Assembly: GCA_963681505.1 (NCBI GenBank)
Contig: OY811979.1
Location: 6,767,332 to 6,831,331, forward strand
Reading direction: 5' to 3'
DNA from: Eunapius fragilis
Lineage: Eukaryota > Porifera > Demospongiae > Spongillida > Spongillidae
Length of the DNA stretch: 64,000 nt
A program made the translations under genes and the position numbers. Under the pieces are notes generated by a model that had not been told where the DNA came from, ran no database searches, and saw only the letters and a program-made list of their open reading frames with translations. Positions within the stretch are counted from its first letter, which is position 1, and each line of letters begins with the position of its first letter. Positions 1-64,000 of this stretch are shown here, one piece after another.

Positions 1-1298
1 CAGCCCTTGCAGTAGCTTGCCACATCGCGGTGCACCCCTGGCCAGTGGAACCTTTGCAGTATATGCGGTCCGCCGTTTTACGCTTCCCCATGCAGATGGC
101 CAGCTGTAGGACACTGTGTGCAAGATTTAACACAGCCTTACGAAATTTCTTGGGTAGAACTAGCTGTTCCTCGGCCAAGTCTTCACCCGCTCCACCAGCT
201 GCATGTTTTCTTCTGTGGTACAGCAATCCATCTTTCTTGAAATAGTTGCTTGACCGGTCATCCTCCGCCCCAGAAACAGCTTTTCTAACGGCTACAAGCG
301 TTGGGTCCGCTTCCTGGGATGCTCTAAGTTCCTCTGCCGATGACCCAAGGACATCATCCGTTTCGGGCCTCTGCTGCCCAGCGGTGTCAAGCTCCAGTTC
401 TGCCGTTTGGAGGTTCCTTCTCCCTCTACGCTTTTGTTGTCTGGTCTGCTTCGGTCTTGAGTAGCCCCCTTCAAAAATGCAGTCATCCATCTCGTTCCAC
501 AAGTCCCAAACTTCCCCTTCTGTGCTCGTAGAACTGCTCTCCACCGCCACTGGATTTGGGCTGACCACACTCTTCTGTTCGTTCGAGCGCTCCTCCTGCT
601 CCTTGCTCACCTTGGCTGCTTCCTTGCTCTTGTAGTCACCATGTACGCCCGCTGTTCACCTGGGGAAGTGGTCCTCGGAGCTATCTTCATTCCAAGTAAT
701 TTACCCAGTTCGCTGACGTCAGTGCCCAATAGTATCGATGTGGGTAGAGTATCCGACACGGCAGCGACCGCTTGAATGTAGCGTCCCTCCAACTCAATCC
801 TAACATTGCACAACAGGTACAATGCAGAGTCACCATGCACACATCTCACCACCATGCCATCCCCTTCCAGCAGCTGGTCCTTCTTGTAATAGTCGCCCCA
901 GAAACGGTTTCCCTGACCGCGGCTACAAGCGTTGGGTCCTCTTCCTGGGATGCTCTAAGTTCCTCTGCCGATGACCCAAGGACATAATCCACGGATTATT
1001 GAACACATATGCATGATACCACCATCAGAGATAATATATTATCTCTGATGGGTTAGCCACCCACACACCCACACCACATGCACACAGTTCCAGTTCAAGT
1101 CTTGAACTCTCCAGTTCCACTATCATGTTGGACTATCTTGCTGTCAAGGACATCAAACTTGGATCTGCCTACAGAAGCACCAACCGACAGAAACGTTTGC
1201 AACACGTGCACAATGTTTAGACTGAAAATTCCGATGCAGACATTTCCATTTAAACCCCATCAAGCACGTAGCAGCGTCATGTGCAGCCAATTACATTT
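1..1298 (-). mobile_element. Truncated Gmr1-like (Ty3/gypsy) copy at contig end
   Basis: The minus strand encodes the C-terminal part of a retroviral-type aspartic protease (607-855, motif ILLGTDVSELGKLLG), then a charged linker and the start of the integrase zinc-binding region. The whole 1298 bases match 60769-62067 with one visible difference: a single missing G near position 625, which shifts the frame after the protease. The match stops exactly where the N run begins. It may be a second genomic copy, but an assembly duplicate or allele is as likely. The plus-strand ORFs here are antisense shadows. Confidence 0.8.
1022..1051. repeat. Perfect 30-bp palindrome (left copy)
   Basis: The half-site CCATCAGAGATAATA is followed directly by its exact reverse complement with no loop. 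It lies upstream of the retroelement coding region relative to its minus-strand orientation. The same palindrome occurs at 61791-61820 in the duplicated copy. Confidence 0.9.
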
Positions 1299-1498
1299 NN
1301 NNNNNNNNNNNNNNNNNNNNNNNNNNNNNNNNNNNNNNNNNNNNNNNNNNNNNNNNNNNNNNNNNNNNNNNNNNNNNNNNNNNNNNNNNNNNNNNNNNNN
1401 NNNNNNNNNNNNNNNNNNNNNNNNNNNNNNNNNNNNNNNNNNNNNNNNNNNNNNNNNNNNNNNNNNNNNNNNNNNNNNNNNNNNNNNNNNNNNNNNNN
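1299..1498. other. Assembly gap (200 N)
   Basis: Exactly 200 unknown bases. The round length suggests a scaffolding placeholder rather than a measured distance, so sequence on the two sides need not be adjacent. Confidence 0.97.
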
Positions 1499-2520
1499 AT
1501 TCAACTCATGTACCTCATCTCTTGACAATCAATCAGCACATGGACACACTAATTTTAATTTTTCATGTATATATTGGTTGTGGAAGCATATACGCTAGCA
1601 TAGCTACGTCCCAAGCAAACTGACATGCTAATTATATGGTATTTATACTAAGCATTACACATTTGTACATATAACCTTTTGCACATTACCTTCCAAAAAA
1701 AACCTTGAACACATTTATGTTTGGCCTATGCCACCTAGCACAGCATGTCAGGATACATTGTCAGAGAAGCCAGCTAGAGCTGAAGTGTTATGTCAACAGT
1801 TACAGGTGTTAATGTAGCATCTGAAGCAAAGCATCAGCATGCTGAGGCAGGCATGAAGTGTTAATCCCTAGCCTGCATGACATGTGATACCAGGAGCAGT
1901 ACTCACAACCAGTTTAGAACCACCCCCCCATAAAAAACCCCTGCGCTCCCTTACCATTGTTATACTGCTATTGTGTGGTATTATATTGAGGGGTGTTCAT
2001 ACACAGAATGTCTGCATTTAGGTCACATTCAATGTGGCAACATTTATCGAGCCACCTAGTGCTACTCTAATGTCTGCTACAGGCATTGTGAAAAGTTTGT
2101 TTTTATAACAATATCTACCTCTTCATCTTCATCACTCAAAAGCCACTTTTTGGGAAGATCAGTACTTTCACCCTTACTTTTATCCTTTATTTCATTAGCC
2201 CCAACACACCAGCCATTAGTGTCAACAGGGATTGCTAACATTCTAGTGCGTACTTTGTCAGCCAACCATTCGTGTGTGCATCTTCAACAACCTTTTCCTG
2301 TATGTTTTATTGCTATTTAGTGTCTTTTCAAGCCTCACACAATACACCCTGCTCTTGGTTCAAAGAGACAAAACCAGAGTCATTAAATTTACATTATACA
2401 TCAGAATGCTCAGTTATTTCACCACAGTACTTGTTACAGCATACAGTATTACATACATGGACTCACCGTCTTCTTATTCTCCAGCACTTGGGAGGCAGTG
2501 TTTAGATCAGACCCAGACTA
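1499..2520. other. No recognisable gene
   Basis: AT-rich sequence without a recognisable domain. A 62-codon minus-strand ORF at 2077-2265 is rich in Asp, Glu and Lys but has no identifiable family or clear splice context. I do not call it a gene. Confidence 0.6.
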
Positions 2521-3163
2521 TTAAGCCCTTTTAACTGCTCTTCTTGTTTCATTATGATCAAGGTAGCGTTTGTGCTCACCAACCCGCTTGGATTCAGGGG
2601 ATTTTTGGTACCACCGTGCTCTTTCTGCATCTCGCTTCGATCCCAGGTCTGCGTCGTCTTTTCTTGCTCGCTTCATCTCACGGTCTTTTTCGTACCGCGC
2701 CCGTCCAGCGTCTCGCATGGTCATCATCAGAGCTACAGTTTGAAGAGAATATACAAATTATAATAGGATGACGAGGGTCTGTACCTTGCTCTTTTCCTGA
2801 CTCGATTCACTTCAGGATCTCTTCTATTTCTTTGCTCGCTTCGTTGCGGGGTCTTTTTCGTACCGTGCCCCGTCCAGCGTCTTGAATGGGTCATCATCAT
2901 AGCTACAGTAAGAAGCAAGTATATACATGTAGATAGATGTGAAGATACAATTTAAAATAGGATGACGAGGGTCTGTACCTTGCCCTTTTCCTGACCCGAT
3001 TCACTTCACGATTTCTTCTGTACCGTTGTCGTTCGTCGGCTCACTTCTGCTCAGAATTCGCCTGGTAACGTTTATCGGCTTTTGCTTTGTTTGCCACCGG
3101 ACTACGTTCATGCTTTGCTCACATTTTACCGATCTCTTTGAGATTTTTTTTTGACGCTTAGGC
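2521..3163 (-). pseudogene. Tandemly repeated Lys/Arg-rich coding fragment
   Basis: The minus strand reads a very basic, Arg/Lys/Asp/Glu-rich protein in at least three related units (about 2640-2735, 2768-2915 and 2945-3163). Each contains a variant of RDPEVNRVRKRARYRPSSS or ARYEKDxxxKRARK. The first unit could start at the ATG ending at 3163 (MPKRQKK), but it needs a frame change near 3050. Short basic heptad-like runs of this type are common at the N-termini of Helitron-like and other transposon proteins in invertebrates. That assignment is inference, and the repeated units could also be real short exons of an unknown gene. Confidence 0.45.
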
Positions 3164-4140
3164 ATGTTTCACTACCATATTAGAACACACTATACAATAT
3201 GCACACACGAAAAACGAACGCGTGCAAGATCACGTGCTAAGTAAAAGCGTGATTCAAATGGTTATTGACCTCCAGGGGCAATACATCGAAGTTCCAATAG
3301 CAATTTGTATAGACGAAAGCCCGACAACATATGGGTCCAAGCATTTAGTTACGATCCTTATCCATCTGTCCATCCGCAAGTATGCTTCATTTATTATAAA
3401 TCGGCAAAAATACACCCACGCACACTCTTTATTAATTTATATCGAAACTGATATAAACAATATAGTTTCAGTATTCACACAGGATGAAACGTCGCATCGA
3501 GCACTACATTTTGGTGCAAATATCATTTTCCCCCGCTTTTCCTAACTTGAGTTAGGTTTGACGAAAGGAAGGAGAAGGAGAAGAAGAAGAAGGAGAAGAA
3601 GGAGAAAAAAAATGGCGGATTCGAGGGATCGACTATACCGTCTGGAGACAACGGCAGGGTTGCGAACATCGCGCGTTAGACTATAGATGCAGCGTGTTTT
3701 GGGCAGATTTTATAGCGACTGGCAAGTGGCTACGAAGCGTATATTCTTTTTTCTAACGCTCGATCGAAAACCACGCCTACGGAGCCAATCCTACATAGGA
3801 CCTACTACCGTAGGTCCTGATATGGATATCGTAAGGGAGAGGTGGTACTTCACGCTGATAATACCAAGCACAGACAAATTCTCAGGAACGTCGGCATGCC
3901 GCATTGTCAACTATACACATTTAGGTATACAGAAACACCATTTAGGTCCAGCCATACTTTTTTTCCACCACACAATAAAGGGTTTTGCTTTTCTATGAAT
4001 AATGCGGTATTAGTAGCTTTATTCGGTCACATAGCCTAGATGGAACACCACATATACCAGCTCCAGAAACTTTGCAGAACTTGTGGAAAACATTTGGTGG
4101 CTAGAGAGATCAAAAGGAGAGCATTCATGAGAGGGGGTTT
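3164..4140. other. Intergenic, with purine-rich tract
   Basis: No supported gene. A strand-asymmetric GAA/GGA tract lies at about 3563-3612. It runs into an ATG (3613) reading MADSRDRLYRLETTA before a weak GT donor, a possible first exon that I cannot confirm. A short inverted repeat (AGGACCTAC, 4-base loop) sits near 3795-3820. Confidence 0.5.
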
Positions 4141-4144
4141 ATAA

Positions 4145-4800
4145 TGGGTACATGAGGGCAAGGGGTCCAGCTGCTTACTGTGGGAACATGGGGCAGGGGT
4201 CCAGCTGCTTATAGTAGGTACTTTGGGGCATGTGCAGGGGTCCAGCTACTTAGTGAGTACATAGGGGCAGAGAGTACAGTGAGTACACAGGGGCAGGGGT
4301 CCAGCTGTTTACAGTGGGTACATGGGGGCATGGGTACATGGGGGAGGGGGTCCAGCTGCTTGCAGTTGGTACATGAGGGTAGTCATATGTGGGGGCAGGG
4401 CTTACAGTGGGTACATTTGCAAGGGGGCCAGTTGCTTAGTGGGTACACCGGGGCAGGGGTCCAGCTGCTTACTGTGGTACATGGGGGCAAGGGGGCCAGT
4501 TGCTTAGTGGGTACATGGGGGCAAGGGGGTCCAGCTGCTTACTGTGGTACATGGGGGCAAGGGGGCCAGTTGCTTACAGTGGGTACATGGGGGCAAGGGG
4601 GCGTGGATATATGGGGGAGGGGGTCCAGCTGCTCACAGTTGGTACATGAGGGTACGCATATGTGGGGAAGGGGGTTCAGCTGCTTACACAGTGGGTACAT
4701 GTGGGCAGGGGGTCCAGCTGCCACAGTGGACTCATGGGGTAGGGGTTCCAGTTGCTTACAGTGGGTACACGACGGCAGGGGGTCCAGCTGCATAAGCGGA
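4145..4800. repeat. Minisatellite, about 36-40 bp unit
   Basis: Roughly 17 imperfect head-to-tail units built around GTACATGGGGGCA and GGTCCAGCTGCTTAC. Unit length varies, and some units carry GGTACATGAGGGT instead. Open frames run through the array on both strands only because the unit lacks stops; they are not genes. The reverse complement of the same unit forms a separate array at 33035-33490. Confidence 0.93.
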
Positions 4801-5439
4801 GTGCAGGACCTTTATCCTCTGAGGGGTAGGGGGGGGGGGGTGTTCATTCGAACTCTCCGAACCTACCCTGACTACGGGCCTGAATACCACCTCATTACCA
4901 TGTCTGTCACCTTAAATACATGTACCAACTCTATATTCCACTTCCCCATACAGCGTACATCACCTTTTCTCACATGTATGTCTCAAACACCAACATACCA
5001 CCTCCACACACCACCACCACACACACCATATACATGTACATCATCACACGCTTACATCACATGTTTCAAGCTTTCTCTGCAGTTCTCTTCAAGTCAGCAG
5101 TTCTGGTCTGGAGTTGGGGCAGGTTAGTTTCCATGACTACCACACTCTTAAGGATATTCTATCGGAACACATTTGCCTCTGACTTGGGTACTTTGGACTT
5201 CGGAGAGGCCAGTAAGGACTCTGTCCATCCACATCACCCTGTTCTCCTATTAGCCGGCCACAGATCAGGGAGTGTGGATCAGAGACAGACCACTCCCTCA
5301 TCTGAGCGTTCAGCAACAGAGGGGAGGAGGAGAGGAAATATTATTAAGTGAGAGCTCATTCTGCACAACCAACACAGAAGGGTTTGTTGGTTGAGGCAAT
5401 TATGTACCTTTGGTTCCCAACTTTACACTAACACAATGT

Positions 5440-5585
5440 TATTAAACCACTCCCACCACTACCACTACCTACACACCATCAATACCACCATCATCACCCC
5501 ATCCCTACCACCATCCCCATCACACCATTCTCACCATCACCAGAACCACCACTACTACCACCATCTCCACCACTTCTACCCACTG
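5440..5585. repeat. CCA/CAT-rich low-complexity tract
   Basis: Imperfect ACC, CAC and CAT triplets over about 145 bases. Apparent His/Pro-rich ORFs here are low complexity. Confidence 0.8.
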
Positions 5586-5667
5586 CTGCCACATATGTAC
5601 CTTGTATGGTATAAGCTTGCCCCTCTTTTAGTTCAGTTTCTTCTTAGCAGCCACACAAATCCTCAGA

Positions 5668-5818
5668 TCTTGCTTCTCACACTGCACCCTAAGTGTCTGC
5701 CAGTCCACTGCATATGGTCTTCTTCATGGCACCACCATAGCTGTCCAGGCCTTCACAGAACAGCTCCCCATCCGCCAGAGCTTTGAACAGCCTGTGCTCT
5801 GGGACCACAGAGAGCTGG
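5668..5818 (+). CDS. Candidate internal exon, unknown protein
   Basis: An open segment runs from a plausible acceptor (ATCCTCAG) to a strong GTGAGT donor at 5819. It encodes a residue mix typical of a folded protein, including AYGLLHGTTIAVQAFTEQLP and SFEQPVLWDHREL. The Ser/Cys-containing N-terminal part depends on acceptor choice. I do not recognise the family and found no certain neighbouring exons; the candidate at 8762-8901 on the same strand could belong to the same gene. Confidence 0.4.
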
Positions 5819-6321
5819 TGAGTAAGAGGAAGGAGGGGGGAGGAGGTGACAAGGGTGTGAGGAGGTGACAAGAGGGTTAAGGTACATTTATTACCTGGGT
5901 AATTAGGTTCTCTGTGAACTTAAGAGTTCGTGTCAACTATGCTTCACATCTACCACCAAATAACGGCAAAATGTCAAAAACCAGTGAGAGAACCTCTCAC
6001 ATATGAAAACTTACCCATGTAGGTACTACGAGGTGATCTTCCATTAATGGAAATGTAACTCCATTTTTTAAAAGGCAGGGAACACTGGTAACATGGAGAT
6101 ATATGTGTTAAGTTATTGATCTCATTAAAAGATTATCTCTATGACATGATATTATTACCTCAGTGCACATACATACAACACATATACATTCATGTACCAC
6201 ACATATGGGCACACACCTGATGTATAGACTGTAGCCAGCAGGAGGGAAATAGAAACCTTCATACTGTTATTGCAGAATAACATATACAAGCACACACATA
6301 CACACACATGCAAACGTGCAA

Positions 6322-6392
<71 letters not shown>
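6322..6392. repeat. (CA)n microsatellite
   Basis: About 35 uninterrupted CA units on the plus strand. On the minus strand the TG run begins at the 3' edge of a candidate exon (6393-6487), so the repeat itself supplies the GT donor. Confidence 0.95.
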
Positions 6393-6394
<2 letters not shown>

Positions 6395-6487
6395 ACGCCA
6401 CACAGCCGCCGTGCTTGCCTTTGACGTCGTAAATCAGCAGGTGCACGTCACCCTTCCGGTTGGTGGTACCAAGCATGAAGGAGTCAT
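6393..6487 (-). CDS. Candidate internal exon, unknown protein
   Basis: On the minus strand an acceptor (TTCTTTGTAG) is followed by an open exon encoding DDSFMLGTTNRKGDVHLLIY, then DVKGKHGGCVAW. It ends at a donor formed by the first GT of a long TG repeat. The alternating hydrophobic pattern suggests beta-strands, as in a propeller or WD-like protein, but I cannot name it. The candidate exon at 8052-8194 on the same strand may be an upstream exon of the same gene. Confidence 0.45.
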
Positions 6488-6553
6488 CTACAAAGAACGG
6501 GACCATTCGTCAACACCACTACACCGAACATTCATGGTGCTGTTCCAGTAAAT

Positions 6554-7928
6554 AACTGCACACGGGATGGGGGGGGGAGGGGGGGGGGAGGGGGATGAAC
6601 AGACCCCTGTAACCCGTAGCCATAATTCAATAACAAACTTAGCCCTCTGGTTATTCATTTTATGAAGGTATGTCATTTAAAATTAAGCCATAATTCCTTC
6701 ACAAAGATCTTAACCCTGATCATTTATAAAATTACGGAGTATATTATAAGTGACTTCATTTAAGGTAGGAAATCCCATGTTTCAAAACCAAGTAAGAGTA
6801 TTATGGTTGGATAGATGACAATTAGGCGATTGCAAATATGCTATTGTTTTTGTCAAAATGTTAACGTAGGATGCGTTATTTGACATCTAAAAATTGGGAC
6901 GCCATATTCCAAATAGTTAGGACATTAGCGTTTCGGAAATAAGTTACGAACGCCATTAATACCGTATATCTAACTATCAGTAACTATCAGCATTTTCCCT
7001 GGAACGGGGGGGGGTGGGGGAGGGGCATGTGCTAACGTAACCACACCCTTACGTTATATATGATGTGCAATTTCTAATTGCGAGTAAATAGCCCAAGTCA
7101 TAGCCACTGGTATGTGTTTTTATAGTCTATGCTGAACGTGTGTGTGTGTGTGTTTGTGCGCGCGTAAGTGCTGAGTGTGTGTATGTGTGTTTGTGCGCGC
7201 GTACCTGCTGATCATGAGTGTGTATGTGTGTTGGCGCGCGTACCTTCTGAGTGTGTGTGTGTGTGTGTGTGCGCGCGCGCGATTGTTTGTGTTTGTATAA
7301 TGTGCGCTAGCTAGTGGCTGGTATGTCTTGCGCGTGTGGAGTGTTTTATAAGCAGTTTACGTTGCTGCATGAGAAACTACACTGACCAAACGGACTATTT
7401 CCATGCGCAGTACCGGCGTGTCGATAGTACACGGAAGATGATATGTGTATAGTTATTACCCATCACCAGTAAATAAAATGTTATAATTTTGAAATGTATG
7501 TTTTGCCAGCAATGTATATGGCACCGTTGCTTATGTTCGTTGTTCTTGAAGAATCTAGCGGTTAGCGTACAAGATATTTATTGTCATCTGTAGGGGTGTA
7601 TAATTAACTAATGGAATAGCCAATTCTAAAGACTAAGACGTTGGACGCCGTTATGCGTACACCTGCAGCTGTAAGTTCCCGCTTTCCTTTCAATTGAAAA
7701 CCAATACTCCACTCATAGCTATATGCCCCTAGGCACGAAGTGTGTAACAGTTTGACACAAATTGGTAAACACATAAAAAGTAGTGTCAGGCTTTCTGGAA
7801 ACATAGAAACATATACTTTTTGAGCCACTTGGGTTGTCTTGATGCCTGCATGGTGGACAATATACATTTATAGCCTGACAACAAGCTACATACACGTATG
7901 TATATTCTTATGCAGACTGATGGAGTAG
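6554..7928. other. Intergenic, no gene seen
   Basis: Contains G-rich homopolymer runs (6568-6594, 7004-7024) and imperfect TG/CG-rich simple repeats (about 7136-7285). No coding segment is recognisable. Confidence 0.6.

Positions 7929-7977
<49 letters not shown>
7929..7977. repeat. (CA)n microsatellite
   Basis: About 24 CA units followed by a related CAACACACACAC tail. Confidence 0.95.
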
Positions 7978-7978
<1 letters not shown>

Positions 7979-8051
7979 CACACACACGTGTGAACTGTGC
8001 AATGTGTAAGACAACCTTCAGGAATTATGTATAGCTCCCATCCGTACTCAC

Positions 8052-8194
8052 CCTAGGAAAGGATACTGGCACAGCTATGGGTGTGGCAGTGGACAGAGGC
8101 TTGGAGGAGGTGGTGTCTGCAATGAGGAGTCTGTCCCTGTTGGTGGCCTCACTCCTCAAGGCTTGTGTGGAGTAGACTGGGACATGTAACCAGC
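8052..8194 (-). CDS. Candidate internal exon, unknown protein
   Basis: The minus strand has an acceptor (CTCTCCAG), an open 143-bp exon and a strong GTGAGT donor. The product includes WLHVPVYSTQALRSEATNRD and RLLIADTTSSKPL, ending in VPVSFPR. A second open minus-strand stretch about 80 bp upstream (8271-8360, containing RYTLTTEHHMVPILQALEGE) may be the preceding exon. The family is not recognised. Codon texture and splice signals support a real gene with the exon at 6393-6487. Confidence 0.45.
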
Positions 8195-8673
8195 CTGGAG
8201 AGAGTGTCTGGGTCGTGAGTTTGGGTTCACTCTGGGTCTGGTTGTTGTGTCAAGGGTTGCCCCCCCTCCCCTTCGAGGGCTTGCAGAATGGGAACCATGT
8301 GGTGCTCGGTAGTCAGGGTGTACCTCTCATCCCTCCCCTCATGGGAGGAGGGCCTGGTAGCTGGCACAGCGTGTCTGAAGCAGGCACCTAGTGATAGAGG
8401 TGCAGACAGGGAAATGGAATAAGATGAGAGGGAGGGAGAGGTTATGCATGCAGAGGATCCTCCCCATCATGTAGTGTATGTTGTAATTAGCTGTAGAGAA
8501 TTTTGTTATGTAAGCTTATATATATGTTGGGTACTTCCCCTATTGTACATGTATACATGCTACAATTTGGCCCCCCTCTAATTAAGATATGCATATATCA
8601 ATATACATCTACACACATTCCAGAAGTATACTGTCAGTGGTTTGTGGTACTGGACATGTTTATTATTACGCTA

Positions 8674-8799
8674 TCTTTGCATTCATCTGTTGCTGCAGGA
8701 AAGAGAGTTCTCAGCTGCCTTTGACCTGCATGGAACTCTTTGCATTCATCTGTTGCTGCAGGAAAGAGAGTTCTCAGCTGCCTTTGACCTGCATGGAAC
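8674..8799. repeat. 63-bp perfect tandem duplication spanning a splice acceptor
   Basis: Two adjacent copies of a 63-bp unit (8674-8736, 8737-8799) without visible differences. Each copy carries a TGTTGCTGCAG acceptor and the first codons of the exon at 8762-8901. The unit is a multiple of three. Confidence 0.93.
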
Positions 8800-8901
8800 A
8801 GTGTATGAGCTGGTTCAGCTGTTACAGTTGCCAGCCAGGACGCTGCTCACCCCTCCTCACCACACCCACTCCCATCGAAGGCACCACTGTTCCCCAGATG
8901 G
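8762..8901 (+). CDS. Candidate exon, paralogous to 63502-63605
   Basis: Acceptor TGCTGCAG, an open 140-bp exon and a GTAATA donor. The product begins EREFSAAFDLHG and continues TVYELVQLLQLPARTLL. The core is shared, at protein and DNA level, with a minus-strand exon at 63502-63605 (TVYELVQLLKLTARTLL), so this is a multi-copy gene family or a processed or duplicated fragment. The leucine-rich stretch looks helical. I do not recognise the family. The duplicated acceptor upstream gives two possible start points for the exon. Confidence 0.5.
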
Positions 8902-9499
8902 GTAATATACTGTGGACACTTTCTTAGGCTTTGATTGGCTGGCTGCTCCCATTCTCTTGAGCTGCTCAAGCAAAGTACCACTAGCCAATGAAACTATATT
9001 GAACCACATTTTTCACACAGACACATCGCACCACTGCAGTCTTCATTATTTATGTTTTTATTTGTTAATTTGAAAATTAGCTCAGTGCCAGTGGGCAGGG
9101 TTAGCTAAGACAAATGAAAGCTCAGGTAGGGTTTTATAAAAGCCATGTTATTTTACAAAAGCAAAGCCAACATCACTACTTTACAAAAGACAAAACGATC
9201 CCCCCCCCCCCCAGCCCTAGTATAATACTGTGGTATGTACGTTTAAGCCTTGGGCAACCATATAGCTATTCACATGTATATTCATATTTTGCTCCCTCCC
9301 TTTTTTTTTTGTCATTGACTACAGTAGTCATGCATGCACAGTGTGATGTCATTTCAGAACAGGCATATAAGTACTGTGCTTTCATCCCACCAGTATATAT
9401 ATATGACACCATCATTACAAAAATAAAAACTTAACCCAATTCACATGGTCCTGTACTTAATTTTAATTTTACTTTGTGTCAGATTTCACGTGGACTAAT
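8902..9499. other. Intergenic, no gene seen
   Basis: AT-rich sequence with a short C run (9200-9213) and a T run (9301-9310). Probably upstream of the receptor-like gene beginning at 9500. Confidence 0.5.
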
Positions 9500-10190
9500 A
9501 TGCAACCCGCATTGAGAATTGTGTTCGTATTAGGTGAGTTTGGCGAATAGATAGTTATCTGTAATTTATGGTGTGGTGGTGTAATGCAATACAGTGTCTC
9601 CGCATGCTAAAATTCAAGAACTGTGGTCGTTTGAAGTTTAACGCGGCTAGTATTCTAGATTTTTTTTTCAATGGTACCCAATAGCCGTACATATGACACA
9701 GCCAGGCATAGCTAATTAAGACAGCAACTCTAGTCTTCAGGAATTCCCATTGTACATTGTATGACGCTGAGAGTATATTCCGCTCCTCAGAGGAAAGCTC
9801 TTTTCCATCAAGCATTATCTGTTGGGGGGGGGGGGGGGGGGGGCATTCACCACGTATAATGCAACACACGCAGTCTGCTGAGGTCTGGGGACCTGACCTT
9901 TCCAACCTTGGGACTAATCTCACTCAGAACTAACTACCTATAGGATTTGATAGTGCAAATTGGGTTGTCATGGAGATGCAGTTCTTCCAGGAAGTGAAGA
10001 AAGATCAGGTGACGTAGCTCCACATGCTGTATGCACAGATATGGAAGATAAGCCCGCCTGTCTGTACAGCCTTTGTGGTAAGCAGGGTGAAAAATGTTAT
10101 ATAGTTTTTCCTGGGGGACCCCTTCATGTGCTGCATTCTTGGCCCACTCACCGCCTTACTTTAACTTCCTTCAACACTGCTGGACTGCAG

Positions 10191-10443
10191 GTCACCACAT
10201 CAGGGGACCCTATGGAAGGTCACACATACACAGCCACCTGCAACATCTCTGCCACTCCAGTGGTTGGGGCCACCTTTAACCTCACGCTGGCACTGGTTTG
10301 GACCAGCAGCAGTCTGAGGTGGTTAACACTTCAAACGTCACCGCTGTGAAGCAGGCGTCTGAGGACTCGTATGCCCTCACCGTGACGTTTGCGCCTCTCC
10401 TTACCTCACATGCTGGTCAATACCGGTGCACGGCCAAGTTTTT
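10191..10443 (+). pseudogene. Ig-like domain exon with frameshift
   Basis: The exon starts after CTGCAG and encodes an Ig-type strand pattern: Cys in YTATCNIS, Trp in LALVW, then after a one-base frame change EVVNTSNVTAVKQ and the terminal HAGQYRC signature of Ig domains. Several N-glycosylation sequons (NIS, NLT, NTS, NVT) fit an extracellular domain. It ends at a GTAGTG donor. The frame break near 10312 lies in a CAG-repeat stretch. Confidence 0.65.
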
Positions 10444-11889
10444 GTAGTGATATATCTCATGTCACAGATTGGAAATGATAAACACAAATGGATTGACCGA
10501 AATGAAGCCATGTTTGTTTGTATTGAAATGCAACTGTACACATAGTATTATATTCAAGTCTCAGCCGAATAATATCCTGGTCGTGCAAATATAGAATCGC
10601 AGCCGTGCTATTGTAGTCTCTGTAGTCATTTATTTTGTTATCTCGGATTAAACAGCAAATCACAGCAAAAAAAAAAAAGACGCAAATCACATTTTGATTC
10701 CTCAAATAATATGGTATTTTATATCTGTACCAAAACTGTCATCACTTTGGTTCAAATATGAAAAAACAGATCACTTGTGAAATCAAAATATGATTTGCGC
10801 CTTTTTTTGCTGTGAATCGATTGACCGTAGCGAGGCCACATCTCGAATATTATAGAGGAGGGAAATGATGGATTCCAAGCTGGATCCAAATTGAAAGGTT
10901 GTAGTTACCATTGGAGCTCGAAGTTACTAGAATTTATGCGTTAGCCCCCACAAGATATCAGTGTGTGCTCTCTTACATGTAGTTGTAGTTTCACGACTTC
11001 ATTCGATCGATAATTCATGAGATCAGTGGACGGGGACAACCAAGAGGAACCTTCTCTTGGCCATCCCTAATATGATCGCTGTATTACCGTGGTGAAATTG
11101 TTTTATATCCCCAGTGATTCACTGAACAGAACTTTGAAACCATTTACATACATGTCCATATGGGATCGAGGTAGCAAAAAGCGCAGATTTTTTAATTATA
11201 AGAGACAGCTATCTTCTTTACTTACGCACTGAAAATTAGTCTGTGGAGTTACAGACTTACAGTGGCTTGAATTTTTGATTATGCATAATTCCACGCGACA
11301 AACTTTGATGCTCCTTCCTGGAAAATTTTTTATGATATGCACGATGCCCCTTTTTGCTGCCTGAACCCCATACATGTAGGTTATATACAAGTTTTATTGT
11401 GCATTGGTGATAAAGTTATTTTTCAACTGATTTTGATTTATATGCACATATAAACTCCTATTATGCATTATCTAATGTATATGATCTTATTCACTTATGT
11501 AACCATCTACCTACTATGAATCTATTTATTTATCTACTTCGTGGGAGGTAGTCTGATGAGCTGATTCCCATCGCTTTGTCCTGAATACTGCTTGGAGTTA
11601 ATCTAATTAGTGAGCCTTCCATCTTGGGCAGAACCTGTTAAACCATAGATATTTCCATGGTTAAATTAACACGGCTTGTACCTTGGATGACATATGACTT
11701 TATAATCTCTGACTGTTATGCTGTTACTTACTTGTGTGTCGTTCATGTACATTTTGCTATACTCAGTGGTCAAACAACATTTTGCAGTGGCAGGGGAAAC
11801 AGTCCATTGAAATGATTGTGTGTGGGAGGGGGGGGGGGGAATTTTATACGTGTTGTGACTGAACACTGCGTCACTCCCATCTTTCACAC

Positions 11890-12105
11890 AGCAGCACAAC
11901 TGGGTCCCCTGTCATGTCCTGCACCATGAACACTGAGCCAGTATGCCCAGGCTCAATGGTCTCCTGCATCTGTCACGTCACAGGCAAAATCTCACTGACT
12001 TGGTGGAGGTTATCACCTAACTGCCCAGGAAACTCCATTCTCCTACCCCATGTGCTGGAGAGGGAGTGCCTGGTTCAATGGTGCTCTGTGGCCCTCATCT
12101 GTTAG
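11890..12105 (+). pseudogene. Cys-rich extracellular exon
   Basis: After the acceptor TTCACACAG the frame reads SPVMSCTMNTEPVCPGSMVS followed by CICHVTGKISLTWW. The spaced Cys residues and a following Trp pair are typical of divergent Ig-like modules that sit between FN3 domains in invertebrate receptors. The frame ends at a stop (12103-12105) without a clear donor, so the exon is incomplete or frameshifted. Confidence 0.45.
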
Positions 12106-12209
12106 GGCGGAATGACCCCACCCCCTACAGGACTACTTGCAATGTATCAAAGAGCTTGTAGGTATGTTGTGTGTGTAGGTGTGTGGTATCTGGTATGTTT
12201 GTGGGTACA

Positions 12210-12211
<2 letters not shown>

Positions 12212-12273
<62 letters not shown>
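12212..12273. repeat. (TG)n microsatellite
   Basis: About 30 TG units in an intron of the receptor-like gene. Confidence 0.95.
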
Positions 12274-12275
<2 letters not shown>

Positions 12276-12360
12276 GTATGAGGTCTAGTTATTTGTATAT
12301 TCACTACCGCAGTCCAGTTTAGAAACATGTACTGCAGGGTTCTTTATCTGGCCTGTAGCG

Positions 12361-12633
12361 GTCCCCAGGCCTCCATCCAATGTCAACACCACTCTTCGTG
12401 GAAGTGTGCTGTCCATCAAATGGACCCCGCCCATTGATGGGGATGCTCCCGTTTGTTATAAGGTAATCGTCACCAACACTACCTCTGAGACCACAGTGGG
12501 AACATGGGATATGGTTGATACGTCCATAACTATTGGAGGCATTTCTGATTATGCAAGCTACACTGTTAGTTTAGAATCTAACTGGAAGATCCAGGAACAT
12601 CAGCAGTGTTAGCGTGCAGAAATGAGTTGTGTG
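12361..12633 (+). pseudogene. Fibronectin type III domain exon
   Basis: The exon begins after TGTAG with PRPPSNVNTTLRGSVLSIKW and TPPIDGDAP, the standard FN3 A/B-strand pattern with its Trp. YKVIVTNTTSETTVG (C strand) and YASYTVSLES (the F-strand Tyr motif) follow. Near 12585 the frame must shift by one base to continue into TGRSRNISSVSVQ, the usual FN3 G strand. FN3 domains mediate extracellular adhesion or ligand binding; here the domain belongs to the decayed receptor. Confidence 0.75.
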
Positions 12634-13359
12634 TGTGTGTGTGCGCGCGTGGTGTGTGCATGCGTCTGTGTGTATTTGCAGGTGCATTTATGTATGTATG
12701 GGTTTCTGAATGCGTGTGTGAGTGTGGGATGGTATTAATGCGTACATTGGGCTAGTAACCATGGGACCAGTGTTAGTATGTTGTCAGTATCACCATGGTT
12801 ACTTTATCTTATTAAAGGCATCTCAACCAGTGCTTTGCTCCATACTGCTCAGCCCAATGTGAGTGTGAGAATTATAGTAGCACAAAATAACACACACCCC
12901 ATGAGTAGCTCTTGATTTATAATTTAGTGGGATTCATATGCATTGAGCTGTTTTATAAAAGGTGTTATGACAAAGTTGTGTTAGTGAGAACCCAGTTTAT
13001 ACAATTGTAAGCTATGTGCTAACAAGCCATCATTGTTTTGGTATTGACCATTCAATTCCTTGCCGTTGTTGGACTACAACAGGGAGTGACAATGCTGCAT
13101 ATACAAACACATACACACACATAACACACACAAACACCTCCAGGTCCTCGTTAAGCACCCTTGACTGTAAGCTTGCACCATGCAGTGTCTTCTCTTGATT
13201 GAGACAGAAGCGGTACACTTACTGCTATGATTGGGCTGCCAATGGCACCCAATAGACCAAATATGCATTGGTCAACAATGTGATATAACTCGAGGGCTTT
13301 TTGTGCTGTCTCCAAATGCTTAACATGTACGTGCATGTTAGACACAAACATGCAATAGG

Positions 13360-14055
13360 TTGTTTTGCTTTGGCAAGCAACTCAAAGATAAGTTCCAGCA
13401 TGAGAGTGACAGAATGAAGGTGTTGACAGTGTTACCAAAAAGTAGGTCACAAAACACAGCAAGGCAAGCAAAGAAGCTGGCAGCAGAGAAGGGTATACTG
13501 TGCAGCTCTAACCCTAAGGGATCCAGTTATCTCCTCTCACAAAACTGAAGAAGTAAAGAATTTCTATTATTCAGACAGAGTCACTCTGGGGAAAATATAT
13601 ATTCTTTCAGTAGTGGGTAGTGATGGAAAAAGACCTCTCGTGTAACCTACAAGAGAGGTCTACAGTGAATCACAACACCAAGATTGGATTCATCAAATTT
13701 TCTATTCTAAGGCCAAAAAAGTGTGTTCTTGCAGGAGCTAGTGGCACACATTCTGTGTCACCGCACCAAAATGTCAAATGGGGAGTAAGCTTGAGCAGTT
13801 AACTGGTGGAACAATGATACATTATCACCATTACCTTGCAGCAATGCATTGTAACCCTCCAAGTGTTGGGTACTACTTTGGCAGTTGCAACCAGTGCCCA
13901 GGGGTGGGTTTGCTCTCTAAGTTCACTGCAAGAAGTAATGGATGCTTATATAGACAGTAGACTTTAGCAGTGAAGAACAACAGACAGTGCCACCCCGGAA
14001 ACAAGAGTTCTTCAAGTTGATGAGTTTGTAGATACTTTCACCAGTATGCTTAATG
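13360..14055 (+). pseudogene. Relic of the 790-aa transposase family
   Basis: Degraded segments align in order with the intact transposase encoded at 23890-26262: ALPKSW-like VLPKSRSQ (about 13430), AKKLAAEKGILCSSN (13475), NTKIGFIKFSILRPKKCVLA (about 13675), GASGTHSV, HQNVKW, and VDEFVDTF near 14020. Frameshifts and stops interrupt it, and no flanking inverted repeats are seen. It lies in the presumed long intron of the Ig/FN3 receptor. It is an old, truncated copy of the same transposon family. Confidence 0.85.
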
Positions 14056-14745
14056 TACGAACGCGCAGGCTTAGTTCTCACAAGTTCCCGCACCATAGTT
14101 CCACTGAAGGTAACTTGTAAAAGTTCAAATTCAAGGTTGCAAAACTATTTTTGGCATTGCCAGTAATGATATTTTGATATTAATTTACATTTTCTCAGAT
14201 TTTTTTTGTATGAACCAAGCAGGAACCATCCAATAAGGGACATTTACGGCCGATTTACAGAAAAAAATTAAGCCTCGTTCCCAGTTATTGATGACATGAA
14301 AATGGCTCCAGTTCTACAATGTGGCAATCGTTTGAAAGCAAATGCAGTCACTTTTTTTGGTGCTCGACAAGGCCCTCACGTGCTGTACAACAATCACACA
14401 TATGGAGGGAGCATAGTTTCTGTCTAATTCACCGTGTTCAACCGACAGAAACATATATCTCCCTCCATGCCTCCAGTGCAGCACTACCCATTAACCACAC
14501 ATAGGTATAGCATCATTGTTTCCTCCAGCTCCATGCTACAGCGTGGCACATTCCAGGTGATAAATGTGTGGGCTATTAATTTAATTAGCACTTGGTTGCT
14601 TTGTCATCTGTGGTTTCTTTAAATTTTAATTTATATACCTTACATCATTAAATCTTTCTAATTATATCCCGACAAAACCCCCCTCAGCACGTTTTTAGTA
14701 CTATATAAGCAGGCAACATAGCATAATAGCTCAGGCGTTATAGCA

Positions 14746-17590
14746 ATGACAACGAGGTCAAGCGAAGTAGTGATTTCAACTGTACGTAAAAAACGCAAAG
14801 GAGCTCATAAAATAGGGTAGTGTTCATTGTGGAAAGAAGACTATCCCTGGCTAGTTCCAACAGAAGATACAGCTGGCATCGTGACAGGGCTTCTATGTGA
14901 AATATGCAAATGCCAGGAGAGCAGCAGTTCTGGTATCTGGACAACTGTACCATGCACGTCCCTCCGCACGGATTGCATTGAGCGACACAAAAAAATCAAA
15001 GGTGCATCTTTCAGCAGCTTCTAAAATTGCTGTGACTCAAAGCACAGAAGGACCGCTGGTTCATAGAGAAGCACTCATAGGTGCATTGACGATTGTCTAC
15101 TGGTTGGAAAAGGAGGACATTGCTATCACAACTAAATATGAATCTTTAGTCAATTTGGTGAAGAGTCTTGGATGCTCGTACTTAAATGATCTTTCTATAG
15201 GAAGATATGCCACTTACATCAGTAAAAGGATTTTTGCAGTTTTTGCAGTGCCTTTCATCAGTCATAGAAAGTGAGAAACTGGATAACTTAAAGTGCAGTC
15301 CATTCTTTCCCTAATGACAGATGAATCAACTGACATATCTGTATTGAAGCAGCTAGTTATTGAAATACATCTTTCCATCCGGGAAAATTGAAACATCATT
15401 TCTTCATATAGGTGACATTGCTATGGTACAGCAGAAACTATTGAGGGTGGTATAGTTGCTTTTATGGAGACAAATGGACTTGACATCAACAAGCTGCGCT
15501 CATTTGGAAGTGATGGCTGTGCAGTTATGGTAGGAAGGGTGAGTGGAGTAGCATCGCAACTGAAGGTGCGTCAGCCATGTCTTGTGTCAGTCCATTGCAT
15601 CAATCATTGACTTGCCCTAGCTGCAGCTCATGCAGCTGACAACATACCATATTTGAAAAGGTTCAAAGAAACTGTACAGTCATTGTTTCTGTTCTATCAT
15701 AATAATGGCAGGACTTCATGCTATTCAGGAAATTCTGAATGATCCTATAATCAAGCTTAAGCAAGCAAAAGATGTCCAATGGCTATCGTATGATGCTGCA
15801 ATAGGGTCCATACTTAGAACACCTCCATCAATCATTGTAAGTTTAGAGCGTGAAGGTACAGAACGAAGTGAGCCAACAGCAGTACGCCTAGCTAAATTTG
15901 TAAAAACATATTACTTTGTTGCTTGCTGTCATTTTCTTCATCAAATTTTGCCTCACGTCAGCCATCTTAGCTTAATATTCCAAAAGAGAGGATTTTGACT
16001 AGTCCCTAATACAGCCAGGGCTGCAGTTTACTTTACACCAAGTATCTGCATTACGTGATGCTGATGTTATTGGTGAAGTGGATGCAGGGGCAGATTTAGG
16101 GGGGGGGGGGGGGGCGGGGGGAGTCCGGACCCCCCCTTTCCTATATGAAGAATGACGTAATGCATACTGTAATCTACGCAGTGTTCTGCATGTTACCATC
16201 CTTGGATTTGCAAGCTTGCAAATCGTTCTAGCCAAGCGTGGTCTATATCAATCTAATTAAATCCTCGAACATAACGGCATGTGTGCATGTAGATAATTAG
16301 TATTTAATCGCGCGATCGGTGCATGCGTATGAGCAGCAATTGAGGTAAGCGATCAAAAGACGTGAGTGGGATGGATCTCAGATTCTTTTCCTAACAGGTA
16401 GCTATAGAGCTAAACAAACTAATACTAGAGTAAAACATACATGAGTCGTTAACGTTTATAGAATAGCTGGTGCATGGTCACGTGCACGCTTCGGTCACAA
16501 ATTCACAAAAGCTTTCCGTCACGAATTTAATTGCTGAGCAGTAGGAACCATAGCATTGTGAAGAATGAAGTTTTTTCGTCGCCATCCATGCAGGCTCTAG
16601 TAATCCGGATATCGCGTGATGTATATGTATTGGATATCGCTGTGAATTTCATGCTAAATAAACGCAAAAGCAAAACAGCGGCTGGGGCAAAGCCCCAGAC
16701 CCCACTGGTGGGGCTATCAGCGCTCCCCAGACCCCCTTGCTGTCACGGGAGGGGGCATACCTCCTGCAGTTGTGAATATATTTATCAGACCTCCCCTTTC
16801 CCAAAATCCTGGATCTGCCCCTGGGATGCATTCATTCAGATCATACCATCAAGGTGTCTGCCACTGATAGAACTTCCTTTAGATGCAGACAAAGTTTGTG
16901 GATGAGCAGCTTGAAAGCTACTTTCCTGAGTGTGATGAAATAGATGCTTTTGGATTGTACAAAGTTCCAGATAAAAGTATTGACCCAGCATTGTATCAGT
17001 CATGGGGAAATGATAGGTTGGCCATCTTGGAGTCCAAATACAGTCAGAATGAAAACCCCGATATTGATGCCACTGCAGCAAGATTAGAGTGGGAAAAATT
17101 GAAAGCAACAATATTTAAAGCCTATCGGGGGACCACTCTGAGAAAGTTCCTACAAGATCTGGCATTTAACAATACTCTCAAAGATCTCTTCCCTCAACTA
17201 TCAAGGCTTGCATCAATTGCACTAATCATTCCCGTTAGCACAGCTGAGTGTGAAAGATGCTTTTCATCTATGAGCTGAATAAAAACTGATCTTAGAAATA
17301 GATTAATCACCTCCACTCTATGCCAAATAATGAGAATTGTTTTAGATGGTGGAGAACTAGAAAACTTTGATTTTGTAAAAGCTGCTGAGATTTGGAGTGA
17401 GATGCGCCATCGTAGAATTAGTATTTAGCTTGTACATGTACTTGCTTTTACATGCATAACCACAAGTGTAATCTTTTGTGCCCATAAACCAATCTTTATC
17501 ACCTATCTACCCAGTTTACTTAACACTTAGTAATCACTTTTATTCATAAGCATGGCGCTCTTGAAGCGCCATGCTCTGGGGGAAACACTG
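14746..17590 (+). mobile_element. hAT-superfamily DNA transposon relic
   Basis: Starts near ATG 14746. An N-terminal BED/TTF-like zinc segment (DYPWLVPTEDTAGIVTGLLC, then Cys/His residues up to ERHKKSK) is followed by DDE-core remnants (DESTDISVLKQL, SFGSDGCAVMVGR, VHCINH). The C-terminal hAT dimerisation motif PVSTAECERCFSSMS then IKTDLRNRL sits at about 17238-17305. Multiple stops and frame changes make it dead. A 739-bp MITE (16085-16823) splits it between GEVD and AFIQ. The likely right terminus is GGGGGAAACACTG ending at 17590, matching the common hAT end CAGTGTTTCCC, with an adjacent 9-bp hairpin (17551-17573). I could not locate the left terminus. Confidence 0.8.
16080..16828. mobile_element. 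MITE with CAGGGGC termini and 5-bp TSD
   Basis: Non-coding insertion at 16085-16823 bounded by CAGGGGCAGAT and ATCTGCCCCTG, flanked by GGATG on both sides (16080-16084 and 16824-16828). Removing it and one GGATG restores the reading frame of the surrounding hAT relic. An internal G/C-rich palindrome (GCTGGGGCAAAGCCCCAG) is shared with the MITE at 59350-59646, which is a shorter member in opposite orientation. CAGGGGC termini with 5-bp duplications suggest mobilisation by a hAT-type transposase (inference). Confidence 0.85.
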
Positions 17591-18077
17591 GACATGCAGG
17601 ACCAATCCTCCGAACTGGAAGACAATTTGGGCGTTCCATAGCCAGCAGAGGAGGTGGAGTCTGATTTATTGAAGCTGCATGGAAAAAAATTGGGAGGTCA
17701 AGCCTTGATGGAGTTGTAGTTGACTACTTCCAAGGTTCTCAAACTAGTGTTCAAGCTTTATCTGGTACTCTGTAAATCCTGATGGACACAAAAATCCATA
17801 TGACTATTATTGTTTACCATGAGTGATGTTCCAAAATTTATCCACCCTTTTCAGCACATACAGAAGCGATTAGCCTCACATAGCATTGCTGTAATAAAAT
17901 CTACGGCACACATTAATCATTTCCGATCTCTTTATTATATTACTGATAACTCATTTAATGGTGAAAATGTTTCCAAAATGCCTATAGGCTTATATCTGCA
18001 CATGTACAATTACATAATGGGATTGGGACCTTAAAAGTGCCTTGAATGTATACATGTACATACACACTTGTTTATTC

Positions 18078-18305
18078 ACACAGAAGCTCCTCCCTCTTCT
18101 GAATCTCCTACTGACTATGGTACAGTCACATTATTTTCAGCTTCTTATTTTAAAGCAGTGCTTTGTTGTAGCAATCATGGTAGTGATAGTTGTGGTTGTG
18201 GTTATGTTAGTCTTGGTGATGGTGGTATTTACATGTAAACGAGAGAGTAGAGAAGTGATTCATTATGAATTAGCGATTCCAAGGGATGAAGAGGGTGTGG
18301 AGGTG
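18078..18305 (+). pseudogene. Stalk and transmembrane exon of receptor
   Basis: After the acceptor TTCACACAG one frame reads an extracellular-type stalk (EAPPSSESPTDYGTV). A second frame then reads a transmembrane helix (FVVAIMVVIVVVVVMLVLVM) followed by the basic stop-transfer CKRESR and the tail HYELAIPRDEEGVE before GTGAGT. A one-base frame change joins the two. The Val-rich helix resembles that of the intact Ig receptor at 44.3 kb. Confidence 0.6.
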
Positions 18306-18406
18306 AGTACTGGATACTGTTGGAAGAATTGCTGCTTCATATGTGGATGTGAGGTGTAGTGAAATTTGTGAATGGCACTGATCTTATTTTAATGTGTCCC
18401 CACAGA

Positions 18407-18466
18407 ATGATCCTGACCACAAAGCTTTCATGACACCTTCAGAAGAAACAGGAAGTGCAAAGAAGG
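18407..18466 (+). pseudogene. Cytoplasmic-tail exon of receptor
   Basis: Acceptor CCCCACAG, 60 bp open (NDPDHKAFMTPSEETGSAKK), then a GTGTAC donor. It is in phase with the preceding transmembrane exon. No kinase or ITAM-like motif is visible. Confidence 0.5.
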
Positions 18467-18568
18467 TGTACATTTGTAGTACATTGTATTTGAATGTGTG
18501 TGGATAAATTATTATGAAACATACTTGCATGTCTATATATTTTATAGACATTATGTTTGGTGTTTATT

Positions 18569-18797
18569 TCATATCAAACTCACCGCAGAAAATGATGATG
18601 TGTTTGTGGGAACTTTATTTTTGGTAACCACATTGTTGGCTGCTGCAGGAGGCTTTAGTTATGAAAACCTATGAACAATTATCCATAAGTTCACTGACAA
18701 CCATTTTAAACAGGTTTTGCTTTATTTCTCAACCCAGCTAGGATTAGCATTGACTGGCTGCTACTTCTGTGATAAGGTTGCATGTTCCAAAATTACA
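18569..18797. repeat. 229-bp direct repeat, left copy
   Basis: Nearly identical (two differences noticed) to 21326-21554 in the same orientation. It contains a small hydrophobic open frame (DDVFVGTLFLVTTLLAAAGG). Together the copies flank 2.5 kb that holds the Cys-rich ORFs. Ends are TCATATC and AATTACA; no TG..CA ends and no obvious target-site duplication. Confidence 0.92.
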
Positions 18798-19457
18798 ATT
18801 TGGTACCGTGGATGCTGCAAGGACAGCATTAGACGTTCACTGATAACACAGTAACTAGGTTGCCCTGTGAACCTTAGCTGAGACACACAATAGGCTGTTC
18901 ACTTCTGCAATGTGAAGGCAAAAATTCCCTGCCCACGATACAAGAATATAAGTAATCCTCTCTGATTCATGTAGCCCCTGCTGAAATATACAACCCTGCC
19001 TGCCCTCCCACCATGGAAGAATGATAAACACACATACACGCATGTTTTATGAGACATGAAGAGTTCAATTTGCCATGCAATCTTGAACATAGGCTACAAC
19101 TACAAACAATCATAAAGGATTTGAAGCAAGAGCGAATAGATTTGTACGAGGTAGTAGATAAATTCAGCAAGCCTTACGTGATAAACGGTGTTTGGAGTGT
19201 GATAAAAGCTATCCTCATTGTATGCTGTACATGATGAAGTTTCTGAACACTATCTATGCTTGTGGCTGTTATGGATGCATTTGCAAAGCTGATTTATCGC
19301 ATACCATTTGTTGTAAACTTTCAGATTTTACTGTGTGTTGATGCAGTACATTCGTGTACTGGTGCACCTTATACGTGTGACAAGTGTGGATTGTTTTTAC
19401 AGAATGTAGACGTTGCTACTCATTCGTGTTAAATGATTTGTGTATTTCTTTTAAGTT

Positions 19458-19793
19458 ATGTCATTTTGTACTTGTCATTTACGAGCAAGTCATGTTGATT
19501 TGAAGTTGTTGGCTGAATTCGATAGTGGTATTCGAGTGAGGGAGAACGTTGGTTTTGACTGGAAAGCTGGTGTTCAGGATGCAGGGTTGTTTTGCAAGTG
19601 TTGTGTTGGGTTAGTTCTGCTGTTAAGTTTGTTAAAAGAAGAGGAGTGGTTGGATCTCTATGCTGATTACAAGGCAGAAAGGTGTTGTAATTGTGACTTG
19701 TTTTACAACAGGAGTGGGGTTGTGATAAAGATTACTGAAGTAGATTGTAAGGTGATAAAGCTGTGTGGTGGTTGCTATGAGCAAGAGTTATAG
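19458..19793 (+). CDS. Cys-rich ORF 1, unknown
   Basis: A 111-codon ORF starting at ATG. It contains paired-Cys motifs (CTC, CKCC, CCNC, CGGC) spaced like a treble-clef or zinc-ribbon module, e.g. AERCCNCDLFYNRSG and KVIKLCGGCYEQEL. Just upstream (about 19330-19433) another open segment reads a C-x2-C segment (YTCDKCGLFL) ending HSC. Not recognised. It could be an exon, or one of several ORFs of a decayed element bounded by the 229-bp repeats. Confidence 0.45.
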   Translation: MSFCTCHLRASHVDLKLLAEFDSGIRVRENVGFDWKAGVQDAGLFCKCCVGLVLLLSLLKEEEWLDLYADYKAERCCNCDLFYNRSGVVIKITEVDCKVIKLCGGCYEQEL

Positions 19794-19813
19794 CCATAAC
19801 TCGTGTCAGTTTT

Positions 19814-20067
19814 GTGAGGATGGATATTGCTAATGGTGGTTTTGCCTTTATAGTTATACTTGTTTATGCGTGGATTACAGTGGTAATAGTGCTTTGGTTG
19901 CTGTGTTTGAATATCAAAGTGCTGGTGAGCAAGTCGTGCATAAGGTTTGTAGTGGTTGTTTTCATCATTGTTGTGTTGTGTACGGCGATTCGGGTGAAGA
20001 AGTTGTTGATAGCTTGGGTGTTTCTTGGAAAAAGTTAAAGCAAGAGCGTTTAGCCACAGAGTTATGA
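19814..20067 (+). CDS. Cys-rich ORF 2, related to ORF 1
   Basis: A frame overlapping this interval encodes VFEYQSAGEQVVHKVCSGCF then HHCCVVYGDSGEEVVDSLGV. The VVHKVCSGCF segment parallels VIKLCGGCY in the preceding ORF, suggesting tandem copies of one zinc-binding module. A one-base frame change relative to the upstream ATG (19820) is required. The function is unknown. Confidence 0.4.
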
Positions 20068-20070
20068 GTA

Positions 20071-20753
20071 ATGTACAACCAGTGGAGGGAGTCTGCCAGG
20101 TGGCGGGATCTACAGACGATATCCGTAGCAAGATCAAGGTATCATTACGGCCCAGATGTATTCCAGAACAAGTTAGAGGGCTTCAAAGACTCAGGCGCAG
20201 AAGAAGAGAGTGTTGGCAGCGCTGTTGATATGGAAGAGGTTTTCACTTCAGAAAAGCACAGGAAGAGCATTCAGAAGGACAGAGGGAGATATTTTATCGA
20301 TAGCAAAGTGGAGGCCTCATCTGATGAATGCGAGTATGGTGAGCAGGTAAGCAGCAAGAGAAGTTGGAGCGTCGTCCTGAACACGACAATGAGGTCATCA
20401 AAAAGCTTGAATCCGCAATCTCAGCCCTATTGGGTTGTTCAGAGGAAATTGAATCTGAGCAGGTGAAGCTTAAGAGCAGTAAAAGCAAGCGTAGCAAAGA
20501 TGGTGAGCAAAGCGGAAAGAAGACTAGAAAGAGAAATAGCAGTGGTGAATCTGACTGTTCTTCCGGAGGTGAGCATTATGTAAGGCAACACTGTGGAAAC
20601 TCCATAGCACACTGCAAGAGACTGCAAGATACGCACTTTCACCTCAACACATTTGACAGTTCAGATGCACACTTCCTTTTTCAGACCATAATTAGAAAAA
20701 TGGAGAGGCATATTTACACAAAGCCAGTGGATTTACAGTGTTTGAAAGGATAA
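20071..20753 (+). CDS. Charged C-terminal ORFs of the same unknown gene
   Basis: Two overlapping open frames. The first (ATG 20071) encodes a hydrophilic protein with VARSRYHYGPDVFQNKLEGF and continues to about 20346, where GAGCAG is followed by a possible GTAAGC donor. The second, about 20355-20753, encodes EKLERRPEHDNEVIKKLESA and a Lys/Ser-rich nuclear-localisation-like stretch (KSKRSKDGEQSGKKTRKRNS), ending with a stop. A small intron or a frameshift could join them. No family is recognised. Confidence 0.4.
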
Positions 20754-21325
20754 AGGCATTAAAGAAGGAACACACAAAGCCATCACTGTACAGGAGCTTA
20801 CAATATATATATGCCAATATATAATTTCTTTGTACATAAGTTCTTGTATGTGTTTGTGCATGTATGAAACCATACAGTATCTCATACATCATCAATCTAA
20901 AGTCTGTTCCCATTATGCCGCCCACCTACATGTAGAATAATAACTATCCTGTAGCCTGACCTTATTGACATGAAGCATTACTCTTTGCACATATGCATGG
21001 ATGCTTCAAAATGGTACATTGCCTGCTGTGGTTTGAATATTGAAGGTGTGTGTACAAAAACACACCTATGCTGGCTACAAACAGATAGTCATTCACCGGA
21101 ATGGCTTTGAAAACTTTGACCTGATTAACTCAGCGCCATGTTGCCCACTCTATCACATGACCTTTGCCCTAATCAAGCCAGGATTCAGCAACTACTGACA
21201 CCAGATATGAAGCAAATACAGATCCAAACACCGTGTTATGCATCAACTCAAATTTTTATTTACATGTACATGTATTTAGTTTTTTTTTGGGGGGGGGGGG
21301 GGGGGGAGGCAAGCATGGGTGCCTG

Positions 21326-21554
21326 TCATATCAAACTCACCGCAGAAAATGATGATGTGTTTGTGGGAACTTTATTTTTGGTAACCACATTGTTGGCTGC
21401 TGCAGGAGGCTTTAGTTATGAAAACCTATGAACAATTATCCATAAGTTCATTGACAATCATTTTAAACAGGTTTTGCTTTATTTCTCAACCCAGCTAGGA
21501 TTAGCATTGACTGGCTGCTACTTCTGTGATAAGGTTGCATGTTCCAAAATTACA
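21326..21554. repeat. 229-bp direct repeat, right copy
   Basis: Second copy of 18569-18797. It is preceded by an 18-G run (21289-21306) after a T run, perhaps an insertion scar. Confidence 0.92.
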
Positions 21555-22959
21555 TACTATAGGCCAACATAATTGTAATACTTTGCAATTCTATTGTATC
21601 AACTGCAGAAAGCTACTCATCACTGTGTAGTGAAGCAAGAGCTTATTAGCCAGAAGTACTTGTCACTTTTCAGAAGTGCCATAACATATATGACAAAACA
21701 CTGTCTCTGATGAAGAAATAGAGCAGCTGGGTAAGACAATGGCACATGGGCTTTGGATATTTGGGTGAGCAGGGAGTTGAAAGCACCCACCATTACTTCA
21801 ATGACCTTGAAAGGACGTACATGTACTATGGAGTAAGAGATCCTGCTTAAAAACAACAATTGATGCTGAAAAAACACACTAATGCATACTGCTCCATCAA
21901 ATGTTGCTGCAAGGCCAGAGACAAAGCAATGCAAACAAAATTGACGTATGGTGTAGCCCATATGTTTGTATGAACCGTGCTTCTTGTACCTGATGTTTAC
22001 GATAATGTAAAAGAAAGAGATAAAACCCTCTGAACACATCAATCCTGCCATCTGATTGTATCTTTAAAATCTGTAGTTGTCTCATTCGACAAAACTGCAC
22101 GTGTCATACTACAGGATGACTGATGGTTCGGTATGAGCATAAATAACCACTGGAATGCATTGCCTAAATAAATATGACATCACTATGCATGACTGGAACT
22201 TTTAAAACCCAGGGTTTCTATTCAAAAGGCTGTAATAGGTTGAAGATCTGTCGTTAACTATGTCTGTTGTTAAGGGGCATTCATTATTTTTATAACACGG
22301 TGCACATGTAGTAAATGTCCAATGCTTCTATAGAGCCTAACAGCATGACATGTACCTTGGCCACTGCAATAAATAGTGGGTTCTCTCTATCACAACTTTG
22401 CCATAACACCTTGTAGAAGTAAGGGATGGTTTTCCCAGCCCAATGCAATGCAATGCAATGCAAAAAATTCTTTGAGTTGAATATAAATGAAAACACTATT
22501 GTTCATGCTCATTAACAATTAGCGCATGCGGCAACTAATTACATTCATACGAAAGCACTTGTACTAACAAAACTTGCTACATGCATTATAAATTACTATT
22601 GTAGATTACACATTGTCCATATCTGACAATCAGCTCATATCATCAGAAGAATAACTACTCTCAGATTGGGAAGAGTCACAGTCCTCTTCAGTTAGTGCTC
22701 GAGGTCTTTATCCCTTAATTTTAATTTCAGCCAACCATAAACTCTGATCTTCTTCATTTGTGCTGCTAATTCTATTACGAGGTGACGACATGCTGGATTG
22801 CTTCAACCAAAAAACTCATTCAGAGCATGTACTACACAGTAATACATAATCTTAGGGCACAAATGGAATAAAGAAACATATTACAAAAGAAGGCCTAAGA
22901 CACACAACGGTGAATGAAGGCACAAAGGAACGGCTCATAGATGTAGAGGATTGTTTAGC
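21555..22959. other. No supported gene
   Basis: AT-rich. A minus-strand stretch (about 22634-22790) reads an acidic Ser-rich fragment (SSQSESSYSSDD) with one internal stop, resembling the acidic N-termini of transposases such as piggyBac, but too short to assign. Confidence 0.5.
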
Positions 22960-22963
22960 GCAA

Positions 22964-23690
22964 GGGTCATTCTCCCTCCTTTCACCCAGCAAATGGACAG
23001 CACCTCTCAGATTTTGGTGCAATTTCTCATATATGATTGTCTTCATATGAGAAGACATTTGACCATTTTTTACTTTAATAACCTTAATGGTTTAGGAGAT
23101 ACACATTGTTGAATAATGATACACTTCACTGATAAGTTCAACTTTCACATGTTTTATTTTGGTTCCCACTTATAGCCTAGTTGCATGTTTCACACCACTC
23201 AAAGATCTTATGAAATGCAATCAAGATACGATATGCATTTTGGTGGGAGGTGAAAGAGTTAAATTATTAATTGGTTTATACTACAGATTTTACAAATACT
23301 GTTAGAAGAAGGTTGAAAATCATTTTTAAAAACCAGTTTGGACACCATATTGAACTTGGTGTTTTTTCAAAATAAAAATGTTGATTATTGATAACCCCTG
23401 AGGACCAGAAATGGTTTTATGTGTGAGCAGCCATTTTGAGTTGATTTAGCAGAAAGTGTGGCTAAGTGGATTACATAACATTCAAACCTCAGCAATCAAA
23501 AGTTCAATGATGAATGAAATTAACTGTTATGAAATTAACTGTTACTTACGTAAACCATAATATAATTTTTACATGAGTGCGTGTGTGCGCATGCATGTGA
23601 CAGCTGTGGACTCGGTAACAAAGGACCATTCATGGGGGTTTTTAACGTGGTTCAACGTCAGCAGGAACTTTAGCTCATTAGCCATGTAAC
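22964..23690. repeat. Left terminal inverted repeat
   Basis: About 610 bp (to about 23575) are nearly identical to the reverse complement of 26614-27223. A more diverged inner part runs to about 23690 (AGCAGGAACTTTAGCTCATT). A second, related subterminal unit follows (about 23700-23830), so the inner arm is built from tandem imperfect copies. Confidence 0.92.
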
Positions 23691-23837
23691 TGTTACTTTG
23701 TTACCCGCATACGCGCGTTATCAAAGGCATGCATGGGACAGATGTGTACTCTGTCACAAACGGACCATTCATGGGGTTAGTATTGGTCAAAGCAGGAACT
23801 GTAGTGTACTTAAACTCATTATCACATCCGTATTCTG

Positions 23838-23845
23838 TATATAAG
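23838..23845 (+). promoter_or_regulatory. Candidate TATA box of transposase
   Basis: TATATAAG lies 45 bp before the ATG at 23890, between the left inverted repeat and the ORF. Its position fits a short 5' leader. Confidence 0.45.
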
Positions 23846-23889
23846 CATGATGCAAGTTTTTTGGAACATTGTTTTTTGTAACTGGAACT

Positions 23890-26262
23890 ATGTCTATCAA
23901 CTGGAAGGTTTATTGTTGCGACCCATTTCGCTCTCATCGACGTCGTATATATGCCCACTTGCGTGTGGTACCCGAAGCAATCATTGCAGCGCATCCATCT
24001 CTTTCAATACATAGTGGAGATCACGCATGCTGCAATTGTCTAAACAAGCTACTTAAACTTTCACCTGTAGCTACTGTGCAAGATGAAGAGCATGCAGATC
24101 AGCCTGGACCTTCAGGATTATCACATCACATTAGTCCTTGCAGTGAGCCCTCAGCTGCTGATGCAGACGATGTGCTGCCTGCTGATGTTCAACTTCTTGC
24201 TGTCAATGAAGTGCTTGAATTAGAAGAAATTTCTCCAGTGGGTGGGAAAAGAAGGACACGAAGTTACAAGTATGTTAAAGAAAAGGTAAGGAGAGTAGAG
24301 GATGTGATCAGAAAGAAAGTATTGTTTGCTGTTGGAGCTGGTGACAAGATGCCGCAAGATGATGGAAGGGAAATGATTCAACAGCTCAAAGAAAAATACG
24401 CTTCAACAACATCCAGGAGTGAAAGACTGACAATTTTAACTGCTCTGCCAAAAAGTTGGTCTGTAGGCAAAATCATGGATGAATTTGGTGTCACAAATCA
24501 TATGGCTAAGAGTGCTAAGAAGCTGGTTGAAGACAAAGGAGTATTGAGTTCCCCAAATTCCAATGCTGGAAAGCCACTTCCAGAAAGCACCTTGGAACTA
24601 GTAAGGAAATTCTACTGTCATGATGACATCAGCCGGGTGATGCCAGGAAAAAAGGATTTTGTGTCAGTAAGAAATGCGGATGGAATAAAAGTGCACCAAC
24701 AGAAGAGGCTTGTGCTGTGCAATCTCAGGGAAGCCTACCATCAGTTTAAAATACTGCATCCAGATGTCAAAATAGGCTTCTCTACATTTGCGCAACTGCG
24801 ACCAAAGGAATGTGTGTTGGCTGGTTCCAGTGGTACCCATTCGGTATGTGTGTGTGTAGTGCACCAAAATGCCAAGTTGATGATGACAGGAGGCAGACTG
24901 GAGGCACTCACCCAAGGAGAGTTCAAACACTACAGTGATTGTTTGGCTTTCATACAGTGTGAACCTCCAACAGCTGACTGTGCCAACGGGATTTGTGAGG
25001 AATGTCGGGGAACAGAACCACTGTTAGAGGAGCTCCGGGCTGTCATGGAAGAAAATGCAGTTGACACTGTGCAGTACAGTCAGTGGATAAACACAGATCG
25101 TGCCAACCTTGAAACTCATGTTGTACCCATTGAAGACTTTCTCAATTTGTTTATGGAAGTGTTGAAGAAGCTGAGATTGCACGACTTCATAGCTAAGAAG
25201 CAAGCTGCATTCTTGAGTGAGAAAAAGGAGTCTCTCACACATGGAGAATTTCTTGTCATTGCTGACTTCTCTGAGAACTACAGTTTTGTTGTTCAGGATG
25301 AAGTCCAATCCTTTCATTGGAACAACTTACAAGCAACTGTTCATCCATTCCTTTGTTACTATCGAGAGGTAAATGGCAAGCTAAATAGTATCTGTTTTAC
25401 TGTTATTTCAGAAAACAAAGATCATGATACGATAGCTGTACACTTGTTCCAGCGAAAGTTAGTACAGTTTCTGACAGGCCATTTTGAGTCAAAGCCTAAA
25501 AAGATAGTCTACATGTCGGATGGTTGTGCTGGTCAGTATAAGAACTGTTATAATTTCACAAATCTGTGTCATCATGAAGTAGACTTTGGAGTTCCAGCAG
25601 AGTGGCACTTCTTTGCTACCTCGCATGGAAAGTCAGCTGCAGATGGTATTGGGGGAACTGTGAAAAGGACTGCAGCCAAGGCCAGTCTGCAGCGTCCTAA
25701 AGAAGACCAGATTCTGACACCTACCCAACTGTATCAGTTTGTATCATCCGAGATCAAAGGCATACACTTTGCATTTGCAACATTAAGAGAGCATGAGGAG
25801 GAGGCAAGGCTGCTGTCAGACAGGTACAAATCCAGTAGAACTGTTCCTGGAACACGGTCACAGCACTGTGTTGTACCCATTTCAAAGAGTAGTGTTGAAA
25901 TCAAGCAGTTTTCTTCAAGTTGCATTAAAAGAATTGAGAGAGTGTCTACTGCTTGTATCATTAAGACCCTCCCACTGTCATCCATAAAAGGTTATGTTAC
26001 TGCAATCTATGATGGACACTGTTGGCTTGGGATTGTTATGAAGGTGGATATGGAAGCACGACTCATAGAAGTTAATTTCCTTCACCCAAAACTACCTGCA
26101 AAATCTTATGTTTATCCACGTCACCAGGACATAATGGAGATTGACCCGTCAGATATACTTACACTAGTTAATCCTTCAACAGCTACAGGACGCACTTACT
26201 CCTTAACAAGTAAGGAAATCACAACAGCAACCTGTGCTCTGGAGGCAAGAACATCTGCTTAG
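23890..26262 (+). CDS. Transposase-like protein, 790 aa, intact
   Basis: The first ATG of the long frame is at 23890. The N-terminus has a Cys/His cluster (YCCDPFRSHRR, then HACCNC near residue 50), a likely zinc-binding module. A low-complexity linker and a helix-rich segment follow (KSWSVGKIMDEFGVTNHMAK, about 189-208, HTH-like). A second Cys cluster (CEPPTADCANGICEEC) lies near 357-372. The putative RNase-H-fold core has IADFSENYSF (D459), YMSDGCAGQYKNC (D544) and EWHFFATSHGKSAADGIGG (571-589) as candidate catalytic blocks. The C-terminal region (CWLGIVMKVD) resembles a small beta-barrel. Similar uncharacterised proteins are, as I recall, widespread in cnidarians and sponges. Position inside inverted repeats supports a transposase role; the catalytic assignment is inference. 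Confidence 0.8.
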   Translation: MSINWKVYCCDPFRSHRRRIYAHLRVVPEAIIAAHPSLSIHSGDHACCNCLNKLLKLSPVATVQDEEHADQPGPSGLSHHISPCSEPSAADADDVLPADVQLLAVNEVLELEEISPVGGKRRTRSYKYVKEKVRRVEDVIRKKVLFAVGAGDKMPQDDGREMIQQLKEKYASTTSRSERLTILTALPKSWSVGKIMDEFGVTNHMAKSAKKLVEDKGVLSSPNSNAGKPLPESTLELVRKFYCHDDISRVMPGKKDFVSVRNADGIKVHQQKRLVLCNLREAYHQFKILHPDVKIGFSTFAQLRPKECVLAGSSGTHSVCVCVVHQNAKLMMTGGRLEALTQGEFKHYSDCLAFIQCEPPTADCANGICEECRGTEPLLEELRAVMEENAVDTVQYSQWINTDRANLETHVVPIEDFLNLFMEVLKKLRLHDFIAKKQAAFLSEKKESLTHGEFLVIADFSENYSFVVQDEVQSFHWNNLQATVHPFLCYYREVNGKLNSICFTVISENKDHDTIAVHLFQRKLVQFLTGHFESKPKKIVYMSDGCAGQYKNCYNFTNLCHHEVDFGVPAEWHFFATSHGKSAADGIGGTVKRTAAKASLQRPKEDQILTPTQLYQFVSSEIKGIHFAFATLREHEEEARLLSDRYKSSRTVPGTRSQHCVVPISKSSVEIKQFSSSCIKRIERVSTACIIKTLPLSSIKGYVTAIYDGHCWLGIVMKVDMEARLIEVNFLHPKLPAKSYVYPRHQDIMEIDPSDILTLVNPSTATGRTYSLTSKEITTATCALEARTSA

Positions 26263-26516
26263 TATTAGGCTGTTTAAAGTAGTAACTATTATAAAATGCA
26301 TATATATACTGTTTTCATCACACATGACAGTGTATACCAAATGACCTGTCTTTTAATTCCCAATACATATTTGAGATACAGATACATGCCTGATGAGCTA
26401 AAGTTCCTGTTGACTCTTTGAACACCGTGAAAAAAACCCATGAAGGGTCTTTTTGTGACATGTACACATGCATACGTGCACTCTTAAATATACTGACATA
26501 TATGTGTGTGTACATT

Positions 26517-27223
26517 GTACCAGCAGATGGCTAATGAGCTAAAGTTCCTGCTGACATTGCTTTGTGACAGAGTCCACAGCTGTCAATACATGTGCACACA
26601 CGCACTCATATATATAATTATATTATGGTTTACGTAAGTAACAGTTAATTTCATAACAGTTAATTTCATTCATCATTGAACTTTTGATTGCTGAGGTTTG
26701 AATGTTATGTAATCCACTTAGCCACACTTTCTGCTAAATCAACTCAAAATGGCTGCTCACACATAAAACCATTTCTGGTCCTCAGGGGTTATCAATAATC
26801 AACATTTTTATTTTGAAAAAACACCAAGTTCAATATGGTGTCCAAACTGGTTTTTAAAAAGTGGTGATTTTCAACCTTCTTCTAACAGTATTTGTAAAAT
26901 CTGTAGTATAAACCAATTAATAATTTAACTCTTTCACCTCCCACCAAAATGCATATCGTATCTTGATTGCACTTCATAAGATCTTTGAGTGGTGTGAAAC
27001 ATGCAACTAGGCTATAAGTGGGAACCAAAATAAAACATGTGAAAGTTGAACTTATCAGTGAAGTGTATCATTATTCAACAATGTGTATCTCCTAAACCAT
27101 TAAGGTTATTAAAGTAAAAAATGGTCAAATGTCTTCTCATATGAAGACAATCATATATGAGAAATTGCACCAAAATCTGAGAGGTGCTGTCCATTTGCTG
27201 GGTGAAAGGAGGGAGAATGACCC
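26517..27223. repeat. Right terminal inverted repeat
   Basis: Reverse complement of the left arm. The outer 610 bp are nearly identical and the inner part diverges. Another imperfect unit (GATGAGCTAAAGTTCCTG) occurs at about 26392, mirroring the tandem structure of the left side. The TIR ends GGGAGAATGACCC and is followed by GCAA. Confidence 0.92.
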
Positions 27224-27384
27224 GCAATGAATCCTTATCTACAATAAACGCTAAGCAAACTATGGTTCACAGTTAGTTTAGAAAGTTGTTATTATTTACA
27301 CAAGGAAAGATGGCACCAGTATCGAGGCAAAAACGTTAGGATTCTACTTTTAAACAATATGCAAGCAGTGAACAAGATTTTTTT

Positions 27385-27820
27385 GCATTTAGAGGTATGG
27401 TCATTTAGAGGTATGGTCATTTAGAGGTATGGTCATTTAGAGGGAACGTGATAAGGCTGTCTCAAGCCCCGCCCTGTGCTGGGAGGGAGGTGCCTTCCTC
27501 CTCAGGGAGGTGTGGGCCAATAGAGGCCCACAACGAGGTGGACATCTGGGGGTTAAGGGAGCATTGTAATACATCAAAAATTACAATAAATGTGGACCAC
27601 AGCTTAGAGGGAGCTGTGGTGACATGCAGGGGTCATTTAGAGGTATGGTCATTTAGAGGTATGATCATTTAGAGGTATGGTTATTTAGAGGTATGGTCAT
27701 TTAGAGGTATGGTCATTTAGAGGTATGGTCATTTAGAGGTATGGTCATTTAGAGGTATGGTCATTTAGAGGTATGGTCATTTAGAGGTATGGTCATTTAG
27801 AGGTATGGTTGCATATGCAA
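27385..27820. repeat. 16-bp minisatellite in two blocks
   Basis: The unit GGTATGGTCATTTAGA is repeated about 3 times at 27390-27440 and about 12 times at 27630-27815, with a unique GC-richer segment between. One unit reads ATGATC and another ATGGTT. Confidence 0.93.
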
Positions 27821-29010
27821 TCAAAATATGATTTTTGTTTTTGGATGCGGTACTAAATAATAGTGAAATTGGAAACTAAAATATAAAGTACTCCCAATAC
27901 ACTTGAATATATTTACATAGATTTGAGTGGCATAAGAGGTTCATTTTTACAGCATTCATAGCTGACGTGTTTTACAACATAGAGGTATGTTTGGCATGAA
28001 TTTAACGATATTCATTATGAAGCCATATACTTTTACTTCCTCGATGCTTCGTGGACTTTAGTGTGATTCATAAGGTAGCAATGGGGCATTTGAAGTCACT
28101 ATACTGAGTACATGTACAGGTGTTCAATGTGTATCACAGTTGATCATGTTTTGTCATCGGTTTTATGTAAATCGAATGTATTTTTTGTCAGACCTACTTT
28201 TTAAAAATTTGTCAGAAAATGTGTGTTTAAGTTGAAATATACATATTCCAATTGTCCAACTCTTTCTGTGACGATTGATGCTATTTTGGTAGTACACTAC
28301 TAGCCTGAGCCCAGCAGCTGAGCACCATGAGGCAGTCTGCAACACAACTGTGTTATTGCGCACTGGTGAAGCCTGATTCTCGGGTTCCATACTACTGTGT
28401 ACCTGGCATACATGTTATGCAGCTCTGTACATTACAACTGATGGTAAGCAGGAGACTCAGTTCTTCCACAGCAGAATGTACCATCAGTCTCTGTTCACAT
28501 TCCTTCATGCCATGCCTGCTCACTGAGTACCCCTATGGGTTCAGAAGACATAAACTTCACTGGAGTTACTGTGTTATTGAGCAGTGATGTGAGCTGCTGC
28601 AGCAAAAAGTAGTTAGACTAAGTGAACTGCCACTTGCCAGGAAGATCAGAGCAGTGTACCAGAGCATTGGCAGGAGGCCACAAGCTCCACGTGCTACTGA
28701 TTGCAAGGTAGTGATGTACATGTATGAACCTCAAGGCAAAAGAAAGCCAAGGTAACCTATGAGCAGCTGGTTTAGAGTAAAACTTGTCCCAGTGGAAAAA
28801 GCAGGAATTGGAGGCCTATCTTGACCACCACCAAATTGTGAACTCTATAGCGTTTTTCAGGACATACATTTATGCATGCACACGACAATTGTATTGTTGT
28901 ATCAATCCATAAGATCAATATTACGAGGAACAAAATAAAAACGAGCAATCAATTAATTACGTGTCATCAATGTTATATATTTAGGTCTGGATCAAGGTTA
29001 ATGCAGCTTA
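27821..29010. other. No supported gene
   Basis: AT-rich. ORFs at 28163-28390 and 28327-28587 overlap on opposite strands and show no domain. Confidence 0.55.
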
Positions 29011-29013
29011 TAA

Positions 29014-29225
29014 CTACTTAGTACAGCTGGTTCCAATGCTTCCATATAAGTAAAGAGTTGTAAAATATACTTTCATTAGTATGTGCGAGCGACTGACAAT
29101 CAGTTGTTGAAAAGGAAGAAGGCCAGAAGGATGGAAGAACTGCACTTTTATCTCATCATTATCACAAGTCTCCGTGACTAAAGCTAGCCACCACAAGGAG
29201 TTATACTCACATGAATTGATTGTCA
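29014..29225 (-). pseudogene. Possible C-terminal relic of a related transposase
   Basis: The minus strand reads WWLALVTETCDNDEIKVQFF followed by HPSG. This parallels CWLGIVMKVDMEARLIEVNF followed by HPK in the C-terminal domain of the intact transposase. It stands alone without the catalytic core and ends in sequence with no further similarity. The spacing of W, L, V and HP is shared, but identity is low. Confidence 0.4.
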
Positions 29226-29239
29226 GTTGCTTGCACATC

Positions 29240-30400
29240 CTAATGAAAGTTAGCGCGAATACATTGACAGGAAGAGTCTATAAAATTTCTCATGAAGATA
29301 CACTAGAAGCAACGCGTTTGCTACACGAGTTTTGCTACAGTACCACTTAGAACCTGTCGTTGTGGTTACTGTGTAAACTGCAACAGGATGAATATGTTAT
29401 GTGGTGAAGGCTACCTTCATAGCCTATGACAAGTTGGTGTTTACCTACTATTTTAGTTAATAACTCTTTAAAATCTAGATTGCCACGCAGGCATTTTGCG
29501 GCGCGCTGTTATACAACTATCGTAGATGATTTATATGCAATATCATTTTATTCTAAATATATACTTTTTGGCTAATTCAAATGGAAGATATTCATCTTGT
29601 TCTAGCTATAATTACCGTATTAACGATCAAGCGCTCGACTTATATGTGAGCTTGCGGTCTCCTTATGGTCCAAATGTGCGGGTCTACATAGTACTTCACA
29701 ATTGTAACGGCTACGGGAGTTATAGATGGGAACGCCCCCGTGAATAAGTACTGTTATTACAAAACATCAAAACATGGAGTCCGCGTAATTCAAAAGCCTG
29801 GGGATGTAATAATTGAACTATATGTATAGGTATATGAGGTCAGTAGTTGGGTAAATTGAAGAGGGTCATACTTTTTGTTGTTTGACTTAGACATGGCTAT
29901 ACTCTAATAGGAAACATGACTTCAAAGCATGTCTTCAGCCATCTAAGCATACAAGTACAGGTACATCTTTATAATGTGCAAGAGCAGCCTGGGGTAGAAC
30001 ACAGTGCTTTGATTTTTTTCAGTTAGGGGTTGGAAATTTCATATCCTTGGCACACTTTGTGAAGTCTACCCAGAGCAAATGGTACAATACTCAGACAGAT
30101 AGATATACATGTATTCCAGGTACATTTTACATGAGTATGTGTTATGAGTGAGATTAGACCTTTTGACAGCCCTGGAGGGGGGAATCCATCATATGGAGAA
30201 GCAGGTGTGTTGTACATATAATTGTACATCAGGCAAGGGTGACTCAAAGTCATGCAAAATCTTCGAATTGATACATGTATAATTCTCCAGAACTGATTGT
30301 TGAAAGTATGCTATTTAAACCTATATCATTGTCCACCCAAGTATTTACAATGTCCGATCTAATTGGCATGTGGTCAGTAATGAGAGCATTCTCTTGTACG
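29240..30400. other. No supported gene
   Basis: Short ORFs only (for example 29526-29747), with no recognisable domain or convincing splice structure. Confidence 0.55.
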
Positions 30401-32204
30401 TTCTGAAAGTGCGAAGTAGGTTGCAAGCCATTCATGAGAGAATTAGTGAACGAAAATTGCAAGGTAGCTCAAGCCCAGCAAAAGAAATGGTACGACCAAA
30501 ACTGCCGACATCGCGAGTTTGAAGAAGGTGATCATGTGTTGGTATTGTTACCAACTGTCGAAAAGAAATTAATGGCTAGGTGGGAAGGACCCTACTTGGT
30601 CAAGAGGAGTTACCCCGGTCACTTACCAGATCGACATGAGCGACAGGAAGAAACGCTACCGTACTTTCCACGTAAACATGATGAAGGCGTGGAATTGCCC
30701 AACAACGTGCAGTGTGTCATGGGCCGACTCCTGTGAGGGAGAGGAAGGTGGAGAGTCCGAGGAGATATGTCTGTGGGAAAGGAATGATCAGGGTGATGTC
30801 AAGATAAAAATGGGAGAAAAGCTGTCAAGTGGCCAAAGGAGTGAGTTGAAAGCAGTAGTGAAAAGGAGTTTCACGAAGTCATGAACAATGTTCCAGGCAG
30901 GACCGAGTTGGCAGTACACCACATCGAAACGGGGCAGCAAACCCCATTAAGTTACCGCCATATCGGTTGCCGTATGCGTATCGCGACAAAGAAATTGAGG
31001 AGATGCTCAAGTACGGCGTGATAGAGCCTTCTGACAGTTCATGGGCATCACCAATGGTCGTGGTAAAAAAGGACGAGTCTCTGAGATTATGCGTTGACTA
31101 CGGAACATTAAATAGCATCACCAAAACAGATGTCTACCCAATGCCTCGGGTGGATGAACTGGTGGACAGGCTTGGTCAGGCCAAACTTATAACAACATTA
31201 GACCTATCAAAGGGCTACTGGCAGGTCCCTGTTGCCAAGGAGGATAGGCTAAAAGACAGCCTTCTCCACATCTAAAGGCTTCTATCAATTTACAGTCATG
31301 CCCTTTGGTTTGCAGGGAGCTCCAGCAACCTTCCAACAAATGATGGACAAAGTGATCAAGGGCTTGGAAGAGTTTGCTGCGGCGTACCTGGATGATTTGG
31401 TGATTTACAGCACCACATGGATGGATCACATCAGACACCTTCGCAAACTGCTGCAAAGGCTAAGGGAGGCCAAGCTGACTGTGAAAGTGAATAAATGCCA
31501 GTTTGCGATGTCGCAGTGTACATATCTCGGGCATGTGGTCGGCAGTGGAGTAGTGCGGCCAGAGAATTCTAAAGTGGAAGCAATTCGCAACTTCCCAGTA
31601 CCACGGAGCAAGAAAGCCGTAAGAGAGTTCCTAGGCCTAGCTGGGTACTACAGAAGGTTCATACCCGACTTCACCCCTGTAGCAGCCCCGCTAACAGATT
31701 TAACGCGGAAGACAGCGCCGAACGAAGTTGTGTGGAGTGAGCGATGCCGAAAAGCATTCGACAAACTATAGGAGCAGATGTGCTCTGACCCCGTTGCTTG
31801 TGTGCCCCGACTTTGGAAAGGAGTTCTATCTCCAGACGGACGCTTCTAACCGTGGAGTTGGTGCGGTGTTAAGCCAACTAGATGCCGATGGGCTGGACCA
31901 CCCAGTGGCATTCTACAGTCGGAAGCTGTTACCCCGCGAGGAGAAATACTCTACTATAGAGAAAGAGTGCCTGACGATTTGCCTAGGGGTACAGGCATTC
32001 TGTGTGTATCTCTTGGGGCGACCTTTTACCATACAGACAGACCATAGGTCGCTAGAATGGTTGGAAAGGAATCCAATGGACGCCTCACGAGGTGGAGCCT
32101 GTCTCTTCAACCATTCCAATTCACGGTGTTGTACAGAAAAGGGAGATGCAATGGTAATGCTGATGCATTATCAAGGAGTGCCTATACCGAGGCGACAATA
32201 ATGT
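30400..32204 (+). mobile_element. Gmr1-like Ty3/gypsy element, 5' truncated
   Basis: The order on the plus strand is integrase C-terminal domain (about 30430-30690: KKWYDQN, LMARWEGPYLVKR, FHVNMMKAW), linker, reverse transcriptase (30961-31690: PYRLPYAYRDKE, SLRLCVDYGTLN, LDLSKGYWQVP, FGLQGAPATFQ, AAYLDDLVIYS) and RNase H (31810-32204: LQTDASNRGVGAVLSQ, DHRSLEWLER, GNADALSR). Integrase upstream of reverse transcriptase is the hallmark of the Gmr1-like clade rather than ordinary gypsy. Protease and the integrase core are missing at the 5' side. Frame changes near 30740-30960, 31250, 31770 and 32090 make it inactive. Confidence 0.88.
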
Positions 32205-32225
32205 GACAGGAGAAGGAGAGTGGAG

Positions 32226-32475
32226 TGTCAGGGCTTACGTCACAAGCCACTAATGCTATTACGTCAACCTGTGCAGGAGGGGTGCTCAGTGTGGTTGGGA
32301 ACAGGGCATACGTGAATAAGTGTTAACGATCTACTGAATAGCGGAGGCCCGCGCGTCTAGAAGCGTATAGAACAAAGACTATTGTATTAAGTGTGCAGTT
32401 ACAAAAGCAAGTGTAAGTGTGCATTGTAGACTCTGGGCTTAAAATCCAGTTGCGTGTGGAAACTCTACCCGATTA
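32226..32475. repeat. Candidate LTR with adjoining primer-binding-like site
   Basis: A purine-rich tract (GACAGGAGAAGGAGAGTGGAG) immediately precedes TGTCAGGG at 32226, the usual configuration at the start of a 3' LTR. Near 32477 the sequence GTGGCGCTAGCGAGGAG resembles a tRNA primer-binding site, normally found after a 5' LTR. The right end is therefore about 32475. No second copy of this LTR is in the window. Confidence 0.4.
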
Positions 32476-32497
32476 CGTGGCGCTAGCGAGGAGTGGA

Positions 32498-33034
32498 TCC
32501 CTCACATACCTACCCAGCATAAGTGGTCAGACTATCATGGCACAATACATGTGTTCTAAAAAACACTAAGCAAACATTACCTGTACTTCATTGTGACCGC
32601 TAACTTTTAATAACATTTTGCGGTTTGTATGGAAATAAAAATAAAACAAGACCAGCTAATGCTGTAACAAGGCACTGGGTACCAAAACTAGCTGGCTACG
32701 TGCTGTAAACAGGCATGGTATCAAGAGATACTTAAAATGCTGCAAGAAGGCACAACAAGCTACTAGCTTGAAGTACGATCAGTGTGTACACCAGGACCAC
32801 CACACACGACTTACAGCTAAGCAGTGGGTTTTCGTTGTACAGTTCTCTTATCGTGCCCTCCCCTAGTGGGCGGGAAAATATTACCACGAGTGCTACAATT
32901 AGAATAACATACGTTGTATGAAGGCTGTATGATCGTGATGGGTAACCCGGTGATGGTCGGTCATCATCTTCGGTTCGTCTTTAAAGCCACTGCATGCTCG
33001 CCGTGCTGACTTTAAAAAATTACACATTTACATG
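32498..33034. repeat. Direct repeat R1
   Basis: Shares long blocks with 33990-34613 in the same orientation: AGTGGTCAGACTATC to AATAAAACAAG, and AGCTACTAGCTTGAAGTACG to ACACATTTACATGT. R1 lacks an internal segment of about 110 bp present in R2. The two bracket the minisatellite at 33035-33490 and about 500 bp more. Confidence 0.88.
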
Positions 33035-33490
33035 TACCCACTGTAAGCAGCTGGCCCCCCTACCCCCATGTACCTACTGTAAGCAACTGGACCCCCTGCC
33101 CCCATGTACCCACTGTAAGCAACTGGACCCCCTGCCCCCATGTACTCACTGTAAGCAGCTAGACCCCCCTGCCCCCATGTACCCACTGTAAGTAACTGGC
33201 CCCCCTTGCCCCCATGTACCCACTGTAAGCAACTGGACCCCTTGCCCCCAAGTACCCACTGCAAAAGCAGCTAGACCCCCCTGCCCCCATGTACCCACTG
33301 TAAGCAACTGGCCCCCTTGCCCCCATGTACCCACTGTAAGCAGCTAGACCCCTTGCCCCCATGTACCCACTGTAAGCAGCTAGACCCCCCTTGCCCCCGT
33401 GTACCCACTGTAAGCAACTGGCTCCCCTGCCCCCATGTACCCACTGTAAGCAGCTAGACCCCCTTGCCCCCATGCACCTACTGTAAGCAC
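33035..33490. repeat. Minisatellite, inverted relative to 4145-4800
   Basis: About 12 units of 36-39 bp containing TGCCCCCATGTACCCACTG and GTAAGCAACTGGACC or GTAAGCAGCTAGACC. It is the reverse complement of the array at 4.1 kb. ORFs through it on both strands are repeat artefacts. Confidence 0.93.
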
Positions 33491-33989
33491 ACTTGCATGC
33501 TATTTTGATTATGGACTTGGAGGTTCCAATCAACAAAACACAAACTCCTTTCCACGGACCTGAGAATGGAGGAGAAATCCTCAAGCCACAGGGGGTAGGT
33601 TATCCCGATTTGTATCATAATAAATTGCGCCAGCAATGTCAGTAATGAGCGCATTCATGAAGGATTTCTCTATATACATATCTGGCATGTACAGAGATGA
33701 TCTCTGGTATGCATGTGCACCTTGCACGTTGAAGCAGCTTGTGACAATTAAATGAAACAGTGAATTACATGTAAATTAATGATCTCATCAAATTAATTCA
33801 CCTCAGCTCCACCTGTGATTGTGTGGGCCGCTAATTCCCCAGCATAATCACAGAACCAACGGAATCTATTTCCATGCATGTACCAGCAGAGTCTTTAGAG
33901 ATCTATGTATACAAAGTTAATCTCCTGATACAATAATCTGCCCCGCCCACTCACCCTGGCACTACGCATAGTCACGTGATACAATGACT
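33491..33989. other. Unique sequence between direct repeats
   Basis: No gene seen. It is AT-rich and lies between the minisatellite and R2. Confidence 0.55.
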
Positions 33990-34613
33990 CGATCCCTCAC
34001 ACACCTAACCCAGCGTAAGTGGTCAGACTATCGTGGCACAATACATGTGTTCTAAAAAAACACTAAGCAAACATTACCTGTACTTCATTGTGACCGCTAA
34101 CTTTTAATAACATTTTGCGGTTTGTATGGAAATAAAAATAAAACAAGATCAGGCTACATGCTGCAAATAGGTAGGGTAACAAGACATGCTTAGAATACAA
34201 AAACAAGCTACACACTGCATGACTATTGTAACAAGGTTGGGTAGCAACACATGCTAACAAGGCAAACACTCTGCAAGATGGCAAACTAAGAAGGCAAGCT
34301 GCACTGTTACAAGGCTGGGTCTGGGTACCAAGACAAGCTACTAGCTTGAAGTACGATCAGTGTGTACACCAGGACCACCACACACGACTTACAGCGAAGC
34401 GGTGGGGTTTCGTTGTACAGTTCTCTTATCGTGCCCTCCCCTAGTGGGCGGAAAAATATTACCACGTGTGCTACAATTAGAATAACATACGTTGTATGAA
34501 GGCTGTATGATCGTGATGGGTAACCCGGTGATGGTCGGTCATCATCTTCGGTTCGTCTTTAGAGCCACTGCATGCTCGCCGTGCTGACTTTAAAAAATTA
34601 CACATTTACATGT
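33990..34613. repeat. Direct repeat R2
   Basis: Second copy of R1, with an extra internal segment of imperfect ACAAG/GCAAAC words (34160-34325). The shared block ends at ACATTTACATGT. Confidence 0.88.
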
Positions 34614-35149
34614 CCGCTGAGAGAAAACATATCCCGATAGCTATATACATTGTGTTAAACACCCCCGCGTATGGTGTTACCAATAAGAACACCATTTACA
34701 GAAAGATACGCTAACCTGTTGCGCCATGTTCTAGTGTCACGTGTGGGCGGTTAATAGTCTCGTACCCAGGCCTTATGTGGGGAAAAGACTTTCTAACCAA
34801 CTAGACATACTTGAACACAATCACATCCCGCCTCTCTATAATAATTTACAAATAGAATAAATCAAAATGCAAAAGGAATACATGTATATTTAGCACAAGT
34901 CAATGGTTCCATTGATTTTGCCTTATAGGTACACACAAACACCGGGTGGACCTTTCAGAACAGGACAGGCGCTCCCTGCTTAGATGGTGGTGTTGATGTG
35001 GTTCCATTCCCAGTACAGGTACACAATGCAGAGAGGGATTGGTCAAACAAGTCTGCTTCAGTCCAAATTGAAACAGCACCAGGTTGTTCTATCAAGCAAT
35101 GATCGAATGAATTGTTATTAAGGCAATATACACAGAAATAATACTCACA
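34614..35149. other. No supported gene
   Basis: It may hold 3' sequence of the minus-strand receptor-like locus that follows, but no exon is recognisable. Confidence 0.45.
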
Positions 35150-35159
35150 CATTACCATA

Positions 35160-35288
35160 ACAATTTATAACATAGCCAGAACATACTGATGTGATAGTGA
35201 TGGTGGCATAGTCCGCCATTTTTGACTGTGCAGATGTGATAGTGATGGTGGCATAGTCCGCCATTGTTGACTGTACAAGGATTGGAAC
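35160..35288 (-). pseudogene. EGF-like exon with 46-bp internal duplication
   Basis: After the acceptor TTTGTGCAG the frame reads GSNPCTVNNGGLCHHHYHIC and then TVKNGGLCHHHYH. The N-half of an EGF module (NPC-x3-NGGLC) is thus present twice because of a 46-bp tandem duplication (35187-35278). The duplication would disrupt the disulphide pattern. Confidence 0.6.
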
Positions 35289-35395
35289 CTGCACAAACAA
35301 CAAAGAAACAACAGCACTAATTGTGCGGGAGGGGAAGGGGGGGCACGGATAAAAAAAGATGGGTGTGGCTAGGGGGGGAGTTAACCTGGCTTTCT

Positions 35396-35571
35396 GTCCC
35401 TGGATGGCGTTCATGTAGCCAATCCCACTGACAGTGGAGATCTGGCCACCTCCTGTGGTCTTGCTCACCCGCTGTATGGTCTGGCTGGTCCAGTCGGTCC
35501 AATACAGGTACCCGCCATATAAGGCCAACCCATAGGGGTGGAGCAGGTTGGACACTAACACCATCCGATTG
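35396..35571 (-). pseudogene. YWTD (LDL-receptor class B) exon
   Basis: The exon runs from acceptor CACACAAG to a GTTAAC donor. It encodes NRMVLVSNLLHPYGLALYGG followed by YLYWTDWTSQTIQRVSK, a textbook YWTD propeller blade, then GIGYMNAIQGQ. It is open throughout. In intact receptors six such repeats form a propeller used for ligand binding and release. Confidence 0.75.
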
Positions 35572-35799
35572 CTTGTGTGGATGCATTGAGAGGTGTTGTG
35601 AGGGGAGGAGGAAGAGGTGTGTGGGTGGGTAGATATTGGAGTGTGAACATGTGGAGTTCAATACAAAGAAAGGATTGGAGGGATGGAGGGAGGGAGAGAG
35701 GGAGGGAGGGAGGAAGAAAGGGAGGGAGGAAGGGGGAAGGGTGGGGAGGGAAAGAAGAGAAGGGTGAAAGACTCATGAGGTCGGATGTCTCTATTAGGT

Positions 35800-35945
35800 C
35801 TTGTATATCAGCCCAACAGTGTGTTGGTGTCGAAGTCAATGGCCAGGGCATTGATGCATCAAGGGCTGCCCTGCCTATCAGGGGGACGGCCCCCCAGTCT
35901 GTCCAGAACATGTACGTGGTGTGGCATGTGACATACATACAATGT
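35800..35945 (-). pseudogene. YWTD exon with two frame breaks
   Basis: Reads TYMFWTDWGAVPLIGRAALD, then after one missing base ALAIDFDTNT, and after a second indel WADIQDLIETSDL. The blade pattern F/YWTD...IGRA.LD...A.AID...YWAD is unmistakable despite the breaks. Confidence 0.7.
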
Positions 35946-36135
35946 AAGCAAGAGACACACACACATGCAACACAACAATGAAGTTAACATACATCCTTTA
36001 ACATCATCCTTTTCTACTATACACACGTTTAAAAAAATGTCCACAGTACACATAATGTACATGTATTATATTGGACTAGGAAAAAATATATATGTAATGA
36101 CATCACACTAAACAAAGTTTTGGTTCTAGGCATAA

Positions 36136-36169
36136 TTAGGCATACATGTATATGTACATGTATGCCTAA
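36136..36169. repeat. Near-perfect palindrome, 15-bp arms
   Basis: The arm TTAGGCATACATGTA, a 4-base loop TATG, then the exact reverse complement. Probably in an intron of the receptor-like locus. Confidence 0.9.
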
Positions 36170-36426
36170 CTTTCATGTTGGCATGGTAACACATTTTGAG
36201 TCTTCCCTTACATCACTGGTCCATAGTTGAACATCCGATATGCGGGCCACTTACAAAGTTACATGCAATAGCAGCAGTGCCCCAACCCTCCATTCCCACT
36301 TCGACCCCACCCTCCCCACAGGTCAAGAGGTCATGATAAGATGATGTAATGCTCCAAGCCAATATATGAAGTTAGGTATGTTTGGTAACTAGACCACTAA
36401 CTTCTAGAGTAGTATGTGGTACTCAC

Positions 36427-36621
36427 CATATATGGTAGTGCTGTTCTCAGGACCCACAGCTCCATCTCCATTTACGGAAGCCACAAAGATGGTGTAGTTG
36501 GTAGCAAAGACAGAGATTTGTTGGGCATATAGACATGGTGATGTGGTACAGGTAGTGGAGCCTTGACCAACAAAGGCACCATAACTAACAACCCTCACTG
36601 TGTACATGGTCACACTACCCC
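36427..36621 (-). pseudogene. FN3-type exon
   Basis: Acceptor CCATCACCAG, an open 195-bp exon and a GTGAGT donor. SVTMYTVRVVSYGAF and NYTIFVASVNGDGAVGPENS match the C-strand and F/G-strand patterns of fibronectin III, including the Tyr-x-Ile/Val core and the Gly-rich turn. This exon itself is undamaged. Confidence 0.65.
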
Positions 36622-36742
36622 CTGGTGATGGAGAAATAACACGTAACCATTAATAACCAGCAATAACTCTTCTTACCACAGCTATCCAGGATATCATAAG
36701 ATGGTGGGCAGTGTTGTTGGGGGTAAACACTGATACCATCTG

Positions 36743-37333
36743 TACACCCATGGGAGGGAGGACCACTATGGAGAGATAGGTACATGTAGCTAAGGACACT
36801 AAGTACACCCATAGGAGGGAGGACCACTGTGGAGAGATAGGTACATGTAGCTAAGGACACTAAGTACACCCATAGGAGGGAGGACCACTGTGGAGAGATA
36901 GGTACATGTAGCTAAGGACACTAAGTACACCCATGGGAGGGAGGACCACTGTGGAGAGATAGGTACATGTAGCTAAGGACACTAAGTACACCCATAGGAG
37001 GGAGGACCACTGTGGAGAGATAGGTACATGTAGCTAAGGACACTAAGTACACCCATAGGAGGGAGGACCACTGTGGAGAGATAGGTACATGTAGCTAAGG
37101 ACACTAAGTACACCCATAGGAGGGAGGACCACTGTGGAGAGATAGGTACATGTAGCTAAGGACACTAAGTACACCCATAGGAGGGAGGACCACTGTGGAG
37201 AGATAGGTACATGTAGCTAAGGACACTAAGTACACCCATAGGAGGGAGGACCACTGTGGAGAGATAGGTACATGTAGCTAAGGACACTAAGTACACCCAT
37301 AGGAGGGAGGACCACTGTGGAGAGATAGGTACA
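36743..37333. repeat. Minisatellite, 61-bp unit, about 10 copies
   Basis: Highly homogeneous head-to-tail copies containing GGAGGGAGGACCACTGTGGA and GGTACATGTAGCTAAGGACA. A few copies read CCATGGG instead of CCATAGG. A (GGTGG)n-like G-rich tract follows (37335-37430). Confidence 0.96.
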
Positions 37334-37659
37334 TGTGGTGGGGTGGATGGTGTGTGGGTGGTGGGGTGGGTGGTGGGGTGGGGGTGGGCGGGAGGGTGGG
37401 CGGGAGGGTGGTGGGGGTGGGGGTGGTGGACACTGTGCAAGGCTGAGACTATCTGAACTATATGGCTAGTAAAGCCACACCCCTGTGACTACCTTCTGAC
37501 AATGTGTATGCAATATAAAGTAATGTTCAGTCTGCACATGGAAAACCAATTTGGTGCTGATACCTACAGTCCACATGGATATGTAGTGAACTGTTAGCAC
37601 TTTGGTTAACATGGATTGTTCAGCACTTACATGTTCTATTAGAGGTTGACTTCACATTG

Positions 37660-37935
37660 CCAGCCAACAAACCACATGTGTTGTGGCCACCACTGAGACA
37701 GTGTAGAGTGTGTCAATGATCAGTCCAGTGAAGTTGTTCTGTAGTGCTCCATTGGTATACGTGCTCTGCGGAGCGAGAGGGTCCGCTATGCTTCTCCCGC
37801 CGAACGTGAGAGGGTCATCTAACTGAATGGAGATGGAGGAAGGAATTACATCACGTGCACCACGCTGATGAAGACAGCTCACTGGAAAGACAGTGGAGGC
37901 CAGAGCCTTCAGGACGGCATGCGGGTCTCGCCTGC
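37660..37935 (-). pseudogene. Candidate FN3-like upstream exon
   Basis: Minus-strand open segment after a possible acceptor (TTTTGCAGGC). It includes DPLTFGGRSIADPLAP and GLIIDTLYTVSVVATTHVV, the latter resembling the FN3 F-strand. It ends in a stop near 37652. Support is limited to this motif. Confidence 0.4.
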
Positions 37936-38041
37936 AAAACAAAAAACGAGCGCCACATGCCCGCATCAGTGACTGAATTGCGAGCAGTTTAATAACCTTT
38001 TCGGTATACTCAGCTCCTCGAATAATGATTTTAGGAGTCAC

Positions 38042-38447
38042 GTTTATTTAAATTTCCTCCCGAGTACCTGGGGCAGTATTAGGGCACTCCAACTTGCCGA
38101 AGGTCGTCACGCGCCTTCCAACTAAAACCCAGCAGTGGAGAAGCAGAGGCTTCCTCAGAACCGCTGTGGCACAAAGCAAGGTTGTACTGGCCATAGAACT
38201 AATATGGGACCCCGCCGGGCGTTTCTTGAAACCAGTAAGGATGGAAGATGTCGCTCCCTATCTGTGGGAGTCCTCCGCGAACAACGTGAGGCGGTGGCGG
38301 AAGCAGCCCAGCTGAGGTAGGTCCGGAGAACGTGGTCAGTGACCACGGGGCGCTTGGATTCGAAGTCTCAGCAGCGCACGTCGCGGGCGCCAATGGGGCT
38401 TCGTCAGCTGTTAGTGTATAGGGCTGTAGTCGACTGTAATCCAATAT
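38042..38447. other. No supported gene
   Basis: Overlapping ORFs on both strands (38094-38320, 38199-38492) with no domain, in sequence that is more GC-rich than its surroundings. Confidence 0.5.
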
Positions 38448-38583
38448 AGCCATGAGAGGAAACCTTGGTAGGGGGACTTGGGGGTTAGCCATGAGAGGAT
38501 ACCTAGGTAGGGGGACTTGTGGTTAGCCATGAGAGGATACCTAAGTAGAGGGACTTGGGGGTTAGCCATGAGAGGATACCTAG
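38448..38583. repeat. Tandem repeat, about 39-41 bp, 4 copies
   Basis: Units contain AGCCATGAGAGGATACCTAG and GTAGGGGGACTTGGGGGTT. Confidence 0.9.
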
Positions 38584-38586
38584 GAG

Positions 38587-39302
38587 GTGGTGTACCAGTG
38601 AGGAGAAAGAGGGGGTGGTGTACCAGTGAGGAGAGGGAGGGGTGGTGTACCAGTGATGAGAGGGAGGGGATGGTGTACCAGTGATGAGAGGGAGGGGATG
38701 GTGTACTAGTGAGGAGAGGAAGGGGATGGTGTACCAGTGATGAGAGGGAAAGGGTGGTGTACCAGTGAGGAGAGGGTGGTGTACCAGTGAGGAGAGGGAG
38801 GGGGTGTGGTATCAGTGAGGAGAGGGAGGGGATGGTGTACCAGTGAGGAGAGGGAGAGGTGGTGTTCCAGTGAGGAGAGGGAGGGGATGGTGTACCAGTG
38901 AGGAGAGGGAGGGGTGGTGTACCAGTGAGGAGAGGGAGGGGATGGTGTACCAGTGAGGAGAGGGAGGGGTGGTGTACCAGTGAGGAGAGGGAGGGGGTGG
39001 GGTACCAGTGAGGAGGGGAGGAGGTGGTGTACCAGTGAGGAGAAAGAGGGGGTGGTGTACCAGTGAGGAGAGGGAGGGGATGGTGTACCAGTGAGGAGAG
39101 GGAGGGGGTGGGGTACCAGTGAGGAGAGGGAGGGGATGGTGTACCAGTGAGGAGAGGGAGGGGGTGGTGTACCAGTGAGGAGAGGGAGGGTGAGGTGTAC
39201 CAGTGAGGGAGGGAGGGGGTGGTGTGCCAGTGAGGAGAGGGAGGGGGTGGTGTACCAGTAAGGAGAGGGAGGGGTGGCGGGGTGGTGTACCAGTGAGGAG
39301 AG
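38587..39302. repeat. Minisatellite, 26-30 bp unit, about 25 copies
   Basis: Units are GTGTACCAGTGAGGAGAGGG plus a variable G-rich spacer (AGGGGGTG, AGGGGATG). It directly follows the preceding tandem repeat. Purine/pyrimidine strand bias is strong. Confidence 0.95.
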
Positions 39303-39617
39303 TCTATATTCAGTCTATATCTAATAGGTTTCTATTCATCAATTTATAGGCTTGCCCTGATACAGAAATTTTTGGGGGCTAATTGTACAGTCCATGTATA
39401 CATATATGCCACTTTCCGTGAAAGTGAAGAGCGATTTACATGCAGGCCTACATGTCGATATTAATATATGGTTAACCGTAATCTATTTGAAACACTCTCT
39501 CTTTTTATATGAATGCTGCATGAATAATTAAACGTAGGCCTGCCAACCTCTTTAAACCTATTGCTGTATAGGATGGATGGCATACATGTACAGTGCTCTG
39601 TTCATCCTCCTCCCCTC

Positions 39618-39618
<1 letters not shown>

Positions 39619-39675
<57 letters not shown>
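39619..39675. repeat. (CA)n microsatellite
   Basis: About 28 uninterrupted CA units. Confidence 0.95.
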
Positions 39676-40307
39676 TACTCCCAGCTCTATTGATGCCCTT
39701 ATGTGGCGGTTGACCTGTGTACACTGTGATTGAAATAAGCAGTGCCTGGTTAGCTGGTGTGTGTGTGTGTGTATGTAAGTGCACATGGCAACATTGCAAT
39801 ACACTAAATTTAGCTAATTCCCACCTAGATTCTAGCCTGGAGTATCCCTTGGGAAAGCCTCCCCTCCATTTTACTAATTCCCTCACTTTCAGTCATACCC
39901 AATCCAACACACTGTCCCCAAAATATTGTCACCTGGTATGGTTCTGGGTCACACATGTATATATAAAGGATGGTAGGGGTGGGCTGCAATCACTCAGTTT
40001 ACAGCTAAATGACAGCTGCATAGCTTACCACTTGTGCATTGGCTGTACTTATACATGCATTGCTACAGGTGTTATTGTTTATGCATCAATGGCAGGCAGC
40101 ACCCTTTGGGATTTACCCTAACCTAACTACCTTACCTTGACCATGTGGGCTAACCAATGCAAATGGTAACCTTGGTTCCAGTCACACTCAGGGTAGGGGG
40201 ACAGCACACCCACTGTCGCCTGACCCCTTTTTGGGCAAACAACCAACTATGCCAAGCACATACCGATTGCAAGCTAAGCATGAGGGAGCATTCTGATGAT
40301 GTTTAGT

Positions 40308-40686
40308 AATAACCAGTGGGTGTGTGCCATAGGTCACCTACCAGGGGTATATGCCAAAGGTCACCTACCAGGGGTGTGTGCCATAGGTCACCTACCAGGG
40401 GTATATGCCAAAGGTCACCTACCAGGGGTGTGTGCCATAGGTCACCTACCAGGGGTATATGCCAAAGGTCACCTACCAGGGGTGTGTGCCATAGGTCACC
40501 TACCAGGGGTATATGCCAAAGGTCACCTACCAGGGGTGTGTGCCATAGGTCACCTACCAGGGTGTGTGTGCCAAAGGTCACCTACCAGAGGTGTATGCCA
40601 TAGGTCACCTATCTGGTAGGGGTATATGCCAAAGGTCACCTACCAGGGGTGTATGCCATAGGTCACCTATCTGGTAGGGGTATATG
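40308..40686. repeat. Minisatellite with 54-bp higher-order unit
   Basis: Alternating 27-bp subunits TGCCATAGGTCACCTACCAG and TGCCAAAGGTCACCTACCAG, distinguished by GTGTG versus TATA upstream. Both strands stay open because 27 is a multiple of three; these ORFs are artefacts. Confidence 0.95.
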
Positions 40687-40689
40687 TGG

Positions 40690-41571
40690 GGGCATGGTAA
40701 TTAGAATGCTAGTTTCAAAATCCTAGATTGTTAACTCCATCCTGATATTCCAGTTCAAGAGCATTGCCATGTAACTGGTGCATGTGTACATAACTTGGTG
40801 TGTTTTGTGCACACTGTGGTCACTTTGCCCTGCCTATGGACCCTCCTCCATTATCAGATTTCACCTATGTGGTTAGTTTTGATACTGAGAATTCAGTGCT
40901 ACACAGAGGCCATCACAGAACAGTTTATGAAGCTTAAGACATGACATATCAATTGATCATTTGTGTTTATGAATGACCCCCACAGCATATGGTTCTGTCG
41001 CATGGGGAGAGGGATGTGGTGGGCGGGGCTTGAGACAAGTATGAGATGAGAAGTGTAGCCACAATGGATCCTGTACATCCCAAAGCTTTGGGTAATAGTT
41101 AGGTCTGAAGGTGGAGGAGCCAACAGCAGTTGCAAGTTGGACCAAATGCCCTCGCACCACTCTTCCCAATACTGTGCTCCTTCCTTATAGAGGGTTCTCA
41201 CCGTGACGTCACAGTCGCCACCTTGACAGAGCGTACAATACATACAAAACGGTAGACATCTTGAAAGAGAACTATGGCAATGCGCGGGTTACCATGATCA
41301 AATATACCATTTCTGAGAACCCTATATTAACAGCAGCGACTTTTTAAAGCCACGGGCATTTATTTATAACCAAGAAGCCATAGTACATCACCTTACATCT
41401 TATATAGCAACTTTAAGTGTGTCATTGAATTGGCTGCTTGGTAAGATTTTTTTTATTATTACTGGAAGTGTAGGAGGCGTATTGTTTATAACGGGTTAAA
41501 ATAACCATTCCACTTTAAATTGTATAAGTAGAACAGAAATTCTATTCTAATTATTTCTATTATGGCTGCAT
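40690..41571. other. Intergenic, upstream of Ig receptor
   Basis: No recognisable gene. The segment includes the presumptive promoter of the receptor starting at 41572, with no TATA-type signal I would defend. Confidence 0.5.
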
Positions 41572-44427
41572 TTTTAGGTGGTAAGTTGTGGCACTTAATC
41601 AATAAGCGTTCAGTGACCTGTACTAAAGCTTTCGCTTACTGCGTGTTTAAACGTATTAGCAACGGAACACGTGGCAACGGGAATTAGGCATATATCCGCG
41701 CATTTATAAATCGATGTGGGATTTCAAGAAATTAACGACTGGTTGGTTGCCAGACCGTCGCGAAGGTCAGATAGCCTACACGCATATGGTGGTGCGGTTT
41801 ATTATAATTGAGTGTTGAAATATTACAGCATTGCGCTAGCCATATTACTGTTTGATTCTGCAGTGATACTTTTCCATGTGGCGGCTGCTGCGAGCTTCCT
41901 GCATCAGCCACAGGACTGTGTGGTTAAAAATAGCCTGTGGCTTGCGTGTACTACCCAAGGCTTACCCTCCCCGACCACCATAACGTGGTATAGGGGGAAG
42001 CCCCCTGTTCCAGTTCTTGGACCTGGAGTCCATGTGGTCAACGGCTCACTGGTCATACCCGCTGTGGTGGAGGGAGTGGATGCTTCCAGAGGGGGCATCC
42101 CCTACCACTGCAGAGCTACCAGTGCTCAGTATGGAACCATCCGTAGCAGAACAGCCAATGTCTACTATGCATGTGAGTTGGCTACACATGATATGAGTTC
42201 ACATGTTTAGACCAGTTCTATATTTTCAGTTTCAGAGGGAGGCGACATCACATACAGTGTAAAGAACGCATCCAATCCACTTCATCAGGACAGTGTGGCC
42301 CTTCACTGTAATGTCTCATGGTCCAACCCTCCACCTTCAATCATCTGGGTGGATGGCCTCAACCAAACTGTGCCCTCTAACGGGACAAAGTTCCTATACC
42401 TGGAGGGAGGACGATACCTTGCTATCATTAGGGTTGACTCGCTGACTGCAAAGAGAGTATTTCACTGTAGAGTAACCAATGCCTTTGGAGGGTTATCAAT
42501 CGACAGTCCAACAAGATATCGGTTTAACATAACTGGTGAGTCCCCTCTCTTCCCCAGAACACAAGGTGAGGTTCCTCCCCCCCCCCCCCCCCCCCCCCCC
42601 TTCCCCTCCTTCAGCTTCTCCAAGGACTGGACTGACTATCTACAAACCACTTCAAGATGTCACTGCTTATGAAGGAGATACGAATATCCAGTTCTCAATC
42701 GTGGCTGCTGATGTTGGATCAATATATTTCACCTGTTGGTTTAATTCTGATGGATCATATCTTTCACTGCAGTCCGGAGTTATTGGACTTGTAGATGGTC
42801 CAGTGTCATTAGTGGACAGTGGAACAGTGGTGACATGCGGGGTCGGTGGTAGTGTCTACACAGCCACACTAACTGTCCTAGGTGGGTGATGAATTAGCTG
42901 TATTGCTAACCTTCCTTGTTCCTCTGACCAGCAAGGACCAACCTGGTGATGACCTCAAGTCCTGGTGACAGTTTGGACAACTCAGTGGGTACCAATGTCT
43001 CCTTCACCTGTGAAGCTACTGCAATGGGCGTGGTGACTATGTGGTACAGGAATGGAGAGGAGGTGTCCCCTGGTCCACGTGTGGAGATCAGAGGGTCCAA
43101 CATGACCATATATGGTCTGTTGCAGGGGGACTCAGGCATGTACCAGTGTTCAGTGTCCAATGGAACCAGCTCAGTTTGGAGACAGTGGCGAGTGTTGGTA
43201 TCATTGACAAGTGAGTTTGACATCCAGCAACATTTTAAGGGATGAAAATAAACACCTGTTTATGTATGGCCAATGCTTTTTTCACATTCAGGTCTGGTCA
43301 TTATACCATTCAAGCAGTCGGTACTAGTAGTGTGTGAAGGTTGTCATAGTACCCTGATGGTACAAGTTATGTCATCCCCCCCCCCTACACATATTGAATG
43401 GTACATGGATGGCTCCATGGTGAAGCCCAGTGATCTATACTTCATCTCTAACATCTCTGTCTCTGATGCCTCAACTGTTCCCATCACCTACAATGCCTCT
43501 CTCACCATCTCCTCTGTTAACCTCACCACTCAAGGATTCTACTGGGCTTCCTTATATGGTCATGTGGGTGTGGTCAACACGTCCAAAATCTTTGTTACAC
43601 ATCCAGGTATAATATAAAATTGTTTTTGCACTCTTGAGTACAGTTCTAATCCTGTATATTTCCAGAACCAGCAGCTGTTCTTGGTATGACTGTTCCAGTG
43701 TGTTTGATGGCTGGGGGTAGTGTCCAGTTGGTGTGTGAGGTCTATGGATATCCCATTCCAACAGTCCACTTCTTCAAGAACTACTCCTCCCTCCCCCAAG
43801 ATGACCACACCCACATCAACACCAACACTCTCACCATCACCGACATTGGACCACATGATGCAGGTGTTTACTCATGTTCTGCTGAGAACGGAGTTTCTGA
43901 CTACTCTATTGGCCATGACCTGGTGTACTGCTGTACGTTAAATCATTTAATCCTGTTCTATGATACAGACCTCCCTCTGTTCAGCCTTCCCAGGTGTGGT
44001 GATCAAGGGACCAGCCAATCCTGTTCAGGTGGGTAGCCAGGTGGAGGTGGTGTGCAATGGAAGTGGAGCCCCGCCCCCTGAGGTCAAGTGGTTGAAGGAT
44101 GGAGCCCCTCTGGGTAACAGCTCACTGTTGGTGCTGACCAACGTATGGTCTGGGGATGAGGGCAACTACACATGTGTTGTCAGTAACATCCTGGGCAACA
44201 ACAGTGCTTCCTTCATGCTAGTGTTAGCACTGGAAGGTGAGTATTATATGATGGTAGTGAGAACATCATGGTATCTATTCTATTTTTTACATATAGACAA
44301 CACTGCATCAGATATTCCAGTACTAGTGGTGGTGGTGGTGGTGGTGGTGGTGGTGGTGGTAGTGGTCGTCGCCGTGGTCATGGTGATGGTGTGGTCATGC
44401 CTTAAAAAGGAACTTGTGGTAATATAA
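41572..44427 (+). CDS. Seven-Ig-domain single-pass membrane receptor
   Basis: Exons: 41572-41590, 41864-42172, 42230-42535, 42615-42881, 42932-43210, 43292-43606, 43666-43932, 43994-44236, 44297-44427. All junctions are phase 1 with GT-AG sites, and each middle exon is one Ig domain. Exons 1 and 2 together give a signal peptide (MAAFLGVILFHVAAAAS). Ig signatures include LWLACTTQG...IPYHC, ALHCNVSW...VFHC, VSFTCEATAMG...SGMYQC, QLVCEVYGYP...AGVYSC and VEVVCNGSGAPPPEVKWLKDG with EGNYTC. Many Asn sequons are present. The last exon carries a stalk, a Val-rich helix encoded largely by a GTG repeat, and CLKKEL. The tail either stops at 44425-44427 or splices onward at a GTAATA. No frameshift. It is probably an adhesion or recognition receptor; the ligand is unknown. 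Confidence 0.82.
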
Positions 44428-44695
44428 ACTTTTAATACTAATACTGTTGTATAACTGCTTGCAATAAAATACACGTAACGTCATTTGCCGGGAGCAAAAC
44501 CACAGGCTGTTTGCTACACCACAAAGTGAATTCAGAGGCAGGCGTGGTTCAGGGGTAAACGGATATTTTGTACGTACAGCAACCTTTTCCATCGCCTGTA
44601 TCCGCCCGTCGGCTTCGATTGTGCATTTAACACGACGCTAACTTTTTTCAATCACATCCTTATACCCGAAACCAAACCTCCCCAAGCAGCACTCC

Positions 44696-44781
44696 GTAAA
44701 AAGGTTTGTTATACACTCATGCGTAAGCATACGTTATAAACAATGCATTGCGTATAACGTGTGTATAACAAACCTTTTTAC
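44696..44781. repeat. Perfect 21-bp inverted repeat with nested hairpin
   Basis: The left arm 44696-44716 (GTAAAAAGGTTTGTTATACA plus C) is exactly complementary to 44761-44781. The interior contains a second arm pair, ACGTTATA and TATAACGT. It resembles a tiny MITE or foldback element. Confidence 0.88.
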
Positions 44782-46295
44782 ACAAGTGAAGTTCCAAGTA
44801 GCGTATAATTTTTAAATACGAATACTTACTTTTAATAATGTATTGGCAACGTTCGTAATCCTCATTTAATAATTTTCTACAACAATATGTAATATTGTAT
44901 AGCTGGTCATCTCATTGGATAGTATTGGTAGTGATGGTATCGTTGGAACGTATGAAAACGCAATATTTTTGGCTGAGTCGATTACAATGTAGTGCTGGAG
45001 TCATCAGTTTAGGCCATCGAAGCATAGCAATTTTTCACTCACGTAGCTGTACAAGACATGCTTTCGAGATGTTAACATCATTATTCATTGGTGAAGGGGC
45101 ATTGGTGAGTAACCTTCAGACCCAAGGAGTTTGAAAATATTTTATTAATGCATAGTTGGCATAATGTGGGGATGTTACGCAAATTTTCTGATCATGTTCA
45201 CAGGTGACCAAAGCAGAAAGTCCCCCAACATCATCAAGTGTGTCGTCAAATCCATCATATCCATACATACATACATACTCATACATACTCACACATACAC
45301 ACACTCACACTTAAGGTACGAAAATGCAATATCTCAGGTAGATTAAGGCATGGGTAACACGGCAATAATTGATTTGATTGCCTTTAAGCTCTTACTATTT
45401 CCCACAGGTAGCAACATTCAAGACCATTTTTTCACCAATGATAGTGAACTGATTGTACATTGTGTATGTGTTTTTTTTGCCAATGGGTGTATACCTTTGT
45501 TAAGGTTTTGAGGTAACAATACGTCTGTACGCGGGCAGCTACCTCGTATGCTTTTGCCGGTAAACTTGACGTACGCCTTGTTTAACAACTTATGGTTCAA
45601 AACAAAGCCACAGCTATCTATAATGTTTCTATCGATTGGGATTTAGAGAATCTACTAACACGGATATGACTGAATAGTAAACATTGTACCCAGTATAGTG
45701 ATTATCGCCGTTTCTTTAAAACCGTACCTTGTCCTATAATCATACTTGTTTACAGATGCTGACATGGTCATTTTAACATCCTTTTAGCGAACAAAAGTCA
45801 AGCTCTAGCCACTATCGGTCGACGAATGGAGCACTCCATGTATATATACGTACTGGTTACCCAAAGCTATCCCCTATCAAATTTTTTACCACAGCCACTT
45901 GCAAGCGTGAGTATATATGTATTGTACTGGTACATAAACGTGACTAGAAAGGTAAGCGTTGTCAATTTCGTTTTCATTTCAATGTCTCTGTTGTATCACA
46001 CGACAGTTTGCGAGGGTACATATGCGGTGAGTTACGATAAGAATTCACAGTTGTTGTTCTGTACAGGCGACTCGGAACGAAGTTATTCTGAATGCCACCT
46101 CGGACTGTTAGTTTGTTTGTTATTCTGTTGTACTTGTGCAAATTATTAAAATTTCGATTGGTTCTAGACTAAATTGGATCGGGAACGAGGGGTGGGAGTA
46201 GGACAAATACGAAGCGCTTAGTATACGGTGACCGACAAGATAGCCACAAAGGCTTGCTAAGCGACCATGAATGTCACGTGATCGGTTATATTTCA

Positions 46296-46331
46296 ATATA
46301 CGCACCCGTGTATATGGTAGGTGCGTATATT
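46296..46331. repeat. Short inverted repeat
   Basis: Arms ATATACGCACC and GGTGCGTATAT around a short AT/GT-rich loop, just downstream of the UHRF1 3' end. A related ATATACGC word follows at about 46350. Confidence 0.7.
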
Positions 46332-46700
46332 TAAGGGGGTATATTAAAATATACGCTATAGATACACTATCGTATAAAAAATCATTTGCACAGTGTCAGG
46401 AAAGTAAAATCACACAGCCACAGGAATTGAGAGTCTGCTCATCATCAAGGACTTCACACCATACTTTAATGTAACTGAACAGTTTTTGTGTATGTGTTTG
46501 TGTGGCTGTGTACACTGATCAATTAGAAAAATTAATGAAATCTCTGTTACAAATACAATTTTTCACCACACACACACACATGATTACATAATGAATAATG
46601 GGATATCGAGTTACTCCCTTAGATGCTGGAGTTATGTTGAATCACCTGTGTACACCAGGGTAGTGATGTCCTTGTGTCTGCCACAAAACTTTTCACGTGT

Positions 46701-47401
46701 CTATCTGCCTGAGCCATAACCTTCAAATATATCCAGCAGAACTTTCTGCAGTTCCTGATTCACCTGAACGGAATAATCTTTTCCAAGCGTGTGACGGCAG
46801 TTTGGGCACGTGTACACCTCTACTGCAAATGAACGTTCCAGACAGACCTGTGTGTGTGCATGCACGTAGTGGTATGCCCTCGTAGTATTATGTGACCTTG
46901 TACAGCTTACCTGACACATGTTGTGGCCACAGTCTGTGGTAACTGGTTTGTAGGTCAACTCCTGGCACACAATACAATTAAAAGCCTCTTGTATTCGATT
47001 CAGTAGGCCAGCCTTACAATATACAGAGATGGGGAAGAGAGAGGAGTGAAAATGAAACGTTATTATCCACAAGTAGCACACATATCATACTGCTTGTGTA
47101 GTCTCCAAGAGCAAGTCCCAAACTTTCTTGTTTTTAGCGTCTGCCTTTATCAGAGCTCTCTGGGGCTTGCTAAGCTCATATCGAGGCTGCTTGGCAGAAA
47201 GCGACACAGAGGAGGGGTCTGGAAGGGGAGTGGTTTGAGTCCCATAGCTGCTTGGGACCAGTCATGTGACCTGCCATACCAGCTGCTTTTCTTTTTTCCC
47301 CCTTTGTTCCACTGTCCTCATCATCAGAGTGGCTTTGTGGGCAAACTGCCTGAGACTCCAGGAACCCATCAGGAAACTGTTCAGAGGGAAAGGATGGATG
47401 A

Positions 47402-47465
<64 letters not shown>

Positions 47466-50400
47466 GCATTGTAAGTCCCAACTTCGTAATCTGTTTCTTT
47501 CCTTCCGTTGTCCAAGGAGGGTGTGCCTGGGTGTGTGAGAGTGAGGTGGACACACCCTTCAATACACTACACACATACAGGGTCGTCCCTTCTCAGCAAG
47601 TACTTCCACACAACAAACCCTGCACTGTCCTTGGCAGGCCAGTACTTCACCACCTGTGAAACCATCATACTGGCTATCACAACAGCTCTCAGGCCACACC
47701 CACTCAACCTTATAAATGCCATCATATCTGTTCCCTTCATCTGGTGCAAACTTCCTGCCCTTGTAATTTCTAACCTTCAATGATAAGAAAATACTCACCA
47801 TGGTAACAGGGCCAGAAGGAACTTATGATAACACAACTTATGATAACACAGAGGCAAGGGATATAACACTTATCACTCTCACTGGCTTCCCTTTCTCCCA
47901 GTTGGATGCTATAGCTCCTATCTTATCGTCCAGGTCTGCATAACAATTCTTGGCCAGAGCTCTGATAGAAAGCATCAAAATAAGACCTCATCCTCCCCCT
48001 TCCCTTACTTGTTCATGGCAGTAAGCGTCTGGTCCTTAGATTGCTTAGCAGTCCTTCTCTTGTTACCAGTGAGGTCTCTCCCTCCACTCCCAGAGTACGT
48101 AAACTCCTCACCATCATCCTGGAATGACATCATCATATGTATGACATCATACATACGAGATCAGACTGCAATCATTTTATGCCACAGGTGGTCATAACCA
48201 TAGCAGATCACCCCTGGGGTGGTCATAACCATAGCAGATCACCCCTGGGGTGGTCATAACCATAGCAGATCACCCCTGGGGTGGTCATAACCATAGCAGA
48301 TCACCCCTGGGGTGGTCATAAACACACCTTATCATCCTCATAGCCTCCTGATAGGACAATGGAGTAAGCCCCTTCATTCCCACGTCCATGGATACCTGCA
48401 ACATGAGGTCTGTGTACACCTGCTTCACTCACCTGAGGTAAGGGAAGAGATTGTTCATGGATCATGGCATATTATATTAGTCAGTCTCTATCATCACTTT
48501 CCCACCACAGACCCTGCTTCCTTTTTTTACAGCTGGCACCAAAACTATCATTATCTAGTTCACCACATACTTGGACACGAAACTTCCTAAGTGATCCCAC
48601 AGGTACTCCAGGGATGGGGCCAAAATGGTTGGAGGGTACAATGGTGCAGACTTTGGTACGTCCAACACATGCCATCCCCTGATACACAGGGGGAGAGATG
48701 CAACCTTACAAGTGGTGTCTTCCTTCCTCCAGTTGTTCATGGACCAACCTTTCCCCAATCTCTGTTTGTTTTCTGTTTATTGGAAACCATGTTGGCCTTC
48801 TTTTTGGACATCCTCAACTTTTCTCCCGCCCGTACGACCTCAGAGACATCAGTCTTGCACTGTGGACAGTACCTATGAGAGGGGACCATCACCACATCAT
48901 ACACCTCTCCTTCCCAATAAGCACACAATCCACACCTCTCCTTCCCAATAAGCACACAATCCACACCTCTCCTTCCCAATAAGCACACAATCCACACCTC
49001 TCCTTCCCAATAAGCACACTCAACACCTCTCTCCTTCCCAATAATCACACACAGTCACACGCACCAATCATCTTCATCAGGGACATCAGTGAGGGGTGGA
49101 TCCAGACACCAGAGGTGGAAGGCCGTATCACACTCGTCACACAAGATCTGCTTATCTGGTTCCTGCTTTCCACCACACACTGAACATGCACAAAACTTGC
49201 ACTTCTTCTCACGATCATCTTTGCAACGGTCGCAGTCTGGCTTCTTCTGACGTTTCTCACCCTCATCATTGCTTCCTTCTGCTCCAGGTGATATCTTTGA
49301 CTCAATACGAAATATCTCGTCCACAAACTTAACTTGCACTTCCTGATCTGCATCTGTAGAATTTCTAGAAGTTAAACACTTTAGTAAGCTTCTTGACCAA
49401 TCAGGCTAGCAGAACCTTGTTATCTATAACCACACCCACATTTCACACGTGCATCTTCCTAGACAACCACACCCAAATAAATTTAGAACACCGCTTTTAA
49501 ATATCCACCCATTCGTCAGCACATACACATAATCCCAGACCAATAGGTACCCCACTACCAGAGAACATAGCTATCCTACTACCAGACCAATAGGTGCCCT
49601 AACTTACCCAGCACACACCCTCTCACACATACCCTCTCCCCAGCACACCATCACTAGCACACACATTCACCATCATTAGGGCACACTTACCCCAGCAGTA
49701 GCTTGCAAAATATTTTTTTCCCATCGTCTTCCTTCCTAGTAATGATGGCATCATACCAAAAGCCCCTCTGCTTAGGGGAGTCTGGGTTATAATTCACCAT
49801 GACAGTCTGGTCCGCACACAGCTGGGTGACCACAGTGGTGTATTTTTGTAACCATGCGTGTCAGGGAAGGGAGAGTTTAGTGGGCTGGCAGGCATGCAAC
49901 CCTTAACACACCTGATCCCACTGCATTCTGTATTTGGCCCTGGGCCTCAAATCTGATGGACCCAACTTAACTACTCCATTCTCTAAGTAGCTGCAGGGTA
50001 GAAAATGGTCTGAGCGTAGGAACAAACGCACAACCCCTCTGCATAAACACGTTCCTCTCTCCCTCGTCATAAATGCACAGTGATCCCATAAAACCTCTTA
50101 CTCATCAAACACTACATGGTAGTATGTGTGCAACTCTGGGACAGAGGAACTGCTGCTGGCCTCGTCTGAGATGGGGGGAGTTTTGACAACCTTGGCCTCA
50201 AACCATGCCCCCCATGTTGAGATCTCTCGCATCTAATTTTTCATCAATCTAAAGTTAGGATGTGAGGGGTGTGTGAAAGGTGAGTGTGGAGAGGCACAAG
50301 CTGTTACCTGATAGAGACCATCAGTCACCATATCTTCAACCTTGTCTGCTGTCACAGATGTACATGTCTCCTCTGTGCACTGGAAGAGGGTGTGGGGGAA

Positions 50401-51000
50401 AGAAGTGGATTGGTCATTGATGAAACAAAAAGTAATGTCTTGTAGAAAAATAAAAGATTACGCAACCATGACTACCATCCCGTATGTGCTCTTACATTGG
50501 GGAGACGCGAGCTCTTTCACAACACAACTGCACCTGTTCACACGTCCCTCCTATCACCCCCGCCCTTCCCTGGTGACTACCTCCATCTTGTCCTCACTGT
50601 CTTCTGCGCTAGAAGAGTGTTCTTCGGGCAGCTGGGGAACGTTGTGACGAACGAGTAGCTGAATGATGTCGTTGAGTCCCACGTCATAATCGAACAAAGA
50701 GTGACCATTTTCCAGCTAGGTTGGTGTCATGTGTTTTGGGAGAAAAGCAGCGACTATCTCATAGAATTATCAATACGCTACTCCAAATTGTCGACAACAG
50801 CTAGTGGTAATAACATCGGATAAGAGCACGCGAGTAATTCAACATGCCTGCTTTCCACGGTAAAACAGTCGCTGTTGGTCCGGAGTCGTATCAAAATCTC
50901 TCGACAACGTCTCTCGTAGCTCATCGATAGTTGTCAACTTGCTTAAGTTGTCAACGCGGACGCTTTTGCGTCCATCCATGGAACGGACCTGAATCCACAT
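46701..51000 (-). CDS. UHRF1: UHRF1, E3 ubiquitin ligase of maintenance DNA methylation
   Basis: Nineteen exons (3' to 5': 46701-46847, 46911-47012, 47091-47218, 47271-47376, 47464-47526, 47579-47653, 47709-47774, 47877-47961, 48009-48118, 48328-48432, 48571-48678, 48749-48872, 49065-49364, 49691-49821, 49912-49990, 50102-50248, 50308-50370, 50581-50715, 50848-51000) give about 741 aa against roughly 790 in human. Domains in order: ubiquitin-like ([13 protein letters not shown], 1-75), tandem Tudor (118-262, DARD, GAWFEA, DDYLENGVV), PHD (280-350, [17 protein letters not shown]), SRA (378-580, [41 protein letters not shown]) and C3HC4 RING (673-711, CIVCQEL, CGHNMC, CPNC). Family role: binds hemimethylated CpG and H3 tails, ubiquitinates H3 and recruits DNMT1 in the nucleus. 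The only coding fault is one extra base in a G6 run in exon 4. Intron 1 is GC-AG. Confidence 0.95.
47407..47462. repeat. (CA)n microsatellite inside UHRF1 intron
   Basis: About 28 CA units; on the gene strand a TG run. The run begins at the donor of the exon ending at 47464 and fills most of the 87-bp intron. Confidence 0.95.
48181..48325. repeat. 30-bp tandem repeat in UHRF1 intron
   Basis: About 5 copies of GGTGGTCATAACCATAGCAG followed by ATCACCCCTG, in the intron between the exons at 48009-48118 and 48328-48432. The array ends two bases from the donor-side exon. Confidence 0.93.
48902..49045. repeat. 31-bp tandem repeat in UHRF1 intron
   Basis: Five copies of CACACCTCTCCTTCCCAATA followed by AGCACACAATC, in the intron between the PHD exon and the next exon. 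Confidence 0.93.
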
Positions 51001-51280
51001 AGTCCTTGCTGTTTTGGCCCAGCGCCTGGGTAATACACAACGAAAAGTTTTATCTCGGTACAGGGGTGTGTACAATTTGCAACGGGGTGTTTACTGGCTT
51101 AATTCGAGACGTGTAAAACAACTCGGTACACGCCCGACGGGAAACATTTTGATGTAGTACAGTTAGTATCGAGCCAGTTAACGTCCTGTAACGGGACCGT
51201 ATACTACCTGTAGACGAACAGATGGTATCCTTTTACGGACATAGCTACCGTTAATCCAATTAACTGTTAATACATTCATT

Positions 51281-51547
51281 TCAAATGTTCTTAACGCAAC
51301 AATACACATTATGGCAATACAGAGGTTGTGTCCAGCCATGTGAAAACACAAGTTCAATGTGTTCTCGTTCCACAGTGTTGACAGCTTGTGTATGCTGAAA
51401 TGTGCAGTTGTTTCCACACTCATGGACCATTGACACAGCCTTCTGAATTCTCGTGCTGTCTACAGAAAACAGTGTCCTTGACAGGGTGAAAAGCGGGCAT
51501 TCATGGTCATTCATAAGTTTTCGTCTGCTAGCTTCTTGCATTGGCAA
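51281..51547 (-). pseudogene. Unrecognised Cys/His-containing ORF
   Basis: An 88-codon minus-strand frame containing NDHECPLFTLSRTLFSVDST, AVSMVHECGNNCTF and LYCHNVYCCVKN. The Cys/His spacing (HEC-x3-C, YC-x3-YC) suggests a zinc-binding fragment. I have the impression of similar segments in invertebrate transposon-associated proteins but cannot name one. It has no ATG context or splice partner. It lies between UHRF1 and the truncated GH3 gene, so it may be part of the insertion that removed the 3' half of the latter. Confidence 0.35.
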
Positions 51548-51789
51548 GAAACCATGTAGTAGGCAAAGGGTACGTCCTGACTTCAGTTTTACCGTTGCCA
51601 GTAGCTGCCCATATGTGAACTGGAATGAGATGAGGGTTCATCATGACAAAAAACATTACTCTCAACTAAGCAATTTACCTCACAGAACGAAGGATGTAAT
51701 TTAACATAATCCTCAGTATGTACACTGCTCTGAACTCCTGCACACTTTATTTTTGAGAGGGCTTTAATAATACACATTAAGATAACTTA

Positions 51790-53243
51790 CCAGGAAAATT
51801 CCATTCATCTCACAGTATTTCAGTCAACAGCTGGTTGTTAGCACAAGCCGGGATTCCGTTGACGCTGTTAGGAATATTTAATGGAGTGTGACATCATATG
51901 ATATCACATGACGACAGACCTGTTATAGCTGCACATAAGGCTCCAGGCACCTGCTTCCACACAGGCCTTGAACTGGGGGAGGAAGGTCATCCTCCAGTCG
52001 CTCACAGTTACCTGTACGGTGGGTGGCACTGATGGGAATGTGTGATGTAATGAGGGCGTGGTCTTCTCACCACAGCATTGAAAGAGTATCTAGACACAGG
52101 AATACTCTCAGGACCTCCGTGGACATCAAAGTGCTTGCACCCAGCATTGGCCTTGACATATGTTGGGTTATCTAATGGAGTATGCAACAGCATAAACCTT
52201 TTAAACACACACACACACACACACACACACGAACACAATCTACCCCCTTGAAGTCCAGTCACAAATGCTCTTGCCATGTATCCAGAAAGCCAAGGTCTTC
52301 ACCATAGGTCTCCTGGGGTAATCCCATACAAGGTATTTACAGGAATGCACAAATCCAAAACATTGACATGATGACACATGCACATTACAAACAGCCAGTC
52401 AAATGCTCCTTCAATACCACAGAAAAAAGGCACCATGCAAACAAAAAATAGGGTTACTTACCTGGTTTCTTCCCCAGCGAGGGTCTCTAAGGATATTGAT
52501 GACTGGGCTCCAGCAGCTCAGACCAGTGTGGAGCCATACACCATGGCGTTGTTGTTCTACAACAGTTACCGTATAAGGCATGACTGCACTCATTCACACG
52601 TGCAGCGCACAACTGACCTTGGCTCTGACCTCCGTAGCGGTAGCATTAGCAACGCTGTAGAGGAGGTCATAGTCGAAGGTGGCCGTCTGTGTGCAGGGAA
52701 AACCAGGTGCCGTGTGGTGAAAGTACAAACAAGCAAACAAACAAAAAAAAAAAAAAAAAAAAAAAAAAAAAGCGGTCTCTTACAAGTCTTAGTGCCTGGG
52801 GGAAGGAGGTAGCTGGACCGGCACCTACGTCACCGCTAAGACACTCAGTACCCCACTGATAGGGATCGATGCGCAGGGCCTTGGAGGGGGGAAAACAGGT
52901 CAATTCCGATGTGCAAATAAAGGGAGTAGTGTAAGCTCCTTACTCACTTAGGTCTTACTGTTGTTCTCAGCGCCCCCATGAGACATTTGAGGCACCTTGT
53001 CCTCAAAGCTTATTCTGCTCACCAGGTCCTTTTGTGCGTTGGGGCAGACCGGAGCAAGCGGGAAGTCCACTGTTACTATTTAGCTGCAGTACGGGGTGCA
53101 TGCATCAGCATTACCTGCACGCGCACACTGAGGGAGAGGTTGGTGTTTCTGAAAGGAAAGAACGGGCAGTCGCGATACTACGCACAGCTCCCTGGCACCG
53201 CATGGAGTGCAAACAGCGCACACAGAAGCAACAACATAGCCAT
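51790..53243 (-). pseudogene. GH3 beta-xylosidase/glucosidase-like, 3' truncated
   Basis: Minus-strand exons read in order: signal peptide (53182-53243, MAMLLLLCALFALHAVPGSC), LSLSVRVQ (53115-53148), DLVSRISFEDKVPQMSHGG (52959-53028), DPYQWGTECLSGDVGAGPAT (ending about 52785), TFDYDLLYSVANATATEVRA (about 52619-52680), GLSCWSPVINILRDPRWGRN (about 52462-52560), ETYGEDL then MARAFVTGLQG (about 52240-52312), AGCKHFDVHGGPESIPVSRY (about 52060-52170), DWRMTFLPQFKACVEAG with SLMCSYN (51927-52000), and NGIPACANNQLLTEIL (51791-51857). These are the N-terminal motifs of glycoside hydrolase family 3. An in-frame TGA replaces Arg before DEWNF, a one-base indel breaks the GEDL exon, and the catalytic Asp region (SDxxA) and beyond are absent. 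The active enzyme would hydrolyse beta-linked xylosides or glucosides. Confidence 0.85.
52206..52230. repeat. (CA)n microsatellite in GH3 intron
   Basis: About 12 CA units. A 29-base A run lies nearby at 52743-52771. Confidence 0.9.
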
Positions 53244-54250
53244 TTTAGTAATAAACTATTAATAATAATGCTATTAAACTCATCGCTTTGATCTTGATTG
53301 CTGACTAGCTACATATATACATCATCATATGTTATGCATGCTTCATTCCCCATGCAATGACAGTAGCACCCATGAATTTTCACCATAACTGACTGTATAA
53401 TAACATACACATACACAGAGCGGAGGCCAAAACACCTTAATCTTGCTCACAAACAAAACAAACAAAACAAACAATACAGTGTTCTGCCGCCACCCTCCTC
53501 CAGTGACAAGAATTCTTGATCTGCATGGTTATCTGGTTAAGGAACATCTTTTCCAGCTTTGTTCTGGGACTGAACTGTTACGCCCCCCTGGCACCTGGAT
53601 CGATGCGTTCAGACAAAATTTGAGTGCTAATCCACTGCACCAATGAATAGAAAAGTAACGGTGGAGGGGAGGGGGGGGGGGGGGGGGGGGGGGGGGGTTA
53701 CAGCAGCAATGCACACTCGTACAGACGCCTAGATTAACAGCAACCACCAGACACTATATAGTAATATACACGTTACGTATCTCTAAAACCTACTTAACAT
53801 ACCTCACTCCCACCCCTTTTAACATCACACTATTACCATGGTTCATACACCTTGCTATATATTCATATAGGAGTTTACTTTATATGTACTTGTGTACAAC
53901 TCAGCATCTTCAGCTCAGAGACGCTATTACTTTCCTTTGTATCACGTGCCAAACGTTCGCTCCAGGGCTGTCAACAGATGGGAACAGTACGTCATTGAGT
54001 AGTGGTACAGGATGTAAACAGCCAATAGCAGACTGTATTAACATCCTGTACCTGACAGTAGAAACTGCATCGTTCCTATATGTAATTCCCATCGATGGCG
54101 TACCAGGCTGTGATACGATAATGTGCCGTCATGTAGAAATATACGGGCCTGTACCGACGCGATAACTTTTGGTTGTGTATCATAGATATGGTAATATAAT
54201 ACTGTTTAATTCTTTAATTAAACCAAGTTAAAAAAAAATACAAAAGTTGA
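53244..54250. other. No supported gene
   Basis: Holds (ACAAA)n-like sequence (53450-53475) and a G homopolymer of about 29 (53669-53697) likely to be length-inaccurate. The ORF at 53884-54165 has no recognisable domain. Confidence 0.55.
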
Positions 54251-54466
54251 ATAGACAACTTCACGATCTGATTATTTTGTACTCCGGATGTGATGTCACC
54301 TAGACACTGCGAAGAAGTCCGTTGTTGTCTCTAGCTTTTATTGGGCCCCACAACGATGTAACTATATGAGGCCCAGTAAAAGCTAGAGACAACAACGGAC
54401 TTCTTCGTAGTGACTAGGTGACATCACATCCGGAGTACAAAATAATCAGATCGTGAAGTTGTCTAT
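54251..54466. mobile_element. Foldback (inverted-repeat) element
   Basis: Arms of about 95 bp (54251-54346 and about 54370-54466) are near-perfect inverted copies starting ATAGACAACTTCACGATC, with a loop of about 20 bases. It is non-coding. No clear target-site duplication beyond AT-rich flanks. Confidence 0.88.
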
Positions 54467-55600
54467 TACCATTATCGGTCATCCTTGGATCAATAATGAT
54501 AGCTATGAATTCGTTAAATAGCGTGGCTTTGGCTAACCGTGCACTACCGTATAACCATCACCTTTCCTCCCCCTACCCCCTCCCTTGTACAGGTTGATAA
54601 TTTTGTAAACTTATATTCTTCAAACATACACGAACAAACACAAGCAATGGTGATGCAAACTGTACGCCTCTGTAGTCCTTTCGACAGGTTGACGGCAGAG
54701 GTATCTATCTCTCTCGTAACTGATCATGATACGCAACCTGTTTAAAAACGAACACGATATGATAACACCAGTCAATTGGTCTTGTACTTACCTCCATGGA
54801 CTGGTGCAAAGCGATAAACTAGAGAGTATGCTTACAAGTTGCAATGCTGTAATGGATGTTACGTAGCGAGTTAAGCTATGCACAACTTATCTAACCACTT
54901 GAGAGAGCTGGATTGAGACAAACACCAATAAAGATCATACACAAACGGGAGTTAACCATACCCGTGTTCGAGAATGGCCGGCCTCGTACAGTAGGCCTAC
55001 TCGTACTACATCGCACCCTCTCCAACAGAGAACATGTACTCACACACATTGATAGGCAAAAGTATGCTACCTTCGAATTTGTAGTTAATCTGCCGCCATC
55101 CACTTTCGAGTGTCTCGCAGCAAAGTTATAGCAGGAAACTCGATCGCGGCTCCTATAATTAAAAAAAAATAATGGAATTGAAGAGCAGTACCTTTTGTAA
55201 GCCCAAGTTTTTCTTTGCTTCTTTCCCCCTTTTCATGATTAATAGCCTCAGGAAAGAGAAATGTGAATCGTAGCGCCATTATATTTAGTGAGGAGCATTT
55301 TTGAAAAACATCACGCGCATATCTTCTAATTGATGCTCATTTCAATATTAATGTGTGCTTTAACTCTAATGCAATTTCAATTGTTTTTGCCCGTAAGGGG
55401 GCAGGTGACAATCGGCCAGTCACAGGTGTGCTGCATGACCCCTCCCACCACTGAGCCTGACAGGGACCAAGGGTTAACTTGGTTAGGTTAGGGTAGAAAC
55501 CCAAAGGGTGCCGTCCAAGTGAAACCGAAATTCCCAAATGGATTGATTCTTGGATGATTGGTTCCAGGTGGTAGTACAAAATGGAAATACAGCTGTGTGT
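54467..55600. other. No supported gene
   Basis: ORFs at 54539-54745 and 54913-55131 lack recognisable motifs. A short TG repeat lies at 55594-55611. Confidence 0.5.
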
Positions 55601-55629
55601 GTGTGTGTGTGTCTGTGTATGTAGGGGGT

Positions 55630-57945
55630 GGTCATTGTGCTGATGCTACCATAGCTGTGTCTGAAGGACTTGTCAGTGGGCACCGGGTATAGGTGGTACT
55701 ACTCCACACACCCCAGCCGCTGGATGGTGGAGAGCCCTGGGTGTGCAGCTGTTGCTGCTCTGATCCTGAGGCTGCTGTGGGTGTTATACTTGGAGGTGTC
55801 CTGATCAGTAGTAGGTCTTGCAGGATAGCTCTCATTGTTCTTGACGTGGGTGGGCAACCAGTGTGAAAGTGAAAAGGGTTGGTGGTGTCGTGCTCACAGT
55901 ACACAGCAGCACAGCGCAATGACTGGGCAATATGCATGCCCAGTGAGTGTAGCCCATGGATATGATAGCACCTCGTCCAATTTGGTCAGCCATTGACTTC
56001 TTGATGAGAAAATGAACACCATTCTTGACCCAGGTGATATCGCTTCTCATGGGGTGTGGGGTCGAATCCGCCTCTGGTAGCCAGGTGTATTCGCTGACCC
56101 TCAGGAACCCAACGAAACCAAATGTGAGGGCTGCTCTCTGTTGTGCCTTCTCAGGGGATTGGTCTCTTGTGCCTCCAGACATCTCAACTGAGAGGCAATC
56201 TCTTTGGCCTGAGATGTGCTGGGCACTGAGAACGTTGCATGCCTTTGATGGCTAGGTTCAATGTTGGGTTGCTGTGGGCTGGATTGCTAAACCCACGAGC
56301 AAGGTGGAGGTGGGAGACAGCGGCCAAGTACACCAGGATGGTGTTGGCCTGAAGCATTTGACTGAGATATATGTATGCAGCAAAAAGGTTGATGGAGTGC
56401 TTGGTTACTGGCAGAGTGGTTAGGTTAAATTTGTGACAGAAGGCGTAGTGCTTCCTGATTCCTGCCCTGGATGTTGGAGGGGTCACATCTCTGTGGAGGA
56501 GGTCTCAGGCGACCTTCTAGAGCTCTGCCAGCTCTTGAGGCTCTGGTGTGGGGAGCTGGTTTGCCTGGGGGGCGAGGGAAATGAAACGTGATATCTGTCT
56601 GCCTTGGAGGTGCTGTTTGGCCGCAATGAAGAACAGGGTACTAAAGAGTTTCATTACTCCTGGGTTCTTTGAGAACTGGTTGATCCATGCCTGGACAATG
56701 GGCAGATTGTCACAGTTGAATCTGATGTGCCGTCCTGCCAGGAGTTAGCTCCAAGCGTGGGCCGCTGCCACTATGGCAAATAGTTCCTGCCACTGTGCGA
56801 ACTGTTTGGGTCATTGCTGGTGTGGCTGCCAGTTGCCTCTGAACTAGGCCCCATCCAAGTAGGCCCCATAACCACAGGTGCTGGATCCGTGTACAACTGG
56901 ATGGACTCTGCACAGTTCCAATTTGGGGAGGAACATAGAAATGCCATTCCAAGATGGTAGGAAGCTGTTCCACCATCGTATGTCAGCTCTGGCTTCAGAA
57001 TTAAGATGGATATGGTGGTGGAGCCTCCTCACTGTGGGCGAGAGGTGGATAAGGCAATGTAGGATCAGTTATCGCTCAAAGGCTGAGCTCGCGTTGTAGT
57101 GGCATGTGAGCTTGCTGGAGCTCATGTAGTCCCAGGAGTGGCATGGGGGCAGGCCTTGGCAGGGTGCTCCACACCGCAGCCAGTGACCCAGCATATACAA
57201 GTAGGAGAAGGCACATTCTGTTCTCTTGATGCACTGTCCAAGGTTGAACCTCTGGCAGACTCCTCGTCTGATGGGGTGTGGGTTGCGTGCTCGACATGGT
57301 GATGATGACTGCCACTTGTAGCTTCGGAGTGTGTTGCAGATGCTCCAGTTGAAGCCCCAATCTGTGGGCATGGCAGAGGGTTGTTAGCTGGTTCGAAATG
57401 GAGGATTCGTGACACACCAAACCAGCAGGTCTTCACTGCATCCAAGCGAAGAGTCTGTTGCTTGTTCTTGGCTGCAGCTTGCCTGAAGAGCTTGTCGTAC
57501 TTCAGGGATGCCGCGACGGAGTACACTGAGAACAGCTGGTAGATGATGGACTGGTAATTCACCAGCTCCAGTAGCTGAGTGCCAATCTGGACCCAGATAG
57601 GACAAAGATATTCCACGCCTCCAGCCAGCTGCCGAGGTCAGAGACTTGGCGTCTGTGCTTGCCCTTCCTTTGCTTCCCGCCGGGGAGTGAGGAACCTGGA
57701 TCGTCTACGGGAGAGAGAAGTTTCAAAGTGGGCATACTTACCGTTCTTGATCCTCTTGACTTCGCACCTCGAGGGGGGTAGGGACCATGGTAGTGAAGGG
57801 GGCGTCGAGGAAGCTGCTGTCTCGCGCGACCTGGAGTGGTGGGTCCTTTTTCGCCGCTTAAACTTCTTCTTGCATGCGTCGGAGTCGCTGGACGACGAGC
57901 TGCTTGAGCTGCTTGAGCTGCTTGACAGTTAGTGGCGGGAGCACT
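55630..57945 (-). mobile_element. DIRS-like tyrosine-recombinase retroelement remnant
   Basis: In minus-strand order: a gag-like N-terminus with a Ser run then DACKKKFKRRKR (about 57820-57930); gag body (57122-57616, SVAASLKYDKLFRQAAAKNK) ending in a Cys/His motif (CWVTGCGVEHPAKACP); RNase-H-type segment (about 56560-57040, ARADIRWWNSFLPSWNG, CGYGAYLDGA, FNCDNLPIVQAWIN); and tyrosine recombinase (about 55690-56486, QRAALTFGFVGFLRVSEYTW, RSDITWVKNG, and near the end RIRAATAAHPGLSTIQRLG). RNase H followed by a tyrosine recombinase is diagnostic of DIRS/Ngaro-type elements. The reverse-transcriptase core between gag and RNase H is missing, and stops and frame changes are frequent. Confidence 0.75.
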
Positions 57946-59252
57946 GAGCAGTTCTTTCTCTCCCTCCCGCGCTTTCCTAACAGTGATGCGGTGCTATTAA
58001 GTATTAATATGTGTATCATTATTGAAGCAATATTGATATCATGGTTGATGTACAAATGATATTCAAATACTGCTCCAGGATGTTATCAACCTGTTCCAAG
58101 TTACTATGTCAACATTGATCCAATACAGATATTACATCAGTATTGGATCATGTTTGATATCATTGTTGTACCAAGGTTATTGTGTTTATCATCATTGAAC
58201 CAATATCGGTAACGATTGGCTGTGTATCTGTCATGAGATGCTATATTGCACGTGACGACGTCATAAGATATTAAATGGATGATCTGAAGGTGCTATTCAG
58301 AACTCTAGCCGCTGTAAGTAAATGTTTTGTGTATATATTAGCCATAGACACGGTTACGCTGTTTATAACCGTTAATCTGTAACGTAAAAGTCACATATGA
58401 ACTAAAACTTTACCAAGTAGGCTACTTCATAACTGCAACGGCACTAAATTTAAAGTTGGATAGATTGCTTATGACTTAAGAAAGTGTTTGCGATGCATGC
58501 ATGCATGCATTTCTGATGGTGGGCAGTAATATATGCATGTCTATCATATAGATGTATATCCCTAAATATATCTCTCCGATTTTGTCATTATACAACTTTG
58601 CGCAAGCAATTATAGCATGTCACAATTGAGCGCGTATTTTAGCCAATGAAAATTTAGCCCGCGCTGTCTGATCCAACCGCAATAGAAACTGCAAGCATAG
58701 GTCACAATTGCGGGACGCCCAAGTGGCGGGCTGAATTTTGATTGGTTCGCTGCAATACGTAATCACTACTGGAATGAAGGTTAGTTATTTCTACATCACG
58801 TGATTAAAGATTACAGAGTATGGTAGCGCTTCCTTCATCGGTGTGGTTTACAACGTTCGAAGTGAAAGAAACTTGGTACCGAAACTTGTAGACGTTGTGG
58901 ATTGGATTTCCGAGTCGAGGCCGAGGTAGGATTGAACTGGCATGTGGCAAAATAGCACGTGGACAGCGCTTGCATGAAAGAGCGGGCGCGGGTAGTACCA
59001 CAGTGACCGCAAAATTTAGGGGCAAGGAAGTATGTGGCCGCGGTGGGGTTTGGTGGCGGTGGTGGTGGTGGTGTGCGCTGACAGTGAGCATGCCAATATG
59101 GAGGGAAATGATTTTTAGATGTAATGATATTCATATTTATTGTCGACTTGTGGGTAGGCGATACATCATGGTAATCATGAATTTCAATTGTCCCCGTAAA
59201 GTAAGGATTACCAACTTTTACGCTCTTATGATGGGTTTTTGTTAAAAACCAG
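57946..59252. other. Intergenic with a possible first exon
   Basis: ATG at 58274 opens MDDLKVLFRTLAA and meets a consensus GTAAGT at 58313, a plausible 39-bp first exon on the plus strand with no partner found in the window. Small inverted repeats (GATCCAATAC...GTATTGGATC near 58110-58148) and a (CATG)n run (58494-58510) are also present. Confidence 0.4.
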
Positions 59253-61771
59253 TCAGGCTGGAGTTTTATACCACCCTCCTGCTTTAACAACAAAGGAGTT
59301 TGATGCGCCATCATGCTCCGTCATCATGCTGACCCGAGAGAGTGCATTTCAGGGGCGGATCCAGAATTTTTTTGCGAGGGGGGGCAAAGGGGAGGGGCGT
59401 TAATAATCATGGTTGGAGCGTGGCTACGAAATATTGTGCGTAAGAGAGGAAGATGTACCCGGGGTCTGGGGCTTTGCCCCAGCCGCTTTTTACTGTTATC
59501 ATGTTACTTCGGCGCGTTTTCGTTGTATTTGCATCATCAGGGCGACGTAAGACACCGCCCCTTGTAGCTATGAATATTTAATTTCTAACTTGGGGGGGGG
59601 GCAAAACCCAGTTTCCCCCCCCCCCCCCCCCCTGTATCCGCCACTGCATTTCCATTACTGAGGCCAGCTCTGTGCACCACTGAGTAGTTGAAGGGCCAGA
59701 CTACATCGAGTTAGTCGGGAGTTGCTTTCCTTCAGCTTCTTTAGCCACACCAGTGATCGGTGGTCCGTCTCCACGGTGAACTTCCGGCCTAGGAGATATA
59801 CTCGGAACGTCTCCATGCCCAGCTTGATGGCTAGACACTCCTTCTCGACCGTGGAGTACCGTACTTCCTGAGGGAGTAGCTTCCTACTGAAATAAGCAAT
59901 AGGGTGATCACAACCCAGAGCATTCCGTTGGCTTAACACTGTGGTCATGCATGTCAATCATATAGTCCACACTGCTCACCTGTTCTAGAGCTTCATACGG
60001 CCCTTGCCACTGAGCGAGCAGCTTGATTGTGGACGAAGGAAGTAGGACCAACACCTTGCTGCCAACTTTCAGCTCTCTGTACCGGGCGTTCTGGTCGTAC
60101 CACTTCTTCTGTATTGTCCATCACAAGCTCCTTCATCGCCTCCATTCTGTCCTGAATCGTCAGGATGTGTGACATGACGCTCTCCGAACTCTTCTCCTTT
60201 CCTTCTTACATCTCCTTCAGCACGTCTAACGGTCCCCTCGGTGCATGTCCATACAACAGCTCGAAAGGCAAGAATCCCGTGGAGCTCTGGGGTACCTTGC
60301 AATATGTGAAAAGTACGTACGGTAGTAGCTGGTCCCAGTCCTTGCCCTTTTCGACTGCTGTCTTACTTAGCATCATCTTCAGGGTTCGGTTGAACCGCTC
60401 TACGAGGCCGTCTGTCTGTGGGTGGTAAGGGCTTGTGCGAATATGGCGTATGTGTAACAAACGATACAGCTCTTGTAACAGCATTGACGTAAAGTTAGTG
60501 CCCTGATCTGTCAGGATCTCCTTGGGAATTCCTACCCTTGCGAACAGTGTCACCAACCCGTTCAGCTTCCACGCTCCGCATGGCCATCGCCTCTGGATAC
60601 TGGGTGGCATAGTCGCACACCACCAAGACATACCGATTTCCACGACTGCTCCTGGGTAGTGGCCCCACTATGTCCATAGCTATACGTTCGAATGGCACAG
60701 AAATCACGGGGAGTGGAACCAGTGATACCCTGCAGACTTTTCCTCTGGACAGCTTCTGGCATTCTGCGCAGCCCTTGCAGTAGCTTGCCACATCGCGGTG
60801 CACCCCTGGCCAGTGGAACCTTTGCAGTATATGCGGTCCGCCGTTTTACGCTTCCCCATGCAGATGGCCAGCTGTAGGACACTGTGTGCAAGATTTAACA
60901 CAGCCTTACGAAATTTCTTGGGTAGAACTAGCTGTTCCTCGGCCAAGTCTTCACCCGCTCCACCAGCTGCATGTTTTCTTCTGTGGTACAGCAATCCATC
61001 TTTCTTGAAATAGTTGCTTGACCGGTCATCCTCCGCCCCAGAAACAGCTTTTCTAACGGCTACAAGCGTTGGGTCCGCTTCCTGGGATGCTCTAAGTTCC
61101 TCTGCCGATGACCCAAGGACATCATCCGTTTCGGGCCTCTGCTGCCCAGCGGTGTCAAGCTCCAGTTCTGCCGTTTGGAGGTTCCTTCTCCCTCTACGCT
61201 TTTGTTGTCTGGTCTGCTTCGGTCTTGAGTAGCCCCCTTCAAAAATGCAGTCATCCATCTCGTTCCACAAGTCCCAAACTTCCCCTTCTGTGCTCGTAGA
61301 ACTGCTCTCCACCGCCACTGGATTTGGGCTGACCACACTCTTCTGTTCGTTCGAGCGCTCCTCCTGCTCCTTGCTCACCTTGGCTGCTTCCTTGGCTCTT
61401 GTAGTCACCATGTACGCCCGCTGTTCACCTGGGGAAGTGGTCCTCGGAGCTATCTTCATTCCAAGTAATTTACCCAGTTCGCTGACGTCAGTGCCCAATA
61501 GTATCGATGTGGGTAGAGTATCCGACACGGCAGCGACCGCTTGAATGTAGCGTCCCTCCAACTCAATCCTAACATTGCACAACAGGTACAATGCAGAGTC
61601 ACCATGCACACATCTCACCACCATGCCATCCCCTTCCAGCAGCTGGTCCTTCTTGTAATAGTCGCCCCAGAAACGGTTTCCCTGACCGCGGCTACAAGCG
61701 TTGGGTCCTCTTCCTGGGATGCTCTAAGTTCCTCTGCCGATGACCCAAGGACATAATCCACGGATTATTGA
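59253..61771 (-). mobile_element. Gmr1-like Ty3/gypsy element lacking reverse transcriptase
   Basis: In minus-strand order: duplicated linker fragment (61640-61771), protease C-terminal half (about 61430-61660, ILLGTDVSELGKLLG; no DTG), linker, integrase zinc-binding region (about 60740-60970, LPKKFRKAV ... CKGCAECQK), integrase core (60206-60700: FERIAMDIVGPLP, ILTDQGTNF, SPYHPQTDGLVERFNR, matching D,D,E), integrase C-terminus (about 59950-60120, KKWYDQNARYRELKVG, LAQWQGPYEA), and then directly RNase H (59640-59945, DHPIAYFSRKLLPQE, TDHRSLVWL). The RNase H end is split by a MITE and resumes at 59253-59345. Integrase before RNase H with the reverse transcriptase deleted supports the Gmr1-like gene order. 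It is inactive. Confidence 0.88.
59345..59651. mobile_element. MITE with CAGGGGC termini, inside gypsy element
   Basis: Insertion 59350-59646 starts CAGGGGCGGATCCAG and ends TATCCGCCACTG, flanked by CATTT (59345-59349 and 59647-59651). Excision joins the RNase H frame from NGNA to LSRV. It shares the palindrome GGCTTTGCCCC and end sequences with the MITE at 16085-16823, in the opposite orientation. Confidence 0.85.
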
Positions 61772-63501
61772 ACACATATGCATGATACCACCATCAGAGA
61801 TAATATATTATCTCTGATGGGTTAGCCACCCACACACCCACACCACATGCACACAGTTCCAGTTCAAGTCTTGAACTCTCCAGTTCCACTATCATGTTGG
61901 ACTATCTTGCTGTCAAGGACATCAAACTTGGATCTGCCTACAGAAGCACCAACCGACAGAAACGTTTGCAACACGTGCACAATGTTTAGACTGAAAATTC
62001 CGATGCAGACATTTCCATTTAAACCCCATCAAGCACGTAGCAGCGTCATGTGCAGCCAATTACATTTGGGAGGGAGCTATGTTTTTGTCTAATTCACTGT
62101 GTTCAACCAACAGAAACGTGTATATTCTGTGTTCCAAATTCAGACTCCATAAGATCTGGTATGCTTTTTAATTCCTGATGGTACTATCCAGCAATCTCTC
62201 ACACAGTATACCTTCACTTCCAAAATTTTAAGTAAGCTGACTATTCCTCTATTTCTAATTCAGCACCAGCAGCTTCAGAGGCCACACTGAATGCTATGTC
62301 TACCGTCACCCGGTTTCGGGTTAGATTTAAAGCCAAAGTGAGTCACGAGTACTTTGATGGCTTTAAAGGTGTTGGTGGATGGGGCCGTGAGTCATAGCCA
62401 AGATGCTGGCATAAAATCTGGTGTTAACGCTGTCCTTATAATTAAACAGTCCAACTCGTGTGTGTCTATCTTTATACTTCTTGTAGCTCACCATAATGTA
62501 CAGGCCCTGTTCTGTTATCAGGTTTGGCTGGAACAGCTCTCTTCTATGTAGACATGTCCCATGACCCATCAAGTGCCTTCTTTCCAGCTCTGGAGCTGCC
62601 TTCTGTCAGGAGTGCTGCATCATGAACAGATGTATCCATGGCCCCCAGCCAACAGCAACTGGGACACTCTAGAAACAGTCACATTCTTAGCTGCCGCTAG
62701 CTTCTTGCATAGCATATAAGAAAGCTAGCTATACAAACTAGTAATCCATGTTGAAGATAGAACAGTCAAAATCATGCTTTCATTTGGGAACTAGATTGTG
62801 GGCTGTTTATGAGAGATAGCATTTCAATTGTCACAAAATTCACTTATCTAGCACTATTGTTCTTTGAACAAGCTTTTGTTGCCCACCATTTTACGGTACA
62901 GGTGGCACTGATTAGAAATTATGGAAGGAACTAATTGGTCCATGTCAAAGTCATGTCATTTATAAATGCCAATGCAGAGTTGGATTATATACATGTATGA
63001 TCAGCACAGCAGGGATATAACATTTTGATCAGCATACATGATTGGCACAGCTTGAATATATTTGATTCATGTACTGTGACCATGGCAATACATATTTAAT
63101 GAGTACAGCTTTGCTTCATCTTACATCATCATTCTGATATCAAGGCAGCACAGGTCCAACCACTAGCTCTGACCTGAGCACTTGAAGGGTCTCGCTGTTG
63201 GCAGATGAAAACCAGTTACATATAGTTGATAATGGCAGCATAGTGGTACTAGTAGTGGTATTCACATAATGTTCCCTATTTAAAATGATGCATTTTAATA
63301 GTAATTAACTTTAACTCATGTTGAATGTATAGGAGTGGTGTCTCATTCAGTATGTACACACATATTGATGAACCTCGATCCATTTGGGTCTCTGTTTCCT
63401 GCATTTGTCAGTCAGTTTAATAAACTGCCAATGAGAATGACTACAGTACAGACAGTGAGTGCACTCTCAAACCCCAGACAACTCAAAAGTACTGCACATA
63501 C
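61772..63501. other. Flank of retroelement and intergenic sequence
   Basis: 61772-62067 completes the block duplicated at 1-1298. From 62068 a stretch of about 50 bp (GGGAGGGAGCTATG, then TTCAACC-ACAGAAAC) resembles 14404-14455, suggesting a dispersed short repeat. No gene is recognised. Confidence 0.5.
61791..61820. repeat. Perfect 30-bp palindrome (right copy)
   Basis: Same palindrome as at 1022-1051 (half-site CCATCAGAGATAATA), within the duplicated 1.3 kb block. Confidence 0.9.
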
Positions 63502-63605
63502 TTGATGGTTCATGTCTCTTGCTTTAATCTGGCCGTCATTTTCAATGGCAAGCAGCGTCCTGGCTGTCAACTTTAATAACTGAACCAGCTCATACACTGT
63601 GGCAT
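63502..63605 (-). CDS. Candidate exon, paralogous to 8762-8901
   Basis: Minus-strand acceptor AAACATAG, 104 bp open, GTATGT donor. It encodes ATVYELVQLLKLTARTLLAI followed by ENDGQIKARDMNHQ. The TVYELVQLL-L-ARTLL core matches the plus-strand exon at 8.8 kb, including silent-level DNA similarity. The family is not recognised and no neighbouring exons were found. Confidence 0.45.
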
Positions 63606-64000
63606 CTATGTTTGAAGTTATTGTTGCTAATTGAATTAGTATGGCCTCGTACTTATCATAACATATGCATGCCTATATAACGCTTTACGCATGATTTTCA
63701 ATACGTTTATAGTACCGACCTTTCAGAGGTCAGTGAGTGTACCCGTGATGATCACATTGTACCCTCATTAAAGGCACGCGACATGCAATGATTTAGGCAT
63801 GTGTGTAGTGCCTCTACGCACCTTACATTTTCATACAAGATGAACGTTTAATCTAATCAAAGAATTCCAACACAATCACAATTATATAAATTCAACAATT
63901 TTAGGCTCTTTTGGTTACACGTCTCTTATTACCTATCAAAACTGCTGGAGTAGTCCTTGACTAGAATAAATGATTTGGAAATTGGGTTTAATATATTGCA
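63606..64000. other. No gene seen
   Basis: AT-rich sequence to the end of the window. Confidence 0.5.

Follow-up and report, generated by a model that had tools for sequence, protein, structure and literature searches.

In the 64,000-nucleotide stretch of Eunapius fragilis DNA that we analysed (the window), two long inverted arms enclose an unbroken reading frame, which raises the questions of whether the locus is an intact and recently active DNA transposon and whether its family is, as a first-pass annotation had proposed, an unclassified one. The position and GCAA duplication given in that annotation are exact to the base (22960..27227), as the element itself occupies window positions 22964-27223 (4,260 bp) with GCAA on both sides. 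Its features, in order along the window, are the following.

22960..22963, no strand: left target-site duplication (TSD) GCAA, present as a single GCAA at the empty paralogous site L064.
22964..23567, plus strand: left terminal inverted repeat (TIR), 604 bp, starting GGGTCATTCTCCC; seen from arm complementarity and from further genomic copies.
23590..23835, plus strand: two subterminal repeats of the left end, spaced ~138 bp apart and carrying GGACCATTCATGGG, a sequence similar to the tip GGGTCATTC.
23890..26262, plus strand: single-frame open reading frame (ORF) from ATG to stop, 790 aa, predicted DDD transposase (P0001).
23914..24039, plus strand: N-terminal Cys/His cluster C9-H16-C47-C50, a probable zinc site by conservation.
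24958..25005, plus strand: second Cys cluster C357-C364-C369-C372, a probable zinc site by conservation.
25228..25761, plus strand: predicted RNase-H-like catalytic core, residues ~447-624, with D459/D544/D585; from an AlphaFold2 model, integrase matches and conservation.
26370..26620, minus strand: a pair of subterminal repeats at the right end, inverted with respect to the left-end pair and lacking a CATTC box in the outer repeat.
26616..27223, minus strand: right TIR, 608 bp, ending GGGAGAATGACCC; seen from arm complementarity.
27224..27227, no strand: right TSD GCAA, supported by the empty site.

The arms, annotated as nearly identical over 0.6-0.7 kb, are perfectly complementary over 359 + 245 bp and are broken solely by a 4-bp indel, the four extra bases lying in the right arm at 26861-26864; similarity extends to ~650 bp (98.3% across 651 columns). 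A box of the CATTCATGG or CTTCATGG type, similar to the tip, occurs in three of the four subterminal repeats, and the relaxed motif GGNYCATTC is found four times in the element, against a mean of 0.21 in 500 mononucleotide shuffles. Across eight other elements this motif is patchy, being absent from L014 and L024, confined to the tips in L020, L023, L036 and L043, and also subterminal only in L041 and L056; for this reason, a role of the subterminal repeats and box as candidate transposase-binding sites is only a suggestion. Rfam and tRNA searches found nothing.

A pair of inverted arms around an open frame could also be read as a host gene enclosed by an inverted segmental duplication, with no mobile element involved, and segmental duplications do occur in the region. 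The 3,961-bp left flank recurs at C9:6725485 (100%) and at C9:5981239 (98%), the former being part of a near-identical duplicate ~61 kb upstream that includes the element (6,201 bp at 99.9%). On this comparison, the only near-identical copy of the window element is apparently that segmental duplicate and not the product of a second jump. The 98% paralog at C9:5981239 carries no element, contains a single GCAA, and continues without interruption across the join, where 286 of 292 columns are identical over the 301 bases of empty-paralog sequence compared. An older paralog on C10 likewise lacks the element, agrees at 214 of 254 columns about the join, and has GCGA at the site. This exact empty site with its 4-bp TSD refutes the host-gene reading, to which we assign next to no probability, and the dispersed copies described below, each with its own TSD, also speak against it. 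Because the 98% paralog is empty and the near-identical duplicate is occupied, the transposon appears to have inserted once the 98% paralog had split off but ahead of the recent duplication. The right flank next matches the empty paralog from C9:5990207 onwards, leaving ~4.3 kb more in between than in the window; this extra sequence had no match in the arm or protein searches of the genome, both of which give lower bounds.

Further copies with the same termini, on which the first-pass reading of a mobile element would depend, are present in the genome (219 Mb, 24 contigs). Querying the genome with the left arm yielded at least 46 matches (40 of 121 candidates scored), and querying it with the protein at least 71 (57 of 656 candidates scored). 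Among the fetched loci, every one of the 18 distinct sites with paired intact GGGTCATT...AATGACC[C/T] tips is flanked by its own 4-bp duplication: GCAA, TGTA, GGAG, TAGC, GGAG, AACA, ACGT, GTTA, TACT, AGAC, CCTA, TGTC, CTAT, GCCC, ACAT, TAGT, AGCT and TATT. No target consensus across these 18 TSDs is evident by eye. The sites comprise full-length elements of several subfamilies as well as short derivatives of 808-1,519 bp. Overall, the 4-bp duplication was found in 18 of 21 two-ended copies; in L042, L025 and L028 both arms end within the fetched stretch, but their tips are not intact and their 4-bp flanks do not match. The tip-pair scan behind this count returned 24 rows, namely 23 outer ends of the 18 sites (the surplus coming from sites fetched twice or from the segmental duplicate) and one internal pair in L056 whose flanks do not match. 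The TSD count leaves out the one-ended L049, L050, L057 and L058, relatives whose arms run beyond the fetched stretch (among L012, L013, L026, L030-L035 and L037), and L016, L017, L019 and L029, where no inverted repeat was found. Internal mirror-placed motif pairs that are not element ends occur in L012, L013, L025, L028, L051 and L052.

Several of these copies bear on the annotation's suggestion of recent activity. L014 and L015 are full-length copies of 3,923 bp that are 100.000% identical and occupy separate sites, whose flanks showed no similarity to each other. L021 and L022 are likewise 100.000% identical over a full length of 3,861 bp and have different TSDs (GGAG and AACA), while L020 differs from each of them at five positions. 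As two sister subfamilies thus have 100% identical members at different sites, their movement is recent; this is the strongest sign of very recent mobility, and it concerns the sisters and not the window copy. Together with an insertion younger than the 98% paralog split, it upholds the suggestion of recent activity, and the window copy itself may still be active. The C4 relatives of the window copy are ~96-97% identical to it and have stops in frame. Open frames of 763-846 aa were found at the 12 loci examined, which had been chosen where the protein search listed no stops. Comparison of the window ORF with six sister loci, including two identical and two nearly identical ones, gave dN/dS of 0.095-0.166 at dS values of 1.5-1.9, near saturation; four more loci had no computable dS.

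The 790-aa frame is, as annotated, free of internal stops, and would reach 797 aa if counted from an upstream TTG. Both annotated Cys clusters prove nearly invariant, as C9, H16, C47 and C50 are C, H, C and C in 146/149, 147/149, 167/168 and 167/168 of the aligned rows with a residue there, and C357, C364, C369 and C372 are kept in 186/187, 188/188, 188/188 and 187/188 rows; both clusters probably bind zinc. The three blocks proposed as catalytic (IADFSENY, SDGCAGQYKN and HGKSAADGIGG) are all conserved. The AlphaFold2 model of the protein contains an RNase-H-like core, in agreement with the fold on which the annotation had made its reading depend, and retroviral integrases are the top structural matches to this predicted fold among the matches listed. 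D459 is conserved in 188 of 189 proteins, D544 in all 185 with a residue there and D585 in 185 of 187 rows, the remaining two having E. From its position in the helix that follows the fifth core strand of the model, D585 would be the third catalytic acid. This predicted core with three conserved acids is what characterizes RNase-H-fold (DDD/E) transposases. A fold search of BFVD gave a single row at E <= 0.001, a phage transactivator/viroplasmin, with several RNase H rows below it. Taking together the empty site, the 4-bp TSDs, the uninterrupted ORF and the predicted RNase-H-like fold, we conclude, with a probability of roughly 0.92, that the element is an autonomous, intact DNA transposon of the cut-and-paste type with a DDD transposase.

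Relatives of this transposase are numerous. At E <= 0.001 we found at least 575 with P0001 as query and, starting from a distant member, at least 669, scoring the 7,995 candidates that share most words with P0001 and listing 120 matches per query. Among the matches listed, the freshwater sponge Ephydatia muelleri supplies the best named relatives, of which the closest is 83% identical, and further named ones come from the hagfish Myxine, Rotaria, Patella, Araneus and Brassicogethes; another protein record shows 97% identity over 60% of P0001. The named relatives listed are almost always called 'hypothetical', 'uncharacterized' or similar, one JGI record among them is named 'transposase', and none of those listed carries a precomputed Pfam domain. 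No credible match was found in Pfam (P0001 and 34 members of alignment A1), NCBIfam (three proteins) or PDB sequences. HTH_23 matched five of the 34 members (best E 0.0019), which is compatible with a helix-turn-helix. We regard a Phospholip_A2_3 Pfam match to P0001 (E 0.023, 15.7 bits against a cut-off of 29.4) and the weak Pfam matches of A1 members (40 families at E <= 1) as chance, and set aside one sub-threshold NCBIfam match to a ribosomal protein in one of the three proteins. A scan of viral contigs gave 42 pattern stretches and a scan of genome contigs eight, none of either being confirmed; distant prokaryotic relatives remain compatible with the latter result. In the literature searched, six protein motif strings had no occurrence and the cc8L18.2 names no match, and a search by termini and TSD returned only papers that, in the portions available, appear unrelated.

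The lead of retroviral integrases among the structural matches raises the possibility of an integrase-derived element of the Ginger or IS481EU type. Ginger1 and Ginger2 share with our element a 4-bp TSD, an integrase-like RNase-H core and a probable zinc site before the core, and some IS481EU families have a 4-bp TSD and a DDD/E transposase akin to integrases (PMC10045372, in the part available). The available text of PMC2836005, however, gives Ginger1/Ginger2 TGTNR ends, CCGG or AT-rich targets, a DDE triad, an H2C2 finger and shorter TIRs (~40-270 bp for Ginger), and IS481EU, as covered in the accessible part of PMC10045372, has TNT..AYA ends, TIRs mostly <50 bp, TSDs of ~15 bp as well, and parabasalid hosts. 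By contrast, the Eunapius element has GGGTC termini and TIRs of more than 600 bp, its third acid is D and not E in all but two rows, and CCGG, CCGT and ACGG do not occur among the 18 TSDs. Moreover, no integrase-core family appeared among the Pfam matches of P0001 at E <= 1, nor among the 25 of 40 Pfam families listed for the 34 members. We therefore disfavour an integrase-derived origin of this kind as very improbable.

A closer likeness is offered by Sola, a superfamily reportedly due to Bao et al. 2009. The TSDs found here are neither TTAA, as in Sola3, nor AT-rich, as in amoebozoan Sola2. According to the available portion of PMC10741241, Sola elements have a DDD transposase, a 4-bp TSD, a size of mostly 2-9 kb and TIRs of 11-1,124 bp, with metazoans among their hosts, and Sola1-3 are treated as subgroups of one superfamily in Repbase (PMC4455052, in part). 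Compared by description only, our element resembles Sola in its cut-and-paste movement, DDD triad (as opposed to DDE), 4-bp TSD at 18/18 exact-tip sites and the empty site, size of 4,260 bp, arms of 604/608 bp within the long TIRs that Sola may have, and animal hosts. Against this stand the mixed TSDs (e.g. GCCC, GGAG, AGAC) and TIRs of ~0.5-0.6 kb found here, as Sola2 of two amoebozoan species is described in the accessible text of PMC3627910 with AT-rich TSDs and TIRs of 12-21 bp, although AT-rich TSDs are a feature of Sola2 and not of the whole superfamily. Compared in this way, by description only, the family probably lies in or next to Sola, and we lean, by a little over even odds, to the reading that it is a catalogued branch of that superfamily (Repbase Sola1/2/3) with nothing new in class. 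The claim that the family is unclassified is not established: neither Pfam nor NCBIfam gave a match, but its features, judged by description only, fall within those of Sola.

It is rather unlikely that the family is instead an undescribed superfamily-level lineage of animal DDD transposons. The missing sequence matches in Pfam, NCBIfam and PDB, the six motif strings absent from the literature searched, and GGGTCATT termini that differ from the TGTNR of Ginger and the TNT..AYA of IS481EU all speak for such a lineage. A missing Pfam model is no proof of novelty, however; all gross features fit the Sola description, and a family so widespread in animals is likely already in Repbase. A fuller version is marginally less likely still; in it, GGGTCATT ends, long TIRs, CHCC + CCCC zinc sites, the HGK..DG catalytic block and a 4-bp TSD showing no evident target preference would define an undescribed superfamily that continues to move in freshwater sponges. 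Placement in or beside Sola thus remains our preferred reading, and the mode of action of the element is far more secure than its family name.

As to this mode of action, the 790-aa transposase most likely recognises the element by its GGGTCATT tips and long arms, after which it would pair both ends and excise the element. The 3' ends of the element would then be joined to target DNA with a 4-bp stagger, and gap repair would produce the 4-bp duplication.

The family is widespread in animals and has no Pfam match, so its transposases can be mistaken for host genes. With an intact copy and 100%-identical sisters at different sites, its activity is directly testable, and the family could become the source of an insertion tool.

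To the right of the transposon lies a tandem repeat of 16-bp units, CATTTAGAGGTATGGT and GGTCATTTAGAGGTAT, which shares the motif GGTCATT with the transposon tip. Tandem arrays in the window include the following:

27386-27443 and 27631-27809, 16-bp units, right of the element
33031-33489, minisatellite, 36/110-bp units
36742-37336, minisatellite, 61-bp units, 99% matches across 9.8 copies
38582-39274, minisatellite, 28-bp units
40312-40669, minisatellite, 27/54-bp units

Elsewhere in the window, a 306-aa ORF (60704-61624, minus strand) resembles, by eye, a fragment of an LTR-retrotransposon polyprotein.

Because the start of the 16-bp array is also present in L064, the paralogous site that lacks the element, the array is older than the transposon insertion. 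The interval separating the satellite from the right flank is approximately 4.3 kb longer in this empty paralog (C9:5985431-5990206) than in the window.

The stretch spanning approximately 19000-31500 of the window has a near-identical counterpart on the same contig, located some 61 kb upstream (C9:6725485-6737989), in which the 6,641 bp of right flank are 100% identical. This counterpart stems either from a segmental duplication in the recent past or from a duplication in the assembly.

Among the relatives of the element elsewhere in the genome, a broken form is found in five copies, L030-L034 (on contigs C3, C6, C9, C12 and C3, respectively), whose arms are 99-99.6% identical and extend past the sequence retrieved for each copy, and whose neighbouring bases are common to the copies; these may be either separate insertions or parts of a larger repeated unit. 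Full-length copies of sister subfamilies, L014/L015 and L020-L022, lie at different sites with 100% or 99.87% identity and retain open ORFs, and these sister copies make a stronger case for current movement than the copy in the window does.
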